From: Victivallales bacterium
Lineage (GTDB): Bacteria; Verrucomicrobiota; Lentisphaeria; Oligosphaerales; Oligosphaeraceae
Length of the DNA: 64,000 nucleotides
Assembly: GCA_017535315.1 (NCBI GenBank)
Contig: JAFXUD010000062.1
Coordinates: 1 to 64,000 of the forward strand
Reading direction: 5' to 3'
The notes under the pieces are model-generated. The model searched no databases and had not been told where the DNA came from. It worked only from the letters and a program-made list of their open reading frames with translations. Numbering within the stretch: the stretch's first letter is position 1; the number at the start of each line of letters is the position of its first letter. A program made the translations under genes and the position numbers. Of this stretch, positions 1 through 64,000 are shown piece after piece.

Positions 1-120
1 GAAGTCGCCCGTCCCGTGTCCGTCGTCCGAAGTCGCCCGTCCCGTGTCCGTCGTCCCAAGTCCCTGTCCCGTGTCCGTCGTCCGAAGTCGCCCGTCCCGT
101 GTCCGTCGTCCGAAGTCGCC
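1..120. repeat. 28-bp GTC-rich minisatellite, cut by the window start
   Basis: Four near-identical units start at 1, 29, 57 and 84. The third is 27 bp and begins CAAGTCCC instead of GAAGTCGCCC. A 9-base partial unit follows at 112-120. Every unit is built from short words that begin or end in GTC. The array lies upstream of the pseudopilin promoter and carries no credible reading frame. Its left end is outside the window. Confidence 0.9.
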
Positions 121-153
121 TATTTCATTCTCTTGAAAAAGTGAAGTTACGCC

Positions 154-181
154 TTGTTTTTTACCACAACATAGGTATAAT
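154..181 (+). promoter_or_regulatory. Candidate sigma-70-type promoter of the first pseudopilin
   Basis: A -35-like TTGTTT (154-159) and a perfect TATAAT (176-181) are separated by 16 bases. This places transcription start near 188, about 58 bases before the pseudopilin ATG. It lies between the minisatellite and the gene, so the gene is probably transcribed alone. Confidence 0.55.
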
Positions 182-245
182 GAATTAAAACTTGCAGAAA
201 ACAAGGTTTAAATAATCACATGATTTATTGAAAGGAGCATTACCC

Positions 246-1001
246 ATGAAGAAACAATTTACCCTCATTGAACTGCTGGTTGTCATTGCCATCATCGCCA
301 TTTTGGCAGCTATGTTGCTGCCCGCTTTGGCAAAGGCCCGCAGCAAAGCCCGTTCCATTTCCTGCTCCAGCAACTTGAAGCAGATCGGCATTGCCAACAG
401 AATGTACGCCGATGATAATAGCGACATTCCTGCCCCTGGATATGCGACGAATTCTAATACCAGCACCAATAGTGGAAAAAACTATACCTATTTCCCTGGT
501 CTTTTGCACAGCTATACTGGCGATGTGAAGGTCTGGAAAGACCCCGCCCTCACCACCTATTATACTGCTGTCATCAAGGGTGATGGCGGCCATGATGGCG
601 ATGTTGCTTCCATGGGCAGCCTCAAATGGGAAGTTGGCTATGGCATCAACCAGACCAAGAGTGGCGACGGAAGCGATTCAACCCGCTATGACAAGGCACA
701 AGTTCCAATGACCAGCATGATGGATCCCTCTGGCACCATTGCTATTTCTTGCAATGTCGTGGTTAATTCCACTGACGACTGCTGGATTGGTATCAACGAC
801 GCGGCGGTCACCAACGCCTTGGGTGCCACACAGTCCGTTCCAATCGCCAATACTCGTATCGTGAACAACAAAGTCACCGACACCCCCACCGCTGGCTTCC
901 CACACGATAAGAAATGCAACTTCCTCTGGGTTGACGGTCATGTTGAAACCAGGGGCGAGACCAACACCATGCGCAAAGAATGGACCATTGCGCAGGACTA
1001 A
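246..1001 (+). CDS. Pseudopilin-like protein with prepilin-type N-terminus and H-X9-DG motif
   Basis: A 251-residue protein with a type IV prepilin / type II secretion pseudopilin N-terminus: short basic leader MKKQ, then FTLIELLVV and a hydrophobic stretch to about residue 28. The C-terminal region carries H-X9-DG ([12 protein letters not shown]), the signature of the abundant processing-associated pseudopilins of Lentisphaerota and Planctomycetota. The ATG at 246 is preferred over an upstream in-frame start at 228 because AAAGGAG (231-237) sits 8 bases before it and the leader is then the right length. The residue before the cleavage phenylalanine is Gln, not the canonical Gly. It is expected to be inserted in the inner membrane and processed by a prepilin peptidase. 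The substrate or surface role is unknown. It is monocistronic, with a strong hairpin downstream. Confidence 0.88.
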
Positions 1002-1034
1002 GAGTTAAAGCCAACAAGGCTAGAAGTTAGTAAA

Positions 1035-1095
1035 GATAGAAGGGATGGAGGCGATAACACTCGTATTATCGCCTCCATCCCTTCTATCATTTTTA
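1035..1095. terminator. Strong hairpin terminator between convergent genes
   Basis: A perfect 23-bp stem pairs 1035-1057 with 1066-1088 around an 8-base loop and is followed by ATTTTTA on the plus strand. It separates the pseudopilin (plus) from the creatininase-family gene (minus) and may work in both directions. Confidence 0.8.
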
Positions 1096-1114
1096 TCGCT
1101 TCGATAGCTTCCTA

Positions 1115-1933
1115 TTACAATTCAGGGTGTCTAGTCTTTTCGCGGAATTCGCGGAAGATTTCCATGGTGGTTGTGTCAGCCTTGATGGCTCGCACGTATT
1201 CCGCGATGTCCTTGGCCGCAGCCTCCGTGATCAGCTTGCCGTGTTCGGCGGTGCAGTCCTTGCCGAAGCCGCCATAGTGATGCGGATGCGCGGCAAACCA
1301 CCACGCGGGAACCTTCAGGCCAGCGTTGAGCATATATTCAGAGCGTTTGTCGGAGATGCCTTCTTCGCGGGGCAGTTGCATCTCCATCTTCACGCACTGC
1401 GGGAAAAGATGCAGGGAAACGGCTGTTTCATAGCCGCCAGCGTGGCCGCTGGTGGAGCCTGTTTCTGCATCCAGTTTCTTACGCGCCTCCACCATTCCCT
1501 TGCTGATGTAGAAGGAATGGGTGGGGTAATAGACCATGTAGTCCCTGTCCTTCTCGCAGAAACGCTGCATGAAATACTGAATCATCGGCTCATTGCCGCC
1601 ATGGGAATTGATCAGTAGAATCTTTTTGAAGCCGTTGCGCGCAATCTCTGAGCAAAGTGCTTCCAAGGCATTGACGCAGATTTCCAGGGGAAATGCAATT
1701 GTTCCAGGTGCAAATGTGCAGTCGCTGAGGCTTCCCAGATACCAGCCAGGGAACACCATGAATGGTTCCAGTTCAGCGGCCCTATCGACAAAGTGCCAGG
1801 CCTTCATATAGTCGATTCCAACGGGCAGATGGTCGCCATGCCTTTCAATGCAGCCCATGGGCACGACACAGACCCCGCCGCATTTTTCCCTGGCTTCCAC
1901 AATCTCCCTTGCAGTCATTTCATTCCAACGCAT
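1115..1933 (-). CDS. Creatininase-family amidohydrolase
   Basis: A 272-residue protein of the creatininase / creatinine amidohydrolase fold, a metal-dependent cytoplasmic hydrolase family that opens cyclic or linear amides. Metal-site signatures are visible: E30-x-H32-x-x-H35-L-P and D41 near the N-terminus, NSHGGN at about 109-114, and HAGGYET with H164 and E169. Members act on creatinine, riboflavin-pathway formamides or mycofactocin precursors; nothing here identifies the substrate. A good AAGGAG lies about 10 bases before the ATG. It is convergent with the pseudopilin, and the MITE-like element lies just upstream, so it is probably transcribed alone. Confidence 0.85.
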   Translation of the reverse strand: MRWNEMTAREIVEAREKCGGVCVVPMGCIERHGDHLPVGIDYMKAWHFVDRAAELEPFMVFPGWYLGSLSDCTFAPGTIAFPLEICVNALEALCSEIARNGFKKILLINSHGGNEPMIQYFMQRFCEKDRDYMVYYPTHSFYISKGMVEARKKLDAETGSTSGHAGGYETAVSLHLFPQCVKMEMQLPREEGISDKRSEYMLNAGLKVPAWWFAAHPHHYGGFGKDCTAEHGKLITEAAAKDIAEYVRAIKADTTTMEIFREFREKTRHPEL

Positions 1934-1980
1934 ACTCGTTACTCCTTTTTTGTGTGTATATCTAGTCTATCTAGATTTTT

Positions 1981-2180
1981 CGTAACTATTCAGAAAGGTA
2001 AGCCGCATAGCGGCGGCAAGAGCATAGCCGTGGGTGAAGCGAGCGCCTACGGCGCGAGCGAAGCCCACGGGCTGGCGATACCCCTGGTTCCTTTGCGCCA
2101 TGCCGCGTAGCGCAGCGGAGCGGCATGGCGCAGAAAAGCTGGCGACCTGTGCCAATATGCTCCCTTTCTGAATAGTTACG
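1981..2180. mobile_element. MITE-like element with 18-bp perfect terminal inverted repeats
   Basis: CGTAACTATTCAGAAAGG (1981-1998) is the exact reverse complement of 2163-2180. ATTTTT occurs immediately outside both ends (1975-1980 and 2181-2186), as a 6-bp target duplication would. The 164-bp interior has no gene. It holds three hairpins: GCCGC/GCGGC, CCGTGGG/CCCACGG, and a perfect 12-bp stem GCGCCATGCCGC/GCGGCATGGCGC. The interior belongs to a family seen again near 31.1, 37.7 and 42.1-42.5 kb. Mobility is inferred from structure only. Confidence 0.6.
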
Positions 2181-2194
2181 ATTTTTCTAGAAAC

Positions 2195-3421
2195 CTACCA
2201 TCGCCGTGACAATTTTCGCGGGTCGCCATAGCGTTCGCGCGGGGACTGCGGGCGTGGTGGCTTGCTTGCTGGACGCTGCGGCATGGTTTTTGCTTTTTTG
2301 ACGCAGGTCATAGAATCGATGGCGAGGCGGGCAGTCGCAAAGGCAGCATGCAGATTGTATCCGCCAGTCGGGCCGTCGATGTCCATTACTTCGCCGGCAA
2401 AGTAGAGCCCTGGAAGAATCTTCGATTCCATGGTTTCAGGGTTGATTTCTTCCAAGGAAACGCCACCCACGCTGACAATCGCCTCCTTGAGAGGGCGTAT
2501 GCCGAGGATTTGCAGATTGTAGGATTTCACCCAGGACGGCTTTTTCGCAAGCCGTGACACAAGGGCAGGGGGGAGCGGAAGCCTGGAGAGATTTTCAGGC
2601 GGCGTGGACAGGGCAGGGCAGAAGTCTAGCTGAATGGAAAACTCTGTGAGTTTCTGTCGTGCAATGGCGCGCGTGGCATCGAAAATTGCAGAACCTCGCA
2701 GGATGCTGCCTGTGCAGAGGATGTTTCCGCGTGTACGGGCAACAGGTCTGCCAGCGGCCAAGACGGTGACCGCAACGTCGGGGATGTCGGTTTCCGATTG
2801 GAAGGCGAGCAGCCTGTCCTCGCAATCAACGCCAGCCAGACCTGGAAGCGGGTCGATGATGGAATGGTTCAACTCGGCGGCAATGCGCTGCCCGTCGCCT
2901 ACACTGCCAGTCTTTGGATAGGAGAAGCCGCCTGTGGCGATGAGAACCTTTTCCGACTGGAAGAACAGCCCGTTTTCAGTAGTTATGGTGAAAATGTCAT
3001 TTTCCTTTGCGACGCACTTAACGGGGCAGTTCAATACGTATGGAATCTGTTCTTCGCGCATGATGTCCAGAAAACAGTGCAGGACATCATCTGAGTTTTC
3101 GGTTTTAGGGTAGATGCGGTCGCGCTTGACGATGGTAGACAGTCCCATGCGCGCAAACCACTCCCGTAGCCTGTCTGGCGGGAAGGCGGTGATGGCGGCC
3201 TTCAGAAACTCGCCGACGGGTGTGCCGTAGTCTTGGAGCATTTTTGCTGCGGAGGCATCATGGCTGATGTTGCAGCGGTTGTTGCCGCATAGTAGGAGCT
3301 TGAGGCCTGGACGGTGCCGTCGTTCCAGCAGCAAGGCAGGCAACTTTTTTTCATAGGCGGTCACGGCTGCCATAAGACCTGCCGCACCGCCACCGATGAT
3401 GATGAGTTTGTTTGTGGCCAT
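2195..3421 (-). CDS. BaiN/YhiN (HI0933)-family FAD-dependent oxidoreductase
   Basis: A 408-residue flavoprotein. The N-terminal FAD-binding Rossmann motif GGGAAG is at residues 8-13, followed by the family signature LCGNNRCNIS, TGGFSYPKTGS in the middle and, near the C-terminus, GLYFAGEVMDIDGPTGGYN. This matches the HI0933/YhiN/BaiN family, whose characterised gut members reduce steroid or other unsaturated rings; many members are uncharacterised. Its ATG directly abuts the stop codon of the upstream DUF2760 gene, so the two are translationally coupled. The last 25 residues or so are basic and proline-rich, beyond the conserved fold. Substrate unknown. Confidence 0.88.
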   Translation of the reverse strand: MATNKLIIIGGGAAGLMAAVTAYEKKLPALLLERRHRPGLKLLLCGNNRCNISHDASAAKMLQDYGTPVGEFLKAAITAFPPDRLREWFARMGLSTIVKRDRIYPKTENSDDVLHCFLDIMREEQIPYVLNCPVKCVAKENDIFTITTENGLFFQSEKVLIATGGFSYPKTGSVGDGQRIAAELNHSIIDPLPGLAGVDCEDRLLAFQSETDIPDVAVTVLAAGRPVARTRGNILCTGSILRGSAIFDATRAIARQKLTEFSIQLDFCPALSTPPENLSRLPLPPALVSRLAKKPSWVKSYNLQILGIRPLKEAIVSVGGVSLEEINPETMESKILPGLYFAGEVMDIDGPTGGYNLHAAFATARLAIDSMTCVKKAKTMPQRPASKPPRPQSPRERYGDPRKLSRRW

Positions 3422-3937
3422 TTAGACTTCTAGTTCGGCGGGGCAGATGACCATTGGGTCTTGAGCATTGTTGCGGGTAGGCATCTCCTGCTTGCTGGCT
3501 TTCCAGCCCTTGTGCTGAAGCACCCCCGTATAGGGGGGCGTTCCTGCATTGCCCGTGATTTTGATGCTTCTAGGATCGAAATCAGCAGGAATCTGAACCT
3601 GTGTCTGCTCAGTTTCGGACATGACGGGGACAATGTGGAAGTACTTTTCCAGAGTGCGCTGGCAGTCGTCGTGGACCTTGCGGGAGACGCTGCCGACGGT
3701 GGCGTCGTCATAGCCATCCAGCCCCTCCTGGATGTAGTCGATGAAACGTGCCTCCCGCTGGAGGATGGCCAGCAGGTGCAGCGCATTGGAAGCGCCTGCT
3801 TTGGGTTTTTCCTCGTGTGCAGGGAGTTCTGGCTTGGGCTCTTCAGTCGGAGCCGCCAGTTGCTCCCACGCCTTTGCCTTTTCATCGTCCTTTAAAATGG
3901 ACCAGAATGCCTTCCAGGCTGATTTGAAATGTGCCAT
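3422..3937 (-). CDS. DUF2760-domain protein
   Basis: A 171-residue protein matching the DUF2760 pattern: LLAILQREARFIDYIQE, a central conserved aspartate/cysteine region, and a C-terminal beta-rich part with FDPRSIKITGN and GVLQHKGW. DUF2760 proteins often sit beside Hsp70-like genes in other bacteria, but none is seen here; function is unknown. It is the first gene of a two-gene unit with the BaiN-like flavoprotein (no gap). No clear ribosome-binding site precedes the ATG. The upstream region is AT-rich and then a 14-bp minisatellite. Confidence 0.8.
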   Translation of the reverse strand: MAHFKSAWKAFWSILKDDEKAKAWEQLAAPTEEPKPELPAHEEKPKAGASNALHLLAILQREARFIDYIQEGLDGYDDATVGSVSRKVHDDCQRTLEKYFHIVPVMSETEQTQVQIPADFDPRSIKITGNAGTPPYTGVLQHKGWKASKQEMPTRNNAQDPMVICPAELEV

Positions 3938-3981
3938 AAGTTTTTTTTAGTTGGTTAATTATGTTAACAAGTAATTTATTC

Positions 3982-4170
3982 CAAGTCCCGCGTCGCAAGT
4001 CCCACGTCGCAAGTCCCACGTCGCAAGTCCCACGTCCCAAGTCCCACGTCCCAAGTCCCGCGTCCCAAGTCCCGCGTCGCAAGTCCCGCGTCGCAAGTCC
4101 CGCGTCGCACGTCCCACGTCCCAAGTCCCACGTCGCAAGTCCCACGTCGCAAGTCCCACGTCCCAAGTTT
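3982..4170. repeat. 14-bp minisatellite (CAAGTCCCRCGTCS)n
   Basis: Thirteen consecutive 14-bp units fill 3982-4163 and a 7-base partial follows. Units differ mainly at two positions (A/G at position 9, G/C at position 14), and unit 10 has CACG for CAAG. The array ends directly at the stop codon of the AEC transporter (4170-4172). Open reading frames through it on both strands encode only repeats such as WDLRRGT and are artefacts. Confidence 0.95.
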
Positions 4171-5201
4171 CATTTAGTCCAGCCAGCAACGACATAGAGG
4201 AAGAGAGTCATGGTGATGGTGAGCAGTGGCACCGCCATGCAGTATTGACAGAGCAGGAACCGAGCCATGCTTGCTTCCCCCTTGTGGTGTACCTGGGTCA
4301 TCACAATCAGGTTGGTGGCGGCGGGGACCGCCGCCTCCGTCATGATGACCAGATAGAAAAGCGGGTCTTTTGGACCTAAACCATAACGCCATGTCAACCA
4401 GGCGACGGCAAAGCCGATGGCTGGCATGAGGATGAGGCGGCAGACGGTCACGCCGACATATGAACGCCAGGGCATCGTATCCCCTTCGGGCAGTTTTTCG
4501 GAGAGGTTTGCCCCCAAGAGCATCAATGCCAGCGGGAAGATGGCTCTCCCGATCATCTCCATCGTGTCGATGACGATGGCCAGCGGTGCACCAATTCCGA
4601 AGAATAGTCTATTGAGCAAGGGGAATGAACCCACCAACAGCCCGATGAAAGAGGCTACGAGCGGCGGGCTGACAATCTGGCTCCATTTCAGTTCGCGGAT
4701 GGACTTGCCTGAAAGATGGGGAAAGCCTATCAGCCACAGCAGCGGCGAATGGCAGAGCAGATAGACGGAGATGTAGGCGAAACTGCGCTCGCCAGCCGTC
4801 TCGTCGTCCAGGAAGATGGGCGCGGTTGCGGTAATGGTCATCATCAACGGCAACGGCAGATAACTGGAATTCCCGAAGGCTGTCGCCGTGCAAAAGTTCC
4901 TTAGCAAATGCTTTGGCAGACGCAGAAGCCTGAAAACAAGCTCCGAAATCAGAAAACCACAGATGACGAAAAGGCCCGCTGCCACGATAAGCATCCACCA
5001 CTGCTCGATGTTGTGAATCTGCGCATTGCGGCCCAGTGAGACAATGAGCAGGCAGGGAAGCATCACTGGCATCAGGATTTTGCTGAAATGCTGTCGTGTC
5101 GGCTTGTTCAGTATTTCCTTTCGACCAAGCCATACTCCGACCAGTACCACCAGTACGAGCTTGAGAATGGATAGGATACTGCAGAGCGCGATTTCCTTCA
5201 T
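4170..5201 (-). CDS. AEC (auxin efflux carrier) family transporter
   Basis: A 343-residue integral membrane protein with about ten hydrophobic segments and the two-lobed layout of the AEC / membrane-transport family (PF03547). Bacterial members export or exchange small organic acids such as malate or malonate; the substrate here is unknown. The TTAGGAGGC ribosome-binding site overlaps the TAG stop of the upstream helicase gene (5211-5213), so the two are translationally coupled. It is the last gene of the minus-strand run starting at rph. Its stop codon touches the 14-bp minisatellite, with no ordinary terminator between. Confidence 0.85.
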   Translation of the reverse strand: MKEIALCSILSILKLVLVVLVGVWLGRKEILNKPTRQHFSKILMPVMLPCLLIVSLGRNAQIHNIEQWWMLIVAAGLFVICGFLISELVFRLLRLPKHLLRNFCTATAFGNSSYLPLPLMMTITATAPIFLDDETAGERSFAYISVYLLCHSPLLWLIGFPHLSGKSIRELKWSQIVSPPLVASFIGLLVGSFPLLNRLFFGIGAPLAIVIDTMEMIGRAIFPLALMLLGANLSEKLPEGDTMPWRSYVGVTVCRLILMPAIGFAVAWLTWRYGLGPKDPLFYLVIMTEAAVPAATNLIVMTQVHHKGEASMARFLLCQYCMAVPLLTITMTLFLYVVAGWTK

Positions 5202-5210
5202 GGTCGCCTC

Positions 5211-7208
5211 CTAAAAATAGACCGTCGGGCATTTGGGGATGGAAGCCAGGAAGGTCTGCCCATAGCGCTTGTTGACCACCCGCGAATCCAGTATGACGAC
5301 GATGCCCTTGTCGTCTTTGGTGCGGATGAGGCGTCCAAAGCCTTGGCGGAACTTCAGGACTGCCTCGGGAACGGAGTAGTTGAAGAATGAACTGATCCCC
5401 TGCTGCTCGATTCTTTCGGAGCGCGCGGCAACCAGCGGGTGGTCGGGCACGGCGAAGGGAAGTCGGGTGATGATGACGTTGGAGAGGGCGTCTCCAGGCA
5501 CATCCACCCCTGTCCAGAAGCTGGCGTTGCCGAAGATGACCGATTTCGGGGTGCTGCGGAAGGCTTCCAGCATCTTACGCGGGGTGAGCTTTTCACCCTG
5601 AATAAGCAGGTTCATTCCTTCCTCCTCAAAGAAATCCTCCATGCGGGCTGCGACCTCGTTCATCATGCTGTAGCTGGTGAAGAGGACGAAGGCGCGTCCC
5701 TGGGTCTCCCGCAGGGAATCGCTGATGTGGGTGACTGCCTGGCTGATATAGGCCTCCCGCTGGTTTGGCTCAGGCATGTTCGTAGCGATTTGGAGGGTGA
5801 CCTGCTTCTCATAGTCAAATGGCGTATCCAAAATCAGGGTGCGTGCATCCTGGCAGCCGACGCGCCTCTGGAAATAGGAGATGTCGTTATTGACGGCCAG
5901 CGTGGCGCTGGTGACGATGACGGGCTTTTTCTTGAAAAGCAACTCCGAAAGAGGCGGCGCGACATCGATGGGAACGGCATTCATTCTGACTTCCTGGTGG
6001 CCATTTCCACCCTCTATTTCAAACCAATAGACATAATTTGGCTCCGTCATGTAGAAGAAGGCGTCCAGTGCCCGAAGCTGTTCTTCCAGGCTGGTGACGA
6101 TGCCTTGGAGTTCTGCGCCGAAATCGGATCCCTCGTCGGTGTTTGGCAACGTGGATATGGTTTGCAGAACCTTTTCAAGAGGGGCCTTCACATAGTTCTG
6201 GATATGTCCAGGCGTATTGTAGCGTAGGGGATTGGCATGTTGTTGCTCAATCCATTCATAGAGGTGCTGGAAAAAGAGGTCGCAAATCTTTCGTGCCTCC
6301 AGAACTGCGGTGCGAGCGATGATGTGATGCTCGTCAACCAGCAGTCCTGTCTTGCGATCGGGGCTGAAGAGCCTGTTCAGAAGATAGCGGATGCTGAAGG
6401 AATCGGCCTGTATTCCCAAGTGGGAGGAGGCTGTGTCCTCGATGGTATGGCCTTCGTCTATAATAACCGCTGTGTATTCGGGGAGAATGGAATCGGCTTC
6501 ATCTTCATCGGAGTTGTTTTTGAGTTCCCTGGCCTCCTGTTCGGCTGCCAGGGAACTGAAAAACTTGGCGTGGTTTGAGATGATGATTTCAGCGCACTGC
6601 ACGAGGCGCCTAGCCTTTTGAAGAAAACATTTCTTGCGGTATTCGCACTGCTTTCCTGCACAGTTTCCCCGTTCGCAGCAGACAGTCTGCCAGAGCTGCG
6701 GTGAGATGCCGTGTGGCATTTCACCCCTGTCGCCTGTATAGGTATTGCTGGCCCATTTCTGCAGACGCGCATATTCTCCTGCAACGCCGTCCAGCATCAG
6801 CAGTTCCTGGTCGGTGTTGATGATGGTGTTCAGGCGGCGGAGGCAGAGGTAGTTGGATTTCCCTTTGGCGACCACTGCGCGGATGTCGCACTTAAGGAGT
6901 CCTTCCAGTATCGGAACATCGTGGGAGATGATCTGTTCCTGGAGGTTAATGGTGTGGGTACTGATGATGACGGGCTTGCCAGTCTGTTTGGCGCGCAACA
7001 CGGCGGGGACAAGGTAGGCGAAGGTTTTGCCAACGCCAGTTGGGGCCTCCACGCACAGGTTTTCCTCATCGTCCATGGCACGTGCAATTTCAACAGCCAT
7101 GGTGACCTGCTGGGGGCGCGGCTCATAGTGGAATGCCCTGTCCATTTGGTGGGCACTCTTCAATGGCGAATTCTCCCCGAAAAACTCTGTGACTTCCTTC
7201 TGCAACAT
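5211..7208 (-). CDS. dinG: DinG/Rad3-like (XPD-type) ATP-dependent DNA helicase
   Basis: A 665-residue superfamily 2 helicase. Visible motifs are Walker A EAPTGVGKT (K61), a cysteine-rich stretch between motifs I and II that fits the Fe-S cluster of DinG/XPD helicases (CCERGNCAGKQC, then C), DEGH as the Walker B box, SATL, and motif VI QGFGRLIRT. These enzymes unwind 5'-to-3' and resolve R-loops, D-loops or G-quadruplexes. I chose the ATG at 7208; an in-frame TTG at 7226 lies inside the 30-bp palindrome. The upstream gene ends 38 bases away, and the palindrome fills almost all of that gap. No exonuclease domain is present at the N-terminus. Confidence 0.88.
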   Translation of the reverse strand: MLQKEVTEFFGENSPLKSAHQMDRAFHYEPRPQQVTMAVEIARAMDDEENLCVEAPTGVGKTFAYLVPAVLRAKQTGKPVIISTHTINLQEQIISHDVPILEGLLKCDIRAVVAKGKSNYLCLRRLNTIINTDQELLMLDGVAGEYARLQKWASNTYTGDRGEMPHGISPQLWQTVCCERGNCAGKQCEYRKKCFLQKARRLVQCAEIIISNHAKFFSSLAAEQEARELKNNSDEDEADSILPEYTAVIIDEGHTIEDTASSHLGIQADSFSIRYLLNRLFSPDRKTGLLVDEHHIIARTAVLEARKICDLFFQHLYEWIEQQHANPLRYNTPGHIQNYVKAPLEKVLQTISTLPNTDEGSDFGAELQGIVTSLEEQLRALDAFFYMTEPNYVYWFEIEGGNGHQEVRMNAVPIDVAPPLSELLFKKKPVIVTSATLAVNNDISYFQRRVGCQDARTLILDTPFDYEKQVTLQIATNMPEPNQREAYISQAVTHISDSLRETQGRAFVLFTSYSMMNEVAARMEDFFEEEGMNLLIQGEKLTPRKMLEAFRSTPKSVIFGNASFWTGVDVPGDALSNVIITRLPFAVPDHPLVAARSERIEQQGISSFFNYSVPEAVLKFRQGFGRLIRTKDDKGIVVILDSRVVNKRYGQTFLASIPKCPTVYF

Positions 7209-7217
7209 TTCTATCTT

Positions 7218-7247
7218 AATTAGCAATTAGCTTGCTAATTGCTAATT
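7218..7247. repeat. 30-bp perfect palindrome of AATTAGC heptads
   Basis: AATTAGCAATTAGC, TT, GCTAATTGCTAATT form a perfect inverted repeat of 14-bp arms. It fills the gap between the stop of the upstream membrane protein and the dinG start, about ten bases from the chosen ATG. Larger elements with the same ends occur at 37556-37660 and 43809-43906. Confidence 0.85.
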
Positions 7248-8050
7248 TAATCTCCCAACTTCATCTCAAGTTTCGGGAGAACGATGGGGGCTCCGCCTGT
7301 GGTGTCAATTTGGACTTCCTTGGTTTCTTCAGCAGGCTTGGTATCTTTGGGAAGGATGACCTCTGGAAGAGCATTCTTTTTACGGATTTCCTCTGCCTCC
7401 TTGACCTCATTCAAGTAAGGCGCAAGGTCAATGGCCTGCTCGTTTTTGCCATAGATGTCATTATAGGCCTGGTTCAGGATAAGCGCCATCGTGAGGCCAC
7501 TGCAACTGAAATCGGCCTTGCTGCAAGTGGTTACGGTTTGTTTTTTGCCATTTTCATCCGTATAGGCGATGGTGTTTTTTCCATTGATGAGCATGGAGGA
7601 AGCTCCTTCCTTGAAAAGCTTCTTTTCTTCATCGGGAAGCTTTTTATAGAGCCAGACTTCGATATAGACCTCGCTTGGTTTGGCATCGGTGAGTTCCTCG
7701 AAAACACCGTTCCAATCCATGTTCATCAGGTAAATATCCTCCACGACCACCTTGATTTTCATCTTGGCTTCCTCGTAGCCAAGGGTAGTGGAAGGAGCCT
7801 GCCTGGCCTCTGCCTCCTTCTGCAGCCGTGCCTCTTCTGCATACTGCTTTTCCAACGAGAAGGGGAAGATTCTGCAGTATCTGGCTACGCCGAGATAGCA
7901 ACCGATGATGATGAGAATCAGAATAGGGGAGAGCTTGAGCATTAATCGACGGCGTCTCCGCTTTTCCCGTCCCCAGCGTTCCTCAACGTTGTCTATGGAG
8001 TGCCGAACATCGTCGTTGAACAGCGGTTTTGAAATCTTCTCGTTATCCAT
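7247..8050 (-). CDS. Single-pass membrane protein of unknown function
   Basis: A 267-residue protein that I do not recognise. Residues 1-37 are charged and end in a very basic stretch (REKRRRRR). One transmembrane segment spans about 38-58. The rest is a soluble, probably periplasmic domain of charged and hydrophobic alternation, followed by a proline-, threonine- and glutamate-rich tail. The topology (N-in) fits a divisome or elongasome accessory protein, and its position immediately after mreC (24-base gap) supports a cell-envelope role, but that is only context. It is not MreD, which has five or six transmembrane segments. Confidence 0.7.
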   Translation of the reverse strand: MDNEKISKPLFNDDVRHSIDNVEERWGREKRRRRRLMLKLSPILILIIIGCYLGVARYCRIFPFSLEKQYAEEARLQKEAEARQAPSTTLGYEEAKMKIKVVVEDIYLMNMDWNGVFEELTDAKPSEVYIEVWLYKKLPDEEKKLFKEGASSMLINGKNTIAYTDENGKKQTVTTCSKADFSCSGLTMALILNQAYNDIYGKNEQAIDLAPYLNEVKEAEEIRKKNALPEVILPKDTKPAEETKEVQIDTTGGAPIVLPKLEMKLGD

Positions 8051-8073
8051 GACTCTTTTTTATCCTTCTGAAA

Positions 8074-8898
8074 TTACTTCTTACAATATACGATGACGAA
8101 GTGCAGTTTTGTAAAATCTGCAAAAGGCTTCACATGGGCCTGCGCGTATGCATTTTTAACGATGGTGGGGCAATGGCCGTTTTTGTCTGGAAGAAGGGTA
8201 CCTACAGGAGTGCCGTATGGAACTTCGTTTCCCAGACCAGAGGTCAAAACCAGATTGTCCACCGAGAGGACTGCGTCCTTGGAGAGGTAATCGACCAGAA
8301 CCGAGGCGGAGGCCGCCAGATGAAGCCCTCCATCTCCCGTCAAAATTCCTGGAAATACCTCTTTTTCGCCGTTTTGAACATATACGCTCAGGCGACATTC
8401 TGGCGAGGATATGGTTGCCACTCTGGCGGATTTGTTGAAAAGCTCCACCACTCTGCCAATAAGATAACCCCGTGAAACAACCTGATTCCCAAGGGCTATG
8501 CCGTCATCGGAACCGCAACCTATCCAGAATTCGCGGTTCCAGGTGGCTGGGTCGTGGGTGGTCAACTCTGCGCGGATGCAGTTCCAGCCTGGCAATGCGG
8601 GTAAATCCAACATCGCGCGCAGTTGTTCGTTCTGGGCAATGAGGTCGTCATAGCTGCGTGACTTGACAAGCAGCTCATTCAATAGAATCTCGTCTGCCGT
8701 CCGCTTGTTGCTTTCCTCATTCTTGAAGATGGAAGACCATATTTTCCCCGAGGTTTCCCCCACATAGTCGGTGATGGTTATGAAAGGCGCAAACACAGCA
8801 GAGCCTGTTCTGCGACCAATGACGGAGAGCCCTAAGAGCAGCAGCGACGGCAGCAGGATGAACAGGGATAGGCTGAATGCATTCTTGCTTAACGACAT
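8074..8898 (-). CDS. mreC: Rod shape-determining protein MreC
   Basis: A 274-residue protein with one transmembrane segment (about 10-26), a short helical region with IAQNEQLRAML before the core, and the two-barrel periplasmic core with WNREFWIGCGSDDGI, GYLIGRVVE and a C-terminal GLGNEVPYGTPVG. This is MreC layout: it links MreB and penicillin-binding proteins in the elongasome. The coiled coil is short and the total length is a little below the usual 280-370. The start overlaps the upstream gene's end by context (one base between stop and ATG). No mreB or mreD is adjacent, which is unusual. Confidence 0.85.
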   Translation of the reverse strand: MSLSKNAFSLSLFILLPSLLLLGLSVIGRRTGSAVFAPFITITDYVGETSGKIWSSIFKNEESNKRTADEILLNELLVKSRSYDDLIAQNEQLRAMLDLPALPGWNCIRAELTTHDPATWNREFWIGCGSDDGIALGNQVVSRGYLIGRVVELFNKSARVATISSPECRLSVYVQNGEKEVFPGILTGDGGLHLAASASVLVDYLSKDAVLSVDNLVLTSGLGNEVPYGTPVGTLLPDKNGHCPTIVKNAYAQAHVKPFADFTKLHFVIVYCKK

Positions 8899-8899
8899 T

Positions 8900-9727
8900 T
8901 CAGAACCAGGATTCTTCTTCCTGTTTGGGTTTAGGAGCGGGCTTGGGAGCAGGGGGCGCTGGCTTTGCTTCCTCCGCAGGCTTTGCAGGGGCTGGCTTTG
9001 CTTCCTCCGCAGGCTTCGCAGGGGCAGGCTTTGCAGGGGCAGGCTTGGCTTTTGCGGTAGGCTTTGCAGGGATAGGCTTTGTAGGGACTGGCTCTTCTTC
9101 TGTCTTTTCTTCTTCAGCGGCAGGTGCTTCAGCAGGTGTTTCGGTTGTCTCGGTGGCTTCAGTAGCTTCGGCGCCTGCTGCTGCGGCGGGTGCGGCCTCT
9201 TCGTTAGTTGCTGGTGCGGATTCTGGTGCAGGGGGCTCGGCCTTCTTGAAAAGCACCAGGTTCTTCACTGGTGCCAACGGGAAACCAGGAGCAGGGAGCA
9301 CGTCGCAGTTTTCTGCGTTTTCAGGGCATTTGAACAACAGTTTTGCCGTGGTCGGCCCATTGAGCTTGAAACATCTTGGGTCGAAGAAATCCGCCTTCTG
9401 GGAGGCAAGGCCGCAGCATTCATATTCTGAACCGTCAGCGGAGAGAACGTAGTCGGCAATGCTGATGCTACGTCCTGCCTCAACGGAGAATGTCAGGATG
9501 ACATAGACGTTTCCCTCTTCTGGCGGAACGCTCTTTCGCATATAGTCGGGAACCGTCTCCGCTGGCGTCAGATCATTGGTTTTTAGAGCCTCTGTGATAT
9601 CGACGAAATCCTGCGCATCGGTGGTGCGCAAGAGCGACGTCAATTTGCCTGCGTGGAGGTTGTACGGAAACGCACCTGCCGTCAAAGCCAGCAATACGGC
9701 TAAGCAAAGGCATTTGGTTATATTCAT
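8900..9727 (-). CDS. Secreted protein with PAK/PAE-rich repetitive tail
   Basis: A 275-residue protein with an N-terminal signal peptide (hydrophobic run to about residue 20) and a globular part to about residue 150. A low-complexity C-terminus follows, made of alanine, proline, glutamate and lysine with tandem units such as AKPAPAKPAEE. At the DNA level this is a coding minisatellite over roughly 8945-9075. The globular part has several cysteines and resembles nothing I can name. The tail could span the periplasm or bind peptidoglycan, as similar Pro-Ala-Lys linkers do, but this is inference. It sits between rph and mreC with one base before mreC, so co-expression with mreC is likely. Confidence 0.72.
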   Translation of the reverse strand: MNITKCLCLAVLLALTAGAFPYNLHAGKLTSLLRTTDAQDFVDITEALKTNDLTPAETVPDYMRKSVPPEEGNVYVILTFSVEAGRSISIADYVLSADGSEYECCGLASQKADFFDPRCFKLNGPTTAKLLFKCPENAENCDVLPAPGFPLAPVKNLVLFKKAEPPAPESAPATNEEAAPAAAAGAEATEATETTETPAEAPAAEEEKTEEEPVPTKPIPAKPTAKAKPAPAKPAPAKPAEEAKPAPAKPAEEAKPAPPAPKPAPKPKQEEESWF

Positions 9728-9746
9728 GGTTGGTTCTCCTCAATTC

Positions 9747-10475
9747 TTATTTCTGCTTCAGAGCTTTGTCCTGCAAGGCGAAAATCTCTATCAGACCGTG
9801 TTTAGCGACCTTGATCATCTCCATCATCTGCTTTTCGGAGAAGGTGGCCTCTTCACCGCTTCCCTGGATTTCAACGAAACGCCCCTTGTCGGTCATGACG
9901 ATGTTCATATCGACATCGGCGGCAGAATCCTCCGTGTAGCAGAGATCAAGAAGCACATTTCCTTCCAGAAGGCCCACGCTTACGGCGGCAACGCGCGCGA
10001 TGATGGGATTCTCCGTAATGACACCGTCGTCCAGCAGTTTCTGCGCGGCTATCTGAAGTGCAAGGCTTGCACCCGAGATGGAGGCGCAACGCGTCCCGCC
10101 GTCTGCGTCAATCACGTCGCAATCGACATGCAAGGTCAGTCCAGGTAGTTTGGAAAGATCCACGACGGCCCGCAGGGAACGTCCAACTAGACGCTGGATT
10201 TCAGCAGAGCGCCCCGAAATTCTGCCTTTGGTCGATTCCCGTTCGCCACGAGTGCCTGTCGAGGAGGGGAGCATCTGGTACTCTGCCGTAATCCATCCGC
10301 CAGGAACCTCCTGTTCCTTCATCCAACGGGGGACGGATTTCTCCAGGCTTACTGCACAAATGACCCGCGTATTACCGCTCACGGAAAGAACGGAGGCCAG
10401 AGGATGGCGCTGGAACCCTGGAATGAACTGCCACTTGCGCAATTGATCCGATTTGCGATTATCAATCCTTGTCAT
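9747..10475 (-). CDS. rph: Ribonuclease PH
   Basis: A 242-residue protein of normal RNase PH length. The sequence begins with the family region RKWQFIPGFQRHPLASVLSVSG. It continues with TRGERESTKGRISGRSAEIQRLVGRSLRAV and the phosphate/active-site region LHVDCDVIDADGGTRCASISGA. This phosphorolytic 3'-5' exoribonuclease trims tRNA 3' ends in the cytoplasm. It is the first gene of the minus-strand run that leads through mreC to dinG, and is divergent from the lipoprotein gene at 10623. Confidence 0.95.
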   Translation of the reverse strand: MTRIDNRKSDQLRKWQFIPGFQRHPLASVLSVSGNTRVICAVSLEKSVPRWMKEQEVPGGWITAEYQMLPSSTGTRGERESTKGRISGRSAEIQRLVGRSLRAVVDLSKLPGLTLHVDCDVIDADGGTRCASISGASLALQIAAQKLLDDGVITENPIIARVAAVSVGLLEGNVLLDLCYTEDSAADVDMNIVMTDKGRFVEIQGSGEEATFSEKQMMEMIKVAKHGLIEIFALQDKALKQK

Positions 10476-10551
10476 ACTTGCTTAATTCGTCCTTGGGGTT
10501 ATGTTATATACGACGCGGTTCCCGCGCCGCAGGTTACGTCTCAAATTCTAC

Positions 10552-10580
10552 TGGACACAAACCTCCTTGTATATTATAAT
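10552..10580 (+). promoter_or_regulatory. Candidate sigma-70 promoter for the lipoprotein-PPIase-ligase genes
   Basis: TGGACA (10552-10557) and TATAAT (10575-10580) are separated by exactly 17 bases. Transcription would start near 10587, about 36 bases before the lipoprotein ATG. The divergent rph start lies at 10475. Confidence 0.6.
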
Positions 10581-10622
10581 AGTGAAGAAGTGGATAATTG
10601 CCAATAGGTAAGTCAAAATAAA

Positions 10623-11633
10623 ATGAAACTTTGCATATTTCTTTTGCTTTTCCTGTTATACGGCTGTTCCAAAAGGGAAACTGTGCCATACGACAACCGC
10701 AGAAGCCTTGCTTTGCTGGATGCCTGTGAAGCCATCCTCAAGGACGACAATGCTGCCGCCATGGGTGCACTTCAGCAGATGGAGACCATCGGCGGGCAGG
10801 ATGACTTCTCCACGGAAACCCAGCTTGCCATCAGCCGTCGGCAGGATTTTGACAAGGCAGAGGAACTGCTTCGACAACGGGACTATCAGGGATTGAGGCT
10901 TTTTTTGGCGCAGTGCAAGGCCTCTGGACGCGTCGGCGCGGAGTTGGATGGATTTGAACCGCTGCCTGATGCGCTGGAGCAACTGGAGCTGTTTCGCAGT
11001 CGTATGCCCTGGGAGAGTTCTGTCGTACTGAAGGATGCCTTGGAGGAACTGGAACCCTACCTTGAGACGCTTTCACAGTCGCCATCCTTTGACGCATTCT
11101 TCAAGAAGCAGCAAGCCACCCTGAAGGCTTTGCAGGCTAAAGAGGCGGCTATTCGTGCAAAAGGTTATTTGTCCCGTATGGAACGTGCCCTGGTCTCTGG
11201 TTCCGTCAAGAGTTTTGAGGAGGCAAGGCTGGTTTTCAGGGAAGACCAGCCAGACCATTCTTATTTCCAGATGGAAGGTATTCTGCTGAAAGGGAAGTTG
11301 CCTTTGATAAAATCTGGAGAAGAAATGACTTTTGCAGTTGCACTTGTCACAAATTGGGCTAAAATAAAAGGGGGATTGCGTGCGAAGGCAGTTGCGGCAT
11401 TGAAATCGAAAATGGCGGGTGCAGGCATCTGCGCCCTGTACGCAAAGACCTTGCAGTCAGGTAATCCAGAGGATTATGAGGCTCTCTTTTGCATGGCCCG
11501 TGATGCAGGATATGGCGTTTCGGGCGTGCTGGTTCGCCAGTACATTGGAAAGCTGAAGCTCTCTGGCAAACCCGTCAAGGTCACCCCCTGGCCTGGAATC
11601 TACGAAACCGTCGAGTTCATTTCAAATCCATAA
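10623..11633 (+). CDS. Predicted lipoprotein, helical, unknown function
   Basis: A 336-residue protein with a type II signal peptide: MKLCIFLLL, then the lipobox LLYGC with Cys15. The mature part is almost wholly alpha-helical, with repeated Leu/Ala/Glu heptads, and may be a TPR-like or coiled-coil scaffold. I do not recognise a family. The following gene is a secreted PPIC isomerase 22 bases away, so both may serve outer-membrane or periplasmic protein handling. The ribosome-binding site is weak (AGGTAAG). Confidence 0.72.
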   Translation: MKLCIFLLLFLLYGCSKRETVPYDNRRSLALLDACEAILKDDNAAAMGALQQMETIGGQDDFSTETQLAISRRQDFDKAEELLRQRDYQGLRLFLAQCKASGRVGAELDGFEPLPDALEQLELFRSRMPWESSVVLKDALEELEPYLETLSQSPSFDAFFKKQQATLKALQAKEAAIRAKGYLSRMERALVSGSVKSFEEARLVFREDQPDHSYFQMEGILLKGKLPLIKSGEEMTFAVALVTNWAKIKGGLRAKAVAALKSKMAGAGICALYAKTLQSGNPEDYEALFCMARDAGYGVSGVLVRQYIGKLKLSGKPVKVTPWPGIYETVEFISNP

Positions 11634-11655
11634 CACAAAGCAAACAGGAACAAAA

Positions 11656-12699
11656 ATGAAAATTGCAAAATGGGGAATGGCGGCGCTGAGCATTGTGGCG
11701 TCAGTGGTCATGGCACAGGACAAACCTGCAGTGAAGGATGCTGCTCCGACGGAAGCCGTCAAAAAGGCTCCCGTGGATGTGGACAAATTGTTGTCCTTCC
11801 TTCCCGAGGTCGCTGCAGAATGCAAGGGCGGCCTGAAGATCATGGGCATTGAAATCAAGAACCTGATGAAGAAGCAGCTTCAACGTGCCGTAGATGCGGG
11901 GGCGGATGTCCCTGAGGCGGAAGTTAAAGGATATGCCGCCGATGTCGCGAAGAACATGCTTATCCAGAAACTTCTGGTCAGAGAGGCCGAGGCAAAAGGC
12001 TTCAAAAAGGATACCGAAGCCGCCAAGACGCAGGTCGAAACCTACAAGACCCAGGCGGGACCGCAGTTCCAGGCGACCCTTGATGCCATGGGACTGACTG
12101 AAGCAGACCTTCTGGACAAAGTTGCGGAACAACTCCAGATCAAGGCCTATATTGATTCCCTTTCGAAAGTGGATGAAAAGGAAGCGAAAGAGTTCTATGA
12201 CAAGAACCCGAACCTCTTCAAGGCCATGAAGGCCTCTCACATCCTGGCGAAATACAAGGACATTGAGGGTGGCAAGGAGCCGACGCAGGCAGACAAGGAC
12301 GATGCGCTTGTCCGCATCAAGGAGGCACAGAAGATGCTGGCCGACGGCAAGAGCTTCGAGGATGTCGCCAAGGAGAAGAGCGACTGCCCAAGCGGGAAGC
12401 AGGGCGGCGATTTGGGCGAGTTCGGCGAAGGACAGATGGTTCCCGAATTCGAGAAGGCTCTGCTGGCTCTCGAAGAGGGCCAGATCAGCGAACCCGTCGA
12501 AACCCGTTTCGGCTATCACATCATCAAGTCTGGCGGAAAGTCCAACAAATCCTTTGACGAGGTAAAGGATAGGATTATTGCGTCGATGTCCGCACAGAAA
12601 GGGCAGAAAACCATTGATGAAGTGGTGGAGAAACTGGTCAAGGAGAACGATGTGAAGGTCAACATCACTGTGCCTGAACCTCCTGTGGAGAAAAAGTAA
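11656..12699 (+). CDS. Secreted peptidyl-prolyl isomerase, SurA/PrsA type
   Basis: A 347-residue protein. It has a signal peptide with likely cleavage after VMA (residue 20), a helical N-terminal chaperone part (about 50-180, SurA_N-like), and a parvulin (PPIC) domain from about 190 to 290. The parvulin domain has ASHIL, KSFEDVAKEKSDCPS, GGDLGEFGEGQMVPEFE and FGYHIIK. It should assist folding of exported proteins in the periplasm. A basic and hydrophobic tail ends the protein. Four bases separate its stop from the next gene's GTG. Confidence 0.9.
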   Translation: MKIAKWGMAALSIVASVVMAQDKPAVKDAAPTEAVKKAPVDVDKLLSFLPEVAAECKGGLKIMGIEIKNLMKKQLQRAVDAGADVPEAEVKGYAADVAKNMLIQKLLVREAEAKGFKKDTEAAKTQVETYKTQAGPQFQATLDAMGLTEADLLDKVAEQLQIKAYIDSLSKVDEKEAKEFYDKNPNLFKAMKASHILAKYKDIEGGKEPTQADKDDALVRIKEAQKMLADGKSFEDVAKEKSDCPSGKQGGDLGEFGEGQMVPEFEKALLALEEGQISEPVETRFGYHIIKSGGKSNKSFDEVKDRIIASMSAQKGQKTIDEVVEKLVKENDVKVNITVPEPPVEKK

Positions 12700-12702
12700 A
12701 TC

Positions 12703-13518
12703 GTGCGGCTGATACGCTCAACGGAACACTCTCCAGAGCAAAATCTGGCTCTGGAGGAGTTCCTTTATCGGAACAGACCCGATGGCGTGACGCTCCTAAT
12801 CTACCGCAATGCGCCGTCGGTGATTTGCGGCAGGAACCAGAACCCCTGGCAGGAGGCGGATACCCTTTGGTGCCGTGCCAATGGCGTGCCCGTTCTGCGT
12901 CGCCTTTCGGGTGGCGGCACCGTCTATCATGACCTTGGCAACGTGAATTATGCCTTCTTTGTGCCCCGCACTGATTACGAGCCCGACAAATTTGTGGGTA
13001 TCGCTGTTGCGGCGTTGCGCAGCCTAGGCGTGAAGGCCGTCATGCAGGGGCAGCATAGCATCTGGGCAGAGGGGCGAAAACTTTCTGGCAGCGCTTTTGC
13101 CTTGAACGGAAAATGCGCCATGCTTCACGGCTGCATCTTGGCGGAGACGGAGTTGGAGAGGCTTTCCCGTGCGCTACGAAGGCGTCCTGACATCACCTAC
13201 GAAGGGGCTTCCGTGACTTCCGTTCCCGCACCCGTTGTAAACGCTATCACGCTGTCGCCGCAGGCGACAACAGATGCTGTCGAAAAGTCGCTCATTGCCA
13301 GCGCAGTGCAACTTTTGGGAGAGATGGAATCCTGTCTTCTGGATGTGGATTTGACCACTTTGACAACAAAGTACACCAGCCCTGAATGGACGTGGGAGCA
13401 CACCTCCGAATTCAAGGTGACAAGAACGCTGCCAGATGGCTCCTGCATCTTCCTGGAGGTCGCCTCTGGCAGAGTTGCGCAGACAAATTCGCTTTACGAC
13501 GAATCCATGCTACATTAA
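12703..13518 (+). CDS. Lipoate-protein ligase A-family protein
   Basis: A 271-residue member of the LplA/LipB/BPL fold. Visible signatures are RRLSGGGTVYHDLGNVNYAF, the ARKLSGSA-like lysine motif GRKLSGSAF and MLHGCIL. The family attaches lipoate (or octanoate) to lysines of 2-oxoacid dehydrogenases and glycine cleavage H protein. It starts at GTG, three bases after the stop of the PPIase gene, with a poor ribosome-binding site, so translational coupling is likely. Whether it is a true ligase or an amidotransferase cannot be told from sequence alone. The C-terminal accessory part is short. Confidence 0.85.
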   Translation: MRLIRSTEHSPEQNLALEEFLYRNRPDGVTLLIYRNAPSVICGRNQNPWQEADTLWCRANGVPVLRRLSGGGTVYHDLGNVNYAFFVPRTDYEPDKFVGIAVAALRSLGVKAVMQGQHSIWAEGRKLSGSAFALNGKCAMLHGCILAETELERLSRALRRRPDITYEGASVTSVPAPVVNAITLSPQATTDAVEKSLIASAVQLLGEMESCLLDVDLTTLTTKYTSPEWTWEHTSEFKVTRTLPDGSCIFLEVASGRVAQTNSLYDESMLH

Positions 13519-13564
13519 ATAGTTTGTTTTTTCATAACCAACCTAAAACAAAAGGAAAAGAAAG

Positions 13565-14458
13565 ATGAAAATCGGTGTGAGTTCCTACAGTTACAGCCGC
13601 CTTGTCAGAAGCGGAGCCATGAAGCAGATTGATGTCATTTCCAAGGCAAAGGAGATGGGGTTTGACACCATCGAATTCTCGACCATTGCCGTACCCGAGG
13701 GAAAGACATTGAAGGATTTTGCAAAAGAATTGAGGGATGAGGCGGACCGCGTCGGAATCCCGATTTCCAACTACACCATCGGCGCAGACATGCTGAATGG
13801 CTGCAACGGTGACCAGGAGGCCGAAATCGCCCGCGTCCAGGGCGAAGTTGACATCGCCGAAATCCTCGGCTGCCCTGGAATGCGCCACGACTGCTCGGGC
13901 GGAAACTTCCCCGCAAACTGGACGGGCGCCAAGTCCTTCGAGGCTGCACTTGACAGGATGGCGAATGGTTGCCGTGAAATTACCAAGTACGCGGAGGCCA
14001 AGGGCATCAAGACAATGATTGAAAACCACGGTTATTTCTGCCAGGACAGCCTCCGCGTTGAGGCGCTGGTCACCCGCGTCAACCACCCCAACTTCGGTCT
14101 GCTTATTGACATGGGCAACTTCATCTGCGCCGATGACGACCCCGAAAAGGCGGTTGGCCGCCTGGTGCCATTTGCCTTCCACTGCCACGCAAAAGATTTC
14201 CACCGCAAGCCAGGCACGATGCCCTGGCCTGGCAGGGGCTGGAACATGTCCCGCAGCGGCAATTGGTGGCGCGGAGCCATCATCGGTCACGGCAATGTGC
14301 CCGTCTGGCAGTGCATCCGCACCCTTGTCAACAAGGGGTACAACGGCGTCCTTTCCGTTGAATTCGAGGGCATGGAAGATGTGCTGACTGGCATCGAAAT
14401 CGGTCAGGAGAACCTTCGCCGCTTCGTCAAGATGGCTGAAACCTGGAACCAGAAGTGA
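13565..14458 (+). CDS. Sugar phosphate isomerase/epimerase (xylose isomerase-like TIM barrel)
   Basis: A 297-residue TIM-barrel protein of the AP-endonuclease-2 / xylose-isomerase-like superfamily. Metal-binding segments are visible: IENHGYF (Glu, His), LLIDMGNFICADDDPE (Asp), HCHAKDFH (His) and the late SVEFEGMED (Glu). Such enzymes isomerise or epimerise sugars, inositols or hydroxypyruvate; the substrate is open. A clean AAAAGGAAAAG precedes the ATG. The following gene starts 43 bases downstream, after a small hairpin. Confidence 0.88.
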   Translation: MKIGVSSYSYSRLVRSGAMKQIDVISKAKEMGFDTIEFSTIAVPEGKTLKDFAKELRDEADRVGIPISNYTIGADMLNGCNGDQEAEIARVQGEVDIAEILGCPGMRHDCSGGNFPANWTGAKSFEAALDRMANGCREITKYAEAKGIKTMIENHGYFCQDSLRVEALVTRVNHPNFGLLIDMGNFICADDDPEKAVGRLVPFAFHCHAKDFHRKPGTMPWPGRGWNMSRSGNWWRGAIIGHGNVPVWQCIRTLVNKGYNGVLSVEFEGMEDVLTGIEIGQENLRRFVKMAETWNQK

Positions 14459-14467
14459 CACGTAAAC

Positions 14468-14486
14468 GCGGGGGGCCTGAAGCCCC
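14468..14486 (+). other. Small intercistronic hairpin
   Basis: GGGGC and GCCCC pair around a CTGAA loop just before the hydrolase gene. The following ACAGGACAGGT is nearly repeated after a similar hairpin at 34650-34667 (ACAGAACAGGT). No T-run follows, so it is probably not a terminator. It may be a 5' leader structure or a small dispersed repeat. Confidence 0.45.
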
Positions 14487-14501
14487 GTGCACAGGACAGG
14501 T

Positions 14502-17093
14502 ATGAGCATATTTTCGCGCATATCCCGCCGTTGGGCGGTGGCTTTTGTCGCATTGCTTGTGGTGGTGCTGGCTGTGGTCTTTTGGCCGCGCAAAAAGGCG
14601 GTGCCGCCCGCGCCAGGCGCGAAGCCACAGCCGCCGCCACGGGGGGCGTGCAGCGTGCGCCAGGCGCGAAAGTATGCTGTCGAATTGGCGCGGATGGCCA
14701 GCGAGGAGGAGGGGCGAATCTGGATGCAGGAGGGGCTTCAGTCCAGGCAGGCGGCTTGGCTGATGTCCAAGGCGAGGTACGCTCTCTTCAAAAACGGCTT
14801 CAGCTACAAGGGCGTCGAGAAGAAGGACAATCTGTTGACCGAGGCAGGGCGGAACCTGCTGGAGGACACCTACCTCGCCGTTTTGCGCGGCGCGCACCAA
14901 AGCCGCTTCGGCCTGTCTGAAATCCAGGAGGAGAAGGGGAGTCGTCTGCGGGCATACATCTCCGAAATAGACCAGACGGTGCAGACCTACTCGCTGTCGG
15001 TTCCCGCCATGTACGACCCGAAGGTTCCATGGCCACTGGTGGTTTCCATGCACGGCCATGGCTGGTATGCTCCCTTCCAGGGGCATCCCGCTCCCAACTA
15101 CAGCGGTGTATTCTGCCTTTCGCCGCAAGGGCGCGGCGCCACCGATTACAAAGACCTTGGCGAGGTGGATGTAATGCACACCATCGAGGAGGTGCAGCAC
15201 GACTTTAACATCGACCCCAACCGAATCTATCTGACAGGCTCCTCCATGGGCGGCACGGGAACCTTCCATCTTGCAACCCGATACGCCGACAAGTTCGCCG
15301 CCATCAATCCCATCGTCCCTAATGCCGACAATGAGGCATGGACAAAGTACTGGGGGTGGAACCGTCGCTTCGAGGGGCGCTATGATGCCCTCCGCCAGTG
15401 GCTCCAGGATGACCATACGGCCCGCGCCTTCGTGGAGAATCTGCTGCAGCTCCCCTGCTTCGTGGTGGCGGGTTCTGCTGACTTCGTGGTGCCTCCCGAC
15501 CACTCGCGTAATATGGTGCGGCTGCTTCGCCAGTACAATGCCAATGTCCAGTATAGGGAGTATCCAGGTTGCGGCCATGGCGGCTTCCCAAAGGAGGCCA
15601 TGGCGGATGCGCTGGCGTGGACCTGTGGTTGGGAGCGCAATCCCTATCCCCGCTCCATCTACTGGAAGGCAAATCAGGTGAAATACGGAAAGTGCCACTG
15701 GATTCGCATGGAACAGTTGGAACGTCCCTTGAAAACAGGCGTGATTTCCGCGAGTCTTCTTCAGGATGGCAATTTGGCTGTGCAGCTTTTCAACGTGCAG
15801 GCCTTCTCCTTCCAGCGTCCGAGAAAGCTTTTCCCGAAAACACCCTCCATGGTGGTGACCGTCAATGGTCACCAGGTGCAGTTGAATTCCCTGCCAGACG
15901 ACGAGGAAAGCTGGATTGAGGTGCGCAACGACCCCGACCACGGATGGCAGGATGCACGCCTTCTGCAAAAGGGCGGCTTTCGCAAATGCCGTGGTCTGGA
16001 GGGACCTGTCAACGAAGCTCTTCAGGCTCCCTTTATGGTGGTGGTGGGTTCTTCTTCGTCCGATGCCGAAATCAATGCCGCCTGGATGCGGGAGGCAAAG
16101 GCTTTTGCCGCTGAGTGGAAGCGCCGCAACGGCGCGGAGTGTCTGATGATTCTGGACAGCCAGTGCCGCATTGAGGAGATGCAGAAACGCAACATCATCC
16201 TCTTTGGCGGCGAACGCGACAACTCCGTCAGCGACTTGGTTGCAGGCTCCATGCCGATCGCGGACATCATGTCCAATGTGCCCTCCACGGAAGATGAAGC
16301 AGCTGAGAACTACAGCGAAAGCGGTATCGCAGGTCCTGATGTGGGTTCCATCATCCTTTATCCCAACGTCAATTATGCTCCTGATAAATTGGTGGTCATG
16401 CTCTCCGCAAACTCTCCCGAGGCTGCCTTTCAAATATGGGGGCGCTTCGGAAACTGGTTCAACTGGGGTGTTTTCGACAGCAAGAAATACTTTGACTATG
16501 CGGTGTTTGATTCGCGCAGCGTCTCTCCTGAGACTTATTTGGTTGTCGGCTGGTATGGCACAGACTGGACCGTCGATAACGGCTCCTATTTTCCTGGCAA
16601 TGAGACACTACGCCAAAAGGTTGCTCCACAATGCTATCCGCCCATTGACAAGATTTCAGATGATGGCCTTGACCACATTCTGCTGGCCGAGTTGATGCCG
16701 AAGAAAATCGACCAGATGCGGGGGGCACTGGGCATCGGGCGCGGTTTCTTTGGCGAGGAGCTGAAGGAGCCTGGCAGCCTGGGCATGCGCGCTCCCTGCA
16801 CTGTCGAATATGAAATCGGCGGGCATTTCACCAAGTTCACCACAGGCGTAGCCCTCCTTAATTCCCCCGAGACCAACATGTGCCAGATACGCGAACGCGG
16901 CGAGGCCGTGAAGTTCACCGTTTTTGGCGACAATCGCAAGCTGGGCGAGAAGACCGTCACCTGGAAGAAGCCTGAAGAGACGTTGGAACTCAAGGTGACA
17001 GGCGTGAAGGTGCTGAAACTCGTCGCTGCACCTGCAGGCGGTCCCGCCTGGCTCCACAGTGGCTCCGCCTGGCTCGGCCCCAGGCTGGATTGA
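14502..17093 (+). CDS. Large membrane-anchored alpha/beta hydrolase (prolyl-oligopeptidase/esterase type)
   Basis: An 863-residue protein. A transmembrane anchor or uncleaved signal lies at about 8-27, followed by a proline-rich linker and a helical region. The alpha/beta-hydrolase domain covers about 170-400: WPLVVSMHGHG as the oxyanion strand, GSSMGG with nucleophile Ser near 247, Asp in SADFVVPPDHS, and His in GCGHGGF. The last 450 residues are a second region with strand/helix alternation (VVVGSSSSDAEINAAW, ILFGGERDN) typical of large PVC secreted hydrolases. The ATG at 14502 is preferred over a GTG at 14487 because AGGA lies at proper spacing. Substrate unknown; a peptidase or an acetyl/feruloyl esterase is possible. 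Confidence 0.78.
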   Translation: MSIFSRISRRWAVAFVALLVVVLAVVFWPRKKAVPPAPGAKPQPPPRGACSVRQARKYAVELARMASEEEGRIWMQEGLQSRQAAWLMSKARYALFKNGFSYKGVEKKDNLLTEAGRNLLEDTYLAVLRGAHQSRFGLSEIQEEKGSRLRAYISEIDQTVQTYSLSVPAMYDPKVPWPLVVSMHGHGWYAPFQGHPAPNYSGVFCLSPQGRGATDYKDLGEVDVMHTIEEVQHDFNIDPNRIYLTGSSMGGTGTFHLATRYADKFAAINPIVPNADNEAWTKYWGWNRRFEGRYDALRQWLQDDHTARAFVENLLQLPCFVVAGSADFVVPPDHSRNMVRLLRQYNANVQYREYPGCGHGGFPKEAMADALAWTCGWERNPYPRSIYWKANQVKYGKCHWIRMEQLERPLKTGVISASLLQDGNLAVQLFNVQAFSFQRPRKLFPKTPSMVVTVNGHQVQLNSLPDDEESWIEVRNDPDHGWQDARLLQKGGFRKCRGLEGPVNEALQAPFMVVVGSSSSDAEINAAWMREAKAFAAEWKRRNGAECLMILDSQCRIEEMQKRNIILFGGERDNSVSDLVAGSMPIADIMSNVPSTEDEAAENYSESGIAGPDVGSIILYPNVNYAPDKLVVMLSANSPEAAFQIWGRFGNWFNWGVFDSKKYFDYAVFDSRSVSPETYLVVGWYGTDWTVDNGSYFPGNETLRQKVAPQCYPPIDKISDDGLDHILLAELMPKKIDQMRGALGIGRGFFGEELKEPGSLGMRAPCTVEYEIGGHFTKFTTGVALLNSPETNMCQIRERGEAVKFTVFGDNRKLGEKTVTWKKPEETLELKVTGVKVLKLVAAPAGGPAWLHSGSAWLGPRLD

Positions 17094-17172
17094 TTTTTGT
17101 GGCGGTCATGCACATCGCGTGGACTAGGTTTTTTACAAAAAATGTAATATATATACAAAGAATTGTAAAATT

Positions 17173-17738
17173 ATGTCTTCTAGGGTTGGTCTTCTAGGAT
17201 AGGTCTGCTAGGTCCTCTATGTCTTCTAGGAGTTAAGTCCTCTAGGATAGGTCTTCTAGGGTAAGTCTGCTAGGTCCTCTAAGTTTTCTAGGAGTTAAGT
17301 CTTCTAGGGTAAGTCTGCTAGGTCCTCTAAGTTTTCTAGGAGTTAAGTCTTCTAGGAGTTAAGACCTCTAGGGTAAGTCCTCTAGGTCCTCTAAGTTTTC
17401 TAGGAGTTAAGTCTTCTAGGGTAAGTCCTCTAGGATAGGTTTTCTAGGGTAAGTCTGCTAGGTCCTCTAAGTTTTCTAGGAGTTAAGTCTTCTAGGGTAA
17501 GTCTGCTAGGACCTCTAAGTCTTCTAGGAGTTAAGTCTTCTAGGGTAAGTCCTCTAGGATAGGTCTTCTAGGTCTTCTATGGTAAGTCTTCTAGGAGACT
17601 AATACTCTAGCATAACTTAACGTATAAACCTATAAGACTTACTCCCTAGAAGACTTAGAAGACCTAGCAGACTTACCCTAGAAGACCTAGCAGACTTACC
17701 CTAGAAGACCTAGAAGACCTAACCTAGAAGACCTACCC
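17173..17738. repeat. CTAG-rich compound array with inverted distal block
   Basis: Roughly 35 CTAG tetramers (hand count) lie in about 570 bp, in blocks such as AAGTCTTCTAGGG, AAGTCTGCTAGG and AGTTAAGTCTTCTAGG. A 48-bp higher-order unit recurs (starts near 17283, 17331, 17395, 17471, 17519), with spacing increased by about 14, 16 or 28 bases where sub-blocks are inserted. From about 17632 to 17738 the same words occur in reverse complement (CCTAGCAGACTTACCCTAG). The two halves could therefore pair across a short AT-rich centre (about 17601-17631). No reading frame is credible. It ends immediately upstream of the gltB promoter. Confidence 0.95.
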
Positions 17739-17741
17739 TTG

Positions 17742-17811
17742 TTTTCCATTTTGGCACGTTTTTTGCTAACATCTAATCCGTAAAAAGCTTATTTCACTTC
17801 AAAATGGAAAA
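17742..17811 (+). promoter_or_regulatory. 12-bp inverted repeat framing the gltB promoter and start
   Basis: TTTTCCATTTTG (17742-17753) is the exact reverse complement of CAAAATGGAAAA (17800-17811), 46 bases apart. The left arm overlaps the -24 element of the sigma-54 promoter. The right arm contains the ATGGAAAA ribosome-binding region 7 bases before the gltB ATG. It could be a pair of operator half-sites; only the right arm is inside the predicted transcript. Confidence 0.5.
17751..17767 (+). promoter_or_regulatory. Sigma-54 (RpoN) promoter of gltBD
   Basis: TTGGCACG-TTTT-TTGCT matches the -24/-12 consensus fully, with the diagnostic GG (17753-17754), ten bases, and GC (17765-17766). Transcription would start near 17778, 40 bases before the gltB ATG. 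Sigma-54 control of glutamate synthase is biologically sensible for a nitrogen-assimilation operon. An enhancer-binding activator would be needed, and the CTAG array fills the usual enhancer position. Confidence 0.75.
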
Positions 17812-17817
17812 TAGATT

Positions 17818-20800
17818 ATGGAAGATCAAATCACCTATCGACAGCCAGGTCTTGCATTGCCGCAGGACGAGGGGCTGTACCATTTCAGCAATGAGCACGA
17901 TGCCTGTGGCGTGGGGCTGGTCGCGAACCTGAATGGCAATGCGACGCACGATATTGTCACGCAGGGGCTGACCATATTATGTCGTCTGCTGCACCGTGGT
18001 GCAGCAGGTAGCGATGCGCTTTCAGGCGATGGGGCAGGACTGCTTTGCGTCATCCCGCATGATTTCTTCCAGCGCGAGGTAGGTGGCCTACCCGCTCCAG
18101 GGCACTATGCGTTGGGCATGATGTTCAATGGTGTCGGCCAGGAGGATGCACTGGAGGCGATTGTGCGTGAGGAGGGATGCCAGGTACTGGCATGGCGCGA
18201 GGTGCCGATTGATACAGCGCAACTTGGTGAACAGGCACGCCTGAGTTGTCCTGTCATTCGCCAGATTTTCGTCTCCTCGAGCCAGGGGGAGTGTGACGAC
18301 GCTCTTGAACGCAAGGTATTTGTTCTTCGCAGACGGCTGGAACGCGAGCTGCTGGACGTCTATTTCCCCAGCTTCAGCACGCGGACCGTAGTCTATAAGG
18401 GGCTGATGCTGGCAACGCAAATCGAGGCTTTCTACAAGGATTTGGCGGACGAAACCTTTGCCTCGCCGATAGCGCTGGTTCACCAGCGGTACAGTACCAA
18501 CACTTTTCCAACTTGGAGGCTGGCCCATCCATTCCGTTATCTGGCGCACAACGGCGAAATCAACACCCTGCGCGGCAACCTTAACCATGCACGGACGCGC
18601 GAGCCCTTTCTCCAGAGCGAGCTTATCGGCGATGACCTCCGCAAGGTGCTGCCTTTGATTGACGAGACGCAAAACGATTCGGCCTGCCTGGACAACATGG
18701 CGGAGCTGCTGCTTCTCTCTGGCCGTTGGTTGCCACATGTGATGATGATGCTTATACCTCAGGCGTGGGGCGAAAAGTATCATATCACCAATGACATACG
18801 TGGCTTTTTCGACTATCACTCCACGCTGGTGGAGCCGTGGGATGGTCCTGCCGCCGTCGCCTTCACCGATGGCATAGGATGTGGCGCAATGCTTGACAGA
18901 AACGGACTGCGCCCTGCACGTTACGAACTGACAAAAGACGGCTTGTTTGTGCTGGCCTCGGAGACGGGTGTGCTTGATTTGCCACAAGGCGACATCATAC
19001 GGCGTGGACGCCTGAAGCCAGGGGAGATTCTATGGTGCGACCTACGTGCTCACCGCCTCGTGCTGGATGCGGAACTGAAAAATACCATTGCGCGTCAGTC
19101 CCCTTATCGTCGCTGGTCCCACGAGAACAAGATTCCCGTGGCGGGCATGTTCGACACCATCGCCGCCGCTAAAGTGCCTGACAACCTTAGGGAAAAGCAG
19201 CGGCTGTTTGGCTGGACACAGGAGGACATCGAGCTGCTTGTGCGGCCAATGGTGGAGACGGGCCACGAGCCTGTTGGTTCCATGGGCAACGATGCCGCGC
19301 TGGCAGTCCTTTCGCCACGACCGCAGTTGCTCTTCAACTACTTCAAACAACGCTTCGCTCAGGTTACCAATCCGCCCATCGACTCGATACGGGAGGAGCT
19401 GGTGATGAGCCTGACGACCTACATTGGCAACAGCGGCAACATTCTCTCCGAAGAGGCGCATCGCGCCAGCGTCATCCGCTTGGCGCGCCCCGTGCTCACG
19501 GGTGGGGATTTGGCACGCTTGATGGTCATGGAAAAGCCCCGTGGAAAGGTGCGTACGCTGTCGATAGGCTGGTGGAATGACCTGCTGGAGGCGCTGACGG
19601 AGCTGGAGAAGAGCGCCATCGCCGCCGTGCAGGAGGGTATCGTTATTCTGGTGCTGAGCGACCGCGAGTTGCCAGAGGGTGAATTGCCGATACCCTCCCT
19701 GCTGGCCGTATCTGCCGTCAACCGCGCCTTGACGGCGGCGGGGCTGAGGCCTCCCGTCGGCATCGTCGTGGAGTCGGGCGAGGTGCGGGAGGTCATGCAC
19801 TATGCATTACTTCTGGGGTATGGCGCGACGGTTGTCCATCCGTACCTTGCGTTGGAAACCGTCAGCAGCCTGGCCAAGGACGGAGACGCCGCCAAGGCCA
19901 CTGAAAACTACATTACCGCCGTCGATAAGGGATTGCTCAAATGCATGTCCAAGATGGGTATCGCAACCCTGCGTAGCTATCGTTCCGCGCAGATGTTCGA
20001 GGCAATCGGCTTGGGAGATGAGCTCGTGCGGCGTTTCTTCCCAGGCACGCCATCCGCAGTCGGTGGCATCGGTTTGAAGGAGATTGCGGCGGAGGTGCGC
20101 GAACGCTGCGAAAAGGCGTGCGCATGTGGCGAATCCACCCCGCTTCCTGTTGGGGGCAACTATCGCTGGCGCAATGTCGGCGAGCCACATCTGGTGACGC
20201 CGCTCTCGGTGTGCGCCTTGCACCGTGCTGTGCGAGAGAACGATGTCGAGCAGTATCGCGCGTTCGCCAAAGTCATCAACGAGCCGACGCAGCCAATCCG
20301 CCTGCGCGATTTGCTGCGTTTCCGCCAATCGTCGCAGTCGATTTCAGTGGAGGAAGTTGAACCCGTCGAGAGCCTGCTGCACCATTTTGTCGGTGGTGCG
20401 ATGAGCCTGGGTGCATTAAGTCCCGAAGCGCATGAGGCGATTGCGGTGGCGATGAACCGCATCGGATGCCTGAGCAATTCGGGCGAAGGTGGCGAGGGGC
20501 CTGAGCGCGACCAGCCGAATGCGGCGGGCGAGTGCCGAGCCAGCGGTATCCGCCAGGTGGCATCGGGACGCTTTGGCGTGACCATCAGCTATCTGGCGCA
20601 CGCCAAGGATTTGCAGATTAAGATGGCGCAGGGGGCCAAACCAGGCGAGGGTGGCCAGCTACCAGGCGACAAGGTCAACGAGGAGATTGCGCGTACACGT
20701 CATTCGACCCCGAAGGTTACGCTGATTTCGCCTCCGCCCCATCATGACATCTACTCCATTGAGGACCTGGCCCAACTGATTCACGACCTTCGTGCAGCCA

Positions 20801-22242
20801 ATGACAAGGCGCGGATTTCCGTGAAGCTCGTCTCCGAAAGCGGGGTTGGGACAGTGGCGGCGGGCGTTGCCAAGGCACACGCCGATGTGGTGGTCATCTC
20901 TGGTCACGACGGTGGTACGGGCGCTGCGCCGCTCAGTTCCATCAAGCACACGGGGATGCCTTGGGAAATTGGCCTGGCCGAGGCACATCAAACGCTTGTC
21001 AAGAACAACTTGCGTGGCAAGGTCAAACTGCAGGTCGATGGGCAGCTTCGCACTGGGCGCGACATCGTCATCGCGGCGCTGCTTGGTGCCGAGGAGTTCG
21101 GCTTCGCGACCTCGCTGTTGCTTTCACTGGGGTGCCTGATGCTGCGCCAGTGCCAGGACAACACCTGCCCCGCTGGCATCACAACCCAGAACCCAGAAAT
21201 ACGCAAACGCTTCAAGGGCAAGCCAGAGCATATCATCAACTATCTGCGTTTCATCGCCGAAGAGGCGCGTTGCATATTGGCTACACTTGGGCTGCACTCT
21301 TTGGATGAAGCCGTCGGGCGGGCAGACCTTCTGGAGATCAACCCGCAGCTGGCGGTGGGCAAGGCCGCGACGCTGGACTTCGCGGCTATGCTTCACCGCG
21401 TGGAGGGGGAGGTTGTCCGCTGGCAGGGAGAACACTATACGCAAAGCACGCTGGATGACAGGGAACTGATGCCAAAACTTGGCAAGGCTCTTAAGAGTTT
21501 TAAGGCTGTTACCGTCAGTCTGCCGATTAAAAACTCGGAAAGGTCGGTTGGAACGCGCCTCTCCAGCTATCTGACACTGACCAAAGGCGAGACGGGACTG
21601 CCTGACGACACCTGGCACTTCGATTTTCAAGGTGTTGCGGGACAGAGTTTTGGTGCCTTCTTGGCTCCAGGCATCACCTTCCGTTTGGAGGGCGAGGCGA
21701 ACGACTATGTCGCAAAGGGCATTTCGGGCGGCAAGATCATCATCGTGCCCGACCGACAAGCTACCTGTATGGCAGATGAAAACGTCATCGCAGGAAACGT
21801 CATCGGCTATGGCGGAACCTCAGGTGAAATCTATATCAACGGCCAGGCTGGCGAACGCTTTGCCATCCGCAATAGCGGTTTCAAGGCCGTGGTGGAGGGC
21901 GTGGGCGACCATGGTTGCGAATACATGACGGGCGGGCGCGTGGTCGTGTTGGGCAAGACAGGCGTGAACTTCGCCGCAGGAATGACGGGAGGCATAGCAT
22001 ACGTCCTGGACGGCGACGGCGACTTCGACATGTACTGCAACCTTGACACCGTGGACCTTGAATCCGTCCGTGCGGGAACGCGCGAGGAACGCGAACTGCT
22101 GGAACTGCTGGAACGCCATGCATCCGCCACGGGCAGTGCCAAGGCGCAGCGCATTCTGCAGAACTGGGACGACTACCGCGGGCGCTTCGTCTGTGTCATG
22201 CCTGTCGAATACAAGAGAATTATACGGAGTGAACAACAATGA
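17818..22242 (+). CDS. gltB: Glutamate synthase (NADPH) large subunit
   Basis: A 1474-residue GOGAT alpha subunit of normal length. Domain order: class II glutamine amidotransferase with catalytic Cys30 in DACGVG after a 29-residue propeptide; central linker domain; FMN-binding synthase barrel with GHDGGTGAAPLSS; 3Fe-4S cysteines in CLMLRQCQDNTCPAG; and the C-terminal GXGXG beta-helix. It transfers the glutamine amide to 2-oxoglutarate in the cytoplasm. The ATG follows TGGAAAATAGATT. The last codons overlap the gltD start by four bases (ATGA), so the subunits are coupled. Sigma-54 promoter upstream. Confidence 0.97.
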   Translation: MEDQITYRQPGLALPQDEGLYHFSNEHDACGVGLVANLNGNATHDIVTQGLTILCRLLHRGAAGSDALSGDGAGLLCVIPHDFFQREVGGLPAPGHYALGMMFNGVGQEDALEAIVREEGCQVLAWREVPIDTAQLGEQARLSCPVIRQIFVSSSQGECDDALERKVFVLRRRLERELLDVYFPSFSTRTVVYKGLMLATQIEAFYKDLADETFASPIALVHQRYSTNTFPTWRLAHPFRYLAHNGEINTLRGNLNHARTREPFLQSELIGDDLRKVLPLIDETQNDSACLDNMAELLLLSGRWLPHVMMMLIPQAWGEKYHITNDIRGFFDYHSTLVEPWDGPAAVAFTDGIGCGAMLDRNGLRPARYELTKDGLFVLASETGVLDLPQGDIIRRGRLKPGEILWCDLRAHRLVLDAELKNTIARQSPYRRWSHENKIPVAGMFDTIAAAKVPDNLREKQRLFGWTQEDIELLVRPMVETGHEPVGSMGNDAALAVLSPRPQLLFNYFKQRFAQVTNPPIDSIREELVMSLTTYIGNSGNILSEEAHRASVIRLARPVLTGGDLARLMVMEKPRGKVRTLSIGWWNDLLEALTELEKSAIAAVQEGIVILVLSDRELPEGELPIPSLLAVSAVNRALTAAGLRPPVGIVVESGEVREVMHYALLLGYGATVVHPYLALETVSSLAKDGDAAKATENYITAVDKGLLKCMSKMGIATLRSYRSAQMFEAIGLGDELVRRFFPGTPSAVGGIGLKEIAAEVRERCEKACACGESTPLPVGGNYRWRNVGEPHLVTPLSVCALHRAVRENDVEQYRAFAKVINEPTQPIRLRDLLRFRQSSQSISVEEVEPVESLLHHFVGGAMSLGALSPEAHEAIAVAMNRIGCLSNSGEGGEGPERDQPNAAGECRASGIRQVASGRFGVTISYLAHAKDLQIKMAQGAKPGEGGQLPGDKVNEEIARTRHSTPKVTLISPPPHHDIYSIEDLAQLIHDLRAANDKARISVKLVSESGVGTVAAGVAKAHADVVVISGHDGGTGAAPLSSIKHTGMPWEIGLAEAHQTLVKNNLRGKVKLQVDGQLRTGRDIVIAALLGAEEFGFATSLLLSLGCLMLRQCQDNTCPAGITTQNPEIRKRFKGKPEHIINYLRFIAEEARCILATLGLHSLDEAVGRADLLEINPQLAVGKAATLDFAAMLHRVEGEVVRWQGEHYTQSTLDDRELMPKLGKALKSFKAVTVSLPIKNSERSVGTRLSSYLTLTKGETGLPDDTWHFDFQGVAGQSFGAFLAPGITFRLEGEANDYVAKGISGGKIIIVPDRQATCMADENVIAGNVIGYGGTSGEIYINGQAGERFAIRNSGFKAVVEGVGDHGCEYMTGGRVVVLGKTGVNFAAGMTGGIAYVLDGDGDFDMYCNLDTVDLESVRAGTREERELLELLERHASATGSAKAQRILQNWDDYRGRFVCVMPVEYKRIIRSEQQ

Positions 22243-23594
22243 GCAGAACATTTATAGATATTTCCAGGCTGGAGCACGTCTATCGGCCAATCGGCGAGCG
22301 GATTCAGGACACGTTGGAGGTGGAGGCGCCTTTGGAGAGCGACGAGGTGCGACAACTGGCCTCCCGTTGCCAGAATTGCGGACTGCCCTACTGCCATACA
22401 ATGGGGTGCCCGTTGCAGAACGCCATCCCCGACATCAACCGCGCCGTCATGCAGGGAAACTGGCGCGATGCATGGGAACGCCTTGCCGAAACCAGTCCGT
22501 TCCCCGAGTTCACCAGCCGTATCTGCCCCGCATTGTGCGAGGCCTCCTGCTGTCTGGAGGGGGAGGGCTTCGGCGCCACAAATGTCCGCCAGATTGAAAA
22601 GAAAATCGTTGATACCGCCTTTGCAAATGGATGGGTTGTGCCGCAGAAGCCATTGCGCCGTAACGGGAAAAGTGTGGCGGTCATAGGTGGCGGGCCATCG
22701 GGGCTGGCGGCAGCCGCCAAGCTGAATGCAAGTGGGTGGAAAGTTGCCGTCTTTGACCGTAATGAGCAGCCTGGCGGACTGCTTCGCTATGGCATCCCGT
22801 GCTTCAAGCTCGATAAGGCCCTTGTCGAACGGCGCTGGAGGCTGATGGAGGAGGCTGGCGTTGAGTTTCACGGCAAGACCGAGGTGGGCAAGGACGTTTC
22901 AGGCGGATACCTGCTGAAGCATTTTGATGCCGTCGTCGTGGCATTGGGAACCCCTGTGCCGCGTGATTTGAAGGTGCCTGGACGCGAACTCGGCGGCATC
23001 GTGCAGGCTTTGGAGCTGCTTGGCGGACAGAACCGCATGAACACAGGCGAAGCAACGGAGACAACTGTGTCAGGTTGCGGGAAGAAGGTGCTGATTATCG
23101 GTGGCGGCGACACGGGAAATGACTGCGGCGGCACCGTCATACGGCAGGGGGCAGCCTCCGTGATGTCCATTGATTTGATGCCGAAGCCGCCGTTGGAACG
23201 TTCTGTTCATACGCCGTGGCCGATGTGGCCCTACAAGTTGCGTGGCTCCTCCTCCGTCGATGAGGGCTTGCAACGCTTCTGGTCTCTGAACACACTGCGC
23301 TTCTTGGGGGAAAAAGGGCAGGTTACGGGGGTGGAGGTCGTGCCAGTCAAATGGGAATTCGCGGAAAACGGCAAACCTGCCAAATTCGCTGTCTCTGGGC
23401 CCTCCCGCATAATCCCATGCGACCTGGTGGTGTTGGCCATGGGCTTCCTACGCCAGAAGCGTGAGGAGATTCTCGCGGGCTTGGGCTTGCCCGACCAGGA
23501 GAATGTGTTGCTTGTGGGCGATGCGGCCAACGGTCCCTCGCTTGTCGTGCGTGCCATCGCCGATGGCCTAAAGTGCGCAACGCAATTGGCGTAA
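22239..23594 (+). CDS. gltD: Glutamate synthase small subunit
   Basis: A 451-residue GOGAT beta subunit. The N-terminal Fe-S ferredoxin-like region carries cysteines in CQNCGLPYCHTMGCPLQN and CPALCEASC. The FAD-binding motif is VIGGGPSGLAAA, the NADPH-binding motif is IIGGGDTGNDCGG, and the C-terminal LVGDAANGPSLVVRAI completes the FAD site. It feeds electrons from NADPH to GltB. It overlaps gltB by four bases and is followed by a UUCG-loop terminator, so gltBD is a closed two-gene operon. Confidence 0.97.
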   Translation: MSRTFIDISRLEHVYRPIGERIQDTLEVEAPLESDEVRQLASRCQNCGLPYCHTMGCPLQNAIPDINRAVMQGNWRDAWERLAETSPFPEFTSRICPALCEASCCLEGEGFGATNVRQIEKKIVDTAFANGWVVPQKPLRRNGKSVAVIGGGPSGLAAAAKLNASGWKVAVFDRNEQPGGLLRYGIPCFKLDKALVERRWRLMEEAGVEFHGKTEVGKDVSGGYLLKHFDAVVVALGTPVPRDLKVPGRELGGIVQALELLGGQNRMNTGEATETTVSGCGKKVLIIGGGDTGNDCGGTVIRQGAASVMSIDLMPKPPLERSVHTPWPMWPYKLRGSSSVDEGLQRFWSLNTLRFLGEKGQVTGVEVVPVKWEFAENGKPAKFAVSGPSRIIPCDLVVLAMGFLRQKREEILAGLGLPDQENVLLVGDAANGPSLVVRAIADGLKCATQLA

Positions 23595-23615
23595 CCTGCT
23601 CCCACCTGTTCTGTG

Positions 23616-23643
23616 TGCGGCACTTCGGTGCCGCGTTTTTTTT
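23616..23643 (+). terminator. gltBD terminator with UUCG tetraloop
   Basis: GCGGCAC (23617-23623), loop TTCG, GTGCCGC (23628-23634), then G and eight T. A textbook intrinsic terminator 22 bases after the gltD stop. Confidence 0.92.
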
Positions 23644-23658
23644 ACCAAGGACATTAAT

Positions 23659-23745
23659 TAGGGACGGGAGAGACGGGAGAGACAGCGCAATTGCGTTAGG
23701 TACTCCGCTCTGTCGCTCCCGTCGCTCCCGTCGCTCAAGTCCCTT
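23659..23745 (-). repeat. GACGGGAG/AGTACCT hairpin element, copy 1 (reverse orientation)
   Basis: Arms of tandem GACGGGAGA words and GTCGCTCCC words surround AGGTACT (23698-23704), the reverse complement of the AGTACCT centre seen in three other copies (38281, 51986, 59629). The right arm runs directly into the 65-bp tandem array. Confidence 0.75.
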
Positions 23746-24120
23746 GAAAATCCTCTTCTATTTTCGTGCCCTCCTCGTCGCTCCCGTCTCTCCCGTCGCT
23801 CAAGTCCCTTGAAAATCCTCTTCTATTTCCGTGCCCTCCTCGTCGCTCCCGTCTCTCCCGTCGCTCAAGTCCCTTGGAAATCCTCTTCTTTGTCCGTGCC
23901 CTCCTCGTCGCTCCTGTCTCTCCCGTCGCTCAAGTCCCTTGGAAATCCTCTTCTTTGTCCGTGCCCTCCTCGTCGCTCCTGTCTCTCCCGTCGCTCAAGT
24001 CCCTTGAAAATCCTCTTCTATTTCCGTGCCCTCCTCGTCGCTCCCGTCTCTCCCGTCGCTCAAGTCCCTTGAAAATCCTCTTCTATTTCCGTCTCTCCCG
24101 TCGCTCAAGTCCCTTTGAAA
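23716..24120. repeat. 65-bp tandem array
   Basis: CAAGTCCCTT recurs at 23736, 23801, 23866, 23931, 23996 and 24061 at exact 65-base spacing, then at 24106 after 45 bases because 20 bases are missing. Each unit contains GTCGCTCCCGTCTCTCCC, TGAAAATCCTCTTCT and CGTGCCCTCCTC. The arm words are those of the adjacent hairpin element. Long frames through it (VAPVSPVAQVP repeats) are artefacts. Unit length equals neither spacer nor repeat length expected of CRISPR. Confidence 0.95.
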
Positions 24121-24141
24121 TCTGAAAAAAAAGCCTAGTCG

Positions 24142-24171
24142 TTGTTTGTTTTCTGAAAAACACTATATATT
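24142..24171 (+). promoter_or_regulatory. Candidate promoter of the Mla-type operon
   Basis: TTGTTT (24142-24147) and TATATT (24166-24171, 18 bases apart; TATATA at 24164 gives 16) lie 38 bases before the first gene. The region between the 65-bp array and the gene is AT-rich and has no other clear signal. Confidence 0.4.
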
Positions 24172-24208
24172 ATAGCAATAGGAAAACTATAAGGAAACAA
24201 CGGCATAT

Positions 24209-24889
24209 ATGAACAACGACAGTGAAGAATGGAACGCAAAGGAGTGGATGGATTGCCTGAACCTGCGTGAAAAGGTCATGGCAGACTATCTTCATCTTTT
24301 GAGAAAATACAATAGATTGCCCGCCGCGGATTTTCTAGTTGAGCGTGAACTGCTAAAAAAATACAGTGAACAGACGCTTGACGAGACTTTTGACGCTATT
24401 GTGCCTCCTGCAAACTATATCATGCACGAGTGGGATAGGGCAGAGCATCCTGAACTGGCCGAGGAAGACCCCGAAGAGGGTGAGGAGGATTCAGCGGAAA
24501 ACAAAGAGACCAAGCTGGGGGAAACTTGCTACACAGGGATTACCGACATCATCAACAGCTGGGTGGAATGTCTAAAGGTCAAGACGCCAGCTCTGGTTTC
24601 TAAGTTCAATCTCTCGGTTCTGGAAGCGTTATCGCAGGTAGGATGCTATGTCTTTTCTGCCTCTTGTTCCAATCGTATGCCTCGGGATTCAAGGACTGGC
24701 GCGCTTATTCAGCTCTCCATCAACAAGTGTGTTCTCATTGAGCAATGCCTGATGGCTTTCCGCCGTGAAATGGAGGCTGTACCCGAACTTTTGGACAGAC
24801 TTCAGAACACCGTTACTCATTTGGAGCTGCTGCGCAATCTGCTGAATGAATACCTCAGTGAAGTCTTGACGCCTGGCAACAAAAACTAG
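24209..24889 (+). CDS. Unknown soluble helical protein at the head of the Mla-type operon
   Basis: A 226-residue cytoplasmic protein (no signal or membrane segment) that I do not recognise. It is predominantly helical. The N-terminal half carries an acidic insert (about residues 88-108, runs of Glu/Asp). The C-terminal half has LSINKCVLIEQCLMAFRREME and a leucine-rich terminal helix. Six bases separate its stop from the MlaE-type permease, so it belongs to the operon. It may be an accessory or regulatory subunit of the transporter, but this rests only on position. Confidence 0.68.
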   Translation: MNNDSEEWNAKEWMDCLNLREKVMADYLHLLRKYNRLPAADFLVERELLKKYSEQTLDETFDAIVPPANYIMHEWDRAEHPELAEEDPEEGEEDSAENKETKLGETCYTGITDIINSWVECLKVKTPALVSKFNLSVLEALSQVGCYVFSASCSNRMPRDSRTGALIQLSINKCVLIEQCLMAFRREMEAVPELLDRLQNTVTHLELLRNLLNEYLSEVLTPGNKN

Positions 24890-24895
24890 TGGATT

Positions 24896-26008
24896 ATGGC
24901 TGATACCCTTCAAGTATGGAAATTGACAAAAAGCCAGGACGGATGGGCGGTTATTGCCTTGAGCGGAGACTGGACTTCGCCTAATGCCTTTCCCTCTGGA
25001 ATATTGGAGGAGAAATATGCTGGCGTCCGTGTCGAAGATGCTGGCATCCGTGAATGGAATACCGCGCTTGCAGTCTTTTTGTTCAATCTTTCAAAGGAGT
25101 GCGACAGGCAATCCATAACGCTGGAGATGCAGGGGATGCCCCATGGCGCAGCCAAATTGGTTGCGCTCTCCAAGGCAGCCCCACCAAAGGATTTGCACAA
25201 GTCGCTTGAAGTGCCGCATTTTTTTGAGCTTCTAGGGGAAAAAGCCAAAGGCACATATGACTCCTGCATGGTGGGTATTGGTTTTGTGGGAGAGTTGTTG
25301 TTGAGCTTCTACCATCTATTGCGTGGTCGTGCCAGGATGCGGTGGATTGACGTGTGGAATGAAATCATCAAGGCGGGGCCGAAGGCGCTGTTCATCGTCT
25401 CTCTGATTGGTTTTCTGATGGGGTTGATTCTGGCGTTCATCGGTTCCATTCCGCTGAAGTGGTTTCGTGCGGAGGTCTATGTGGCCAGTTTGATTGGTAT
25501 CGGCATGTTGCGCCTAATGGCGGTGGTGATGACGGGCACGGTCATGGCGGGGCGAACAGGGGCTGCGTATGCAGCCGAGCTGGGCACAATGCAGGTCAAC
25601 GAGGAAATTGACGCCCTGGAAAGCATGGGCATCTCTCCGATAGAGTACCTGGTATTGCCGAGGGTTATCGCGCTGACGCTGATGATGCCCTTCCTCTGCC
25701 TGTTTGCTGACATCATCGGAGTGCTTGGTGGAATGGTCGTCGGGGTTTTCTACATGGGGCTGAGTTCGCTTGAATACTGGCAGCAGATGTCGAATACAAC
25801 TCGTGTCAACGACCTGCTGGTGGGGCTATTCACAAGCGTTGTCTTTGCCGTGCTGATTGCCCTTTGCGGCTGCATTCGCGGCATTCGGTGCGGGCGCAGC
25901 TCCGATTCAGTGGGGCAGGCGACTACGTCGGCGATGGTCAGCAGTCTTGTCTGCCTTGTCATTGCCACCGCCATTATCACGGTCATCACCGTCAATCTCA
26001 ACATATGA
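24896..26008 (+). CDS. mlaE: MlaE-family ABC permease with fused N-terminal STAS-like domain
   Basis: A 370-residue protein. Residues 1 to about 100 form a small alpha/beta domain resembling MlaB/STAS (GWAVIALSGDW, LFNLSKECDRQSITLEMQGMP). Residues about 110-370 are the five- to six-helix MlaE permease with GFLMGLILAF, GTVMAGRTGAAYAAELGTMQVNEEIDALESMGI and the LVLPRVIALTLMMPFL region. In the Mla system the permease moves phospholipids between membranes together with MlaF and MlaD. Fusion replaces the separate MlaB of Proteobacteria. It is followed after seven bases by mlaF. Confidence 0.92.
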   Translation: MADTLQVWKLTKSQDGWAVIALSGDWTSPNAFPSGILEEKYAGVRVEDAGIREWNTALAVFLFNLSKECDRQSITLEMQGMPHGAAKLVALSKAAPPKDLHKSLEVPHFFELLGEKAKGTYDSCMVGIGFVGELLLSFYHLLRGRARMRWIDVWNEIIKAGPKALFIVSLIGFLMGLILAFIGSIPLKWFRAEVYVASLIGIGMLRLMAVVMTGTVMAGRTGAAYAAELGTMQVNEEIDALESMGISPIEYLVLPRVIALTLMMPFLCLFADIIGVLGGMVVGVFYMGLSSLEYWQQMSNTTRVNDLLVGLFTSVVFAVLIALCGCIRGIRCGRSSDSVGQATTSAMVSSLVCLVIATAIITVITVNLNI

Positions 26009-26015
26009 GGCAGAC

Positions 26016-26774
26016 ATGGAAGAGACAAAGCAGAATGTTCCAGTGGCTGTTCGAAACTTGACGATGGCGTATGGCGGCACATTGATTCAGCAGGAGTTGG
26101 ATTTTGATGTGCCCAAGGGGGAAATCATGGTGGTGATGGGCGAAAGCGGCTGCGGGAAGAGTACGCTTCTCAGGCACATCATCGGCTTGAATGCACCTGC
26201 TTCTGGCCAGGTGCTTCGAAATGGGGTGGATTTGTGGAACTGTACCGAGGAAGAACATGACAAAATTCTACGCTCCTCGGGCATCCTCTACCAGTCGGGG
26301 GCCCTCTGGAGTTCCATGACGCTGGCGGAGAACGTGGCACTGCCTTTGCAGCAGTTCACAGACTATTCCGATGCTGCCATCAAGGAGATTTGCGAATACA
26401 AGCTCTCCCTGGTTGGACTGGCGGGGTGCGGAGGGCTCTACCCTTCCGAAATCAGCGGTGGAATGCGCAAACGGGCGGGGCTTGCGCGGGCGATGGCGCT
26501 GGATCCCAGCGTGCTCTTTTTCGACGAGCCGTCGGCGGGGCTGGACCCGTTGAGCGCGCGGCGCCTGGATGAACTGATTCTTGAACTGCGCGAATCCCTC
26601 GGGGCGACTGTCGTCATCATTACCCACGAGCTGGCAAGCATTTTCACCATCGCAACCGATTCCATCTATTTGGATGCGGAGAGCAAGCGCATGATTGCGC
26701 GGGGTGATCCACGCAAGTTGCGTGAGGAGTGCCCTGTGGAAAAGGTGCGAAAATTCCTCAACCGAGAGACTTGA
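26016..26774 (+). CDS. mlaF: MlaF-type ABC ATPase for lipid transport
   Basis: A 252-residue ATP-binding subunit: Walker A GESGCGKST (about 43-50), ABC signature ISGGMRKRAGLARA, Walker B VLFFDEPSAGLDP and switch histidine in ITHE. The true start is the ATG at 26016 (after GAGGCAG), not the upstream frame that overlaps mlaE. It energises the MlaE permease on the cytoplasmic side. Confidence 0.93.
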   Translation: MEETKQNVPVAVRNLTMAYGGTLIQQELDFDVPKGEIMVVMGESGCGKSTLLRHIIGLNAPASGQVLRNGVDLWNCTEEEHDKILRSSGILYQSGALWSSMTLAENVALPLQQFTDYSDAAIKEICEYKLSLVGLAGCGGLYPSEISGGMRKRAGLARAMALDPSVLFFDEPSAGLDPLSARRLDELILELRESLGATVVIITHELASIFTIATDSIYLDAESKRMIARGDPRKLREECPVEKVRKFLNRET

Positions 26775-26810
26775 TCGGCGCACTTCGCGCGCCCATTTTG
26801 GAGAAATAGT

Positions 26811-28082
26811 ATGAAACAGAAAAAGAACGCTTTTTATTTAGGCTTATTCGTATTGGGGGCATTGCTGGTGCTTGTCATCCTGCTCCTGTCAATTGGCGGA
26901 CAGAAGATTTTCACCAAGCAGGTCAATTTCATCCTGTACTTTGACAAGTCGGTGAAAGGGTTGAACATAGGGGCACCTGTGATGTTCCGTGGTGTGCGCG
27001 TAGGACAGGTGGAGGCGATTCAGTTTGCCAAACAGCTGAAGAAGCGTCGTGGCGTGTCATGGCCCATTGAGGTGATCATTGCGCTAGATCCCGCCTCGCT
27101 GGATGTCGGAAAGGATGCCACCTATTCCAGCTCCAGTTTTGTCGATAGCACCGCTAGAAATGCCTTGCTGCTTTTTCAAGGCCAGAAGCTGGTCAAGGAA
27201 TGGATGGAGACGATGGTCGCCGAGAATTCGCTCTGCGCCTGGCTTCAGACACTAAGCCTGCTGACAGGACAACTCTATATTGAACTGGATTTCGACCTTG
27301 AGTATCCTCCGACCAAACATGAGATTAAGATGCTGAAGGAAGGGGTCATACCTAGCAGGATGTCCACTATTGAGCGTATCAGCCAGACCTTGAAGTCGAA
27401 GGACCGCATGGAAGCCTTCAATATCGCCATTACCCAGCTTAGCGACTTTGTTTCCAGTGGACGTGCACGGGAGACACTCGACAACCTCTTTGTTGTCTCC
27501 GAAAACGCGAAGAATATAACAGGCGAGGGAAGCAGGCTTATCTCCTCCTTTACGCAGAACTCCACCAAAACAGGCTTTTCTGTCTTAACCGTGTTTTCGC
27601 AGGCGAGTCAGACGCTGATGAACGCAAACCGCTTCCTTGTCACGCTCAACGAGTCGGCACCAGAGATTCTGGCAGATGCAAAGGAGGCAGTTGCAACCGC
27701 AAAGGGAACACTCGTCAATGCGAATGAAACCATCACGAATGTCAATAGTCGCATTACTGAGTTGAGCGCAAAGATCGATGTCGTGATTGACAGCGTAAAC
27801 CAATTCTGCGAGAAGCTCAATACCGACGCCGACCTTGAAAAAGGGCCAGGTGCGAAGGTGCTTCAGGACATCCATGAGTTGACAAACCAGATGCAGAAGA
27901 CCTTTGCAGAACTGGAGACCACCATCGTCGAAGTTCAGAACAGCCTGAAGCCCAATTCACAGGAACGCATTGCCATTCAGAATTTCATGGAGCAGATCAA
28001 TCGGACAGCCGCCTCAATCCGTGCCATGGCCGATACCATCCAGCAGAATCCCGAATCCCTTCTCTGGGGAAAGGAGAAATAA
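26811..28082 (+). CDS. mlaD: MlaD-like MCE-domain protein
   Basis: A 423-residue protein with one transmembrane anchor (about 8-27) and an MCE domain (about 36-120, VNFILYFDKSVKGLNIGAPV, FRGVRVGQV). A long periplasmic region follows with extended helices and Asn/Thr-rich heptads (NANETITNVNSRITELSAKID). MCE rings bind lipids and pass them to the permease. It is longer than MlaD of E. coli (about 180) and nearer to the PqiB/Mce type with a helical needle, so it may bridge more of the periplasm. It follows mlaF by 36 bases. Confidence 0.9.
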   Translation: MKQKKNAFYLGLFVLGALLVLVILLLSIGGQKIFTKQVNFILYFDKSVKGLNIGAPVMFRGVRVGQVEAIQFAKQLKKRRGVSWPIEVIIALDPASLDVGKDATYSSSSFVDSTARNALLLFQGQKLVKEWMETMVAENSLCAWLQTLSLLTGQLYIELDFDLEYPPTKHEIKMLKEGVIPSRMSTIERISQTLKSKDRMEAFNIAITQLSDFVSSGRARETLDNLFVVSENAKNITGEGSRLISSFTQNSTKTGFSVLTVFSQASQTLMNANRFLVTLNESAPEILADAKEAVATAKGTLVNANETITNVNSRITELSAKIDVVIDSVNQFCEKLNTDADLEKGPGAKVLQDIHELTNQMQKTFAELETTIVEVQNSLKPNSQERIAIQNFMEQINRTAASIRAMADTIQQNPESLLWGKEK

Positions 28083-28122
28083 AGGGGGACGCGGGGGGAC
28101 TTGCCCCGTCCTTTGGAAACCA

Positions 28123-30231
28123 ATGACCTCAGTAAAAAACATAACAAGAGAAATCATAGGGCACTTGGAGAGCGAACCCATAGGGGGGCTGCGCCGCCAT
28201 GAGGTGCAGAAACGCCTTGGGCACGTGGACACCTCCTACTTCCGCACCATCTTTGCCAGGCTAATCGCCGACGGCACCATCGTGAAAAAACGTGGCGGGC
28301 GGTATGTGGCCGCAAGGTCGCGTTCACTCTACAGGGGTGTTCTCACGTTGAATCAACGTGGCTTTGGCTTCATCAAACCTGATAATGGAAAGGCGGATAT
28401 CTTTGTTCCGCAAGAAAACCTGCTGGGCGGTATCAGTGGGGACCATGTTCAATATGTGGTGGAGCAAGGTGAACAACGCCCTTGTGGCAGAATCGTAAAG
28501 GTACTGGAGCACGCTCGTAAAGACTTTGTAGGGGCTCTCGTAGAACAACAAGGCGGCTATGCGGTGCGTCCCCTGCGTCGTGACCTCCCACCGCTCGTCA
28601 AGCTCTTTCAGAATGGCCTGAAGGCTGAGTTGAATGGAGCGAAGCCAGGCGACTGGGTCAAAGTCTCGTTTGTCCCGCGCACGGACGAGAGAGCGCCATT
28701 GACCGTCGCCATTGCCAAGCGCCTCGCCAAGTCTGCGACCATCACGGGGGACATCAGGGCCATCTGCGAAGAGTATGGCCTGCCCTCTCTCTATAGCGGG
28801 GAAACGGAACAAAGGGCGGCGGCTCTCAAGCCGCAGGAGATCCCGCGCGAGGATTGCCTTGAGCTGGAGGCGTTCACCATCGATCCCATGGATGCCAGGG
28901 ACTTTGACGATGCCATCTCCGTGCGCAAGTTGCCAAAAGGCATGTTGGAGGTGGGCGTGCATATCGCTGATGTCGCCTGCTATGTGCATTCAGGCTCCCC
29001 GCTGGACAGGGCGGCTCGCAGGCGTGGCTTTACCAGCTATCTGCCTGGCCGCACCATCAGTATGCTGCCGCTGGCGCTTTCTGCTGACTTGTGTAGCCTG
29101 CGCGAAGGCGAGGAGCGGTTGGCGCACTCCGTCTTTCTGCACATTGACGCTACAAGCGGGGAGGTGATATCATCCAGACGCGTGCATACGCGCATCCGCA
29201 GCCGTCATCGTCTTTGCTACGAGCAGGTAGAGCACGTCTTGAAGGGGGAGGTTGTCGATGGTATCGACGCGAAGCTCGCGAAAACGCTGAATCTTCTCGG
29301 AGACGTGACGCACAAAATGCGCGAACAACGTGCTGTGAGCGAGCAGTTCATCCCATTCGAGGGACTGGAACGCAAGGTGCTCTGTACTGGCAATCCCCCG
29401 CAGGTGACGGACATTATGGACATCAGGCAGGGCGCTGCCTCGGAGCTTGTCGAAGAGCTGATGCTAGCGGCTAATGTGGAGGTTGCGAAAGAGATGAGGA
29501 GGCGGAATCTGCCCTGCCTTTACCGCAACCACCTGGCCCCTTCGGGAGAACAGTTACATACAACGACAGAACTGGCGGAGAAGCTGCTGCACAGGCGGAA
29601 GGTGCGCCTGACAAGCCGCCATCACATCGCCGCGTTTTTGGATTCCATACGCCACAGTGAGTACAGCGATGTGCTGAATATGCTACTGTTGCGTTGCATG
29701 CCCCGTGCGCAGTATGGTGTAGTTAACCACGGACACTTTGGGCTTGGAAAGGAGATATACTGTCACTTCACGAGTCCCATCCGCCGCTACCCAGACCTGC
29801 TGGTCCACCGTCAGTTGATTGCGGCGGACACAGGGGCCGCGCTTATGACAACGGAGTTCCTTGCTGAGCAGGAGCTTTCCTGCAATGCCTTGGAGGTGAA
29901 CAACGACCAGGCATACTTCGCGCTGGAGGACCGTCTCAAGCTACGGCTCATCCGTGAGAGGCAAGAGCAGGATTCGGGCTTCAGCGTGGAGTGCACGGTG
30001 CTCAAGGCGATTCCAAGTGGTCTATCGCTGTACGTTCCCGAATATGGGATGATGGCGTTCATATCCATCGAGGACCTTTTCGGGCATCGATGGCACTATG
30101 ATGCGAAGACATCAAGAATCACCGACGGACGCAGTTCATATTGCTTCGGCTCCACAATCTTTGCGCGCCCAAGCAAAATGGATACCGTGCGCAACGAACT
30201 GCTTATGAAGCCAGTCACTTTTAGAATTTAA
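28123..30231 (+). CDS. rnr: Ribonuclease R family exoribonuclease
   Basis: A 702-residue RNB-family enzyme. An N-terminal winged helix (about 1-65) and cold-shock OB domains (GVLTLNQRGFGFIKPDNG) precede the RNB catalytic domain (IDPMDARDFDDAISV with the metal Asp residues; HIADVACYV), the FTSPIRRYPDLLVHR signature and a C-terminal S1 domain. It degrades structured RNA 3'-to-5' in the cytoplasm. I chose ATG 28123; an upstream frame start inside mlaD is unlikely. The ribosome-binding site is weak. The 40-base gap after mlaD contains GC-rich GGGGAC words. Confidence 0.9.
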   Translation: MTSVKNITREIIGHLESEPIGGLRRHEVQKRLGHVDTSYFRTIFARLIADGTIVKKRGGRYVAARSRSLYRGVLTLNQRGFGFIKPDNGKADIFVPQENLLGGISGDHVQYVVEQGEQRPCGRIVKVLEHARKDFVGALVEQQGGYAVRPLRRDLPPLVKLFQNGLKAELNGAKPGDWVKVSFVPRTDERAPLTVAIAKRLAKSATITGDIRAICEEYGLPSLYSGETEQRAAALKPQEIPREDCLELEAFTIDPMDARDFDDAISVRKLPKGMLEVGVHIADVACYVHSGSPLDRAARRRGFTSYLPGRTISMLPLALSADLCSLREGEERLAHSVFLHIDATSGEVISSRRVHTRIRSRHRLCYEQVEHVLKGEVVDGIDAKLAKTLNLLGDVTHKMREQRAVSEQFIPFEGLERKVLCTGNPPQVTDIMDIRQGAASELVEELMLAANVEVAKEMRRRNLPCLYRNHLAPSGEQLHTTTELAEKLLHRRKVRLTSRHHIAAFLDSIRHSEYSDVLNMLLLRCMPRAQYGVVNHGHFGLGKEIYCHFTSPIRRYPDLLVHRQLIAADTGAALMTTEFLAEQELSCNALEVNNDQAYFALEDRLKLRLIRERQEQDSGFSVECTVLKAIPSGLSLYVPEYGMMAFISIEDLFGHRWHYDAKTSRITDGRSSYCFGSTIFARPSKMDTVRNELLMKPVTFRI

Positions 30232-30263
30232 CACGCAACATCTAACACATAGGAGAAAAAAAC

Positions 30264-31088
30264 GTGCTTTCATGGATTTTTTCATTCATCGGTGCCTTGG
30301 TGACAAGCGTTACCTTGGTCAAGGTATGGCCAGGTCATCCCGTCTGGACAACCATTTTCAGCATACTCGCCTTCTTTGTGGTGACGCTGATCATCAATCT
30401 CATCCTGAAGAAGAAGTTGGAGTCGGCTTTCAATGTGGTGCAGGAGAGGATCATGGCGGCTCAGGATACCATCAACCGCAAAATCCGCGCCATCGGCATG
30501 CGTGCAACCCCGAAATTCCAAAAGGAGATAGAGAACGACCAGGCAAACGCCATCCGTGAAGCCATTGGCCAGCTGGACAGTCTCAAGCCCTTCGAGAAAT
30601 GGAACTTTATGGTCAAGAAGCAGACCGATACGCTTCGCGCACAGTTCCACTTCCAGCTCAAGGAGTTTGACAAGGCCGACGAGTACTTCAAGCACGCCCT
30701 TCTTATGGATCCGCTGACCATGGCTATGCAGATGACACGCTTCTACAAAAAGGACGACATGAAGAACGTCGAGAAGTGCTTCAAGAAGAGCACGCGCCGC
30801 TTCAAGGATGAAAAAGGGGTACTCATCTATGCACTTTACTCGTGGATTCTTGTGCAGCAGAACAAGATAGACGAGGCCATTCAGGTGCTTGTGCAGGCCA
30901 AGACCCGAGCGGAGAACGATGTCCTCAAACAGAACTGGGATCACCTTGTCAATGGACGCATCAAGCGTTTCAGCAACGCTGGCCTTGGCGACCAGTGGTT
31001 TGCCCTCCAACTGGAGACTCCCAAGCAGCAACGCATCACCCAGCAGGGCGGCTTTGGCTTTGGCGGCGGTCGCGGCAGGCGGTGGTAG
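30264..31088 (+). CDS. Two-helix membrane protein with tetratricopeptide-like soluble part
   Basis: A 274-residue protein starting at GTG, chosen because TAGGAG lies about 9 bases before it and the membrane segments begin at once. Two transmembrane helices (about 2-20 and 27-46) are followed by a helical cytoplasmic or periplasmic region. That region has TPR-like repeats around 120-220 (FHFQLKEFDKADEYFKHALLMDP, YALYSWILVQQNKIDEAIQVL). The C-terminus is Gly/Arg-rich (GGFGFGGGRGRRW). I do not recognise a specific family. It follows rnr by 32 bases. Confidence 0.75.
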   Translation: MLSWIFSFIGALVTSVTLVKVWPGHPVWTTIFSILAFFVVTLIINLILKKKLESAFNVVQERIMAAQDTINRKIRAIGMRATPKFQKEIENDQANAIREAIGQLDSLKPFEKWNFMVKKQTDTLRAQFHFQLKEFDKADEYFKHALLMDPLTMAMQMTRFYKKDDMKNVEKCFKKSTRRFKDEKGVLIYALYSWILVQQNKIDEAIQVLVQAKTRAENDVLKQNWDHLVNGRIKRFSNAGLGDQWFALQLETPKQQRITQQGGFGFGGGRGRRW

Positions 31089-31238
31089 AGCCGCGTTAGC
31101 GGCGATAGGAACATAGCCGTGGGTAAAGCGAAGATGCGATAGTGCGAAGCGTATCCCACGGGAAGACGATACCCCATAAATGAGCCCCGTAGGGGCGATA
31201 GAAATATAGCCGTGGGTGGAGCGAAGCGAAAACCACGG
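31084..31238. repeat. CCGTGGG-type multi-hairpin repeat, 31.1 kb copy
   Basis: It has the hairpin GCCGCGTTAGCGGC, then GGAACATAGCCGTGGGT and its CCCACGG partner, then GACGATACCCC and GCCCCGTAGGGGC. A second CCGTGG/CCACGG hairpin closes the copy at 31210-31238. The order of hairpins and the GACGATACCCC linker match the 1981-2180 element and the 42.1-42.5 kb copies. The last hairpin touches the argH ribosome-binding site. Confidence 0.8.
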
Positions 31239-31253
31239 AAGGAAAAAGCAACC

Positions 31254-32633
31254 ATGGCACTTTGGAGCGGAAGATTTTCAGAGAAGACAGATGAACTTGT
31301 GGCGCGTTATACGGAGTCGATTTCGTATGACAGGCGTCTCTATCCGTTTGACATAGCGGGCAGCAAGGCACATGCGGAGATGCTGGCGAAGCAGGGCATC
31401 ATCCCACAGGAGGATGCCAAGGCCATCATCAAGGGACTGGACGCCGTGCTCGCGGAGATTGAATCAGGCACTTTCACCTTCAAGGAGGAGCTTGAGGACA
31501 TCCACATGAACATCGAATCCAGGCTGACGGAGCTTATCGGGCAGCCTGGCGCTCGTCTCCACACGGGGCGCAGCCGAAACGACCAGATTGCAACCGACGA
31601 GCGGCTCTTCATGCGTCACGAGGCACAGGAGATTACAAAACAGTTGCAGGCTCTTCAGAAAGCATTGTTGGCACTTGCGGACAAGTATTCCGATGTCATC
31701 ATGCCTGGCTTCACGCACACGCAGCACGCGCAGCCTGTTCTGTTTGCGCACCATCTGTTAGCCTACATCGAGATGTTCGGGCGGGACTGCGAGCGAATTG
31801 GAGACTGCGCACGCCGTCTCAACCGTCTGCCGCTGGGGGCGGGGGCCATCGCAGGCTCCACATTGCCTCTTGATAGGCAGTTCACGGCGGAGAAGCTGGG
31901 TTTCAGCGAGGTTTTACGTAACAGCATGGATGCCGTGGGGGACCGCGACTACATCGTCGAGTTTCTCTCCTGCCTTGCCATCATTGCCATGCACATCTCG
32001 CGCCTGGCGGAAGACCTCGTGATTTGGTTTAGCCAGGAGTTTGCCTTCATCGAGCTGGGCGACGCCTTCACGACGGGTTCCAGCTTGATGCCGCAGAAGA
32101 AGAACCCCGATGTCGCCGAGCTGGCACGCGGAAAGACGGGGCGCGTCTATGGTCACCTGATGGCCATTCTCACGACGATGAAGGGGCTTCCACTCACCTA
32201 CAATCGCGATATGCAGGAGGACAAGGAGGGGTTGTTTGATTCCATCGATACTGTCAAGCTTTCCTTGGCTACTATGGCGGCGATGCTTGGCACGCTGAAA
32301 CCCCGCGTGGAACGGATGCGCCAGGCCGCCTCCGACCCCTCGCTTATGGCGACGGATTTGGCAGAGTGGCTCGTGCGCCATGGCGTTCCCTTCCGCGAGG
32401 CCCATCGGCAGGTCGGCAAGTTCGTGGGCTTCTGCGCTGCCCATGAGATGCCTCTCGACCAGGCGACGCTGGAGCAGATGAAGAGCTGCATACCCGCCGC
32501 CGAACCCGAGTGCCTTTCGATTTTCAACCCCGAGCACAGCGTGGCGGCGCGTACGCCCATCGGCGGCACCGCCCCTGAAAATGTCCGCCAGCAGATTGAT
32601 TTCTGGAAAAATAGATTTGCAAATAATCCTTAA
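31254..32633 (+). CDS. argH: Argininosuccinate lyase
   Basis: A 459-residue fumarase/aspartase-superfamily enzyme: LWSGRFSEKTDE at the N-terminus, the DIHMNIESRL and HTGRSRNDQIATD regions, the PGFTHTQHAQP loop and the catalytic signature GSSLMPQKKNPD. It cleaves argininosuccinate to arginine and fumarate. The start is the ATG at 31254 with AAGGAA at 31239-31244; an earlier frame start at 31212 lies inside the repeat hairpin. No other arginine genes are adjacent. Confidence 0.96.
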   Translation: MALWSGRFSEKTDELVARYTESISYDRRLYPFDIAGSKAHAEMLAKQGIIPQEDAKAIIKGLDAVLAEIESGTFTFKEELEDIHMNIESRLTELIGQPGARLHTGRSRNDQIATDERLFMRHEAQEITKQLQALQKALLALADKYSDVIMPGFTHTQHAQPVLFAHHLLAYIEMFGRDCERIGDCARRLNRLPLGAGAIAGSTLPLDRQFTAEKLGFSEVLRNSMDAVGDRDYIVEFLSCLAIIAMHISRLAEDLVIWFSQEFAFIELGDAFTTGSSLMPQKKNPDVAELARGKTGRVYGHLMAILTTMKGLPLTYNRDMQEDKEGLFDSIDTVKLSLATMAAMLGTLKPRVERMRQAASDPSLMATDLAEWLVRHGVPFREAHRQVGKFVGFCAAHEMPLDQATLEQMKSCIPAAEPECLSIFNPEHSVAARTPIGGTAPENVRQQIDFWKNRFANNP

Positions 32634-32652
32634 CCCTCAACGGAGAACAACA

Positions 32653-34641
32653 ATGAGCAATTTCCCCAGATGGTGCCTGTTTTTTGACTTCCACACAATG
32701 CCTGCGAACCCTGACGTCGGCAAGGGCTTTGACATTGAGGCGATTACCGACCGCTTTGCGGAGGCAGGCGTGCAGTACGTGGTCTTCCCCGCTCGTTGTA
32801 ACCTCGGCACGGCCTACTATGACACGAAAATCGGCATCAAGCACCCTGCGCTGACCTATGACTTGTTGCCGATGTTTGTGGAGTCCTGCCACAAGAAAGG
32901 CATCAAGTTCACTGCCTATATGAACGCGGGCATCAGCCATGAGGAAACGCTTCGCCACAGGGAGTGGATGCTTCTCCACAAGAGCGGTGAATCCTATTTG
33001 AAGGAGCGCGTCTCCAGCTTTTTCCGCAGACCCTGCTACAACACAGGCTATGGCGACCATCTGGTGGCGATGACCAAGGAGATTATGGAGCATTGCAAGG
33101 TTGATGGCATGTTCTTGGACTGCTTCCACACCCCGCCCTGCTATGGCCTGGAGTGCATCGAGGCGATGAAAAAGGAAGGCGTGAACATCGAGGACGATAA
33201 GGAGGTGGAGGCCTTCAACCTGCGCAAAATGGAGCACATGGCAAAACGCATATCCGATGCTGCGAAGGCGGTCAAACCCGATGCGATGCTTTACTTCAAC
33301 GGTATTTCCTACGAAATGCAGAACAAGTTGGGCACCTATCTGGAGTTCGAGTGCCTGCCGACTGGTGGTTGGGGCTACGAGTGCCTCCCATTCGGTTGCA
33401 GGCACCTGCGCACCCTCGGCAAACCCGTGCTCAACATGACGGGCCGCTTCCACAAGTCGTGGGGCGACTTCGGCGGCATCCGCACAGAGCCCAGCTTGGA
33501 GTATGACTGCATCTACGGAATCGCCAACGGCCTCGGCACTACCATCGGCGACCATTTCCACCCGCGCGGCGACATCAACCGCGCCGTTGCTGATCTTGAT
33601 ACGCGCATCTACAAGCGCCTTCAGAAGCTCGACCCGTGGATTGACGACGCAAAACCCGTCACGGAAATCGCTGCTCCAATGATCTACCCCTACCCTGGCT
33701 ATGAGATGATGGAGGCCAACAACCGCGCTCTCTACGCCAAGCACTTCAACACCATCAAGGGCGTGACGCGAATGCTCTGCGAACTCAAGCAGCAGTTCGA
33801 CCTCCCCTCGCATTTCGCCTCGTGGGACAAGTACGACCTGCTAATTCTCCCCGATTTCATCCTGATGGATGACGAGACCAAGGAGCGTGTGCATAAACAC
33901 CTCGCGAAGGGCGGCAAGATCATCGCCTCCGCCTGGTCTGGCTTGGATGAGGCGAAGCAGCAGTTCCAGTTCAAGGAGTGGGGCGTTGAATACCAGGGTG
34001 ACTGCCCATTTAATCCCACTTTCTTCAATCCCTCCTACCCCTTCTCGAAGGATTTCCCCGAAATGCCGATGAACTTCTACGAAATGGGCGTCGATGTGAA
34101 GGCTGCTCCTGGTACGGAGGTGCTTGGCACCATCTGCCCACCCTACTACAACAGGCACTGGGACTACGAGCACGGCTTTGTCTATCTGCCGCCTAACAGG
34201 GACAATGGTGCGCCCGCCATCACCTGCACCGAGCAGGTGGGCTATGTCTCGCATCCCGTCTTCTTCTCCTACTACAACAATGGCTACCTGCCGCTGCGCC
34301 AGATTGTCAAGGGGCTGTTGGACAGGTACCTCCCGCGCCCGCTGCTCAAGACCCCCGACGCGCCATCCTTCACACGTGCAACCATCACCGAACAGCCAAA
34401 CCGCAGGATGGTCTATTTCCTTGCCTATATGCCAGAACAGCGCGGCGCCAGCTGCAATATGATCGAGGAGCCCCTGCTGGTCGAAAACCAGAAGATCATG
34501 CTGCGCATGGATGACAAGTGCTACAAACACGCCTATCTCGCCCCCAGTGGTACCCCCCTGCCGCTTACCGTCGAAGACGGCTATGCCTGCGTGATGGTGC
34601 CCAAGATCAAGGGCTACGCAGTCGTGGTCTTTGAAGAGTAA
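32653..34641 (+). CDS. Glycosidase-like protein, GHL6 domain plus GATase-like domain
   Basis: A 662-residue protein without a signal peptide. The first 330 residues form a TIM barrel of the hypothetical glycosyl hydrolase 6 type (PF14871-like): VVFPARCNLGTAYYDTKIGIKHP, GIKFTAYMNAGI and DGMFLDCFHTPPC. Residues about 370-560 resemble the class I GATase-like trimerisation domain of GH42 enzymes (YDLLILPDFILMDDETKERVHKHLAKGGKI). A C-terminal beta domain ends the protein. The GHL6 family has no assigned substrate. It follows argH by 19 bases with its own GGAGAAC site, so it may be co-transcribed. Start chosen at 32653 over an in-frame start inside argH. Confidence 0.75.
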   Translation: MSNFPRWCLFFDFHTMPANPDVGKGFDIEAITDRFAEAGVQYVVFPARCNLGTAYYDTKIGIKHPALTYDLLPMFVESCHKKGIKFTAYMNAGISHEETLRHREWMLLHKSGESYLKERVSSFFRRPCYNTGYGDHLVAMTKEIMEHCKVDGMFLDCFHTPPCYGLECIEAMKKEGVNIEDDKEVEAFNLRKMEHMAKRISDAAKAVKPDAMLYFNGISYEMQNKLGTYLEFECLPTGGWGYECLPFGCRHLRTLGKPVLNMTGRFHKSWGDFGGIRTEPSLEYDCIYGIANGLGTTIGDHFHPRGDINRAVADLDTRIYKRLQKLDPWIDDAKPVTEIAAPMIYPYPGYEMMEANNRALYAKHFNTIKGVTRMLCELKQQFDLPSHFASWDKYDLLILPDFILMDDETKERVHKHLAKGGKIIASAWSGLDEAKQQFQFKEWGVEYQGDCPFNPTFFNPSYPFSKDFPEMPMNFYEMGVDVKAAPGTEVLGTICPPYYNRHWDYEHGFVYLPPNRDNGAPAITCTEQVGYVSHPVFFSYYNNGYLPLRQIVKGLLDRYLPRPLLKTPDAPSFTRATITEQPNRRMVYFLAYMPEQRGASCNMIEEPLLVENQKIMLRMDDKCYKHAYLAPSGTPLPLTVEDGYACVMVPKIKGYAVVVFEE

Positions 34642-34649
34642 CCCCCCGC

Positions 34650-34667
34650 CTGGCGCTGAAGCGCCAG
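34650..34667 (+). other. Small palindromic hairpin upstream of waaA
   Basis: CTGGCGCT-GA-AGCGCCAG is a perfect 8-bp stem, followed by ACACAGAACAGGT, close to the sequence after the hairpin at 14468-14486. No T-run follows it. It lies in the 93-base gap between the GHL6-like gene and waaA. Confidence 0.5.
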
Positions 34668-34734
34668 ACACAGAACAGGTGCCCACCTGCGCCGCGCTTC
34701 AGCACGGCAAAAAGCCACCCTCAAATAGACAGCC

Positions 34735-36015
34735 ATGTACCTACTCTACAACCTGTTGTTTCCCATCCTGTTCCTCTTCTATCTGCCGTTCTACCTTGTG
34801 CATATATTCAAGCGTGGCGGCCTGACGAAGGAGTATTGGCAGCGCTTTGGCTTCTTTGACAAGGAAACCCGCAAGCGGTTGGCCGCACTGGAGAACAAAG
34901 TGTGGATACACGCCGTCAGCGTCGGCGAATCGGTGGCGGCGGTGACGCTCATCCGCGCGTGGCAGAAGGCGCATCCAGAGGACAATATCGTCTTCACCTG
35001 CTCCACCTCCACTGCGTTTGACACCATCTGCAAGAAGAAACTGGAGGGTGTCACGGCCCTCTACTGTCCCATCGACTTCTGGTGGGCCGTGCGTACAGCC
35101 CTGAAGGTGATTGCGCCCCACACGCTCATCATCTTCGAGGTGGAAATCTGGCCGAACCTCATCCGCCAGGCCGCCAAGCGCGGCATCAAAGTCTGTCTGG
35201 TCAACGGGCGCATGTCCGACAACTCCAGCCAGGGCTATGCCAAATGGGGTTGCTTCTTCAAGCCCATCTTCGCGTGCTTCCGCGCCATCTGCGTGCAAAC
35301 GGAGGAGGACGCAAAGCGCGTGGAGCGCGTGACGGGCAACCGCGATCGCATCCATGTTTGCGACACGATGAAGTTTGACCAGGTGCCTGATGTCGGCGCA
35401 GCCGATGTCACCACCGTGCTAGACGAGGCGTTTGGCAAAGGACAGCGCCTGACCTTTGTCGTCGGGAGCACGCATCCAGGCGAGGAGGAACTGGTAGCGG
35501 ATGCCTTCATCGCCCTGAAACCGAAGTATCCGCAGTTGAAGATGGTGCTGGTGCCGCGCCACTGCGAACGTGCGGGCGAGGTGAGCCAGTTGCTTACCGC
35601 CAAGGGACTGACGTGGAAGCTGCTGAAAAACCAGGAAACCCCCGTCTCGAACGTCGATGTGTTGCTTGTTAACACCACAGGCGAGCTGATGAACTACTAT
35701 GGTGCCGCCGACATCGCCTACGTCGGCAAGAGCATGGCGGGGCAGGAGGGTGGCCACAACATCATCGAGCCCGCCATTTTCGGCAAGGCCATCATCCATG
35801 GCCCCCACATGGAGAACTTCCGTGCAGTCGCAGCCATCTTCAAGGAGCGCAATGCCTCCGTGGAGATACCCGATGAGGCCAGCTTCACACCGATGCTCGA
35901 CAAACTGCTGGCTGACCCCGTCGAGCTGAAGGCGTTGGGTGACCGCGCACGCGCCACGGTTGACCGCTATCGTGGCGCCATCGATAGAACCATCACTGCC
36001 ATCGACAATGCCTGA
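34735..36015 (+). CDS. waaA: 3-deoxy-D-manno-octulosonic acid (Kdo) transferase
   Basis: A 426-residue GT-B glycosyltransferase with an N-terminal membrane anchor (about 5-22). It has the catalytic-base region WIHAVSVGESVAA, FVVGSTHPGEEE, PRHCERAGEV and the late signature YVGKSMAGQEGGHNIIEPA. It adds Kdo to lipid A precursors at the inner face of the inner membrane, so the organism makes LPS. Its last codons overlap trmO by eight bases. Confidence 0.95.
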   Translation: MYLLYNLLFPILFLFYLPFYLVHIFKRGGLTKEYWQRFGFFDKETRKRLAALENKVWIHAVSVGESVAAVTLIRAWQKAHPEDNIVFTCSTSTAFDTICKKKLEGVTALYCPIDFWWAVRTALKVIAPHTLIIFEVEIWPNLIRQAAKRGIKVCLVNGRMSDNSSQGYAKWGCFFKPIFACFRAICVQTEEDAKRVERVTGNRDRIHVCDTMKFDQVPDVGAADVTTVLDEAFGKGQRLTFVVGSTHPGEEELVADAFIALKPKYPQLKMVLVPRHCERAGEVSQLLTAKGLTWKLLKNQETPVSNVDVLLVNTTGELMNYYGAADIAYVGKSMAGQEGGHNIIEPAIFGKAIIHGPHMENFRAVAAIFKERNASVEIPDEASFTPMLDKLLADPVELKALGDRARATVDRYRGAIDRTITAIDNA

Positions 36016-36736
36016 TATTTCTTCTCTAGAACCCTATTCCTTTACGCCTGTGGCGGTGGTGCGCAGCTGCTTCAAGGCGAAGTTTGGCATCCCGCGGCAG
36101 CCAGGCCTGGTGTCGGAGGCGACGGGGGAGATAGTCTTTCAGCCACCCTACAACCAGCCGAATGCCGTGCGCGGGCTGGAGGAGTTTTCGCACATCTGGG
36201 TGCTGTTTGTCTTTCACCTCTCCATACGCGAGCAATGGAAGGCGACGGTGCGTCCGCCACGTTTGGGCGGGGACAAGCGCATCGGCGTCTTTGCCTCTCG
36301 CTCTCCCTTCCGCCCCTGCCCCATAGGGCTTTCCGTACTCAAACTGGAGGAGGTGATTTGCCATGGGCCGAAGGTTGCCCTGAAGGTCAGCGGACTGGAC
36401 ATCGTCGATGGCACGCCCGTGCTTGACGTGAAGCCTTACATTCCATATGCCGATGTCCTCCCCGATGCTGTCGGCGGTTTCGCGAACGCTGCCCCTGATG
36501 CATCTGCCATCCAGGTGACTTTCACGTCTGAGGCCGAGGCGCAGTGCCTTGCCATTGAAAAACGTGGCATCGTCGGTTTCCGTGAACTGGCGCGCAAGCT
36601 AGTCGCCGAGAACCCACGACCTGCCTACCAGGAGATTGCTGGACGTGTCTATGGCATTTTCATCCATGGCTACGAGGTTGTCTGGCAGGCTGGCGACGAT
36701 ACCACCGCCACCATTACCGCCATCAAAAAAGCATAA
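36008..36736 (+). CDS. trmO: TrmO-type tRNA (N6-threonylcarbamoyladenosine37-N6)-methyltransferase
   Basis: A 242-residue TsaA/YaeB (UPF0066) protein: FTPVAVVRSCFKAKFGIPRQPG, GLEEFSHIWVLFVFH, VFASRSPFRPCPIGLSVLKLE and VLDVKPYIPYAD. It methylates t6A37 of certain tRNAs with S-adenosylmethionine in the cytoplasm. The ATG at 36008 overlaps the end of waaA by eight bases, so translation is coupled. It is convergent with the toxin-antitoxin pair. Confidence 0.93.
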   Translation: MPDISSLEPYSFTPVAVVRSCFKAKFGIPRQPGLVSEATGEIVFQPPYNQPNAVRGLEEFSHIWVLFVFHLSIREQWKATVRPPRLGGDKRIGVFASRSPFRPCPIGLSVLKLEEVICHGPKVALKVSGLDIVDGTPVLDVKPYIPYADVLPDAVGGFANAAPDASAIQVTFTSEAEAQCLAIEKRGIVGFRELARKLVAENPRPAYQEIAGRVYGIFIHGYEVVWQAGDDTTATITAIKKA

Positions 36737-36757
36737 TAGAAAAGAGAAGCCTTATCT

Positions 36758-37171
36758 CTAACGAAAAAGTTCCCGATACTCAATTGGAGAGACGACAGGC
36801 ATAAAATCGTCTGGAAAATGCGACTTGTCACGAGTGACGATACAATTGGCTTTGACTTTAACGGCGGAAAAAAACTGGATGGCATCCTCAAAATCCCGTT
36901 TCGGAAGATTGACAGCAAGGCGCAAGATGGATTCATCCAGTGGCACGATGGAAAAGAGGTCAAGAACAAGGCGTACATACTCCAATGCAGCATCAGATGC
37001 AACTAATTTCCGCATGATGTAGTGCATGTTATTAAGGCTGATGGCTGAAATATACCCCTGAACTTTGTGGTTTTCACAATCGGACCAGACCGCAACGGAT
37101 TGTTCAAAGAATACGTCGCGTCGCAGGATGACATCCAACAGAATATTGGTATCCAAAAACACTTTTTTCAT
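36758..37171 (-). CDS. PIN-domain toxin (VapC-like)
   Basis: A 137-residue PIN-domain ribonuclease: VFLDTNILLDVIL with the first catalytic Asp, DFEDAIQF in the middle and the later acidic TRDKSHF. Length and motifs fit a toxin of a type II system. The ATG overlaps the antitoxin stop by four bases (ATGA), the usual order with antitoxin first. The target RNA is unknown. The start at 37171 is chosen over an upstream in-frame start because it begins MKKVFLDTN. Confidence 0.88.
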   Translation of the reverse strand: MKKVFLDTNILLDVILRRDVFFEQSVAVWSDCENHKVQGYISAISLNNMHYIMRKLVASDAALEYVRLVLDLFSIVPLDESILRLAVNLPKRDFEDAIQFFSAVKVKANCIVTRDKSHFPDDFMPVVSPIEYRELFR

Positions 37172-37434
37172 TTCACACCATGTCGCTCGGCGATGATATC
37201 TGATAGTTCGTCGCGATAATCCCACTCTACTGGAATCTTGGGGAGTTTGGCTCCCATTTCCAGTATCCGTTTTGTTATGGGGGGCACTTCCGAAAGAGGA
37301 GGAGCTTCTTCCTCTTCAAGCGAAGCAATAAAATTGGAGAACATCGCTGAAACACTGGTCTTGCGATGTTTTGATACCCTGCGTGCCTTTTCAACAATGG
37401 ATGAATCTACGCTCAATGTGAGTTTTGTCGTCAT
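37168..37434 (-). CDS. DUF6364-like antitoxin
   Basis: An 88-residue protein starting MTTKLTLSVDSSIVEKA, typical of the small DUF6364 family that pairs with PIN toxins. The N-terminal part is a ribbon-helix-helix-like DNA-binding region (KLTLSVD, ARRVSKHRKTSVSAMF). The acidic proline-rich second half should bind and block the toxin. The ATG at 37434 is preceded by AAAGG at good spacing; a GTG at 37443 is too close to it. Confidence 0.85.
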   Translation of the reverse strand: MTTKLTLSVDSSIVEKARRVSKHRKTSVSAMFSNFIASLEEEEAPPLSEVPPITKRILEMGAKLPKIPVEWDYRDELSDIIAERHGVK

Positions 37435-37446
37435 ATTTTTCACCTT

Positions 37447-37480
37447 TATACGTATCGATTTTTTGATTAATATACGTATA
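37447..37480 (-). promoter_or_regulatory. Two TATACGTAT palindromes upstream of the antitoxin
   Basis: TATACGTAT (37447-37455) and TATACGTATA (37471-37480) are each self-complementary and lie 24-25 bases centre to centre, directly upstream of the antitoxin ATG. Ribbon-helix-helix antitoxins autoregulate through such paired sites. This is a good candidate operator, but no footprint data are available. Confidence 0.55.
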
Positions 37481-37555
37481 ATATGGAAAAAAACAATTAA
37501 AATATCATTATTTTCAAGATTCAGGTGCTATATTTTTGTAATGCCTCACTGATTG

Positions 37556-37660
37556 AATTAGCAATTAGCAATTGACAATTGGAGTTATTAACCTATGGAG
37601 AACAGCATTCACTCCTTTTTGCTGCTCAATTGCTCAATTGCTAATTGCTAATTGCTAATT
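37556..37660. repeat. AATTAGC-heptad element, copy 2
   Basis: About 105 bp: AATTAGCAATTAGCAATT at the left end, GCTAATTGCTAATT at the right end, and GAACAGCATTCACTCC inside. The inner word recurs in reverse complement in the 43809-43906 copy (GAAGTGAATGCTGTTC). The ends are inverted repeats of the heptad AGCAATT. Confidence 0.8.
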
Positions 37661-37668
37661 CGTTGCGC

Positions 37669-37738
37669 TTTGCCGCAAAGCACAGCGGAGCGGCATGACG
37701 CAGAAGGTCTGGCAATCGGTGCCTATTTGAATAGTTAT
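37669..37738. repeat. Truncated relative of the 1981-2180 element, upstream of ogt
   Basis: GCGCTTTGCCGC, CAGCGGAGCGGCATGACGCAG, a CTGGCAATCGGTGCC stretch and TGAATAGTTATG match the right half and the terminal repeat of the MITE-like element with many differences. It lies directly beside copy 2 of the AATTAGC element and 15 bases before the ogt ATG. Confidence 0.65.
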
Positions 37739-37753
37739 GACAGAGTTTGATAT

Positions 37754-38263
37754 ATGCAGACTAGTTCTTTCACATTGAGATATAAGACACCGCATGGTTT
37801 TGATGACCTGATGATGACCAGCGACGGCGAGGTTCTGACGGGGCTTTCTTTCATCGGAAGCCGCAAGTTGAAGGCGAGAGAATATTACTGTGCCCAGGTT
37901 CAGTTGCCTGTCTTCCAGGAGTGTTGCCGCTGGCTGGACATCTACTTCGGCGGACATGAACCTGGTTTTTTGCCGCCATATCGGCTTGACGGAGCAACCG
38001 ATTTCCGCTTGGAGGTCTCCAGACTGATGCTGGAGATTCCCTTTGGCAAGACGGCCACATACGGCGACCTTGCGGCGAAAATTGCTTGCCGCAGAGGAAT
38101 GTCGAAAATGTCCGCGCAGGCGATTGGAGGGGCTGTTGGCTGGAATCCGCTCTGCATCATCATCCCCTGCCATCGGGTGGTCGGTGCCCAGGGCAAGATG
38201 ACAGGCTATGGTGGCGGCCTGCACAACAAAATAGCCTTGCTTGCACATGAACACCGACTGTGA
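37754..38263 (+). CDS. ogt: Methylated-DNA-protein-cysteine methyltransferase
   Basis: A 169-residue O6-alkylguanine DNA alkyltransferase of normal length. It has an N-terminal domain, then FGKTATYGDLAAKI with the DNA-recognition helix and the active-site PCHRVVG (acceptor cysteine) near residue 137, then GYGGGLHNKIALLAHE. It repairs alkylated guanine by a single-turnover transfer. The ribosome-binding site is weak; the leader is made of repeat remnants. It is convergent with the 1153-residue gene. Confidence 0.93.
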   Translation: MQTSSFTLRYKTPHGFDDLMMTSDGEVLTGLSFIGSRKLKAREYYCAQVQLPVFQECCRWLDIYFGGHEPGFLPPYRLDGATDFRLEVSRLMLEIPFGKTATYGDLAAKIACRRGMSKMSAQAIGGAVGWNPLCIIIPCHRVVGAQGKMTGYGGGLHNKIALLAHEHRL

Positions 38264-38280
38264 TGAGACAGGGATTATTA

Positions 38281-38362
38281 AGGGACAAGAGGGACGGGAG
38301 AGACGGGAGGGACAAAGCAGAGTACCTTAACATCATTTTTCACTGTCTCTCCCGTCCCTTTT
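38281..38362. repeat. GACGGGAG/AGTACCT hairpin element, copy 2
   Basis: GGGACGGGAGAGAC (38291-38304) pairs perfectly over 14 bp with GTCTCTCCCGTCCC (38345-38358). The loop holds AGTACCT (38321-38327). It sits between the convergent ogt and the 1153-residue gene, where a bidirectional terminator would be useful, and ends in TTTT. Confidence 0.8.
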
Positions 38363-38370
38363 AAGTACCA

Positions 38371-41300
38371 CTACACAAAAGTGATGACAGCGCACTCCTC
38401 TTTGGGGAGCCTCACGCGTAGGCGCAGGGTGTGATTGTCTTCGCCGAGCACGAACAAAGGCTGGTCGCAGGAGACCTTCTTGTGCTGACTGGCGTTTTTT
38501 GAAATTGCAACATCGATGGTCACCGTCTCCGTCTTGTTTGGATTCTCCACGATGATGACATTGGAACCGTTTATGGAGTGGTAGGCGATCAGCCTGCCGC
38601 CATTCACGGTAACCTCTGGCTTTGCAAGCATCCCCATGACCGTCTGCGCCGAGCCATCGATGAAGCGGCTGATGCTGTCTCGTCCATAGCCGAGGCGTTC
38701 ATGAAGCTCATCGGCACGGACGAGCTGTGGCGGCACCGTGAACAGCGCCGCCTTTGCCGCACCATTCTTCTTGACGGTCAGGATGGGGATGCATGAATCA
38801 ATGGTTGTTCCCTCCAGCAAGACTTTGCAGTCGTCTGCATCGTAATGCCCCTTGCATTGTGGTTCGGTGCAGAGTTCCATGTGCTCACCGTCAAAAACCG
38901 CCATAAAGTCGCCAACGGCGGAAACTTTCAAGACAGAAGAATCCTTTCCCGTGTCGTGGACGCCGAAGAGGTCTTCCAGGCCATCGACATCCTCGAAGGC
39001 CAACAGGTTCACGCCCTTTTTATGCAGGGCGCGTATGGTGGCGAGTGCCTTCTTCGGCACGCCCTTCAACGGTGGCAGCACGAGGAAATCGACATCGTCA
39101 GGGGAGAGGTTTTCCACCTCGTCCAGCCAGGCAAGAGCACCTGCCGTGCCGCCGCTTCTGCGCCAATGTTCATAGGCGTAAGGCACCACTTCGGCAGCTG
39201 TGTTCCGCACGTCAGGGATGATGTCGTAGGGCGATTCCGCAACGTATGATTCGTGTGCACGGCGGGATTCATGGCTGCTGATGAAGACAGGGCTCCGCAT
39301 CGGTTTCGCAGGCGGATAGTCCCGCACGATACGCCATCCCTTAAGCAGTGCTTCGAACCATGGGCGCGTAAAGCCGCAAGCCTGGAAGCCGCAGCGGTGC
39401 CAGTAGCGGACACTTCCATTTGAGTAGAACGCAGATGCCAGCGCAAACTCATAGACCTGCCGCGTCATGCGCACAGGTACGTTGCTGTTGCGCTGCCCGA
39501 AGGGGGGATGGGCGTAGTAAACCGCCCCGTCGGGACACCCCTGGATGCCGCCTTGCGTGTAGATTTCAGGGTAAATGCGTGATTCTGGCGCAACCAGCAG
39601 GCATGCCGTCAGAAAATAGACGCCGCGCTCCAGGCCGTAGTCGCACGCAAACGGATAGTCCTCGAACTGCATGAAGCCGAGCATGTCTGGTGCCAGCATC
39701 TCGTTTTCCAATTGGAGCATCCGAATGAATTCGGGGCCCTTGTAGTGCCCTGCGTAGATATGCGCAGGACCGTATGTAGCGTACTGAAGGCGCGGATTGT
39801 ACTGACGCATCTTGGATAGCAGTTTTGCAGCGCACTTGCACTGTTCCTTGTTGATGACGTCCAGCCACTTCTCCCAATGGTGCTCCGCCATGTAGGTGAA
39901 GGTCTCGCTGTCGAGGTATTTCCCCTCCTTGAGCAGGGTTTCCAGCGCAGGTATGTCGTAGGCGGGGTCTTTCGTTTGCTTTGCGAAGCGAATGAAGGTC
40001 TCCAGTATCCACCCCGTATAGACGTGGCGCCACGTGACGTTGCGCTGAACCAGCTCGTCGAAGCAGTTGACGTAATCTCCTTTGGGTAGCAGGTCGAGGT
40101 TGTCCTTCACGAGGTGCTTGTCCAGGCAGCGCGTACCCAGCCAGCAGAAGTACTCCCGCCCGTAGGCGTGGACGGTGGGGCTGATATCGAACTGGCGGGC
40201 GGCGGCAGGGAGGAAATTGGCGCAGGAGATGTAGTGGGGCTCGTCCATGCTAGCACCTTGCCAGACGTCAAAGCCGTCGGTGAGAAGCCCGCGCGTCTCC
40301 GTGTGGGAGTTGTAGAGATAGGGCAGGCCTGAGAGAATGGGCGGCGGCGGGCTGCCCGCCTCCTTGGACATTACCTCGAAGGCGCAGTAGTCGTTCAACG
40401 GGGCAGCCGACGGGTCCTTGCTTTCCACACGAAGGTGATAAATACCAGGCTCCAGATTTTTCAATGGCTCGATGGTCAGCACGGTTTTCTGCGTATGCAT
40501 GGTACCTACGCTGCACTCCTGCATCTCCTGCGTGAATTTAAGAAAGCGGGAAACGATGAGGCAAGCATCCGCCAACATCACGTTGAAGTCCATCGGGAGG
40601 ACATCCTTCCCGTGGATGTCGATTCTAAAATTAACAGTCTCCCCTTCCATAAAGAAGTGGTTGGCGGCCAGGAACCCCTGTGCCTGTTTTAAGCGCGGGT
40701 CTTTCTTTGACAAACGCGATGCAAACCACTTTTTCGGGTTCGAGAGAAAGGAGAGCACTGTCTTTCCGCTTGAAATGCCGACGCCTGAATAGATGACCTC
40801 CCCCTTCAGGTTGAACTGGGTCTCGGATGGCGTCTGCGCATAGTTCCGCATCGTGGAGTGGCAGAAGGATTCAAAGCCCACCGCCAAATCAAACAGGCCA
40901 TTGGGCTTCATAAAGCGCACGGAACGCTTCAACGGCCACGGGGCGCGCTTGTGCAGAATCTTGTAGAAATAGTCGGGTACTAGGTGCTTGACGACGTTAA
41001 CGAACTCTTCGTCATAGACCACAAACTCCTCCGTGGCATTGGCCGTGATGACCTTCAGGAAGGGGCGGTTGAAGAGGTCGGCACGGGCGACATGGTAGTT
41101 GCCTTCGCCTGGCTCGGTCTCGGCCACACCGCCTCGAAACGAGAGACACGCCTCCATGCAGTCGCCAAAGTCCAATAGCTTCACATCGCAGTAGAGCGGA
41201 TACATGGTCGCCTGCTGCGCAATCGGCACGGTAAATGAGCGGCTGCTGAGGGCAGGAAGCTTCTCATCCGTCGTAATGCGGAAGGAGAGGAGCTTCATCA

Positions 41301-41832
41301 CATCGAAGAAGTGCATACGCGCCAAGGCAATCTTGCCGACGAAGCCCGATGAAATCGCGAAATCCGCTGTGCATTCCGCCACGGAGACGCGCAACGACTT
41401 GCCAGAGATTTCCATACGCACGTTGAACGGCTTGTCCAGCTTCTTTGCATCGGGGCTTGGAAACTCGCCCGACTCAATCGCTTCGAAGCGATTCGCCAGA
41501 AATCTCCCGTATTCGATGGTCAGCTTTGTCGCCTCCTCCGAACAGCGGATGCGCACGGCTTCCCCACGGCGCAGGAGAGCATCATAGCGGAAGCAGACGT
41601 AAAACCCGAAGCTTTTTCCCATCGAATAGTTGATGCCGACCTTGAAATCGACAGTGCAGTCGTGGACATCAGGAATGACTGGGATGAACTTGTTGCCTGC
41701 CGACAACAGCTCGATGCACCCTTCGCCACGCCGTATGCCGCTGGCCGTTAGATCGCTGTTGCGTTCCACAAACCACCCGCAGGGCAAATCGCCATGTCTG
41801 CAGTCGAATCTCTCCTGAAACAGTACCGTCAT
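38371..41832 (-). CDS. 1153-residue beta-galactosidase/sugar-hydrolase-like protein of unknown specificity
   Basis: No signal peptide. The first 190 residues look like a concanavalin-type beta sandwich (MTVLFQERFDC, HDCTVDFKVGINYSMGKSFGFYV). The middle has a mixed alpha/beta region. Residues about 560-900 look like a TIM barrel with WVRHVYTGW-like aromatic strands, AHIYAGHYKGPEF and EDYPFACDYG. A GATase-like fold (DFLVLPPLKGVPKKALATIRALHKKG) follows near 950 and a beta domain ends the protein. That layout resembles GH42-type or other large sugar hydrolases, but I cannot name the catalytic acids. GGGGAGAAG precedes the ATG. It is probably monocistronic, with the structured repeats upstream. 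Confidence 0.65.
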   Translation of the reverse strand: MTVLFQERFDCRHGDLPCGWFVERNSDLTASGIRRGEGCIELLSAGNKFIPVIPDVHDCTVDFKVGINYSMGKSFGFYVCFRYDALLRRGEAVRIRCSEEATKLTIEYGRFLANRFEAIESGEFPSPDAKKLDKPFNVRMEISGKSLRVSVAECTADFAISSGFVGKIALARMHFFDVMKLLSFRITTDEKLPALSSRSFTVPIAQQATMYPLYCDVKLLDFGDCMEACLSFRGGVAETEPGEGNYHVARADLFNRPFLKVITANATEEFVVYDEEFVNVVKHLVPDYFYKILHKRAPWPLKRSVRFMKPNGLFDLAVGFESFCHSTMRNYAQTPSETQFNLKGEVIYSGVGISSGKTVLSFLSNPKKWFASRLSKKDPRLKQAQGFLAANHFFMEGETVNFRIDIHGKDVLPMDFNVMLADACLIVSRFLKFTQEMQECSVGTMHTQKTVLTIEPLKNLEPGIYHLRVESKDPSAAPLNDYCAFEVMSKEAGSPPPPILSGLPYLYNSHTETRGLLTDGFDVWQGASMDEPHYISCANFLPAAARQFDISPTVHAYGREYFCWLGTRCLDKHLVKDNLDLLPKGDYVNCFDELVQRNVTWRHVYTGWILETFIRFAKQTKDPAYDIPALETLLKEGKYLDSETFTYMAEHHWEKWLDVINKEQCKCAAKLLSKMRQYNPRLQYATYGPAHIYAGHYKGPEFIRMLQLENEMLAPDMLGFMQFEDYPFACDYGLERGVYFLTACLLVAPESRIYPEIYTQGGIQGCPDGAVYYAHPPFGQRNSNVPVRMTRQVYEFALASAFYSNGSVRYWHRCGFQACGFTRPWFEALLKGWRIVRDYPPAKPMRSPVFISSHESRRAHESYVAESPYDIIPDVRNTAAEVVPYAYEHWRRSGGTAGALAWLDEVENLSPDDVDFLVLPPLKGVPKKALATIRALHKKGVNLLAFEDVDGLEDLFGVHDTGKDSSVLKVSAVGDFMAVFDGEHMELCTEPQCKGHYDADDCKVLLEGTTIDSCIPILTVKKNGAAKAALFTVPPQLVRADELHERLGYGRDSISRFIDGSAQTVMGMLAKPEVTVNGGRLIAYHSINGSNVIIVENPNKTETVTIDVAISKNASQHKKVSCDQPLFVLGEDNHTLRLRVRLPKEECAVITFV

Positions 41833-42128
41833 TGTGTTCTTCTCCCCAAAAAAACGTATGGATGAATTAGAATGTTTTTTTGAATATATGCCAGATTACA
41901 CCCTTTTCCAGTAGAAAACGGGAAAAATCCACACTTTTCCGCTATGCTCTGTTCCCCAAGAAAGTAGTTTGCGGAGGCCGCGAAGCGGCAGCGCACGTAA
42001 GTGCGCGACCATGCGTAACCACTGGCAAGCGCCCGAAAGGGCGCATAGTCTGTAGAGGGCTTGCACCACAAGAAACTGCGCCAGTCTTGGGCGCAACAAA
42101 AGGGAATTATGTACTTTAGTTGCCGATT
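41833..42128. other. Gap upstream of the 1153-residue gene: hairpin-rich, no gene
   Basis: It contains GCGCACGTAAGTGCGC and GCGCCCGAAAGGGCGC hairpins and GCCGCGAAGCGGC, all of the same style as the CCGTGGG family but not the same order. The minus-strand frame through it is low complexity and belongs to repeats. No promoter is clear. Confidence 0.6.
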
Positions 42129-42539
42129 AGACTTCACCAACAGAGAAGAGCCGCGACAGCGGCGGCAGGAACATAGCCGTGGGTGAAGCGAAGCCGCGTA
42201 GCAGGAACATAGCCGTGGCAGGAGCGAAGCCGCGTAAGCGGCGGTAAGAGTATAGCCGTGGGTGAAGCGAAGCCGCGACAGCGGCGAAGCGAAACCCACG
42301 GTCAGAGGACTACCCCGACCCTGTGCGCCGTGCCGCGTAGCGCAGCGAAGCGGCAAGGCGTATCTTGGCCATTTGACTTCACCAACAAAGAAGAGCCGCG
42401 ACAGCGGCATCAGGAACATAGCCGTGGGTGAAGCGAAGCCGCGACAGCGGCGAAGCGAAACCCACGGTCAGAGGACTACCCCGACCCTGTGCGCCGTGCC
42501 GCGTAGCGCAGCGAAGCGGCAAGGCGCATCTTGGCCATC
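42129..42539. repeat. CCGTGGG-type multi-hairpin repeat, duplicated block
   Basis: Block 1 (42129-42374) and block 2 (42375-42539) both begin GACTTCACCAACA and share a nearly identical segment of about 115 bases at the end (one C/T difference seen). The segment contains CCGTGGGT with ACCCACGG, an inner GCCGC-GACA-GCGGC hairpin, the linker GACTACCCC, and GCGCCGTGCCGC with GCGGCAAGGCGC. Block 1 holds an 81-base internal expansion of the left hairpin. Confidence 0.9.
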
Positions 42540-42643
42540 GACCAGTGAGGGATAATGTCATCAGGAAACTCAAGTAAATAATTCCCCAACAAAAACATTG
42601 CCGTTACCTACCCTCGTGAGGAACATAGCTGGGGAACATAGCG

Positions 42644-42672
42644 TTGCTTTTTTATGTTTTTAGTGGTATATT
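42644..42672 (+). promoter_or_regulatory. Candidate promoter of the lipoprotein gene
   Basis: TTGCTT (42644-42649) and TATATT (42667-42672) are separated by 17 bases. Start of transcription would be near 42680, 40 bases before the ATG. The remaining 42540-42640 has no gene and no clear signal. Confidence 0.5.
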
Positions 42673-42719
42673 TCTTACATAACATATTTTGCATGAAAAC
42701 AATGAAAATGGAGGCATTG

Positions 42720-43796
42720 ATGAGAGTTCTGTTTTGTTTGGGATTATTTTTGCTATTGGCAGGATGCCGAAGCGCAGTGGGGATGGCGGGTGCTCCCGAC
42801 GAATGTAAATTTAATAGGCTGTTTTCGTGGAACGTACCCAAAAATGAAGAGGATTTTGAAAGATGTTCCCAGGCAGGCGTGACAGATATTGTGGTCCATA
42901 ATCAGAGACAATACGATTTGGCATTAAAATATGGTATGACCCCCTATTGGCGATGCTTTATACCAGCAGGTCCGCATCCCCAGGTGATGACTTCCGAGGA
43001 AGAGAAGCATTTTGCCTATATCAATGGCCAGGACATTGACAAAAAGGCCCCTGACAGAATGAAGGAAATCCATCGCAGGCGGCGTGAGCTGAAGCACCGA
43101 TATGGCGGCGAACAAGAGGCACCGCTTGATACGCTCAACAACACAAGAATCCCATGCTTTGCCAGCGACACTGACTTGTCTCTTTCTAGGCAGAAACTGA
43201 ACGATCTTCTGAAAGACGTGCCTCCTGACAACAAAGGCATGTTCTTGGACTTCTTCGGTTATATGAACCATCGCGGATGCTATTGCGAGGGGTGTATCGC
43301 ACGATACAAGCACTACCTGAAAGAGCACAACCTAGAGGACTCTTCGAAAAACAAAGATGAGTTCTATACACAACAGCTGCTTGACTACTATGAAGGCATC
43401 ATCGGCTATATCAAAAGCAAGCATCCTGATTTCAAGATAGTCGCTCACTTCTACCCTGATTTTAGGCCCGACCATCTGTATGGAAACAGAACCAAGGTCG
43501 ATTTTTGCGGACAGACTGTCGCATGGTATTTCAAATGGCCGTCTCCTAAAATCAAGCAATATACCAAATATGTGACTGAACACGCCAAAGATTACTATCC
43601 CTTTGCCGAAGGCGTGCCCTTTGTGGGACTCAATACAGATGCCAGCAGTAGCTTGGGATTCAAGACACCAGAAGAGTTGGAGCAGGAACTCAAAGTCATT
43701 CTGGCGGCTGGCGGCAGAACCCTTATGGTCTGCGATGGACGCTGCATCATCGAACCAGGCTATTTCGAGGTGTTCAGGAAATACTGCGGCAAGTAA
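42720..43796 (+). CDS. Predicted lipoprotein with glycosidase-like TIM-barrel features
   Basis: A 358-residue protein with lipobox LLLAGC (Cys16 region) after a short signal sequence. The mature part has FSWNVPKNEEDFERCSQAGVTDIVVHNQ, KGMFLDFFGYMNHRGCYCEGCIARYKHYL and KIVAHFYPDF, in the style of the hypothetical glycoside hydrolase / alpha-amylase-like barrels in which a DFF/DDF strand precedes a C-x-x-C pair. Function not assigned. The ATG at 42720 is chosen over upstream in-frame ATGs because GGAGG (42710-42714) sits six bases before it. It probably acts at the outer membrane or periplasm on glycans. Confidence 0.68.
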   Translation: MRVLFCLGLFLLLAGCRSAVGMAGAPDECKFNRLFSWNVPKNEEDFERCSQAGVTDIVVHNQRQYDLALKYGMTPYWRCFIPAGPHPQVMTSEEEKHFAYINGQDIDKKAPDRMKEIHRRRRELKHRYGGEQEAPLDTLNNTRIPCFASDTDLSLSRQKLNDLLKDVPPDNKGMFLDFFGYMNHRGCYCEGCIARYKHYLKEHNLEDSSKNKDEFYTQQLLDYYEGIIGYIKSKHPDFKIVAHFYPDFRPDHLYGNRTKVDFCGQTVAWYFKWPSPKIKQYTKYVTEHAKDYYPFAEGVPFVGLNTDASSSLGFKTPEELEQELKVILAAGGRTLMVCDGRCIIEPGYFEVFRKYCGK

Positions 43797-43808
43797 AACT
43801 TCAGTGGC

Positions 43809-43906
43809 AATTAGCAATTAGTAATTAGCAATTTAGCAGGAAAAAAGAAGTGAATGCTGTTCACCATATGTGAATAGTTCTAATTGCTAATTGCTAATTG
43901 CTAATT
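43809..43906. repeat. AATTAGC-heptad element, copy 3
   Basis: About 98 bp: AATTAGCAATTAGTAATT at the left end, CTAATTGCTAATTGCTAATT at the right end, and GAAGTGAATGCTGTTC inside in the opposite orientation to copy 2. It follows the lipoprotein stop by about ten bases and may end its transcript. Confidence 0.8.
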
Positions 43907-43965
43907 TAATTGATGAGGGATTACCGCTAGTTTTGAAATTACCTCTTCATTTTTCAGATTTTGAC

Positions 43966-44013
43966 TTGACAACAGCATAAATGTTGGTATAATTTAACTT
44001 GGTTAGCTAAGTT
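43966..44013 (+). promoter_or_regulatory. Promoter and candidate operator of the GntR/LacI-type regulator
   Basis: TTGACA (43966-43971), 16 bases, TATAAT (43988-43993) is a strong promoter. AACTTGGTTAGCTAAGTT (43996-44013) begins just downstream, with outer AACTT/AAGTT inverted arms, at the start of transcription. It is a plausible autoregulatory operator of the following gene. No AGGAG-type site is visible in the 45-base leader. Confidence 0.6.
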
Positions 44014-44041
44014 GTGTTTTCTGTAGAAACAGTACCAATAT

Positions 44042-45097
44042 ATGCCTAGTGACTTCAAGACCATAGCCAAAACGATTGCGGACGGGATCAAGAGCGGCGT
44101 CTATACGGAGACGCTGCCCTCGATAGCCCGTCTGTCGGAGCAGTTTGACGTGTGTCCTGCCACGGTGAAGCGGATTTTGGCGCAACTGCAGGACTGGGAT
44201 TTGGTCAGTGGCGAGCATGGGCGGTGCGTGCGCATCAACCCGAAGGCGGAGGGGAACGCCTTCTTCCACAAGAATATCGTCATTCTGATAAGCCTTTATA
44301 TGATATCGCTTCCCTACTTTGAAGAGACATTGACGTTGTTGACCAACATGCTGTCAAAACTCTATATGACGACGCATATCTTCTTCACTGAGGAGCAGTT
44401 GGAGGGTTACACCTTTGTGCCAGATTGCATCCTGGCGGTCAGCAACACCTCTATGGTGATGTTGGAAACGCTTAAGGAGAAATATCCCAAGTGTCCCGTG
44501 GTGCGCATGAATAACATATCCAACAACTATTCATTTGTAGAGTCTGACAACATTTATGTCGGCTACGAGGCGATTCGGCATCTGGCGGACGACTGCGGGC
44601 ATCGGCACATCGGGATGATAGCCACGCAGCTGCAATACAAGAAATACTGTTTCCGCCAGCGCTATGACGGCGCAATGAAGTATGCGGCAGAGCACCGCGA
44701 CATCAAGCTGAGCGTGGTGGAGCTGCCCAGTCAGGAGATGTACGGGCACGCCAGCTACCACCAGATGGAGAAACTGATGAAAATGGACCCTGAAATCACG
44801 GGTGTGTTCGCCTCGTGCGACATGCTGGCGGTGGGAGTCTATTCCTACGCCCACCAGCACAACCTCAGAATCCCCGACGACCTGGCGGTGATAGGTTGTG
44901 ACAATGAGAACTACGGGAAATGCCTGATGCCCGCGCTGACCACCTTTGTCGAAAACTACATGGATGTGGCGCAGATGCTCTTCCAGGTGATATTGGATGC
45001 GATTCAGGGCAAAAAGACCAGGCAGGCTCGCTTTACGACACCGATTTTGCTCATTAAAGGCAGTACACGAAAAACAACTGATTTTTCAAAAAAATAA
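44042..45097 (+). CDS. GntR-type DNA-binding / LacI-type sensor transcription regulator
   Basis: A 351-residue regulator. A GntR winged-helix (about 1-70; TIAKTIADGIKSGVY, ARLSEQFDVCPATVKRILAQL) is fused to a periplasmic-binding-protein/LacI-like sensor domain (about 85-340; ILAVSNTSMVMLETL, IRHLADDCGHRHIGMI, GVFASCDMLAVGVYSYAHQHNLRIPDDLAVIGCDN). Such hybrids (AraR-like) respond to a sugar. Next come a pseudopilin, a DUF6067-like enzyme and GH42, so they are likely targets. Own promoter upstream. Confidence 0.88.
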   Translation: MPSDFKTIAKTIADGIKSGVYTETLPSIARLSEQFDVCPATVKRILAQLQDWDLVSGEHGRCVRINPKAEGNAFFHKNIVILISLYMISLPYFEETLTLLTNMLSKLYMTTHIFFTEEQLEGYTFVPDCILAVSNTSMVMLETLKEKYPKCPVVRMNNISNNYSFVESDNIYVGYEAIRHLADDCGHRHIGMIATQLQYKKYCFRQRYDGAMKYAAEHRDIKLSVVELPSQEMYGHASYHQMEKLMKMDPEITGVFASCDMLAVGVYSYAHQHNLRIPDDLAVIGCDNENYGKCLMPALTTFVENYMDVAQMLFQVILDAIQGKKTRQARFTTPILLIKGSTRKTTDFSKK

Positions 45098-45120
45098 CTT
45101 AAAAATGAAAGGAGAGAACC

Positions 45121-45849
45121 ATGAAAATGAAACGTTCATTTACCCTGATTGAGCTGTTGGTGGTCATTGCCATCATCGCGATTCTGGCGGCAATGCTGCT
45201 ACCTGCGTTGAGCAAGGCGCGCGAGAAGGCGCGCCAGATTTCCTGCACCAACAATATAAAGCAGTTGAGGCTGTATGTCTCAATGTATGAAAGTGACCAT
45301 GAGGATGTGCTGATGCCCAGTTCTGCACACGGAAGATACTGGGCACATAATCTCCAAGTTTACGGCTTCTTGCCTGGCTCGGCATCTTCCAGGATACCTG
45401 AGTTCATATGCCCTGCAAAGGCGGGCTTGAGTGCATTCAATGGCACCACGGAATACAAGTTCCCGCGCGTGGATGCGGGCCACTCGTATCAGTATGGCGC
45501 AAACTCGTTCGTGCATAAGGCCTGTACCACCAATCCCACCACCTTGAGGCTGGTCATGCAATTGAAATATCCGAGCCAGACCAGCAGCCTGGCAGATGTG
45601 AAGCAAACCTCCACGACTGGGCAGGCATACATCTACTCAAATGAAAGTGGAGGCCCGATGAAGCGTCTGGATTTCGCGCACAATGGATTGTCCTGCACAA
45701 ATGTGGCTTTTGTCGATGGACATGTAAGCAGCGAGCGTATGGCCCCCCATCTGATTGTTGACGGAAATGGAAATCCTCCTTACATTGCTTATATCAGTCC
45801 CTTCTGGGCATACTATGGCAGTATCTACACCAGCTACAGCTGGAAATAA
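45121..45849 (+). CDS. Second pseudopilin-like protein
   Basis: A 242-residue protein with leader MKMKRS, then [19 protein letters not shown], the same prepilin signature as at 246. Near the C-terminus the spacing is longer: H-X11-DG ([15 protein letters not shown]). GAAAGGAG lies at good distance. Only 24 bases separate it from the regulator, so it is co-transcribed with or follows it. The residue before the Phe is Ser, not Gly. It precedes the glycan enzymes, a recurrent pseudopilin-next-to-hydrolase pattern in these phyla; function unknown. Confidence 0.85.
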
Positions 45850-45871
45850 GTGACGAGATGATTGCAGAAGC

Positions 45872-45922
45872 CTCATCGGAATGCACCAATGATGGGCGCA
45901 TTTCGGTGAGACTTTTTCTTTT
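45872..45922 (+). terminator. Hairpin terminator after the second pseudopilin
   Basis: CTCATCGGAATGCACC (45872-45887) pairs with GGCGCATTTCGGTGAG (45895-45910), with two G-T pairs and one mismatch, followed by ACTTTTTCTTTTT. It would partly separate the pseudopilin from the DUF6067-like gene. Confidence 0.6.
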
Positions 45923-45939
45923 TAGGAGGTTTGACCATC

Positions 45940-48900
45940 ATGCGCAGGGCTTTTTTTCTACTTTTTGCAAGTTTTTCTTTGCTTCTCGTGGCTGCTGACT
46001 TTTCTGTGCCTTTTCTGAACAAGGCTCCTGCGATTGACGGACACCTTGATGCAGGCGAGTGGGACTTCGCCTTTGCCTTCAGCGGCTCGGCAAAGAACAT
46101 GGATGCCCGCCGCACCACCGTGTGGATGGGCTATGACCGCGACAACATCTACATGGCCATACAGGCGGAGACGCCGCCACGCGGCAGAATGGCCAGCGGC
46201 TCGAAGTGGTTCAACCACCATGACTCCATGGAGCTCTGGTTTGCGCCACCGAAGGAGCTCCGCACCATTGAATCACTGAAACTCGGCGTCTTCCAGACCA
46301 TTGTGAACTTCGAGGAGAACTCCTTTTCACAGCACCATAATCCTGGCTACGGCCTTTCAGCTCGCGAGTGGAAGCACAACGCCTCCATCAAATCGACCGT
46401 CGCAGACGGGCTGTGGACGATGGAGATGGCCTTCCCGCTGAAGGCGATGGGCGTGGAGGGTTCCCCCGAAGGCGACTGGCGCATTATGATCTGCCGCAAC
46501 CATGGCGCGGAACCCAAGCGCCAGGTGCCCATGACAGACGTGGCCAGCTTCGAAGACCCGAACTCCTACTCCGTCTTCCACTTTTCAAAAGAGTGCCTGG
46601 CTGTTCAGCAGCTCTATGTAGAGAATCTTGCTGCGCAGCAGCCCCATGTCTATGACACCAGGCTTCCCCTGTTTTTCCGTGTCGCCAACCCAGGCCTCAA
46701 ACCTGCCACGGCGGATATTGCGCTAACGTTGTCGGACGGCAAGGAGCTTTCCGTCTCCAAGAAGCTTGATGTCGCCCCTGGCAAGGTAGTCGAGCATGAT
46801 TTCACGCAGGAGTGCGCGGCAGAAGACGGCAAATGCAAAATCACCATCGCCGCGAACGGCTGGAACAGGGTTGTCACCTGGACTCCCCCGCAACTGCCTA
46901 TTTGGCGCAACACCGAATCCTACCAGACGCTTTTCTGCAGTTTTGACGCTGGCAAAAAGGACTTCGTCGATTACGCGACGTCTTCTGCCGAAGTGAAGAT
47001 GACACCAGCCGAAGGCGAGTTTGCCACAGTGACAGGCTATACAGCATCGCGTAGCATGCTTGATTTAAGCGGGCGTACCATTGAGTTTCCGAAATCAAAG
47101 CTTTCCTTGCCAGGCGCAGTATCGTTCTGGATGAGGGCCTCCGCGCCACTGGTGCAAGGCAAGACCTACCGCCGTTTCTTCGGCACAATCTTCAAAAACA
47201 CTGGCTACATCTACTTCCAGGAACAGCGTGATGGCGGCTTCCTCGTTGGCTGCCAGTACTTCGGGCCAGACAACCAGACCCCGAAAAACGTGCTTATCGG
47301 GCGTCGCCCCCAGCCTGGCCAATGGATGCACGTGGCAATCAATTTCCTGCCCGAGGCCATGGAAGTCTATATGAACGGCATACGCCGCGCCATCTTGCAG
47401 CACAATTTGAAGATGGACCTTTCTGCGGCGGGCGGTGCCCTGCTCGCAAACGCCAGCTACGCGGACTTCGCCATTTACTCGCGTCCGCTCACCGCTGGTG
47501 AAATCACAGGGCTTTCCCAGGGCGACAAGCTACTGACGGGCACCGTCTCGTGGTACCAGAGCCTGAACAAGCCTGTGGTGGATTTGGTGCTGGACTGCAA
47601 GTCAGTTCCCGAGAAGAAGCTCCAGCTCCAAATCAGAACCGAATCGGACAAGGTGGTGGAGAGCTTCCTGCTGGATTTCAGCAACGGCTACAGCAACGTG
47701 ATAAACGGTCATGAAATGGCCATCATGCACGCTACCGTGCCGTTGTCCAAAAAGCTTGCGGACGGCAAGTACTCCTTCTTTGTCACCAAGCCCAACTCGG
47801 AGTTTCCACTGTATGAAAGAGCCTTCCAGGTCAAGGCGTATCCCTGGCTGCACAACACCATCGGCAAGACGGACAGGCTGATGGCTGGCTTCACACCGTT
47901 GAAGCGCGACGGCAACAAGCTCTCCGCCGTTCTGAAAGAGATGACGCTTGGTGCAAATGGCCTGCCAGAGGCCGTCGTCGCCAATGGCGAAGCCGTTTTG
48001 GCGCGCCCCATGGAAATCGTCGCCGAGGCAAATGGCAAGCCGTTGCCGTGGAATTTCCAAGCACCGACGTTCACGGGCGAGTCCTACACGATTATCACCG
48101 CCGAAAACAGCCTTGAGTGTGATGCGCTCAAAATCCAGGCGAAGCTCCGCATGGAGCAGGACGGCTTGATTCGCTATGATTGGACGCTGGCTGCTGGCAA
48201 AGCACCTCTCCCAACACGCCTCTATATCAATATCCCGATACGCAAGGAAGTGGCGACGCTCTATCACGCCGTCGGCGAGGGTCTCCGCCACAATCCTGCA
48301 GGCTATGTTCCCAAAGGCCAAGGGCTTATTTTCTCCAGCAGGAGCATACCGCAGACGCATTTCGACAGCTTCCTGCCGTACATCTGGGTTGGCAATGAAT
48401 ACAGGGGCCTCTGCTATGCAGCGGACTGGGACAAGGGCTGGTGCCACTCCAAGGAACGCGATGGCGTGCAGCTAATCCGCGAACAGGACGGCACAATCGT
48501 CATCAGGCTCAACCTGCTCAACTCCCCCAAGAAGCTGGCGAAGGACAACACCATCACATTCGCCCTGCTGGCCTCCCCCGTCAAGCCCATGCCTGAAGGT
48601 TGGCGCGGCTGGCGTGATGCCTTCACCACCAAAGCCACGCAGATTTCACGCGCCATGTATGCAAACCTCTACTGGGGTTCCTACTACACCTGGACAGCTA
48701 GATACCCCGCATTCTGCGACTACGGCTACTGGGACAAGCTCTTCGAGACCCAGCGCACAGGCATCATTGACAAGGAGTATATGGACTCCTGGGTGGAGCG
48801 CGTCATGAACGCATACGGCACAGGCGAGACCCCCTGGGTGAACTCTCAGTCGCGCGATTCGGCCCGCTCCCTAATCTCCAACCACACGAAAGCTGCGTTC

Positions 48901-49875
48901 AACATCATGGCTGGTCTGCACGACTACCAGGACAAGAGCATCGTCTATTGCTACACCTGCGACGGTGAGTCAACCGCCAAACTGCCCGAGAGCTCCGTCA
49001 TGCGGGACGAATGGCAAAGCGGCCTGCTAATCAATGAATCCTACGTCGATTATGCCATCTACTATCTGGACAAGATGCTGGAACATGGCTTCAAGGGCCT
49101 CTACAACGACAATGTCTTCCTCTCTGCAAGCAACCACTGGGCGAACGGCGGAGCCTGGATTGACGAGACGGGAACCGTTCACCCCTCGTTGGGGCTGTGG
49201 CGTTGCCGTGAATACAACCGCCGCCAGGTGGTGACTATGATGGACAGAGGCGTGAAGCCCTGGCTCACCCTCCACCACACCAACACGAACATCCTCCCGA
49301 CCATCGGCCTTGGTTCGACCACGATGGGGATGGAGTGGAAGTACGGCGTCAATGACTTCCAGGAGCGCTTCACCTCCGACTACATTCGTGCCGTGTGCAG
49401 CGGTCTCCAGGGGGGCTGCTTCCCAACCGTGCTGGACGGTATCATCGGAGCCAAGACACCAGAGGAGAAGACCTGGGCGACACGCACCATGCTGGCCTCT
49501 CTCCTGCCCCACGAGGTGCAGCCCACCTGCCCTAGAGGCTCGAACTTCAAGCTCATCACCACGGTTCTGGACAAGTTCTACGACTTCGGCACCTGGAAAC
49601 CCGAGTGCGTAACCTTTAACTTCTGGGACGGGAAATCCCCCGTAAAGTGCAGCAATGACGCCCTCAAGCAGGTGACCTACCGCTTGGGCAAGGAGCTGCT
49701 CACATTCGTTGGCAGCTTCGCCGAAGAGGATTTCGCTGCGGAAATGGAGTACGGCAATCCTGTTGCCACAGCCAAAAACGATGAAACCGACCAGTCCCTT
49801 GAGGTGACTGACTCCAAAGTCAAGTTCACCCTGAAAAAGCATGATTTCATCATCATCCGCGTTATACTTGAATGA
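45940..49875 (+). CDS. Large secreted glycan-binding/hydrolase protein, CBM9-like + LamG-like + DUF6067-like
   Basis: A 1311-residue protein with a signal peptide (cleavage after LLLVAA, near 18-19). It has a family 9 carbohydrate-binding-like domain (about 25-220: PAIDGHLDAGEWDFAF, TTVWMGYDRDNIYMAIQAE), a LamG/concanavalin-like region (about 380-540: PGAVSFWMRAS, WMHVAINFLP), and a C-terminal half of the DUF6067 / glycoside-hydrolase-like type (ARYPAFCDYGYWDKLF, GFKGLYNDNVFLSASNH, WLTLHHTNTN). The TIM-barrel fold resembles GH123 enzymes but the substrate is unknown. The start is the ATG at 45940 because AGGAGG (45924-45929) is 10 bases away; TTG at 45931 is too close. Confidence 0.75.
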   Translation: MRRAFFLLFASFSLLLVAADFSVPFLNKAPAIDGHLDAGEWDFAFAFSGSAKNMDARRTTVWMGYDRDNIYMAIQAETPPRGRMASGSKWFNHHDSMELWFAPPKELRTIESLKLGVFQTIVNFEENSFSQHHNPGYGLSAREWKHNASIKSTVADGLWTMEMAFPLKAMGVEGSPEGDWRIMICRNHGAEPKRQVPMTDVASFEDPNSYSVFHFSKECLAVQQLYVENLAAQQPHVYDTRLPLFFRVANPGLKPATADIALTLSDGKELSVSKKLDVAPGKVVEHDFTQECAAEDGKCKITIAANGWNRVVTWTPPQLPIWRNTESYQTLFCSFDAGKKDFVDYATSSAEVKMTPAEGEFATVTGYTASRSMLDLSGRTIEFPKSKLSLPGAVSFWMRASAPLVQGKTYRRFFGTIFKNTGYIYFQEQRDGGFLVGCQYFGPDNQTPKNVLIGRRPQPGQWMHVAINFLPEAMEVYMNGIRRAILQHNLKMDLSAAGGALLANASYADFAIYSRPLTAGEITGLSQGDKLLTGTVSWYQSLNKPVVDLVLDCKSVPEKKLQLQIRTESDKVVESFLLDFSNGYSNVINGHEMAIMHATVPLSKKLADGKYSFFVTKPNSEFPLYERAFQVKAYPWLHNTIGKTDRLMAGFTPLKRDGNKLSAVLKEMTLGANGLPEAVVANGEAVLARPMEIVAEANGKPLPWNFQAPTFTGESYTIITAENSLECDALKIQAKLRMEQDGLIRYDWTLAAGKAPLPTRLYINIPIRKEVATLYHAVGEGLRHNPAGYVPKGQGLIFSSRSIPQTHFDSFLPYIWVGNEYRGLCYAADWDKGWCHSKERDGVQLIREQDGTIVIRLNLLNSPKKLAKDNTITFALLASPVKPMPEGWRGWRDAFTTKATQISRAMYANLYWGSYYTWTARYPAFCDYGYWDKLFETQRTGIIDKEYMDSWVERVMNAYGTGETPWVNSQSRDSARSLISNHTKAAFNIMAGLHDYQDKSIVYCYTCDGESTAKLPESSVMRDEWQSGLLINESYVDYAIYYLDKMLEHGFKGLYNDNVFLSASNHWANGGAWIDETGTVHPSLGLWRCREYNRRQVVTMMDRGVKPWLTLHHTNTNILPTIGLGSTTMGMEWKYGVNDFQERFTSDYIRAVCSGLQGGCFPTVLDGIIGAKTPEEKTWATRTMLASLLPHEVQPTCPRGSNFKLITTVLDKFYDFGTWKPECVTFNFWDGKSPVKCSNDALKQVTYRLGKELLTFVGSFAEEDFAAEMEYGNPVATAKNDETDQSLEVTDSKVKFTLKKHDFIIIRVILE

Positions 49876-49912
49876 TTGAGGGGTTGCTGCAAAACCATAA
49901 AGGAACAGAGTC

Positions 49913-52033
49913 ATGAACACATTTGTTTTAGGTTCCATGTATTGGATTAACCCAAAGTATTCCCTAGATGATTTTCGGAAGGATTTACGTCGTGTCAAAG
50001 AAAACCATCTATCCATGCTGAGGATTTTTATTCAATGGGAGTATGTGGAGCCAAGGCGCAATCAGTTTGACTTTTCCATTTACGACACCTTTTTCCAAGC
50101 AGCGGAGGAAGCTGGGATTGACCTGATGCCGACCCTGTTGTTCTATTTGCCGATGCACCGCCTCCTTGAGCAGGAGGCGAATGGCAACAGTGATGCGGGA
50201 CGGCGCTTTCCCTGCCTGGATCGCCCTGAAATCAGGGAAGGTATTGAACTTTTCTTTTCCAAAACAGTACAGCGCTATCGCCGTTCCCCAGCGCTGAAAA
50301 TCTGGAATATCTGGAATGAACCCACAGATCCTCTTTGCCAGTGTCCCCATTCTCTTGAACAATACGCTCTCTGGCTGAAGCGCAAATATTCCACGCTGGA
50401 GGAGTTGACGCAAGCCTGGGCGGGAGAATACTCTGTGTTCAAGCCCGTGCTTCCCGAATCCATGGCGCAGTTGGATGCCAACTGGCTGAAACAGGTTCTT
50501 GCCCTGCCGCTCAGGGGACGCGACACCGCACTGCGCCTGGATTGGTTAGATTTTCAACAGGAAAATTCAGCAAAGCATCTGGCCTTCTTGGCTGGACTGG
50601 TACGAAAATACGACCCTGACCACGAGTTGCATTCTAACCCTCACTGCACGGTTTCCAACCCCCTTTGGCAGGGCATCTCTCCCTGGAAACTGGCTGCTGA
50701 ACAGACCAGCACAGGCGCCTCCATCCACCCTCACGGAATGCTATCCCGTTTAGAGAGTAAACCAGAGGATTATCCATGGGCGATGTTGTCGGTAATGGAT
50801 CTGGTACGTTCTTGGGCTGCTGGACGCGACGCCTGGATTGGAGAGTACCAGGGAGGCTCAACCTTCTGGAAGCCAAATGCCTATACCACAATGGCCTCCG
50901 ATATTTCCTCAACGCTTTACCATTCCCTTGCCAGGGGATTGAAGGGGCTTCTCTTCTGGGAGTGGCAGTCGTGGCGTTCGGGTATCTTCGAGCCAGGCGA
51001 ATTCAGCCTGCGCAATCCTTCTGACGGTGGGCCTACCGAGCGTTCCCAAGCCGCCGCCGAATTTGGAGTGTTCCTGAAGCAGTACCAGCCTTATCTGGAG
51101 AAGCTGGGGCAACCTCAACCCCAGGTTACCATCCTACATTCAATGGATGAGTTCGCCATAGAAACCGTGCAGGAAAACTGTCAGCGAGGCATCCCATTCC
51201 TGCGTCATTTCAATGCCGCCTACGCCTGCCACCAGGCATTCGCAAAGGCGGGCATCGTTACTGACTTTGTGACGGAAGAGCAATTGGGGAAAGGTGTTCT
51301 AGGCAACTACCGCCTGTTGGTTCTTCCACATGTGCGCATCATGGCGCCAGCCACGGCGGCGGCCATCGAGAAATTTGTGCGAAACGGTGGTTGCCTCTGG
51401 GCAGACGGACGCTGCGCTTTTCTGGACAAGGGGTTGTTCCTGCGCACTACTGTCCCCTGTAATGGGCTGGATAAGATATTCGGTTGCCGTGAAATCGACG
51501 AGGTTGCCCCGCGCGACTACGATCTGGTGGAATTGAAGGATGGTTCTACTATAAAGCCTTGCAGGGAGATTCAGCGGCTTTCCCTTTACGAAGGTGCAGA
51601 GGCGTTGGCAGAGTGCAATGGGTATCCTGTAGCTGTCAGAAACCACTATGGAAAAGGAGTTGCAGAGCTCTGGGGCACCTATCTCTCCGTCAATCCCGAT
51701 TCTTGCTTTGCGTCTCTGCTTACAGGTTTTGCAGTGGATAACGACATTCGGCCTGAAATCAGGATTGCCAGCGGGAATGATGTCATTGTCTCCCTGCTCT
51801 GTGGCGATAATCTGCTTCTGGCAGTGTTCACCTCGTTGGCAAGGCAAACGCAGAAGGTTGTTGCAGAACTGCCTATTCAGTCGGGCAAGATAATGAATGA
51901 CAGTAACGCCGTCCTGACTGGAAACACGCTCACATTCACCATTTCTTGCGGTCAGACATTGCCGCTGATAGTTACGACGAGAAAAGAGATGGGAGCGACA
52001 GGAGGGATGGGAGCGACAGAGCAGAGTACCTAA
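49913..52033 (+). CDS. GH42-family beta-galactosidase
   Basis: A 706-residue GH42 enzyme without signal peptide. The (beta/alpha)8 domain runs to about residue 390 with the acid/base Glu in IWNIWNEP and the probable nucleophile in WIGEYQGG. A GATase-like trimerisation domain (GNYRLLVLPHVRIMAPATAAAIEKFVRNGG) and a beta-sandwich C-terminus follow. It hydrolyses beta-galactosides or related sugars. The last 16 or so residues (MGATGGMGATEQ and following) come from the hairpin element whose AGTACCT provides the TAA stop, so the natural C-terminus probably ended a little earlier. It follows the DUF6067-like gene by 37 bases. Confidence 0.9.
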   Translation: MNTFVLGSMYWINPKYSLDDFRKDLRRVKENHLSMLRIFIQWEYVEPRRNQFDFSIYDTFFQAAEEAGIDLMPTLLFYLPMHRLLEQEANGNSDAGRRFPCLDRPEIREGIELFFSKTVQRYRRSPALKIWNIWNEPTDPLCQCPHSLEQYALWLKRKYSTLEELTQAWAGEYSVFKPVLPESMAQLDANWLKQVLALPLRGRDTALRLDWLDFQQENSAKHLAFLAGLVRKYDPDHELHSNPHCTVSNPLWQGISPWKLAAEQTSTGASIHPHGMLSRLESKPEDYPWAMLSVMDLVRSWAAGRDAWIGEYQGGSTFWKPNAYTTMASDISSTLYHSLARGLKGLLFWEWQSWRSGIFEPGEFSLRNPSDGGPTERSQAAAEFGVFLKQYQPYLEKLGQPQPQVTILHSMDEFAIETVQENCQRGIPFLRHFNAAYACHQAFAKAGIVTDFVTEEQLGKGVLGNYRLLVLPHVRIMAPATAAAIEKFVRNGGCLWADGRCAFLDKGLFLRTTVPCNGLDKIFGCREIDEVAPRDYDLVELKDGSTIKPCREIQRLSLYEGAEALAECNGYPVAVRNHYGKGVAELWGTYLSVNPDSCFASLLTGFAVDNDIRPEIRIASGNDVIVSLLCGDNLLLAVFTSLARQTQKVVAELPIQSGKIMNDSNAVLTGNTLTFTISCGQTLPLIVTTRKEMGATGGMGATEQST

Positions 52034-52073
52034 CGCAATTTCACTGTTCCTCCCGTCTCTCCCGTCCCTTTTA
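51986..52073. repeat. GACGGGAG/AGTACCT hairpin element, copy 3
   Basis: GATGGGAGCGACAGG words lead into AGTACCT (52025-52031), followed by TCCTCCCGTCTCTCCCGTCCC. It covers the last coding bases of the GH42 gene and the convergent gap to dus. Confidence 0.75.
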
Positions 52074-52101
52074 AGCTAGGAATCTTATCGAGCCGTAGTC
52101 T

Positions 52102-53052
52102 TTACACTCCGCCGACGGGGCCTTCGACGCGGAGTTCCTGCATGAAGGTGTCGAACTCCTCGCGTGTGGAGAGAAACCCTGCCTTCACGCGGAACTTCTT
52201 GCTATAGCCGCGTCCGCGCAGGTAGGCAACGGTGATTTTTCGAGCGAGGAGCAGTCCGGTACGCTCGCCATACATCTCAATCATGCCGACGATATGCCTC
52301 TGAAGTACTTCGCAAAGCTCCAGATGTCCTGGGCGATAGGGTACACCAGAGATGAGTTCGCGGAAAATCCATGGATTCCCTAGGGAACCGCGCGCCACCA
52401 TCAGACGGTCACAACCAGTCGCCTCGGCTAAGGCATTCGCATCTTCAATGGAGAAGATGCCGCCATTGGCGGTCACGGGCACGGAGACGCTTTCACGCAC
52501 GACGTGGATGACCTCCGTCGCCACAGGGCCAGAGTAGATTTTGCTGGCAAGGCGCCCGTGAATCGTGATGCCCTCCACGCCCAGTTCCACCAGCCTTTTG
52601 CAGAAGGCAATAGTGGGTTCTGGGTCGTTTTCATTCAGGATACGCATCTTCACGGTGAAGGGTTTGCCTTTCACGCGCTCGCGTATGATGCTGACACATT
52701 GGAACGCCAAAGCATGATTGGCGGGGTAGAGCAGGGCAGCGCCTGCAGGACGCTTCAACACTTTCGCCATAGGGCAGCCCATGTTGAAGTCAACGGCATC
52801 GTAGTTCATCTCATTGAGCATCTCGGCGGATTTCGCTACATCATTGGGAATACTCCCCAGCAGCTGCACACCAAGCCAATCCTCCTCTTCTCCACGCTCC
52901 AGAATGTGTTCATTTTCGGGGTTGCCGTGGACAAGCGCACCAGCGTCAATTAGCGCCGTAAACATGAAGTGCGCCCCCTGCGAGCGGCAGGCGCGCCTAT
53001 ACGGCAAATCGGTGTAACCTGCCAGCGGCGCCAAATAATATGTCCGTCCCAT
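52102..53052 (-). CDS. dus: tRNA-dihydrouridine synthase
   Basis: A 316-residue FMN-binding TIM barrel of the Dus family: YYLAPLAGYTDLPYR, NMGCPMAKV with the catalytic Cys, GITIHGRLA, VTANGGIFSIEDA and DRLMVARGSLGNPWIF. It reduces uridines in tRNA with NADPH. The ATG at 53052 is chosen over an in-frame start at 53094. A 25-bp hairpin lies in the gap to serA. The sub-class (A, B or C) is not decided. Confidence 0.92.
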   Translation of the reverse strand: MGRTYYLAPLAGYTDLPYRRACRSQGAHFMFTALIDAGALVHGNPENEHILERGEEEDWLGVQLLGSIPNDVAKSAEMLNEMNYDAVDFNMGCPMAKVLKRPAGAALLYPANHALAFQCVSIIRERVKGKPFTVKMRILNENDPEPTIAFCKRLVELGVEGITIHGRLASKIYSGPVATEVIHVVRESVSVPVTANGGIFSIEDANALAEATGCDRLMVARGSLGNPWIFRELISGVPYRPGHLELCEVLQRHIVGMIEMYGERTGLLLARKITVAYLRGRGYSKKFRVKAGFLSTREEFDTFMQELRVEGPVGGV

Positions 53053-53064
53053 TGCTATCCCCCC

Positions 53065-53089
53065 GTCTGCTAGCGTGGCACTAGCAGAC
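53065..53089. other. 9-bp hairpin GTCTGCTAG/CTAGCAGAC between serA and dus
   Basis: A perfect stem (53065-53073 with 53081-53089) with a 7-base loop. The nine-base word GTCTGCTAG is the same as in the 17.2-17.7 kb array. No T-run on the minus strand, so it may be a weak terminator of serA or a repeat remnant. Confidence 0.5.
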
Positions 53090-53107
53090 CTCAATATGAG
53101 TCAATTC

Positions 53108-54679
53108 TTACGCCTCTTCGGGCATCTTCACGAAGAAGACCGCGGTGGGGCGAACCAGAGCCTTGATGCTTTCAATAACCTGGTCGGAAACAGGGTTGTT
53201 GACCATCAGGATCGCCAGGGAGTTGGTGCCTTCAGAATCCCTCGGGGCATGAATGTCCTCGATGTTCAGCCCCGCATTGGCGATAACCCCCGTAATCTGC
53301 GCCAATACGCCTGGACGGTCTTGATACTCCACAAAAAGCTGATTACCCAGCGGACGGATGTAGAGGTCGTTGAAATCGTTGACGCGGGAAATCAGGATAC
53401 GGTTTTCCGTGATGGTACCGCGCACACTGCAGCTCTTCGCTTCGCCCTCAAGGTCGATGGTGATGGAATTGCCGTACTTCTTACTGTCGTCCGCTTCGCG
53501 CTGGAGAAGCTCAATGCCCTTTTCCTGAAGCATGTTCTTTGCCTCCTCGACATCTTGCTCAAATTCGAAGTTCTCGGAGAGGGCGGCGCAAATCGGGGAA
53601 ATGAACCAGTTGGAGAACTTGCTCAGCTCGCCGTAGAAACTGCAACGGATCTTGCGAATCGGGGTGCCACGGCCAATATATCCCCTTGCAACGGCGGCGA
53701 TACGCCAGGCAAGCTGCTGGTAGCGCTCGTCCAGACCGTCTGGCAATTCCTTGTTGACGACATACGAGGTCACGCCGTTCTCAAAGTAGGCGACCGTCTG
53801 CTCGCCAGCGCGCTTGGCCGCATTGAAGTTGGCCTCGAAAGTATTGGCGCCCAGGTGGGGCAGCATGATGTCGGCGATGTCCGTGACTGATTTGGGACCA
53901 GGAGCGTCGGCGGGATAGACGTCGGTGCAGAAAAGCAGCTTCTTCTCGGCCTTCGCCGCGCGGATGTCCTCTTCATTGACGATGCCCGAGCGGGCGCAGT
54001 TGATGAGCAGGCAGCCAGGCTTGACCAGCTTCAGCAGGCGGGCGTTTATCATGCCGCGCGTCTCGTCGTTTTCGGGGATATGCAGGGTAATGATGTCTGC
54101 CTGCGTGAAAAGTTCCTCAATAGAAAGCAACTTGACGCCCAAATCATCCGCCTTAGCACGTGGAATGACAGGGTCGTAGGCAAGAACCTTCATCTCGAAG
54201 CCAGAAAGGCGTTTCGCAACAAGCTGGCCGATGTTGCCAAGGCCGACGATGCCGATGGTCTTGCCCGTCAACTCGCGCCCCATGAACTTCTTCTTTTCCC
54301 AACCGCCAGCACGGGTGTCGATGTCCGCAGGGATAAGATGACGGTAAGCGGCCAGGGCCATGGCGACAACCTCTTCGGCGACGCCATTGGAGTTGGCGCC
54401 TGGGGTATTCATCACATCGACTTTGCGGTGGCGGGCATACTTGATGTCGATGGTATTGTATCCTGCTCCCGCACGCACGATGGTGCGCAGTTTGGGAAGC
54501 GCGTCGATAATTTCGGGGGTGATTTTCTCGGAGCGGACTATCAGCGCATCTGCATCGCTGTTTGCGGAAATCAGGTCAGCAAGGGGTGTTTCGCTGTCCT
54601 GAACAACCTGGAACCCATGTTTCGTCAAAATCTCGCCCGCTATCTTGTCGAGCTTTGTTGGAATCAATACTTTCTTCAT
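53108..54679 (-). CDS. serA: D-3-phosphoglycerate dehydrogenase
   Basis: A 523-residue enzyme of the long form: catalytic/NAD domain with IVGLGNIGQLVAKRL, the catalytic Arg in NCARSGIVNEED and His in MLPHLGANTFEAN. Next come an intervening allosteric-substrate-binding-like domain and a C-terminal ACT domain (LFVEYQDRPGVLAQIT). It oxidises 3-phosphoglycerate at the first step of serine synthesis; the ACT domain usually binds serine. It is divergent from the pilus genes across a 276-base gap. Confidence 0.96.
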   Translation of the reverse strand: MKKVLIPTKLDKIAGEILTKHGFQVVQDSETPLADLISANSDADALIVRSEKITPEIIDALPKLRTIVRAGAGYNTIDIKYARHRKVDVMNTPGANSNGVAEEVVAMALAAYRHLIPADIDTRAGGWEKKKFMGRELTGKTIGIVGLGNIGQLVAKRLSGFEMKVLAYDPVIPRAKADDLGVKLLSIEELFTQADIITLHIPENDETRGMINARLLKLVKPGCLLINCARSGIVNEEDIRAAKAEKKLLFCTDVYPADAPGPKSVTDIADIMLPHLGANTFEANFNAAKRAGEQTVAYFENGVTSYVVNKELPDGLDERYQQLAWRIAAVARGYIGRGTPIRKIRCSFYGELSKFSNWFISPICAALSENFEFEQDVEEAKNMLQEKGIELLQREADDSKKYGNSITIDLEGEAKSCSVRGTITENRILISRVNDFNDLYIRPLGNQLFVEYQDRPGVLAQITGVIANAGLNIEDIHAPRDSEGTNSLAILMVNNPVSDQVIESIKALVRPTAVFFVKMPEEA

Positions 54680-54864
54680 ACCTACTTCCGATTAAAAAAG
54701 GTCTATTTTGGCGCACAGAACGCGTCATTCAACGTTATTCTAATGTAACTCTTTTTTCCCAGTTTCCCAATTAATTAGTGACTTTTTCTTGAGAGTTTAG
54801 GTTTTTGGGATATATTTTTTTGCAATGGGAGAGAGCAAGTCACAGTTATTTTCGTTTTTGGGGA

Positions 54865-54893
54865 TTGACAGTTGGCAAATGATGTTGTATTTT
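54865..54893 (+). promoter_or_regulatory. Candidate promoter of the pilus ATPase genes
   Basis: TTGACA (54865-54870) and TATTTT (54888-54893) are separated by 17 bases, in the AT-rich 54680-54955 gap. The rest of the gap shows no gene or other strong signal. TTGGCAAATGATGTTGT nearby resembles a sigma-54 site but has the wrong spacing. Confidence 0.45.
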
Positions 54894-54955
54894 ACTTATT
54901 TGCTAAAATCAATCCTTCTTTTTCTGTCCTTTTTTTGATAGCATAAACGTTTTTT

Positions 54956-56686
54956 ATGGATAACGACCAATTTATCATTGACCTGCTTCTACAACAGGGG
55001 ATTATATCGGAAGCACAGGTTGAAGCCGCAAAACAGGCTCAGAAAGAGTCTGGAGAGGAAGAGACCTCGCTGCTTGACGCCCTCTATGAAAGCAAAGCCT
55101 GCACCGAGCAGGATGTGATCGATATGCTGGCCGCCGAATATGGCATGGACACATACGATTTCGACAAGGCAGGCAAGATGATTCCCACTGAAGTTGTGGA
55201 CGTTATTCCTGGAAATATTGCCAAACGCTATCAGGTCATGCCCGTCAGTCTCACCAATGGAGTGCTGCGCGTCGCCATGGCAGACCCAGGAGATTTTGAG
55301 GCCCTCGACGCCATCCGCTACCTCCTCAAGATGGATGTGGAAGGCGTCGTCGCCTCCAAACGCCAGATCAAAAAGCAAATCGACCTCAACTACAGCGACC
55401 AGTCTGGTGAAAACCTGGACACCCTACTGACCGACATGACGGAAACCACCATCGATGTCACCCAGGGAAACACGATGGACACCACCGCCGATGTTCAAGG
55501 CGCAGAAAAGGAGGACGATGAGGCTCCCATCATCCGACTGGTCTCCCTCCTCATTCTGGAAGCGTTTCGCACACGCGCATCCGATATCCACATGGAGCCA
55601 ATGGAGAAGCGCTTCCGCGTCCGCTATAGAATCGACGGCGTGCTTAACGAGGTGGAGAGTCCTCCCAAGCACATGCAGAACCAGGTGCTTTCACGCTTGA
55701 AGCTGCAGGCTGGCATGGACCTTTCCGAGCACCGAATCCCCCAGGACGGGCGAATTCGCTTCTCTGCCATGGGACGCGATCTGGACTTGCGTGTCTCCGA
55801 CATCCCCACCACCTGGGGCGAATCTATCGTCATGCGTATTCTGGATAAAAGCGGCGTCATGCTGGGCATCTCCGAACTGGGCTTCTTCCCAGACGACCAG
55901 GAGACCATCAACAACGTCATCCACTTCCCTGACGGCATCTTCCTGGTGACGGGGCCTACTGGTTCTGGCAAGACCACCTCCCTTTACTCCTTCCTGCATG
56001 CCCTCAACCAGCCCGTCAGTAAAATTATTACTGCTGAAGACCCCGTCGAATACGAGCTTTCTGGTATCAACCAGGTGCAGATCAACACGGATATCGGCAT
56101 GACATTCGCAAACGCCCTGCGCGCCATGCTGCGCCAGGCACCGAACATCATCATGGTTGGTGAAATCCGCGATGACGAGACGGGCGAAATCGCCATCAAC
56201 GCGGCTCTGACAGGGCACTTGGTCTTCAGTACACTGCACACCAACGACGCTCCTTCCGCCATCACCCGTCTGATGGATATGGGCATCAAGCCCTTCCTGG
56301 TGGCATCCTCGCTCCGTGCGGTCATGGCGCAGCGCCTTGTCCGCAGGCTCTGTAAAAGCTGCCCGAAACCCCATGACATCACCGAGGCGGAACTGGAACA
56401 GCTCGGCATCACCGCCGCGGATGTGGAAGGAATGTCCTTCAAAGACCCCAACGGCTGCTCGGAGTGCAAGAAAGGCTACCGTGGCCGTATGGGCATCTAC
56501 GAGATTTTCATTCTGGATGAAAGCATTCACAACCTCATTTACCAAATGGCAGACGCAGGTGTCATCAGGCGCCGCGCCATGGAAATCGGTATGCGTACCC
56601 TACGCCAGGATGGCATCCGCAAGGCTGGCGCAGGCATAACCTCCATCTCCGAAGTCATCCGACTTACTGTCGCCGACGAGAACTAA
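54956..56686 (+). CDS. pilB: Type IV pilus / type II secretion assembly ATPase, first copy
   Basis: A 576-residue GspE/PilB ATPase. It has an N-terminal MshEN-type domain (about 1-160), Walker A GPTGSGKTTS, the Asp box DDETGEIAINAALTGH, the HTND histidine box and the tetracysteine zinc site (CKSCPKPHD, then CSECKKGYRG). It drives assembly of pilus or pseudopilus subunits from the inner membrane. It is followed by a second such ATPase after 58 bases. Confidence 0.94.
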   Translation: MDNDQFIIDLLLQQGIISEAQVEAAKQAQKESGEEETSLLDALYESKACTEQDVIDMLAAEYGMDTYDFDKAGKMIPTEVVDVIPGNIAKRYQVMPVSLTNGVLRVAMADPGDFEALDAIRYLLKMDVEGVVASKRQIKKQIDLNYSDQSGENLDTLLTDMTETTIDVTQGNTMDTTADVQGAEKEDDEAPIIRLVSLLILEAFRTRASDIHMEPMEKRFRVRYRIDGVLNEVESPPKHMQNQVLSRLKLQAGMDLSEHRIPQDGRIRFSAMGRDLDLRVSDIPTTWGESIVMRILDKSGVMLGISELGFFPDDQETINNVIHFPDGIFLVTGPTGSGKTTSLYSFLHALNQPVSKIITAEDPVEYELSGINQVQINTDIGMTFANALRAMLRQAPNIIMVGEIRDDETGEIAINAALTGHLVFSTLHTNDAPSAITRLMDMGIKPFLVASSLRAVMAQRLVRRLCKSCPKPHDITEAELEQLGITAADVEGMSFKDPNGCSECKKGYRGRMGIYEIFILDESIHNLIYQMADAGVIRRRAMEIGMRTLRQDGIRKAGAGITSISEVIRLTVADEN

Positions 56687-56744
56687 CGAGGCAATTGCAA
56701 TTACCACTAACCACCCCCCAACCCAAGCAAGGACACCCTAAAAT

Positions 56745-58448
56745 ATGCCATCTGTTGATGTAGATCCCGAAGCAAGCATGATATGGCACCTTCTGCTGGA
56801 TCATGGCGTCGCCACCGAAGAGCAGCTGGAAGATACATACGAGGACACGCAAATCCTCAACAAATCCTTCGCACAGCTCCTCAACAACTACAATATCATC
56901 TCTCAGGACGATCTTCTCAAGCTCATTGCCGAGGACTTGGGTACCGAGGTCTATACCTTCAAGCACAAAGAGGCCGATGTCACTGTTGTCGATCTGGTCC
57001 CTCCTGATACTGCACGCTTCTACGGTATCGTTCCTGTCAAGGAAGAGGATGGTGTCCTTTACCTTGCCGCCAAGGAGCCGCTCAACAATAAGCTGACCGA
57101 CGAACTCCCCTTCATCCTTGGCCGTGAAATCCGTATCCTCGTTGGTTATCCAGGTGAAATCGACGAAATGATCGACCAGTTCTACCCAGAAGGCGGTTCC
57201 ACCATCTCCGATATCATCAAGGAAATAGACGCCTCCAACGAAAAGACACTGGATCTGGACAACATCCAAGACTTGGAGAAGGCGGCCAACGACGCGCCTA
57301 TCGTGCGCTTTGTCAACCTCATCATGCAGCAGGCCATCAAAGACAAGGCCTCAGACATTCACTTCGAGCCGTTCTCTGACGAATTTCGTATTCGCTACCG
57401 CATTGACGGTGCCCTTTACGAAATTGCGCCTCCGCCCAAGAACCTGGCCATCCCCGTCATCAGCCGAATCAAGGTCATGAGCGGTCTGAACATTGCCGAG
57501 CGCCGTGTCCCACAGGATGGACGTATCGAACTGCGCGTCAACCGCAAGCCTATCGACCTCCGTGTCTCCACCCTTCCTACACGCTATGGCGAAAGCGTGG
57601 TTCTCCGTGTGCTCGACCGTTCGGTAGTCAACCTGAGTCTGGACAGCCTGGGCATGAACGACTACATCAAGTCCAACATCCGCAGGTTGTTGAAGCGCCC
57701 GAACGGCATCTTCGTCGTCACAGGTCCTACTGGCTCAGGCAAGACCACCACACTTTACTCGGGACTTCGTGAAATCAACGTGGTTGAAGATAAGCTGCTG
57801 ACCGCCGAAGACCCTGTCGAATACGACATTGAAGGCATCATGCAGGTACCCGTCCGCGAGCAGGTCGGTATGACATTTGCAGCGGCGCTCCGTGCCTTCC
57901 TGCGACAGGACCCCGACCGTATCATGGTCGGTGAAATCCGCGACGTAGAGACGGCGGGCATGGCTATCCAGGCCTCCCTGACAGGACACCTTGTCCTGAG
58001 CACGCTCCACACCAACGATGCAGCTGGTGCCGTCACCCGTCTGATTGATATGGGTATTGAGCCCTTCCTTATCAGCTCCACGATGATCGGGGTTCTGGCA
58101 CAGCGACTTATCCGCCGCGTCTGCACAAAGTGCCGTGAAGAATACATTCCATCGGATGAAGAGCTCCAGATGCTGGGTGTTACACGTGAAGAGATCAACA
58201 ACCGTCCCTTCTTCAAAGGACGTGGTTGCGAATACTGCAATAACTCTGGCTACAAGGGGCGTGTCGGTATCTTCGAGCTTCTGCTCGTCTCGCCAGCCAT
58301 CCAAGCTCTTGTGAACCAGCGCAAGCCGACCCAGTTCATCAAGGAACAGGCCATGAAGGAGGGCATGGTCACGATGAGACAGGACGGTATCAAGCAGATT
58401 CTTGACGGTATCACCACTGCCAAAGAGGTGTTGCAATACACGATGTAA
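56745..58448 (+). CDS. Type IV pilus / type II secretion assembly ATPase, second copy
   Basis: A 567-residue GspE/PilB paralogue with its own N-terminal MshEN-like domain, Walker A GPTGSGKTTT, DVETAGMAIQASLTGH, HTND and the zinc site (CTKCREEYIP, then CEYCNNSGYKGR). The two copies differ throughout, so they are not a recent duplication. One may serve pili and the other pseudopili. A weak AAGGACACC precedes the ATG. Confidence 0.93.
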   Translation: MPSVDVDPEASMIWHLLLDHGVATEEQLEDTYEDTQILNKSFAQLLNNYNIISQDDLLKLIAEDLGTEVYTFKHKEADVTVVDLVPPDTARFYGIVPVKEEDGVLYLAAKEPLNNKLTDELPFILGREIRILVGYPGEIDEMIDQFYPEGGSTISDIIKEIDASNEKTLDLDNIQDLEKAANDAPIVRFVNLIMQQAIKDKASDIHFEPFSDEFRIRYRIDGALYEIAPPPKNLAIPVISRIKVMSGLNIAERRVPQDGRIELRVNRKPIDLRVSTLPTRYGESVVLRVLDRSVVNLSLDSLGMNDYIKSNIRRLLKRPNGIFVVTGPTGSGKTTTLYSGLREINVVEDKLLTAEDPVEYDIEGIMQVPVREQVGMTFAAALRAFLRQDPDRIMVGEIRDVETAGMAIQASLTGHLVLSTLHTNDAAGAVTRLIDMGIEPFLISSTMIGVLAQRLIRRVCTKCREEYIPSDEELQMLGVTREEINNRPFFKGRGCEYCNNSGYKGRVGIFELLLVSPAIQALVNQRKPTQFIKEQAMKEGMVTMRQDGIKQILDGITTAKEVLQYTM

Positions 58449-58535
58449 CCTCCTCTCTCCTCTTAATGTTTCTTTAACGATTTGCTACAACCTGCACCGC
58501 GTTTCGCGGCGAAAAAACAAAGGAGAACCCGATAA

Positions 58536-59630
58536 ATGGCTAAATTTGAAATGGCTGATTTGCTGGACCTTATGATTGAAGAAGGTGCCAGTGACCTTCA
58601 TCTCCCCTGTTTCTCGCCGCCTGTGCTCCGCCTCCATGGCGAAATGACCCCGCTGGACACGGAGCCGATGGGACCTGAAGACACGGAATATCTGATGAAG
58701 TCCATCACCTCCGAAGCCAACCAGCAGAAACTTCAGCAGGACGGCACCGTTGACTTCGGTTTCGCGTATGGCGACAAATGCCGTTTCCGCGTCTCCGCCT
58801 TTAAGGCAAAAGGCAACATCGCTATGGTGTTGCGTATCATCCCAAATGACAAACTCACCATCGAGCAGCTTGGTCTGCCGCCATCCATCAAGGACGTGCT
58901 CTTCCGCCCGCGTGGCCTCATCCTTGTCACGGGACCGACTGGTTCTGGCAAATCGACGACGTTGGCTTCCATGATTGACACGATCAATTCGGAGAAGCAT
59001 GACCATATCATCACCATCGAGGACCCCATCGAGTTCTACCACGAGCATCGAACCAGCGTTGTTACGCAGCGTGAGGTCCACAGCGACGTGCCAACCTTTG
59101 CCGATGCCATTCGACGCGCCCTCCGCCAAGACCCCGATATCATCCTCGTCGGCGAAATGCGCGATAACGAAACCATCGGTGCCGCCATCACCGCCGCTGA
59201 AACAGGTCACTTGGTCTTTGGTACTTTGCATACCACGGGTGCGGCTGAAACGGTTGACCGTATCATCGACTCCTTCCCAACAACCCAGCAGGCTCAGGTG
59301 CGTACGCAGTTGGCTTCCTGTCTGGTCTGCGTCATCTCCCAGGTTCTCCTCAAGCGAATCGACAAAAAGGGGCGCGTGGCCGCGTTCGAAATCATGATTA
59401 CCACGCCATCCATCTCCGCACTTATCCGCGATGGCAAGACCTTCCGAATCACCTCCGATATCCAGACAGGTGCTAAATACGGTATGAACACCCTTGATAC
59501 GCACTTGCTCCAGCTCTACAACGATGGTAAAATCATGTATGGCGACCTTATCACAAAGGCCAAGGACCCCGAAGGTGTTATCCAGAGCATTCGCCAGCAG
59601 ATTCAGGAGGGTGGCGGCCAAAAGAAATGA
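58536..59630 (+). CDS. pilT: Twitching motility / pilus retraction ATPase
   Basis: A 364-residue PilT: N-terminal DLHL-type domain, Walker [38 protein letters not shown], and the C-terminal [11 protein letters not shown] region near the AIRNLIRE motif of PilT. It powers pilus retraction. Its presence argues that the system includes real retractile pili. AAAGGAGAACCC precedes the ATG. The stop codon is at the left border of a hairpin element. Confidence 0.94.
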
Positions 59631-59706
59631 GACGGGAGCGACGGGAACGACATAACGAAGTACCTGATGCCATTTCGATGTCCCTCCCGTCCCTCCAGTC
59701 TCTGAT
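59629..59706. repeat. GACGGGAG/AGTACCT hairpin element, copy 4
   Basis: GACGGGAGCGACGGGAACGAC, then AGTACCT (59659-59665), then GTCCCTCCCGTCCCTCC. It begins within the pilT stop codon and lies in the 192-base gap before pilC. Confidence 0.75.
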
Positions 59707-59822
59707 TAAGTCAGGGAGTTTTTTAACGACCCGTCGTCGGAAAAACAAAGCGACAGCACATCGAGTCACTGTCACCCAATCGATTTCATTCAACAATTTA
59801 AGATAAACCAAAGGAAAACGCT

Positions 59823-61067
59823 ATGCCACGATTCCAATACACAGCAATGGACGGCAACGGCAAGGAGAAAAAAGGCTTTATTGAAGCCGATACCGATGTC
59901 GCCGCGACCGCCCAACTGAAACAGCAAGGCCTGTTTCCCACAAGCGTTGTCCAAGCCAAGACCAGCAGCGGAAAAGGCGGTGCTGGTGCTGGCCTGGGCT
60001 TTGGGCTTGCAGCCCCAAAAATCTCCACCAAGGCTCTGACGACAACCACGCGTCAGCTGGCGACGTTGCTCCAGGCTGGCCTTCCTCTGGTTCGCGCAAT
60101 CCGTACCCTTGAGCGTCAGGCCAAGGGCTCCGACCCCTCCCTGAACAAGGTGCTCGGCAACCTTGCAGATCAGGTCGAAGGCGGTGCAACTTTTTCTGAG
60201 GCCCTGTCAGGGCATCCAAAGTCCTTCAACAAACTTTATGTCAGTATGGTGCGCGCAGGTGAAGCTTCTGGTGCTATGGAAGTTGTTCTGGTACGTTTGG
60301 CCGAATTCATGGAGAAGGCGGCGCGTATTGCTGGTAAGGTCAAGTCGGCCTTGATGTATCCTATCGCCGTTTTGTTCATTGCTGGTACCATCACAGCTGG
60401 TTTGATGATATTCATCGTTCCTAAGTTTTCAAAGATGTTCGATGAAATGCTTCCTGGCGAGCCGATGCCCGCCATTACCAACTTCGTTGTCGGATGCAGT
60501 AACGCCATGGCCAACCACGCACTGACTGTATTTGCGGGATTTGTCGTCTTCATCATTCTCTTCAAAATATTCCTAAAAACCAAAGTGGGGGTGTACTGTT
60601 TTGATTTTCTTGCCTTGAAGATGCCCCCGTTCAGCGCGCTGGTCGTGCGTAACGTTTCAGCGCGATTCTGTCGAACGCTCGGGACGCTGATGGCCTCTGG
60701 TGTGGCAGTCCTGCAGGCCCTCCAAATCGTGAAGGACACTGCAGGAAACGAGTTGGTTGCACGGGCCATCCAGTCAGTGCATGATGCGGTGAAGGAAGGT
60801 GAAGGCATGACAAAGCCGCTGGAAAAATCAGGCGTCTTCCCGTTGATGCTCTGCTCCATGGTGGAGGTTGGTGAGGAGACAGGTGCTCTTCCCGACATGT
60901 TGAACCGTGTTGCCGCCGTCTATGAGGAAGAAGTTGACCGTGCCGTTGAAGCCTTGACCTCCATGATCGAACCGTTAATGATTGCCTTCTTGGCCGTCGT
61001 CGTCGGTGGTATCGTTATCGCCATGTTCGCGCCGTTGGTCAAGATGATTGACAAACTTGGCGGCTGA
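59823..61067 (+). CDS. pilC: Type IV pilus / type II secretion inner-membrane platform protein
   Basis: A 414-residue GspF/PilC protein with two cytoplasmic domain repeats (about 70-170 and 275-390: LPLVRAIRTLERQ, LVRRALLEAGE-like segments) and three transmembrane segments (about 175-200, 230-250, 380-405). It organises the ATPase and the pilin subunits. AAAGGAAAA precedes the ATG. A strong terminator follows, so pilB-gspE-pilT-pilC ends here. PilM-Q, PilD and a major pilin are outside the window. Confidence 0.94.
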   Translation: MPRFQYTAMDGNGKEKKGFIEADTDVAATAQLKQQGLFPTSVVQAKTSSGKGGAGAGLGFGLAAPKISTKALTTTTRQLATLLQAGLPLVRAIRTLERQAKGSDPSLNKVLGNLADQVEGGATFSEALSGHPKSFNKLYVSMVRAGEASGAMEVVLVRLAEFMEKAARIAGKVKSALMYPIAVLFIAGTITAGLMIFIVPKFSKMFDEMLPGEPMPAITNFVVGCSNAMANHALTVFAGFVVFIILFKIFLKTKVGVYCFDFLALKMPPFSALVVRNVSARFCRTLGTLMASGVAVLQALQIVKDTAGNELVARAIQSVHDAVKEGEGMTKPLEKSGVFPLMLCSMVEVGEETGALPDMLNRVAAVYEEEVDRAVEALTSMIEPLMIAFLAVVVGGIVIAMFAPLVKMIDKLGG

Positions 61068-61114
61068 TTCCAAAACCGCAAAGACAACCACTTTTCAAGT
61101 GGCTGTCTGATGAG

Positions 61115-61152
61115 AAACGCCCGTCGGCTTTTCATGTCGGCGGGCGTTTTTC
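61115..61152 (+). terminator. Terminator after pilC
   Basis: AAACGCCCGTCGGC (61115-61128), loop TTTTCAT, GTCGGCGGGCGTTT (61136-61149), then TTC. Perfect 14-bp stem with two G-T pairs and a T-rich end. Confidence 0.9.
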
Positions 61153-61165
61153 ATCTCCGTTTTTG

Positions 61166-61197
61166 GGGACTTGGGACAGGGGTATGTCCCAAGTCCC
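61166..61197. repeat. 13-bp hairpin GGGACTTGGGACA/TGTCCCAAGTCCC
   Basis: Perfect stem 61166-61178 with 61185-61197 and a GGGGTA loop. It carries CAAGTCCC, the core word of the arrays at 3982 and 23.7 kb. The following GTGTCCCCCGCCCCG extends the style. Confidence 0.8.
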
Positions 61198-61274
61198 GTG
61201 TCCCCCGCCCCGACATAGGGGACTAAACGATTACTGTTCCAGACCTGAATTCTAACAAAATCATTTTTCACACA

Positions 61275-61356
61275 TTGAAAAATGCATTTTTAGTTATATG
61301 TTATGATGGCGTTTTTTTAACGCCAAACAACGCAGCATCCATCAAGGAGCCTCGCG
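61275..61356 (+). promoter_or_regulatory. Structured leader and candidate promoter before the folate gene
   Basis: TTGAAA (61275-61280) and TATGTT (61297-61302, 16 bases apart) form a weak promoter. GGCGTT-TTTTT-AACGCC (61308-61324) follows, and CAACGC (61327-61332) can pair with GCGTTG further on. The folate ATG has no clear ribosome-binding site. A 6S RNA gene was looked for and not supported. Confidence 0.35.
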
Positions 61357-61383
61357 TTGTCAGGATATTTTCAAAGTTGAACC

Positions 61384-61986
61384 ATGCTCGAACCATCTGA
61401 TATAAAGTCATTAAAGCGCGCAATGCGGCATGAGTATATGCAGATTGTATCGCGTTTTAACGGCAAGTCAGAGGCTTCTTCGGCATTGGTTTCCAACCTG
61501 CTTGATTCCAATTTGTATTCATCTGCTTCCATTCTCATAGGATTCATGCCTATGGAGTGCGAGCCGAACATACTACCTTTGCTTACGCATTGGATTGAAA
61601 GCGGTCGCACACTGCTTCTGCCATCTTTTGTCCAAAGCACGGGGAATTATGGATTGGCCGAGGTCAGAGGTTTTGGCGAACAATATCTGATCAAGGGCAA
61701 ATACGGCATTTTGGAACCCTGCGAGAAAATACCTAGGCAACTGCCCCCCTATACATTTCCAAAGCCTGCCATCTGGCTGGTTCCTGGAATTGCCTTCGCA
61801 CGAAACGGCCTCAGGCTGGGACGTGGAGGCGGCTACTATGACCGCCTCCTGGCAGCCTCGACTGGCGTGAAAATAGGCGTATGCTTCTCCTGCCAACTGG
61901 CGGAAAGCATCCCCTCCACAAGGCAAGACGTGGTCATGGACTATACCCTGACGGAGAGCTGCATAACCAAATGCACATCAAACTAG
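61384..61986 (+). CDS. 5-formyltetrahydrofolate cyclo-ligase
   Basis: A 200-residue protein of the family: N-terminal lysine/arginine-rich helix with LKRAMRHEYM, GFMPMECEPNILPLL, and the C-terminal signature LVPGIAFARNGLRLGRGGGYYDR. It converts 5-formyl-THF to 5,10-methenyl-THF with ATP. The ATG at 61384 is the only start because a stop is in frame just before it. It precedes rny by 139 bases. Confidence 0.92.
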   Translation: MLEPSDIKSLKRAMRHEYMQIVSRFNGKSEASSALVSNLLDSNLYSSASILIGFMPMECEPNILPLLTHWIESGRTLLLPSFVQSTGNYGLAEVRGFGEQYLIKGKYGILEPCEKIPRQLPPYTFPKPAIWLVPGIAFARNGLRLGRGGGYYDRLLAASTGVKIGVCFSCQLAESIPSTRQDVVMDYTLTESCITKCTSN

Positions 61987-62091
61987 TAGCTCCGCTAGTA
62001 GCTTGCAGCGCAGGTATTTCCGCATTTTTGAGAGGAAAATTTTAGATTATTGCGGATAATGCGCGGCAAGTTGCCAGTTGCCTGCAAAAAA

Positions 62092-62113
62092 GAGGCAAGT
62101 CAAATATTGCCTC
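62092..62113 (+). promoter_or_regulatory. Small hairpin before the rny ribosome-binding site
   Basis: GAGGCAA (62092-62098) and TTGCCTC (62107-62113) form a 7-bp stem just before AAAGGG and the rny ATG. It could influence rny translation; no further evidence. Confidence 0.35.
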
Positions 62114-62125
62114 AAAGGGTAAACA

Positions 62126-63736
62126 ATGTCTGGATTCATAACCATGTTGCCGTTGGCATCACTGGATGCCTTATCCTTCTCTTTAATAGGGATTATTATT
62201 TTATTAGTTGTTGCGTTCCTCGTGATGTTCGCGAGCAAGAAAGCACGCCAGGACACGGACAAGGCGCTTCTCGCGAAGGCCAATGAAGAGGCCGAACTCA
62301 TCAGGCAGAAGGCAAATCTTGAAGCGGAAAACATCGTCAAGGAATCCAAAATCCGCGCCAAGGAAGAACTCATCAGAACACGCGACCAGTTCGAAAAAGA
62401 CACTGCCGAACGCCGAAAGGAAATCCAGAAGGCCGAAAACAGAATCTCCGCCAAAGAGGAAAACCTGGACAAAAAACAGAACCAGCTGGACGCAAAAGTC
62501 GCCGAAATGGACATTCGTGAAAAGGAGGTCAAGGCGCAGGCTGAGCACCTGAAAACCAAAGAGGCGCAACTGGACGAGAAACTCTCCATACAGCTGGTGG
62601 AACTGGAACGCATTGCAGGGTTGTCACGTGAAGAGGCGCAGGCACAACTCCTCGCAAAACTGGAGGAGACGTTGGAAAGCGAACGGGGAGTCCTCATCAG
62701 GCGTTTTCAGGAGGAAAACCGCCAGAAGCTGATTCAGGACGGCCAGGAAATCATGATAAACGCCATGCAGCGGTATGCAGGCGATTGCGCATACGAACGC
62801 ACCACCTCCACCATCCCGCTTCCCAATGACGAAATGAAGGGGCGTATCATCGGGCGCGAAGGACGCAACATTCGTACCATTGAGGCTGCCACAGGCGTCA
62901 ACATTCTGATTGACGACACGCCAGAGGCGGTCGTCATTTCCTGCTTTGACCCTGTACGTCGCGAAATCGCGCGCCTCACGATGGAGCGACTGGTTTCCGA
63001 CGGGCGAATCCATCCCTCACGCGTGGAGGAGATTGTCGCCAAGATGAAGAAGGACGTGGAGGCGGAAATCCAGAAAACGGGGCAGGAAACCGTCCAGCAG
63101 CTGGGAGTTGCTCGTTTGCGTCCCAATCTGATCACGCTCATTGGCCGCTTGAAATACCGCTACAGCTTCTCGCAGAATGTGCTGATGCATTCCATTGAAG
63201 TCGCCAACATGATGGGTGCGATTGCCGCCTCGGTCGGGCTGGATGAACGGAAGGCGCGTCGCGCTGGTCTGCTCCATGACATCGGTAAGGCGGTTGACCA
63301 TGAAGTGGAAGGCACCCATGCCCTGATAGGCGCCGACTTGCTTAAGCGTGCTGGCGAGGACGAAGAGATTGTCAACGCTGTCGCCGCTCACCATGAAGAG
63401 GTCGAGAAGACCAGCCTGATGGCAATTCTCGTGCAGATTTGCGATACTCTCAGCGCAAGCAGACCTGGCGCCCGTTCAGAGACAACGGAACTCTACCTCA
63501 AGCGACTGGAGCAGCTGGAGACCATCGGCAACTCCTTTGAAGGCGTGGAGAACTGCTTTGCCATCCAGGCGGGGCGTGAGCTTCGCGTCATCGTGCAGCC
63601 TGAGAAAATCTCTGAAGACCGTGCCGCCATTCTGGCGCACGACATGGCCGAGCGCATTGAAAAGGAGATGCGTTACCCTGGGCAGGTCCGTGTTTCTATC
63701 ATCCGCGAAACACGCGCCGTTGATTACGCGAAGTAA
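62126..63736 (+). CDS. rny: Ribonuclease Y
   Basis: A 536-residue endoribonuclease of the RNase Y type. It has an N-terminal membrane anchor (about 18-36), a long charged coiled coil (about 40-195), a KH domain (about 225-285: GRIIGREGRNIRTIEAATGVN) and an HD domain with LLHDIGKAVDHE and HHEEVEK. It starts mRNA decay at the inner membrane. The length and layout match the Firmicutes-type enzyme, also found in PVC bacteria. Confidence 0.96.
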   Translation: MSGFITMLPLASLDALSFSLIGIIILLVVAFLVMFASKKARQDTDKALLAKANEEAELIRQKANLEAENIVKESKIRAKEELIRTRDQFEKDTAERRKEIQKAENRISAKEENLDKKQNQLDAKVAEMDIREKEVKAQAEHLKTKEAQLDEKLSIQLVELERIAGLSREEAQAQLLAKLEETLESERGVLIRRFQEENRQKLIQDGQEIMINAMQRYAGDCAYERTTSTIPLPNDEMKGRIIGREGRNIRTIEAATGVNILIDDTPEAVVISCFDPVRREIARLTMERLVSDGRIHPSRVEEIVAKMKKDVEAEIQKTGQETVQQLGVARLRPNLITLIGRLKYRYSFSQNVLMHSIEVANMMGAIAASVGLDERKARRAGLLHDIGKAVDHEVEGTHALIGADLLKRAGEDEEIVNAVAAHHEEVEKTSLMAILVQICDTLSASRPGARSETTELYLKRLEQLETIGNSFEGVENCFAIQAGRELRVIVQPEKISEDRAAILAHDMAERIEKEMRYPGQVRVSIIRETRAVDYAK

Positions 63737-63754
63737 CAAAGAGCAAACGTAACC

Positions 63755-64000
63755 ATGACACCATCTGAAATACTGGAGCATATTGACGAACAGCTGGAGG
63801 AGCAGGCAGACTACGCCTCCCTCTGGACCGAAGGTTCCAGTGCCATGCCGACGGGCATCCCCGATTTTCTTCAGGATAGCCAATGGCAGGATAGCATGAA
63901 ATATGCGGGATTCGATGAAACCCATGCGGCGGAGGCTGCAATCGTCGCGGAGACCATCCGCCGCGATCCCTGCCTTCTGCGACTCGCTTGGCAGGCCTAT
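63755..64000 (+). CDS. Unknown protein, cut by the window end
   Basis: The reading frame starts at ATG 63755, 18 bases after the rny stop, and stays open to the window edge (82 codons seen). The N-terminus begins MTPSEILEHIDEQLEEQ and continues with a helical, acidic region and IRRDPCLLRLAWQAY. I do not recognise the family. The proximity to rny suggests one transcript. Confidence 0.7.
   Translation, partial: MTPSEILEHIDEQLEEQADYASLWTEGSSAMPTGIPDFLQDSQWQDSMKYAGFDETHAAEAAIVAETIRRDPCLLRLAWQAY

Follow-up and report, generated by a model that had tools for sequence, protein, structure and literature searches.

Analysis of a 64,000-nucleotide stretch of DNA from a Victivallales bacterium (the window) indicated that the CTAG-rich repeat upstream of the glutamate synthase genes gltBD is, with a probability of roughly 0.8, a dispersed minisatellite derived from the interior of a MITE, which would have expanded between the gltBD enhancer and promoter and would act there mostly as a passive spacer. 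The array belongs to a family of intergenic repeats, it is homologous to the interior of intact MITEs, the family carries terminal inverted repeats (TIRs) and target duplications, and the array lies between two conserved motifs of the gltB upstream region. Features of the locus are collected in the table.

Counting exact GTCNNCTAG cores for its bounds, the array extends over 17,175-17,739. The original prediction had described a CTAG-rich compound minisatellite with about 35 CTAG tetranucleotides at 17173-17738, and both coordinates and count were right: this interval holds 35, equal to 62/kb, versus 0.65/kb elsewhere in the window. Outside the array, the window has 41 CTAG where its trinucleotides predict 81.5 (O/E 0.50), and seven 20-kb control stretches of the same genome gave O/E values of 0.42-0.88; CTAG is thus moderately depleted genome-wide, which upholds the depletion that had been claimed but not an extreme rarity. 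TRF detected periods of 14, 48 (82% matches), 124, and 188 bp (93%), and the 48-bp higher-order unit proposed earlier therefore exists as merely one among several registers. Altogether 29 GTCNNCTAG cores were found, 21 on the plus strand followed by eight on the minus strand, and the forward and inverted arms pair over 61 nt with 89-90% complementarity. Folded as a single strand, the array reaches -130 kcal/mol (z -11 versus shuffles), and both the inverted end and the folding potential noticed at first sight are thereby borne out. The inverted arm probably represents either a further element or a segment that was inverted. At the gltB array itself neither a significant TIR nor a target duplication was detectable, and a presumed TIR relic in mid-array (AACTTAACGTATA, 17614-17626) was dropped at p=0.54. 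The 14-18-bp words are contiguous and lack the unique spacers of a CRISPR. Nothing in the window reached the gathering score of an Rfam family, and a known RNA was rejected; the only matches were sub-threshold miRNA ones, which probably stem from the inverted repeat.

Table. Features of the gltB region and a related element in the window
Feature	Position	Strand	Basis or remark
Esterase-like protein, 868 aa, PHB-depolymerase-type esterase domain	14487..17093	+	ORF; TIGR01840 E=2.6e-10, below cut-off
Candidate enhancer (UAS) palindrome TTACAAAAAATGTAA	17133..17147		Outside array; TTACAWWWWWTGTAA match
Second, imperfect palindrome TACAAAGAATTGTA	17154-17167		
Minisatellite forward arm	17175..17595	+	14-18-bp words GTCYNCTAGG...; higher-order periods 48/124/188
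Spacer separating oppositely oriented arms	17596..17628		Best TIR match p=0.54, not significant
Minisatellite inverted arm	17629..17739	-	Eight exact cores from 17646; 23-bp period (TRF)
Sigma-54 promoter TTGGCACGTTTTTTGCT, TTGGCAC-N5-TTGCT	17751..17767	+	-24 GG at 17753-17754
gltB, glutamate synthase large subunit	17818..22242	+	NF008730, 1624 bits
gltD, glutamate synthase small subunit	22239..23594	+	ORF; assigned by position and translation
TIR-family member, GC-rich interior	42102..42586		Exact 8-bp target duplication CAACAAAA

Used as a query against its own genome (4.9 Mb in 96 contigs), the array produced 83 alignments, which correspond to about 27 separate arrays. According to a simple ORF model all of them are intergenic and none lies in a gene, the single listed ORF overlap, at 53,065, being two cores paired by chance. 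Some 10 of the 27 abut a contig end, as expected because repeats break short-read assemblies, and for this reason the array lengths recorded at such ends are unreliable. Within a set of 41 genomes including the source, all three members of the genus carried the CTAG repeat and the 38 other relatives lacked it, and a scan of about 85,000 species recovered it only in the goat-rumen MAG Victivallales bacterium RGIG3631 (JAFTAC), a match that assigns the host to Lentisphaerota. Exact scans of IMG/VR with the repeat and with the TIR yielded no match, and viral spread was rejected on that ground. The original prediction had named free variation of presence and length among close relatives as evidence against it, and for the family such variation is largely seen: the array of about 180 bp at L010:4832-5009 corresponds in a sister species (G001) to an orthologous gap of about 33 bp in which two array-like words remain. 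Head-to-head pairs of arrays recur (in the window and at L009, L011, and L017), and the L011 pair encloses a tRNA gene and has TIRs beside both of its arms, a sign that inverted halves may often be separate, second elements. Near the approximately 26 other arrays we detected one weak sigma-54-like match only, with a good promoter at the gltB array alone, and no promoter type is common to the arrays of the family. Because the repeat is dispersed, a gltBD-specific activator array was rejected, and a decoy specific to gltBD is not supported either.

Words enriched at the array flanks converged on a 23-bp motif, GGGAATTATRTACTTNAGTTNCC, which we read as a TIR. It has 215 matches at up to three mismatches in the genome, versus none for the reversed control, and bounds three types of short element, namely a CTAG type of about 143 bp, a GC-rich hairpin of about 240 bp, and a type of 85-104 bp. 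Elements of the TIR family measure 85-485 bp, and about 100 copies were estimated from TIR counts. The TIR itself is present in eight of the 41 genomes, all belonging to one family and including genera without the CTAG repeat. In 34 elements with paired ends the target duplication was determined as 8 bp (identity 0.70 versus 0.40 in unpaired flanks, falling on either side), these elements being mostly of the GC type, and in CTAG-type copies the duplications seem to have decayed. Members of the family are short, intergenic, present in many copies, and devoid of a transposase of their own, as is characteristic of MITEs, and the intact CTAG-type copies have tandem direct repeats as their interior. 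Transposases of IS1595 and IS256 were absent from the genomes searched, and an autonomous partner in these two IS families was rejected. TIR copies with variant TATGTAATTCCC ends occur in two genomes of another genus of the same family (29 in G004 and 15 in G021), which are likely the place where an autonomous transposon could be sought. The GC-rich element of the window contains an internal 36-bp tandem duplication.

Intact CTAG-type MITEs were found in G000, G001, and G002 (L031, L084, L085, L087, L091, and L092), and their interiors, although from three species, align mutually in one register. These interiors match the array of the window at 77-85% identity over 65-91 bp (E 1e-14 to 1e-19), the forward arm aligning with an intact interior at 82% identity over 87 bp (E=1e-19). 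A correctly oriented TIR was observed at 25 of 76 array flanks, and a wrong-way one at four, of which those that were checked were mostly neighboring GC-type elements; the corresponding score was reached by 0.3% of random 75-mers and by none of 21 other, non-CTAG tandem arrays. Counted by array, 18 of 44 have a TIR and 26 lack it, the gltB array included, and since its own TIR and target duplication went undetected we infer its origin by transposition from its siblings. A MITE with 23-bp TIRs and 8-bp target duplications would thus have given rise to a dispersed minisatellite family by tandem expansion of its interior, the expansion presumably following the insertion. Many stages are visible in the three sister species, comprising intact short elements, expanded ones, and arrays without ends. 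The opposite order, in which recombination or slippage spread a pre-existing minisatellite and some of its copies were captured between TIRs later, could account for the 26 arrays without a TIR and for the perfect 14-mer arrays that exist without ends. However, the intact MITEs of the three species share a fixed, non-perfect interior of about 95 bp in the same register, which disfavors multiple capture because capture from many arrays would not yield one fixed interior, and TIR decay is known in such MITEs (four of 19 BrickBuilt copies are intact; PMC4596501). We regard this order of events as unlikely.

Turning to the gltB locus, the sigma-54 promoter that had been proposed behind the array is real: it lies some 13 bp past the end of the array, and the pattern TTGGCAY-N5-YTGC is conserved upstream of gltB in nine of nine genomes examined. 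Orthologs of gltB occur in most of the 41 relatives, the 31 genomes with a match including partial homologs. The gltB upstream regions of G024, G011, G012, and G007, all four of which were read fully, lack the CTAG array and retain an intact sigma-54 promoter, a further point against an activator array or decoy specific to gltBD. GTCCC-rich runs resembling the GTC/GTCCC-themed arrays of the window were seen upstream of gltB in G011 and G012. The array does occupy the zone in which enhancer sites had been anticipated, but the palindrome that is conserved and enhancer-like, at 17,133-17,147, is not part of it. The motif TTACAWWWWWTGTAA has three sites in the 4.9-Mb genome and none in the control: the one at gltB, one at glutamine synthetase III (L148:1501-1515), and one in a divergent pair (L149:1501-1515), where it separates a group encoding a GXGXG protein and glutamate dehydrogenase from the gene of a GAF-type sigma-54 activator. 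Every gene or group flanking these sites has a sigma-54 promoter, and because three of three sites adjoin sigma-54 promoters of nitrogen genes, strong circumstantial evidence from sequence supports the prediction that a nitrogen activator has its enhancer at TTACAWWWWWTGTAA. The GAF-type activator beside the L149 site is probably the regulator, and the predicted small nitrogen regulon of this uncultured rumen lineage would comprise gltBD, glutamine synthetase III, gdh, and the GAF-type activator. The predicted site, TTACA-N5-TGTAA, is presumably not an NtrC site. The palindrome is kept at gltB of G024, G012, and G003, and in the sister species G001, where the ortholog of the esterase gene is 89% identical, two palindromes follow that gene with comparable spacing. 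Two G001 contigs, C350 at its start and C203 at its end, break within the gltB upstream region, and the esterase-side contig does so after an unrelated G-rich stretch (CCCGCTGGTGGGGGGCTACGGGCC); these breaks indicate that some repeat probably resides there too.

The distance between enhancer and promoter, measured by coordinates from the palindrome center to the -24 element, is 613 bp at gltB of the window, because the array sits between palindrome and promoter. It amounts to 96 bp at glutamine synthetase III, 72 and 110 bp at the divergent pair, and 158 (G024), 51-82 (G012), and 122-152 bp (G003) at gltB of the relatives, compared with which the spacing in the window is about 500 bases greater. 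In this lineage, MITE-derived repeat DNA would have come between the TTACA-N5-TGTAA enhancer and the gltBD sigma-54 promoter and would have increased the distance of the enhancer from the -24 element, upstream of which it lies, from about 50-160 bp to about 613 bp. Activators of sigma-54 act via DNA looping and tolerate spacings from 70 bp up to 1000 bp or more (PMC7408454). Given that such loops allow 1000 bp or more, a tolerated insertion followed by expansion is the simplest reading, and the array is most likely an inert spacer tolerated by sigma-54 looping that leaves gltBD regulation roughly preserved, provided that the activator binds the palindrome and that the change of spacing would have been nearly neutral. 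The locus is thus a natural example of a conserved sigma-54 enhancer and promoter whose distance repeat DNA has stretched several-fold, with unstretched orthologs available for comparison.

A point against a passive role is that the array fills the interval between enhancer and promoter almost exactly, which a selected function would fit too. The array might accordingly be a length-variable or bent spacer in which repeat number alters loop distance, helical phase, or cruciform formation and thereby tunes or phase-varies nitrogen assimilation; besides its position exactly between the UAS and the -24 element, the 14-bp words able to shift loop length and helical phase, the array lengths that differ between sister species, and the strong folding potential are in line with such a role. 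For loops of about 600 bp, effects of phase and length are expected to be weak. Moreover, about 26 other loci carry such arrays without strong sigma-54 promoters, and spacings up to 1000 bp or more are reported to reduce activation little (PMC7408454); a functional spacer is therefore considered unlikely. A length-dependent tuning of gltB by the array is possible, and a co-opted mutable spacer, in which changes in repeat number would cause cell-to-cell variation in glutamate synthase expression, is improbable.

Less plausible still is a binding array for a CTAG-recognizing protein (an activator, a decoy, or a nucleoid protein) acting genome-wide. The dozens of near-identical words per locus, their confinement to intergenic regions, and the CTAG-depleted genome would be consistent with it, but the arrays share no promoter type, they occur on both strands and in all gene orientations with a mixed relation to the neighboring genes, the number of words per locus ranges from 2 to 29, and the TIR association indicates a mobile element. 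Nor does the array resemble a sigma-54 UAS array, as the palindrome lies outside it and strong sigma-54 promoters are missing at the other arrays, and an activator array is unlikely. An assembly artifact of the metagenome bin, which the arrays touching contig ends could call to mind, is highly improbable because the gltB array touches neither end of its 210-kb contig and the family recurs in two independently assembled relatives as well as in the public record of RGIG3631.

Among the known systems, BrickBuilt of Porphyromonas gingivalis, a minisatellite contained in a MITE of which four of 19 copies have both ends and one consists of internal repeats only (PMC4596501), appears by analogy to be the best precedent for the CTAG family. 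Both are multi-copy and strictly intergenic, include many copies without intact TIRs, and have TIRs common to elements with other interiors. BrickBuilt differs in its 23-nt bricks of unrelated sequence, whereas the CTAG family has 14-18-nt words, 23-bp TIRs, and 8-bp target duplications, resides in a Lentisphaerota host, and has its gltB copy between a sigma-54 enhancer and promoter. BOX of Streptococcus pneumoniae has a variable number of tandem boxB units (PMC3049150). Like the CTAG family it is a small mobile repeat the length of which varies among genomes, and it can affect neighboring expression; its boxA/B/C modules are unrelated in sequence to the CTAG words. To our knowledge, no long arrays lacking ends have been described for BOX. 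In the foldback transposon Tetris of Drosophila virilis, internal tandem repeats seeded longer satellite arrays (PMC4079207), and here too a satellite grew from within a non-autonomous DNA transposon, although Tetris is eukaryotic and has units of about 220 bp in kilobase arrays within heterochromatin. The long-range sigma-54 enhancers of glnALG bound by NtrC resemble gltB in that an enhancer-bound activator reaches the promoter by looping (PMC7408454), and differ in that the distance at gltB was enlarged by repeat DNA. The literature search turned up nothing on repeats of this kind in Victivallales; MITE-minisatellites as a kind are known, and within the literature searched this family and its enhancer-splitting position appear to be new, adding a Lentisphaerota family to the few bacterial MITE-minisatellites described.

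Several other repeats were observed in this genome. Tandem arrays with a GTC/GTCCC theme and units of 14, 28, and 65 bp are located in the window at 1-120, 3982-4168, and 23712-24106, the last directly downstream of gltD; they show no association with a TIR. Arrays of 9-mers of the ATCTAGTAA/TCTAGATTG type were found at L019:5194-5285, L012:2825-2868, L025:4397-4447, and L038:5118-5163; they are similar to the interior of the third, short type of element and possibly reflect a second interior expansion, and no TIR was found at them. The 7-mer arrays of AATTAGC and AGTGGTT, the 9-mer GTCGCTCCC arrays, and the GTCCC 14-mer arrays also had no TIR, and for this reason we treat them as a separate phenomenon. 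At L009:4976-6427 (contig C50) a four-helix-bundle/23S-rRNA-IVP-like gene (TIGR02436) is positioned between head-to-head CTAG arrays, and the second such gene (C9:91561) adjoins a CTAACCCC-type repeat; a general link between IVP genes and CTAG arrays was rejected, the genome having only two IVP genes. The heptamer arrays, AATTAGC/CTAATTG and AGTGGTT/TAACCAC, are unrelated to the CTAG family and are present in the window at 37623-37660 and 43880-43906 as well as in L010, L020, L021, L024, L028, L035, and L041, and they are reminiscent of the heptamer repeats of cyanobacteria.
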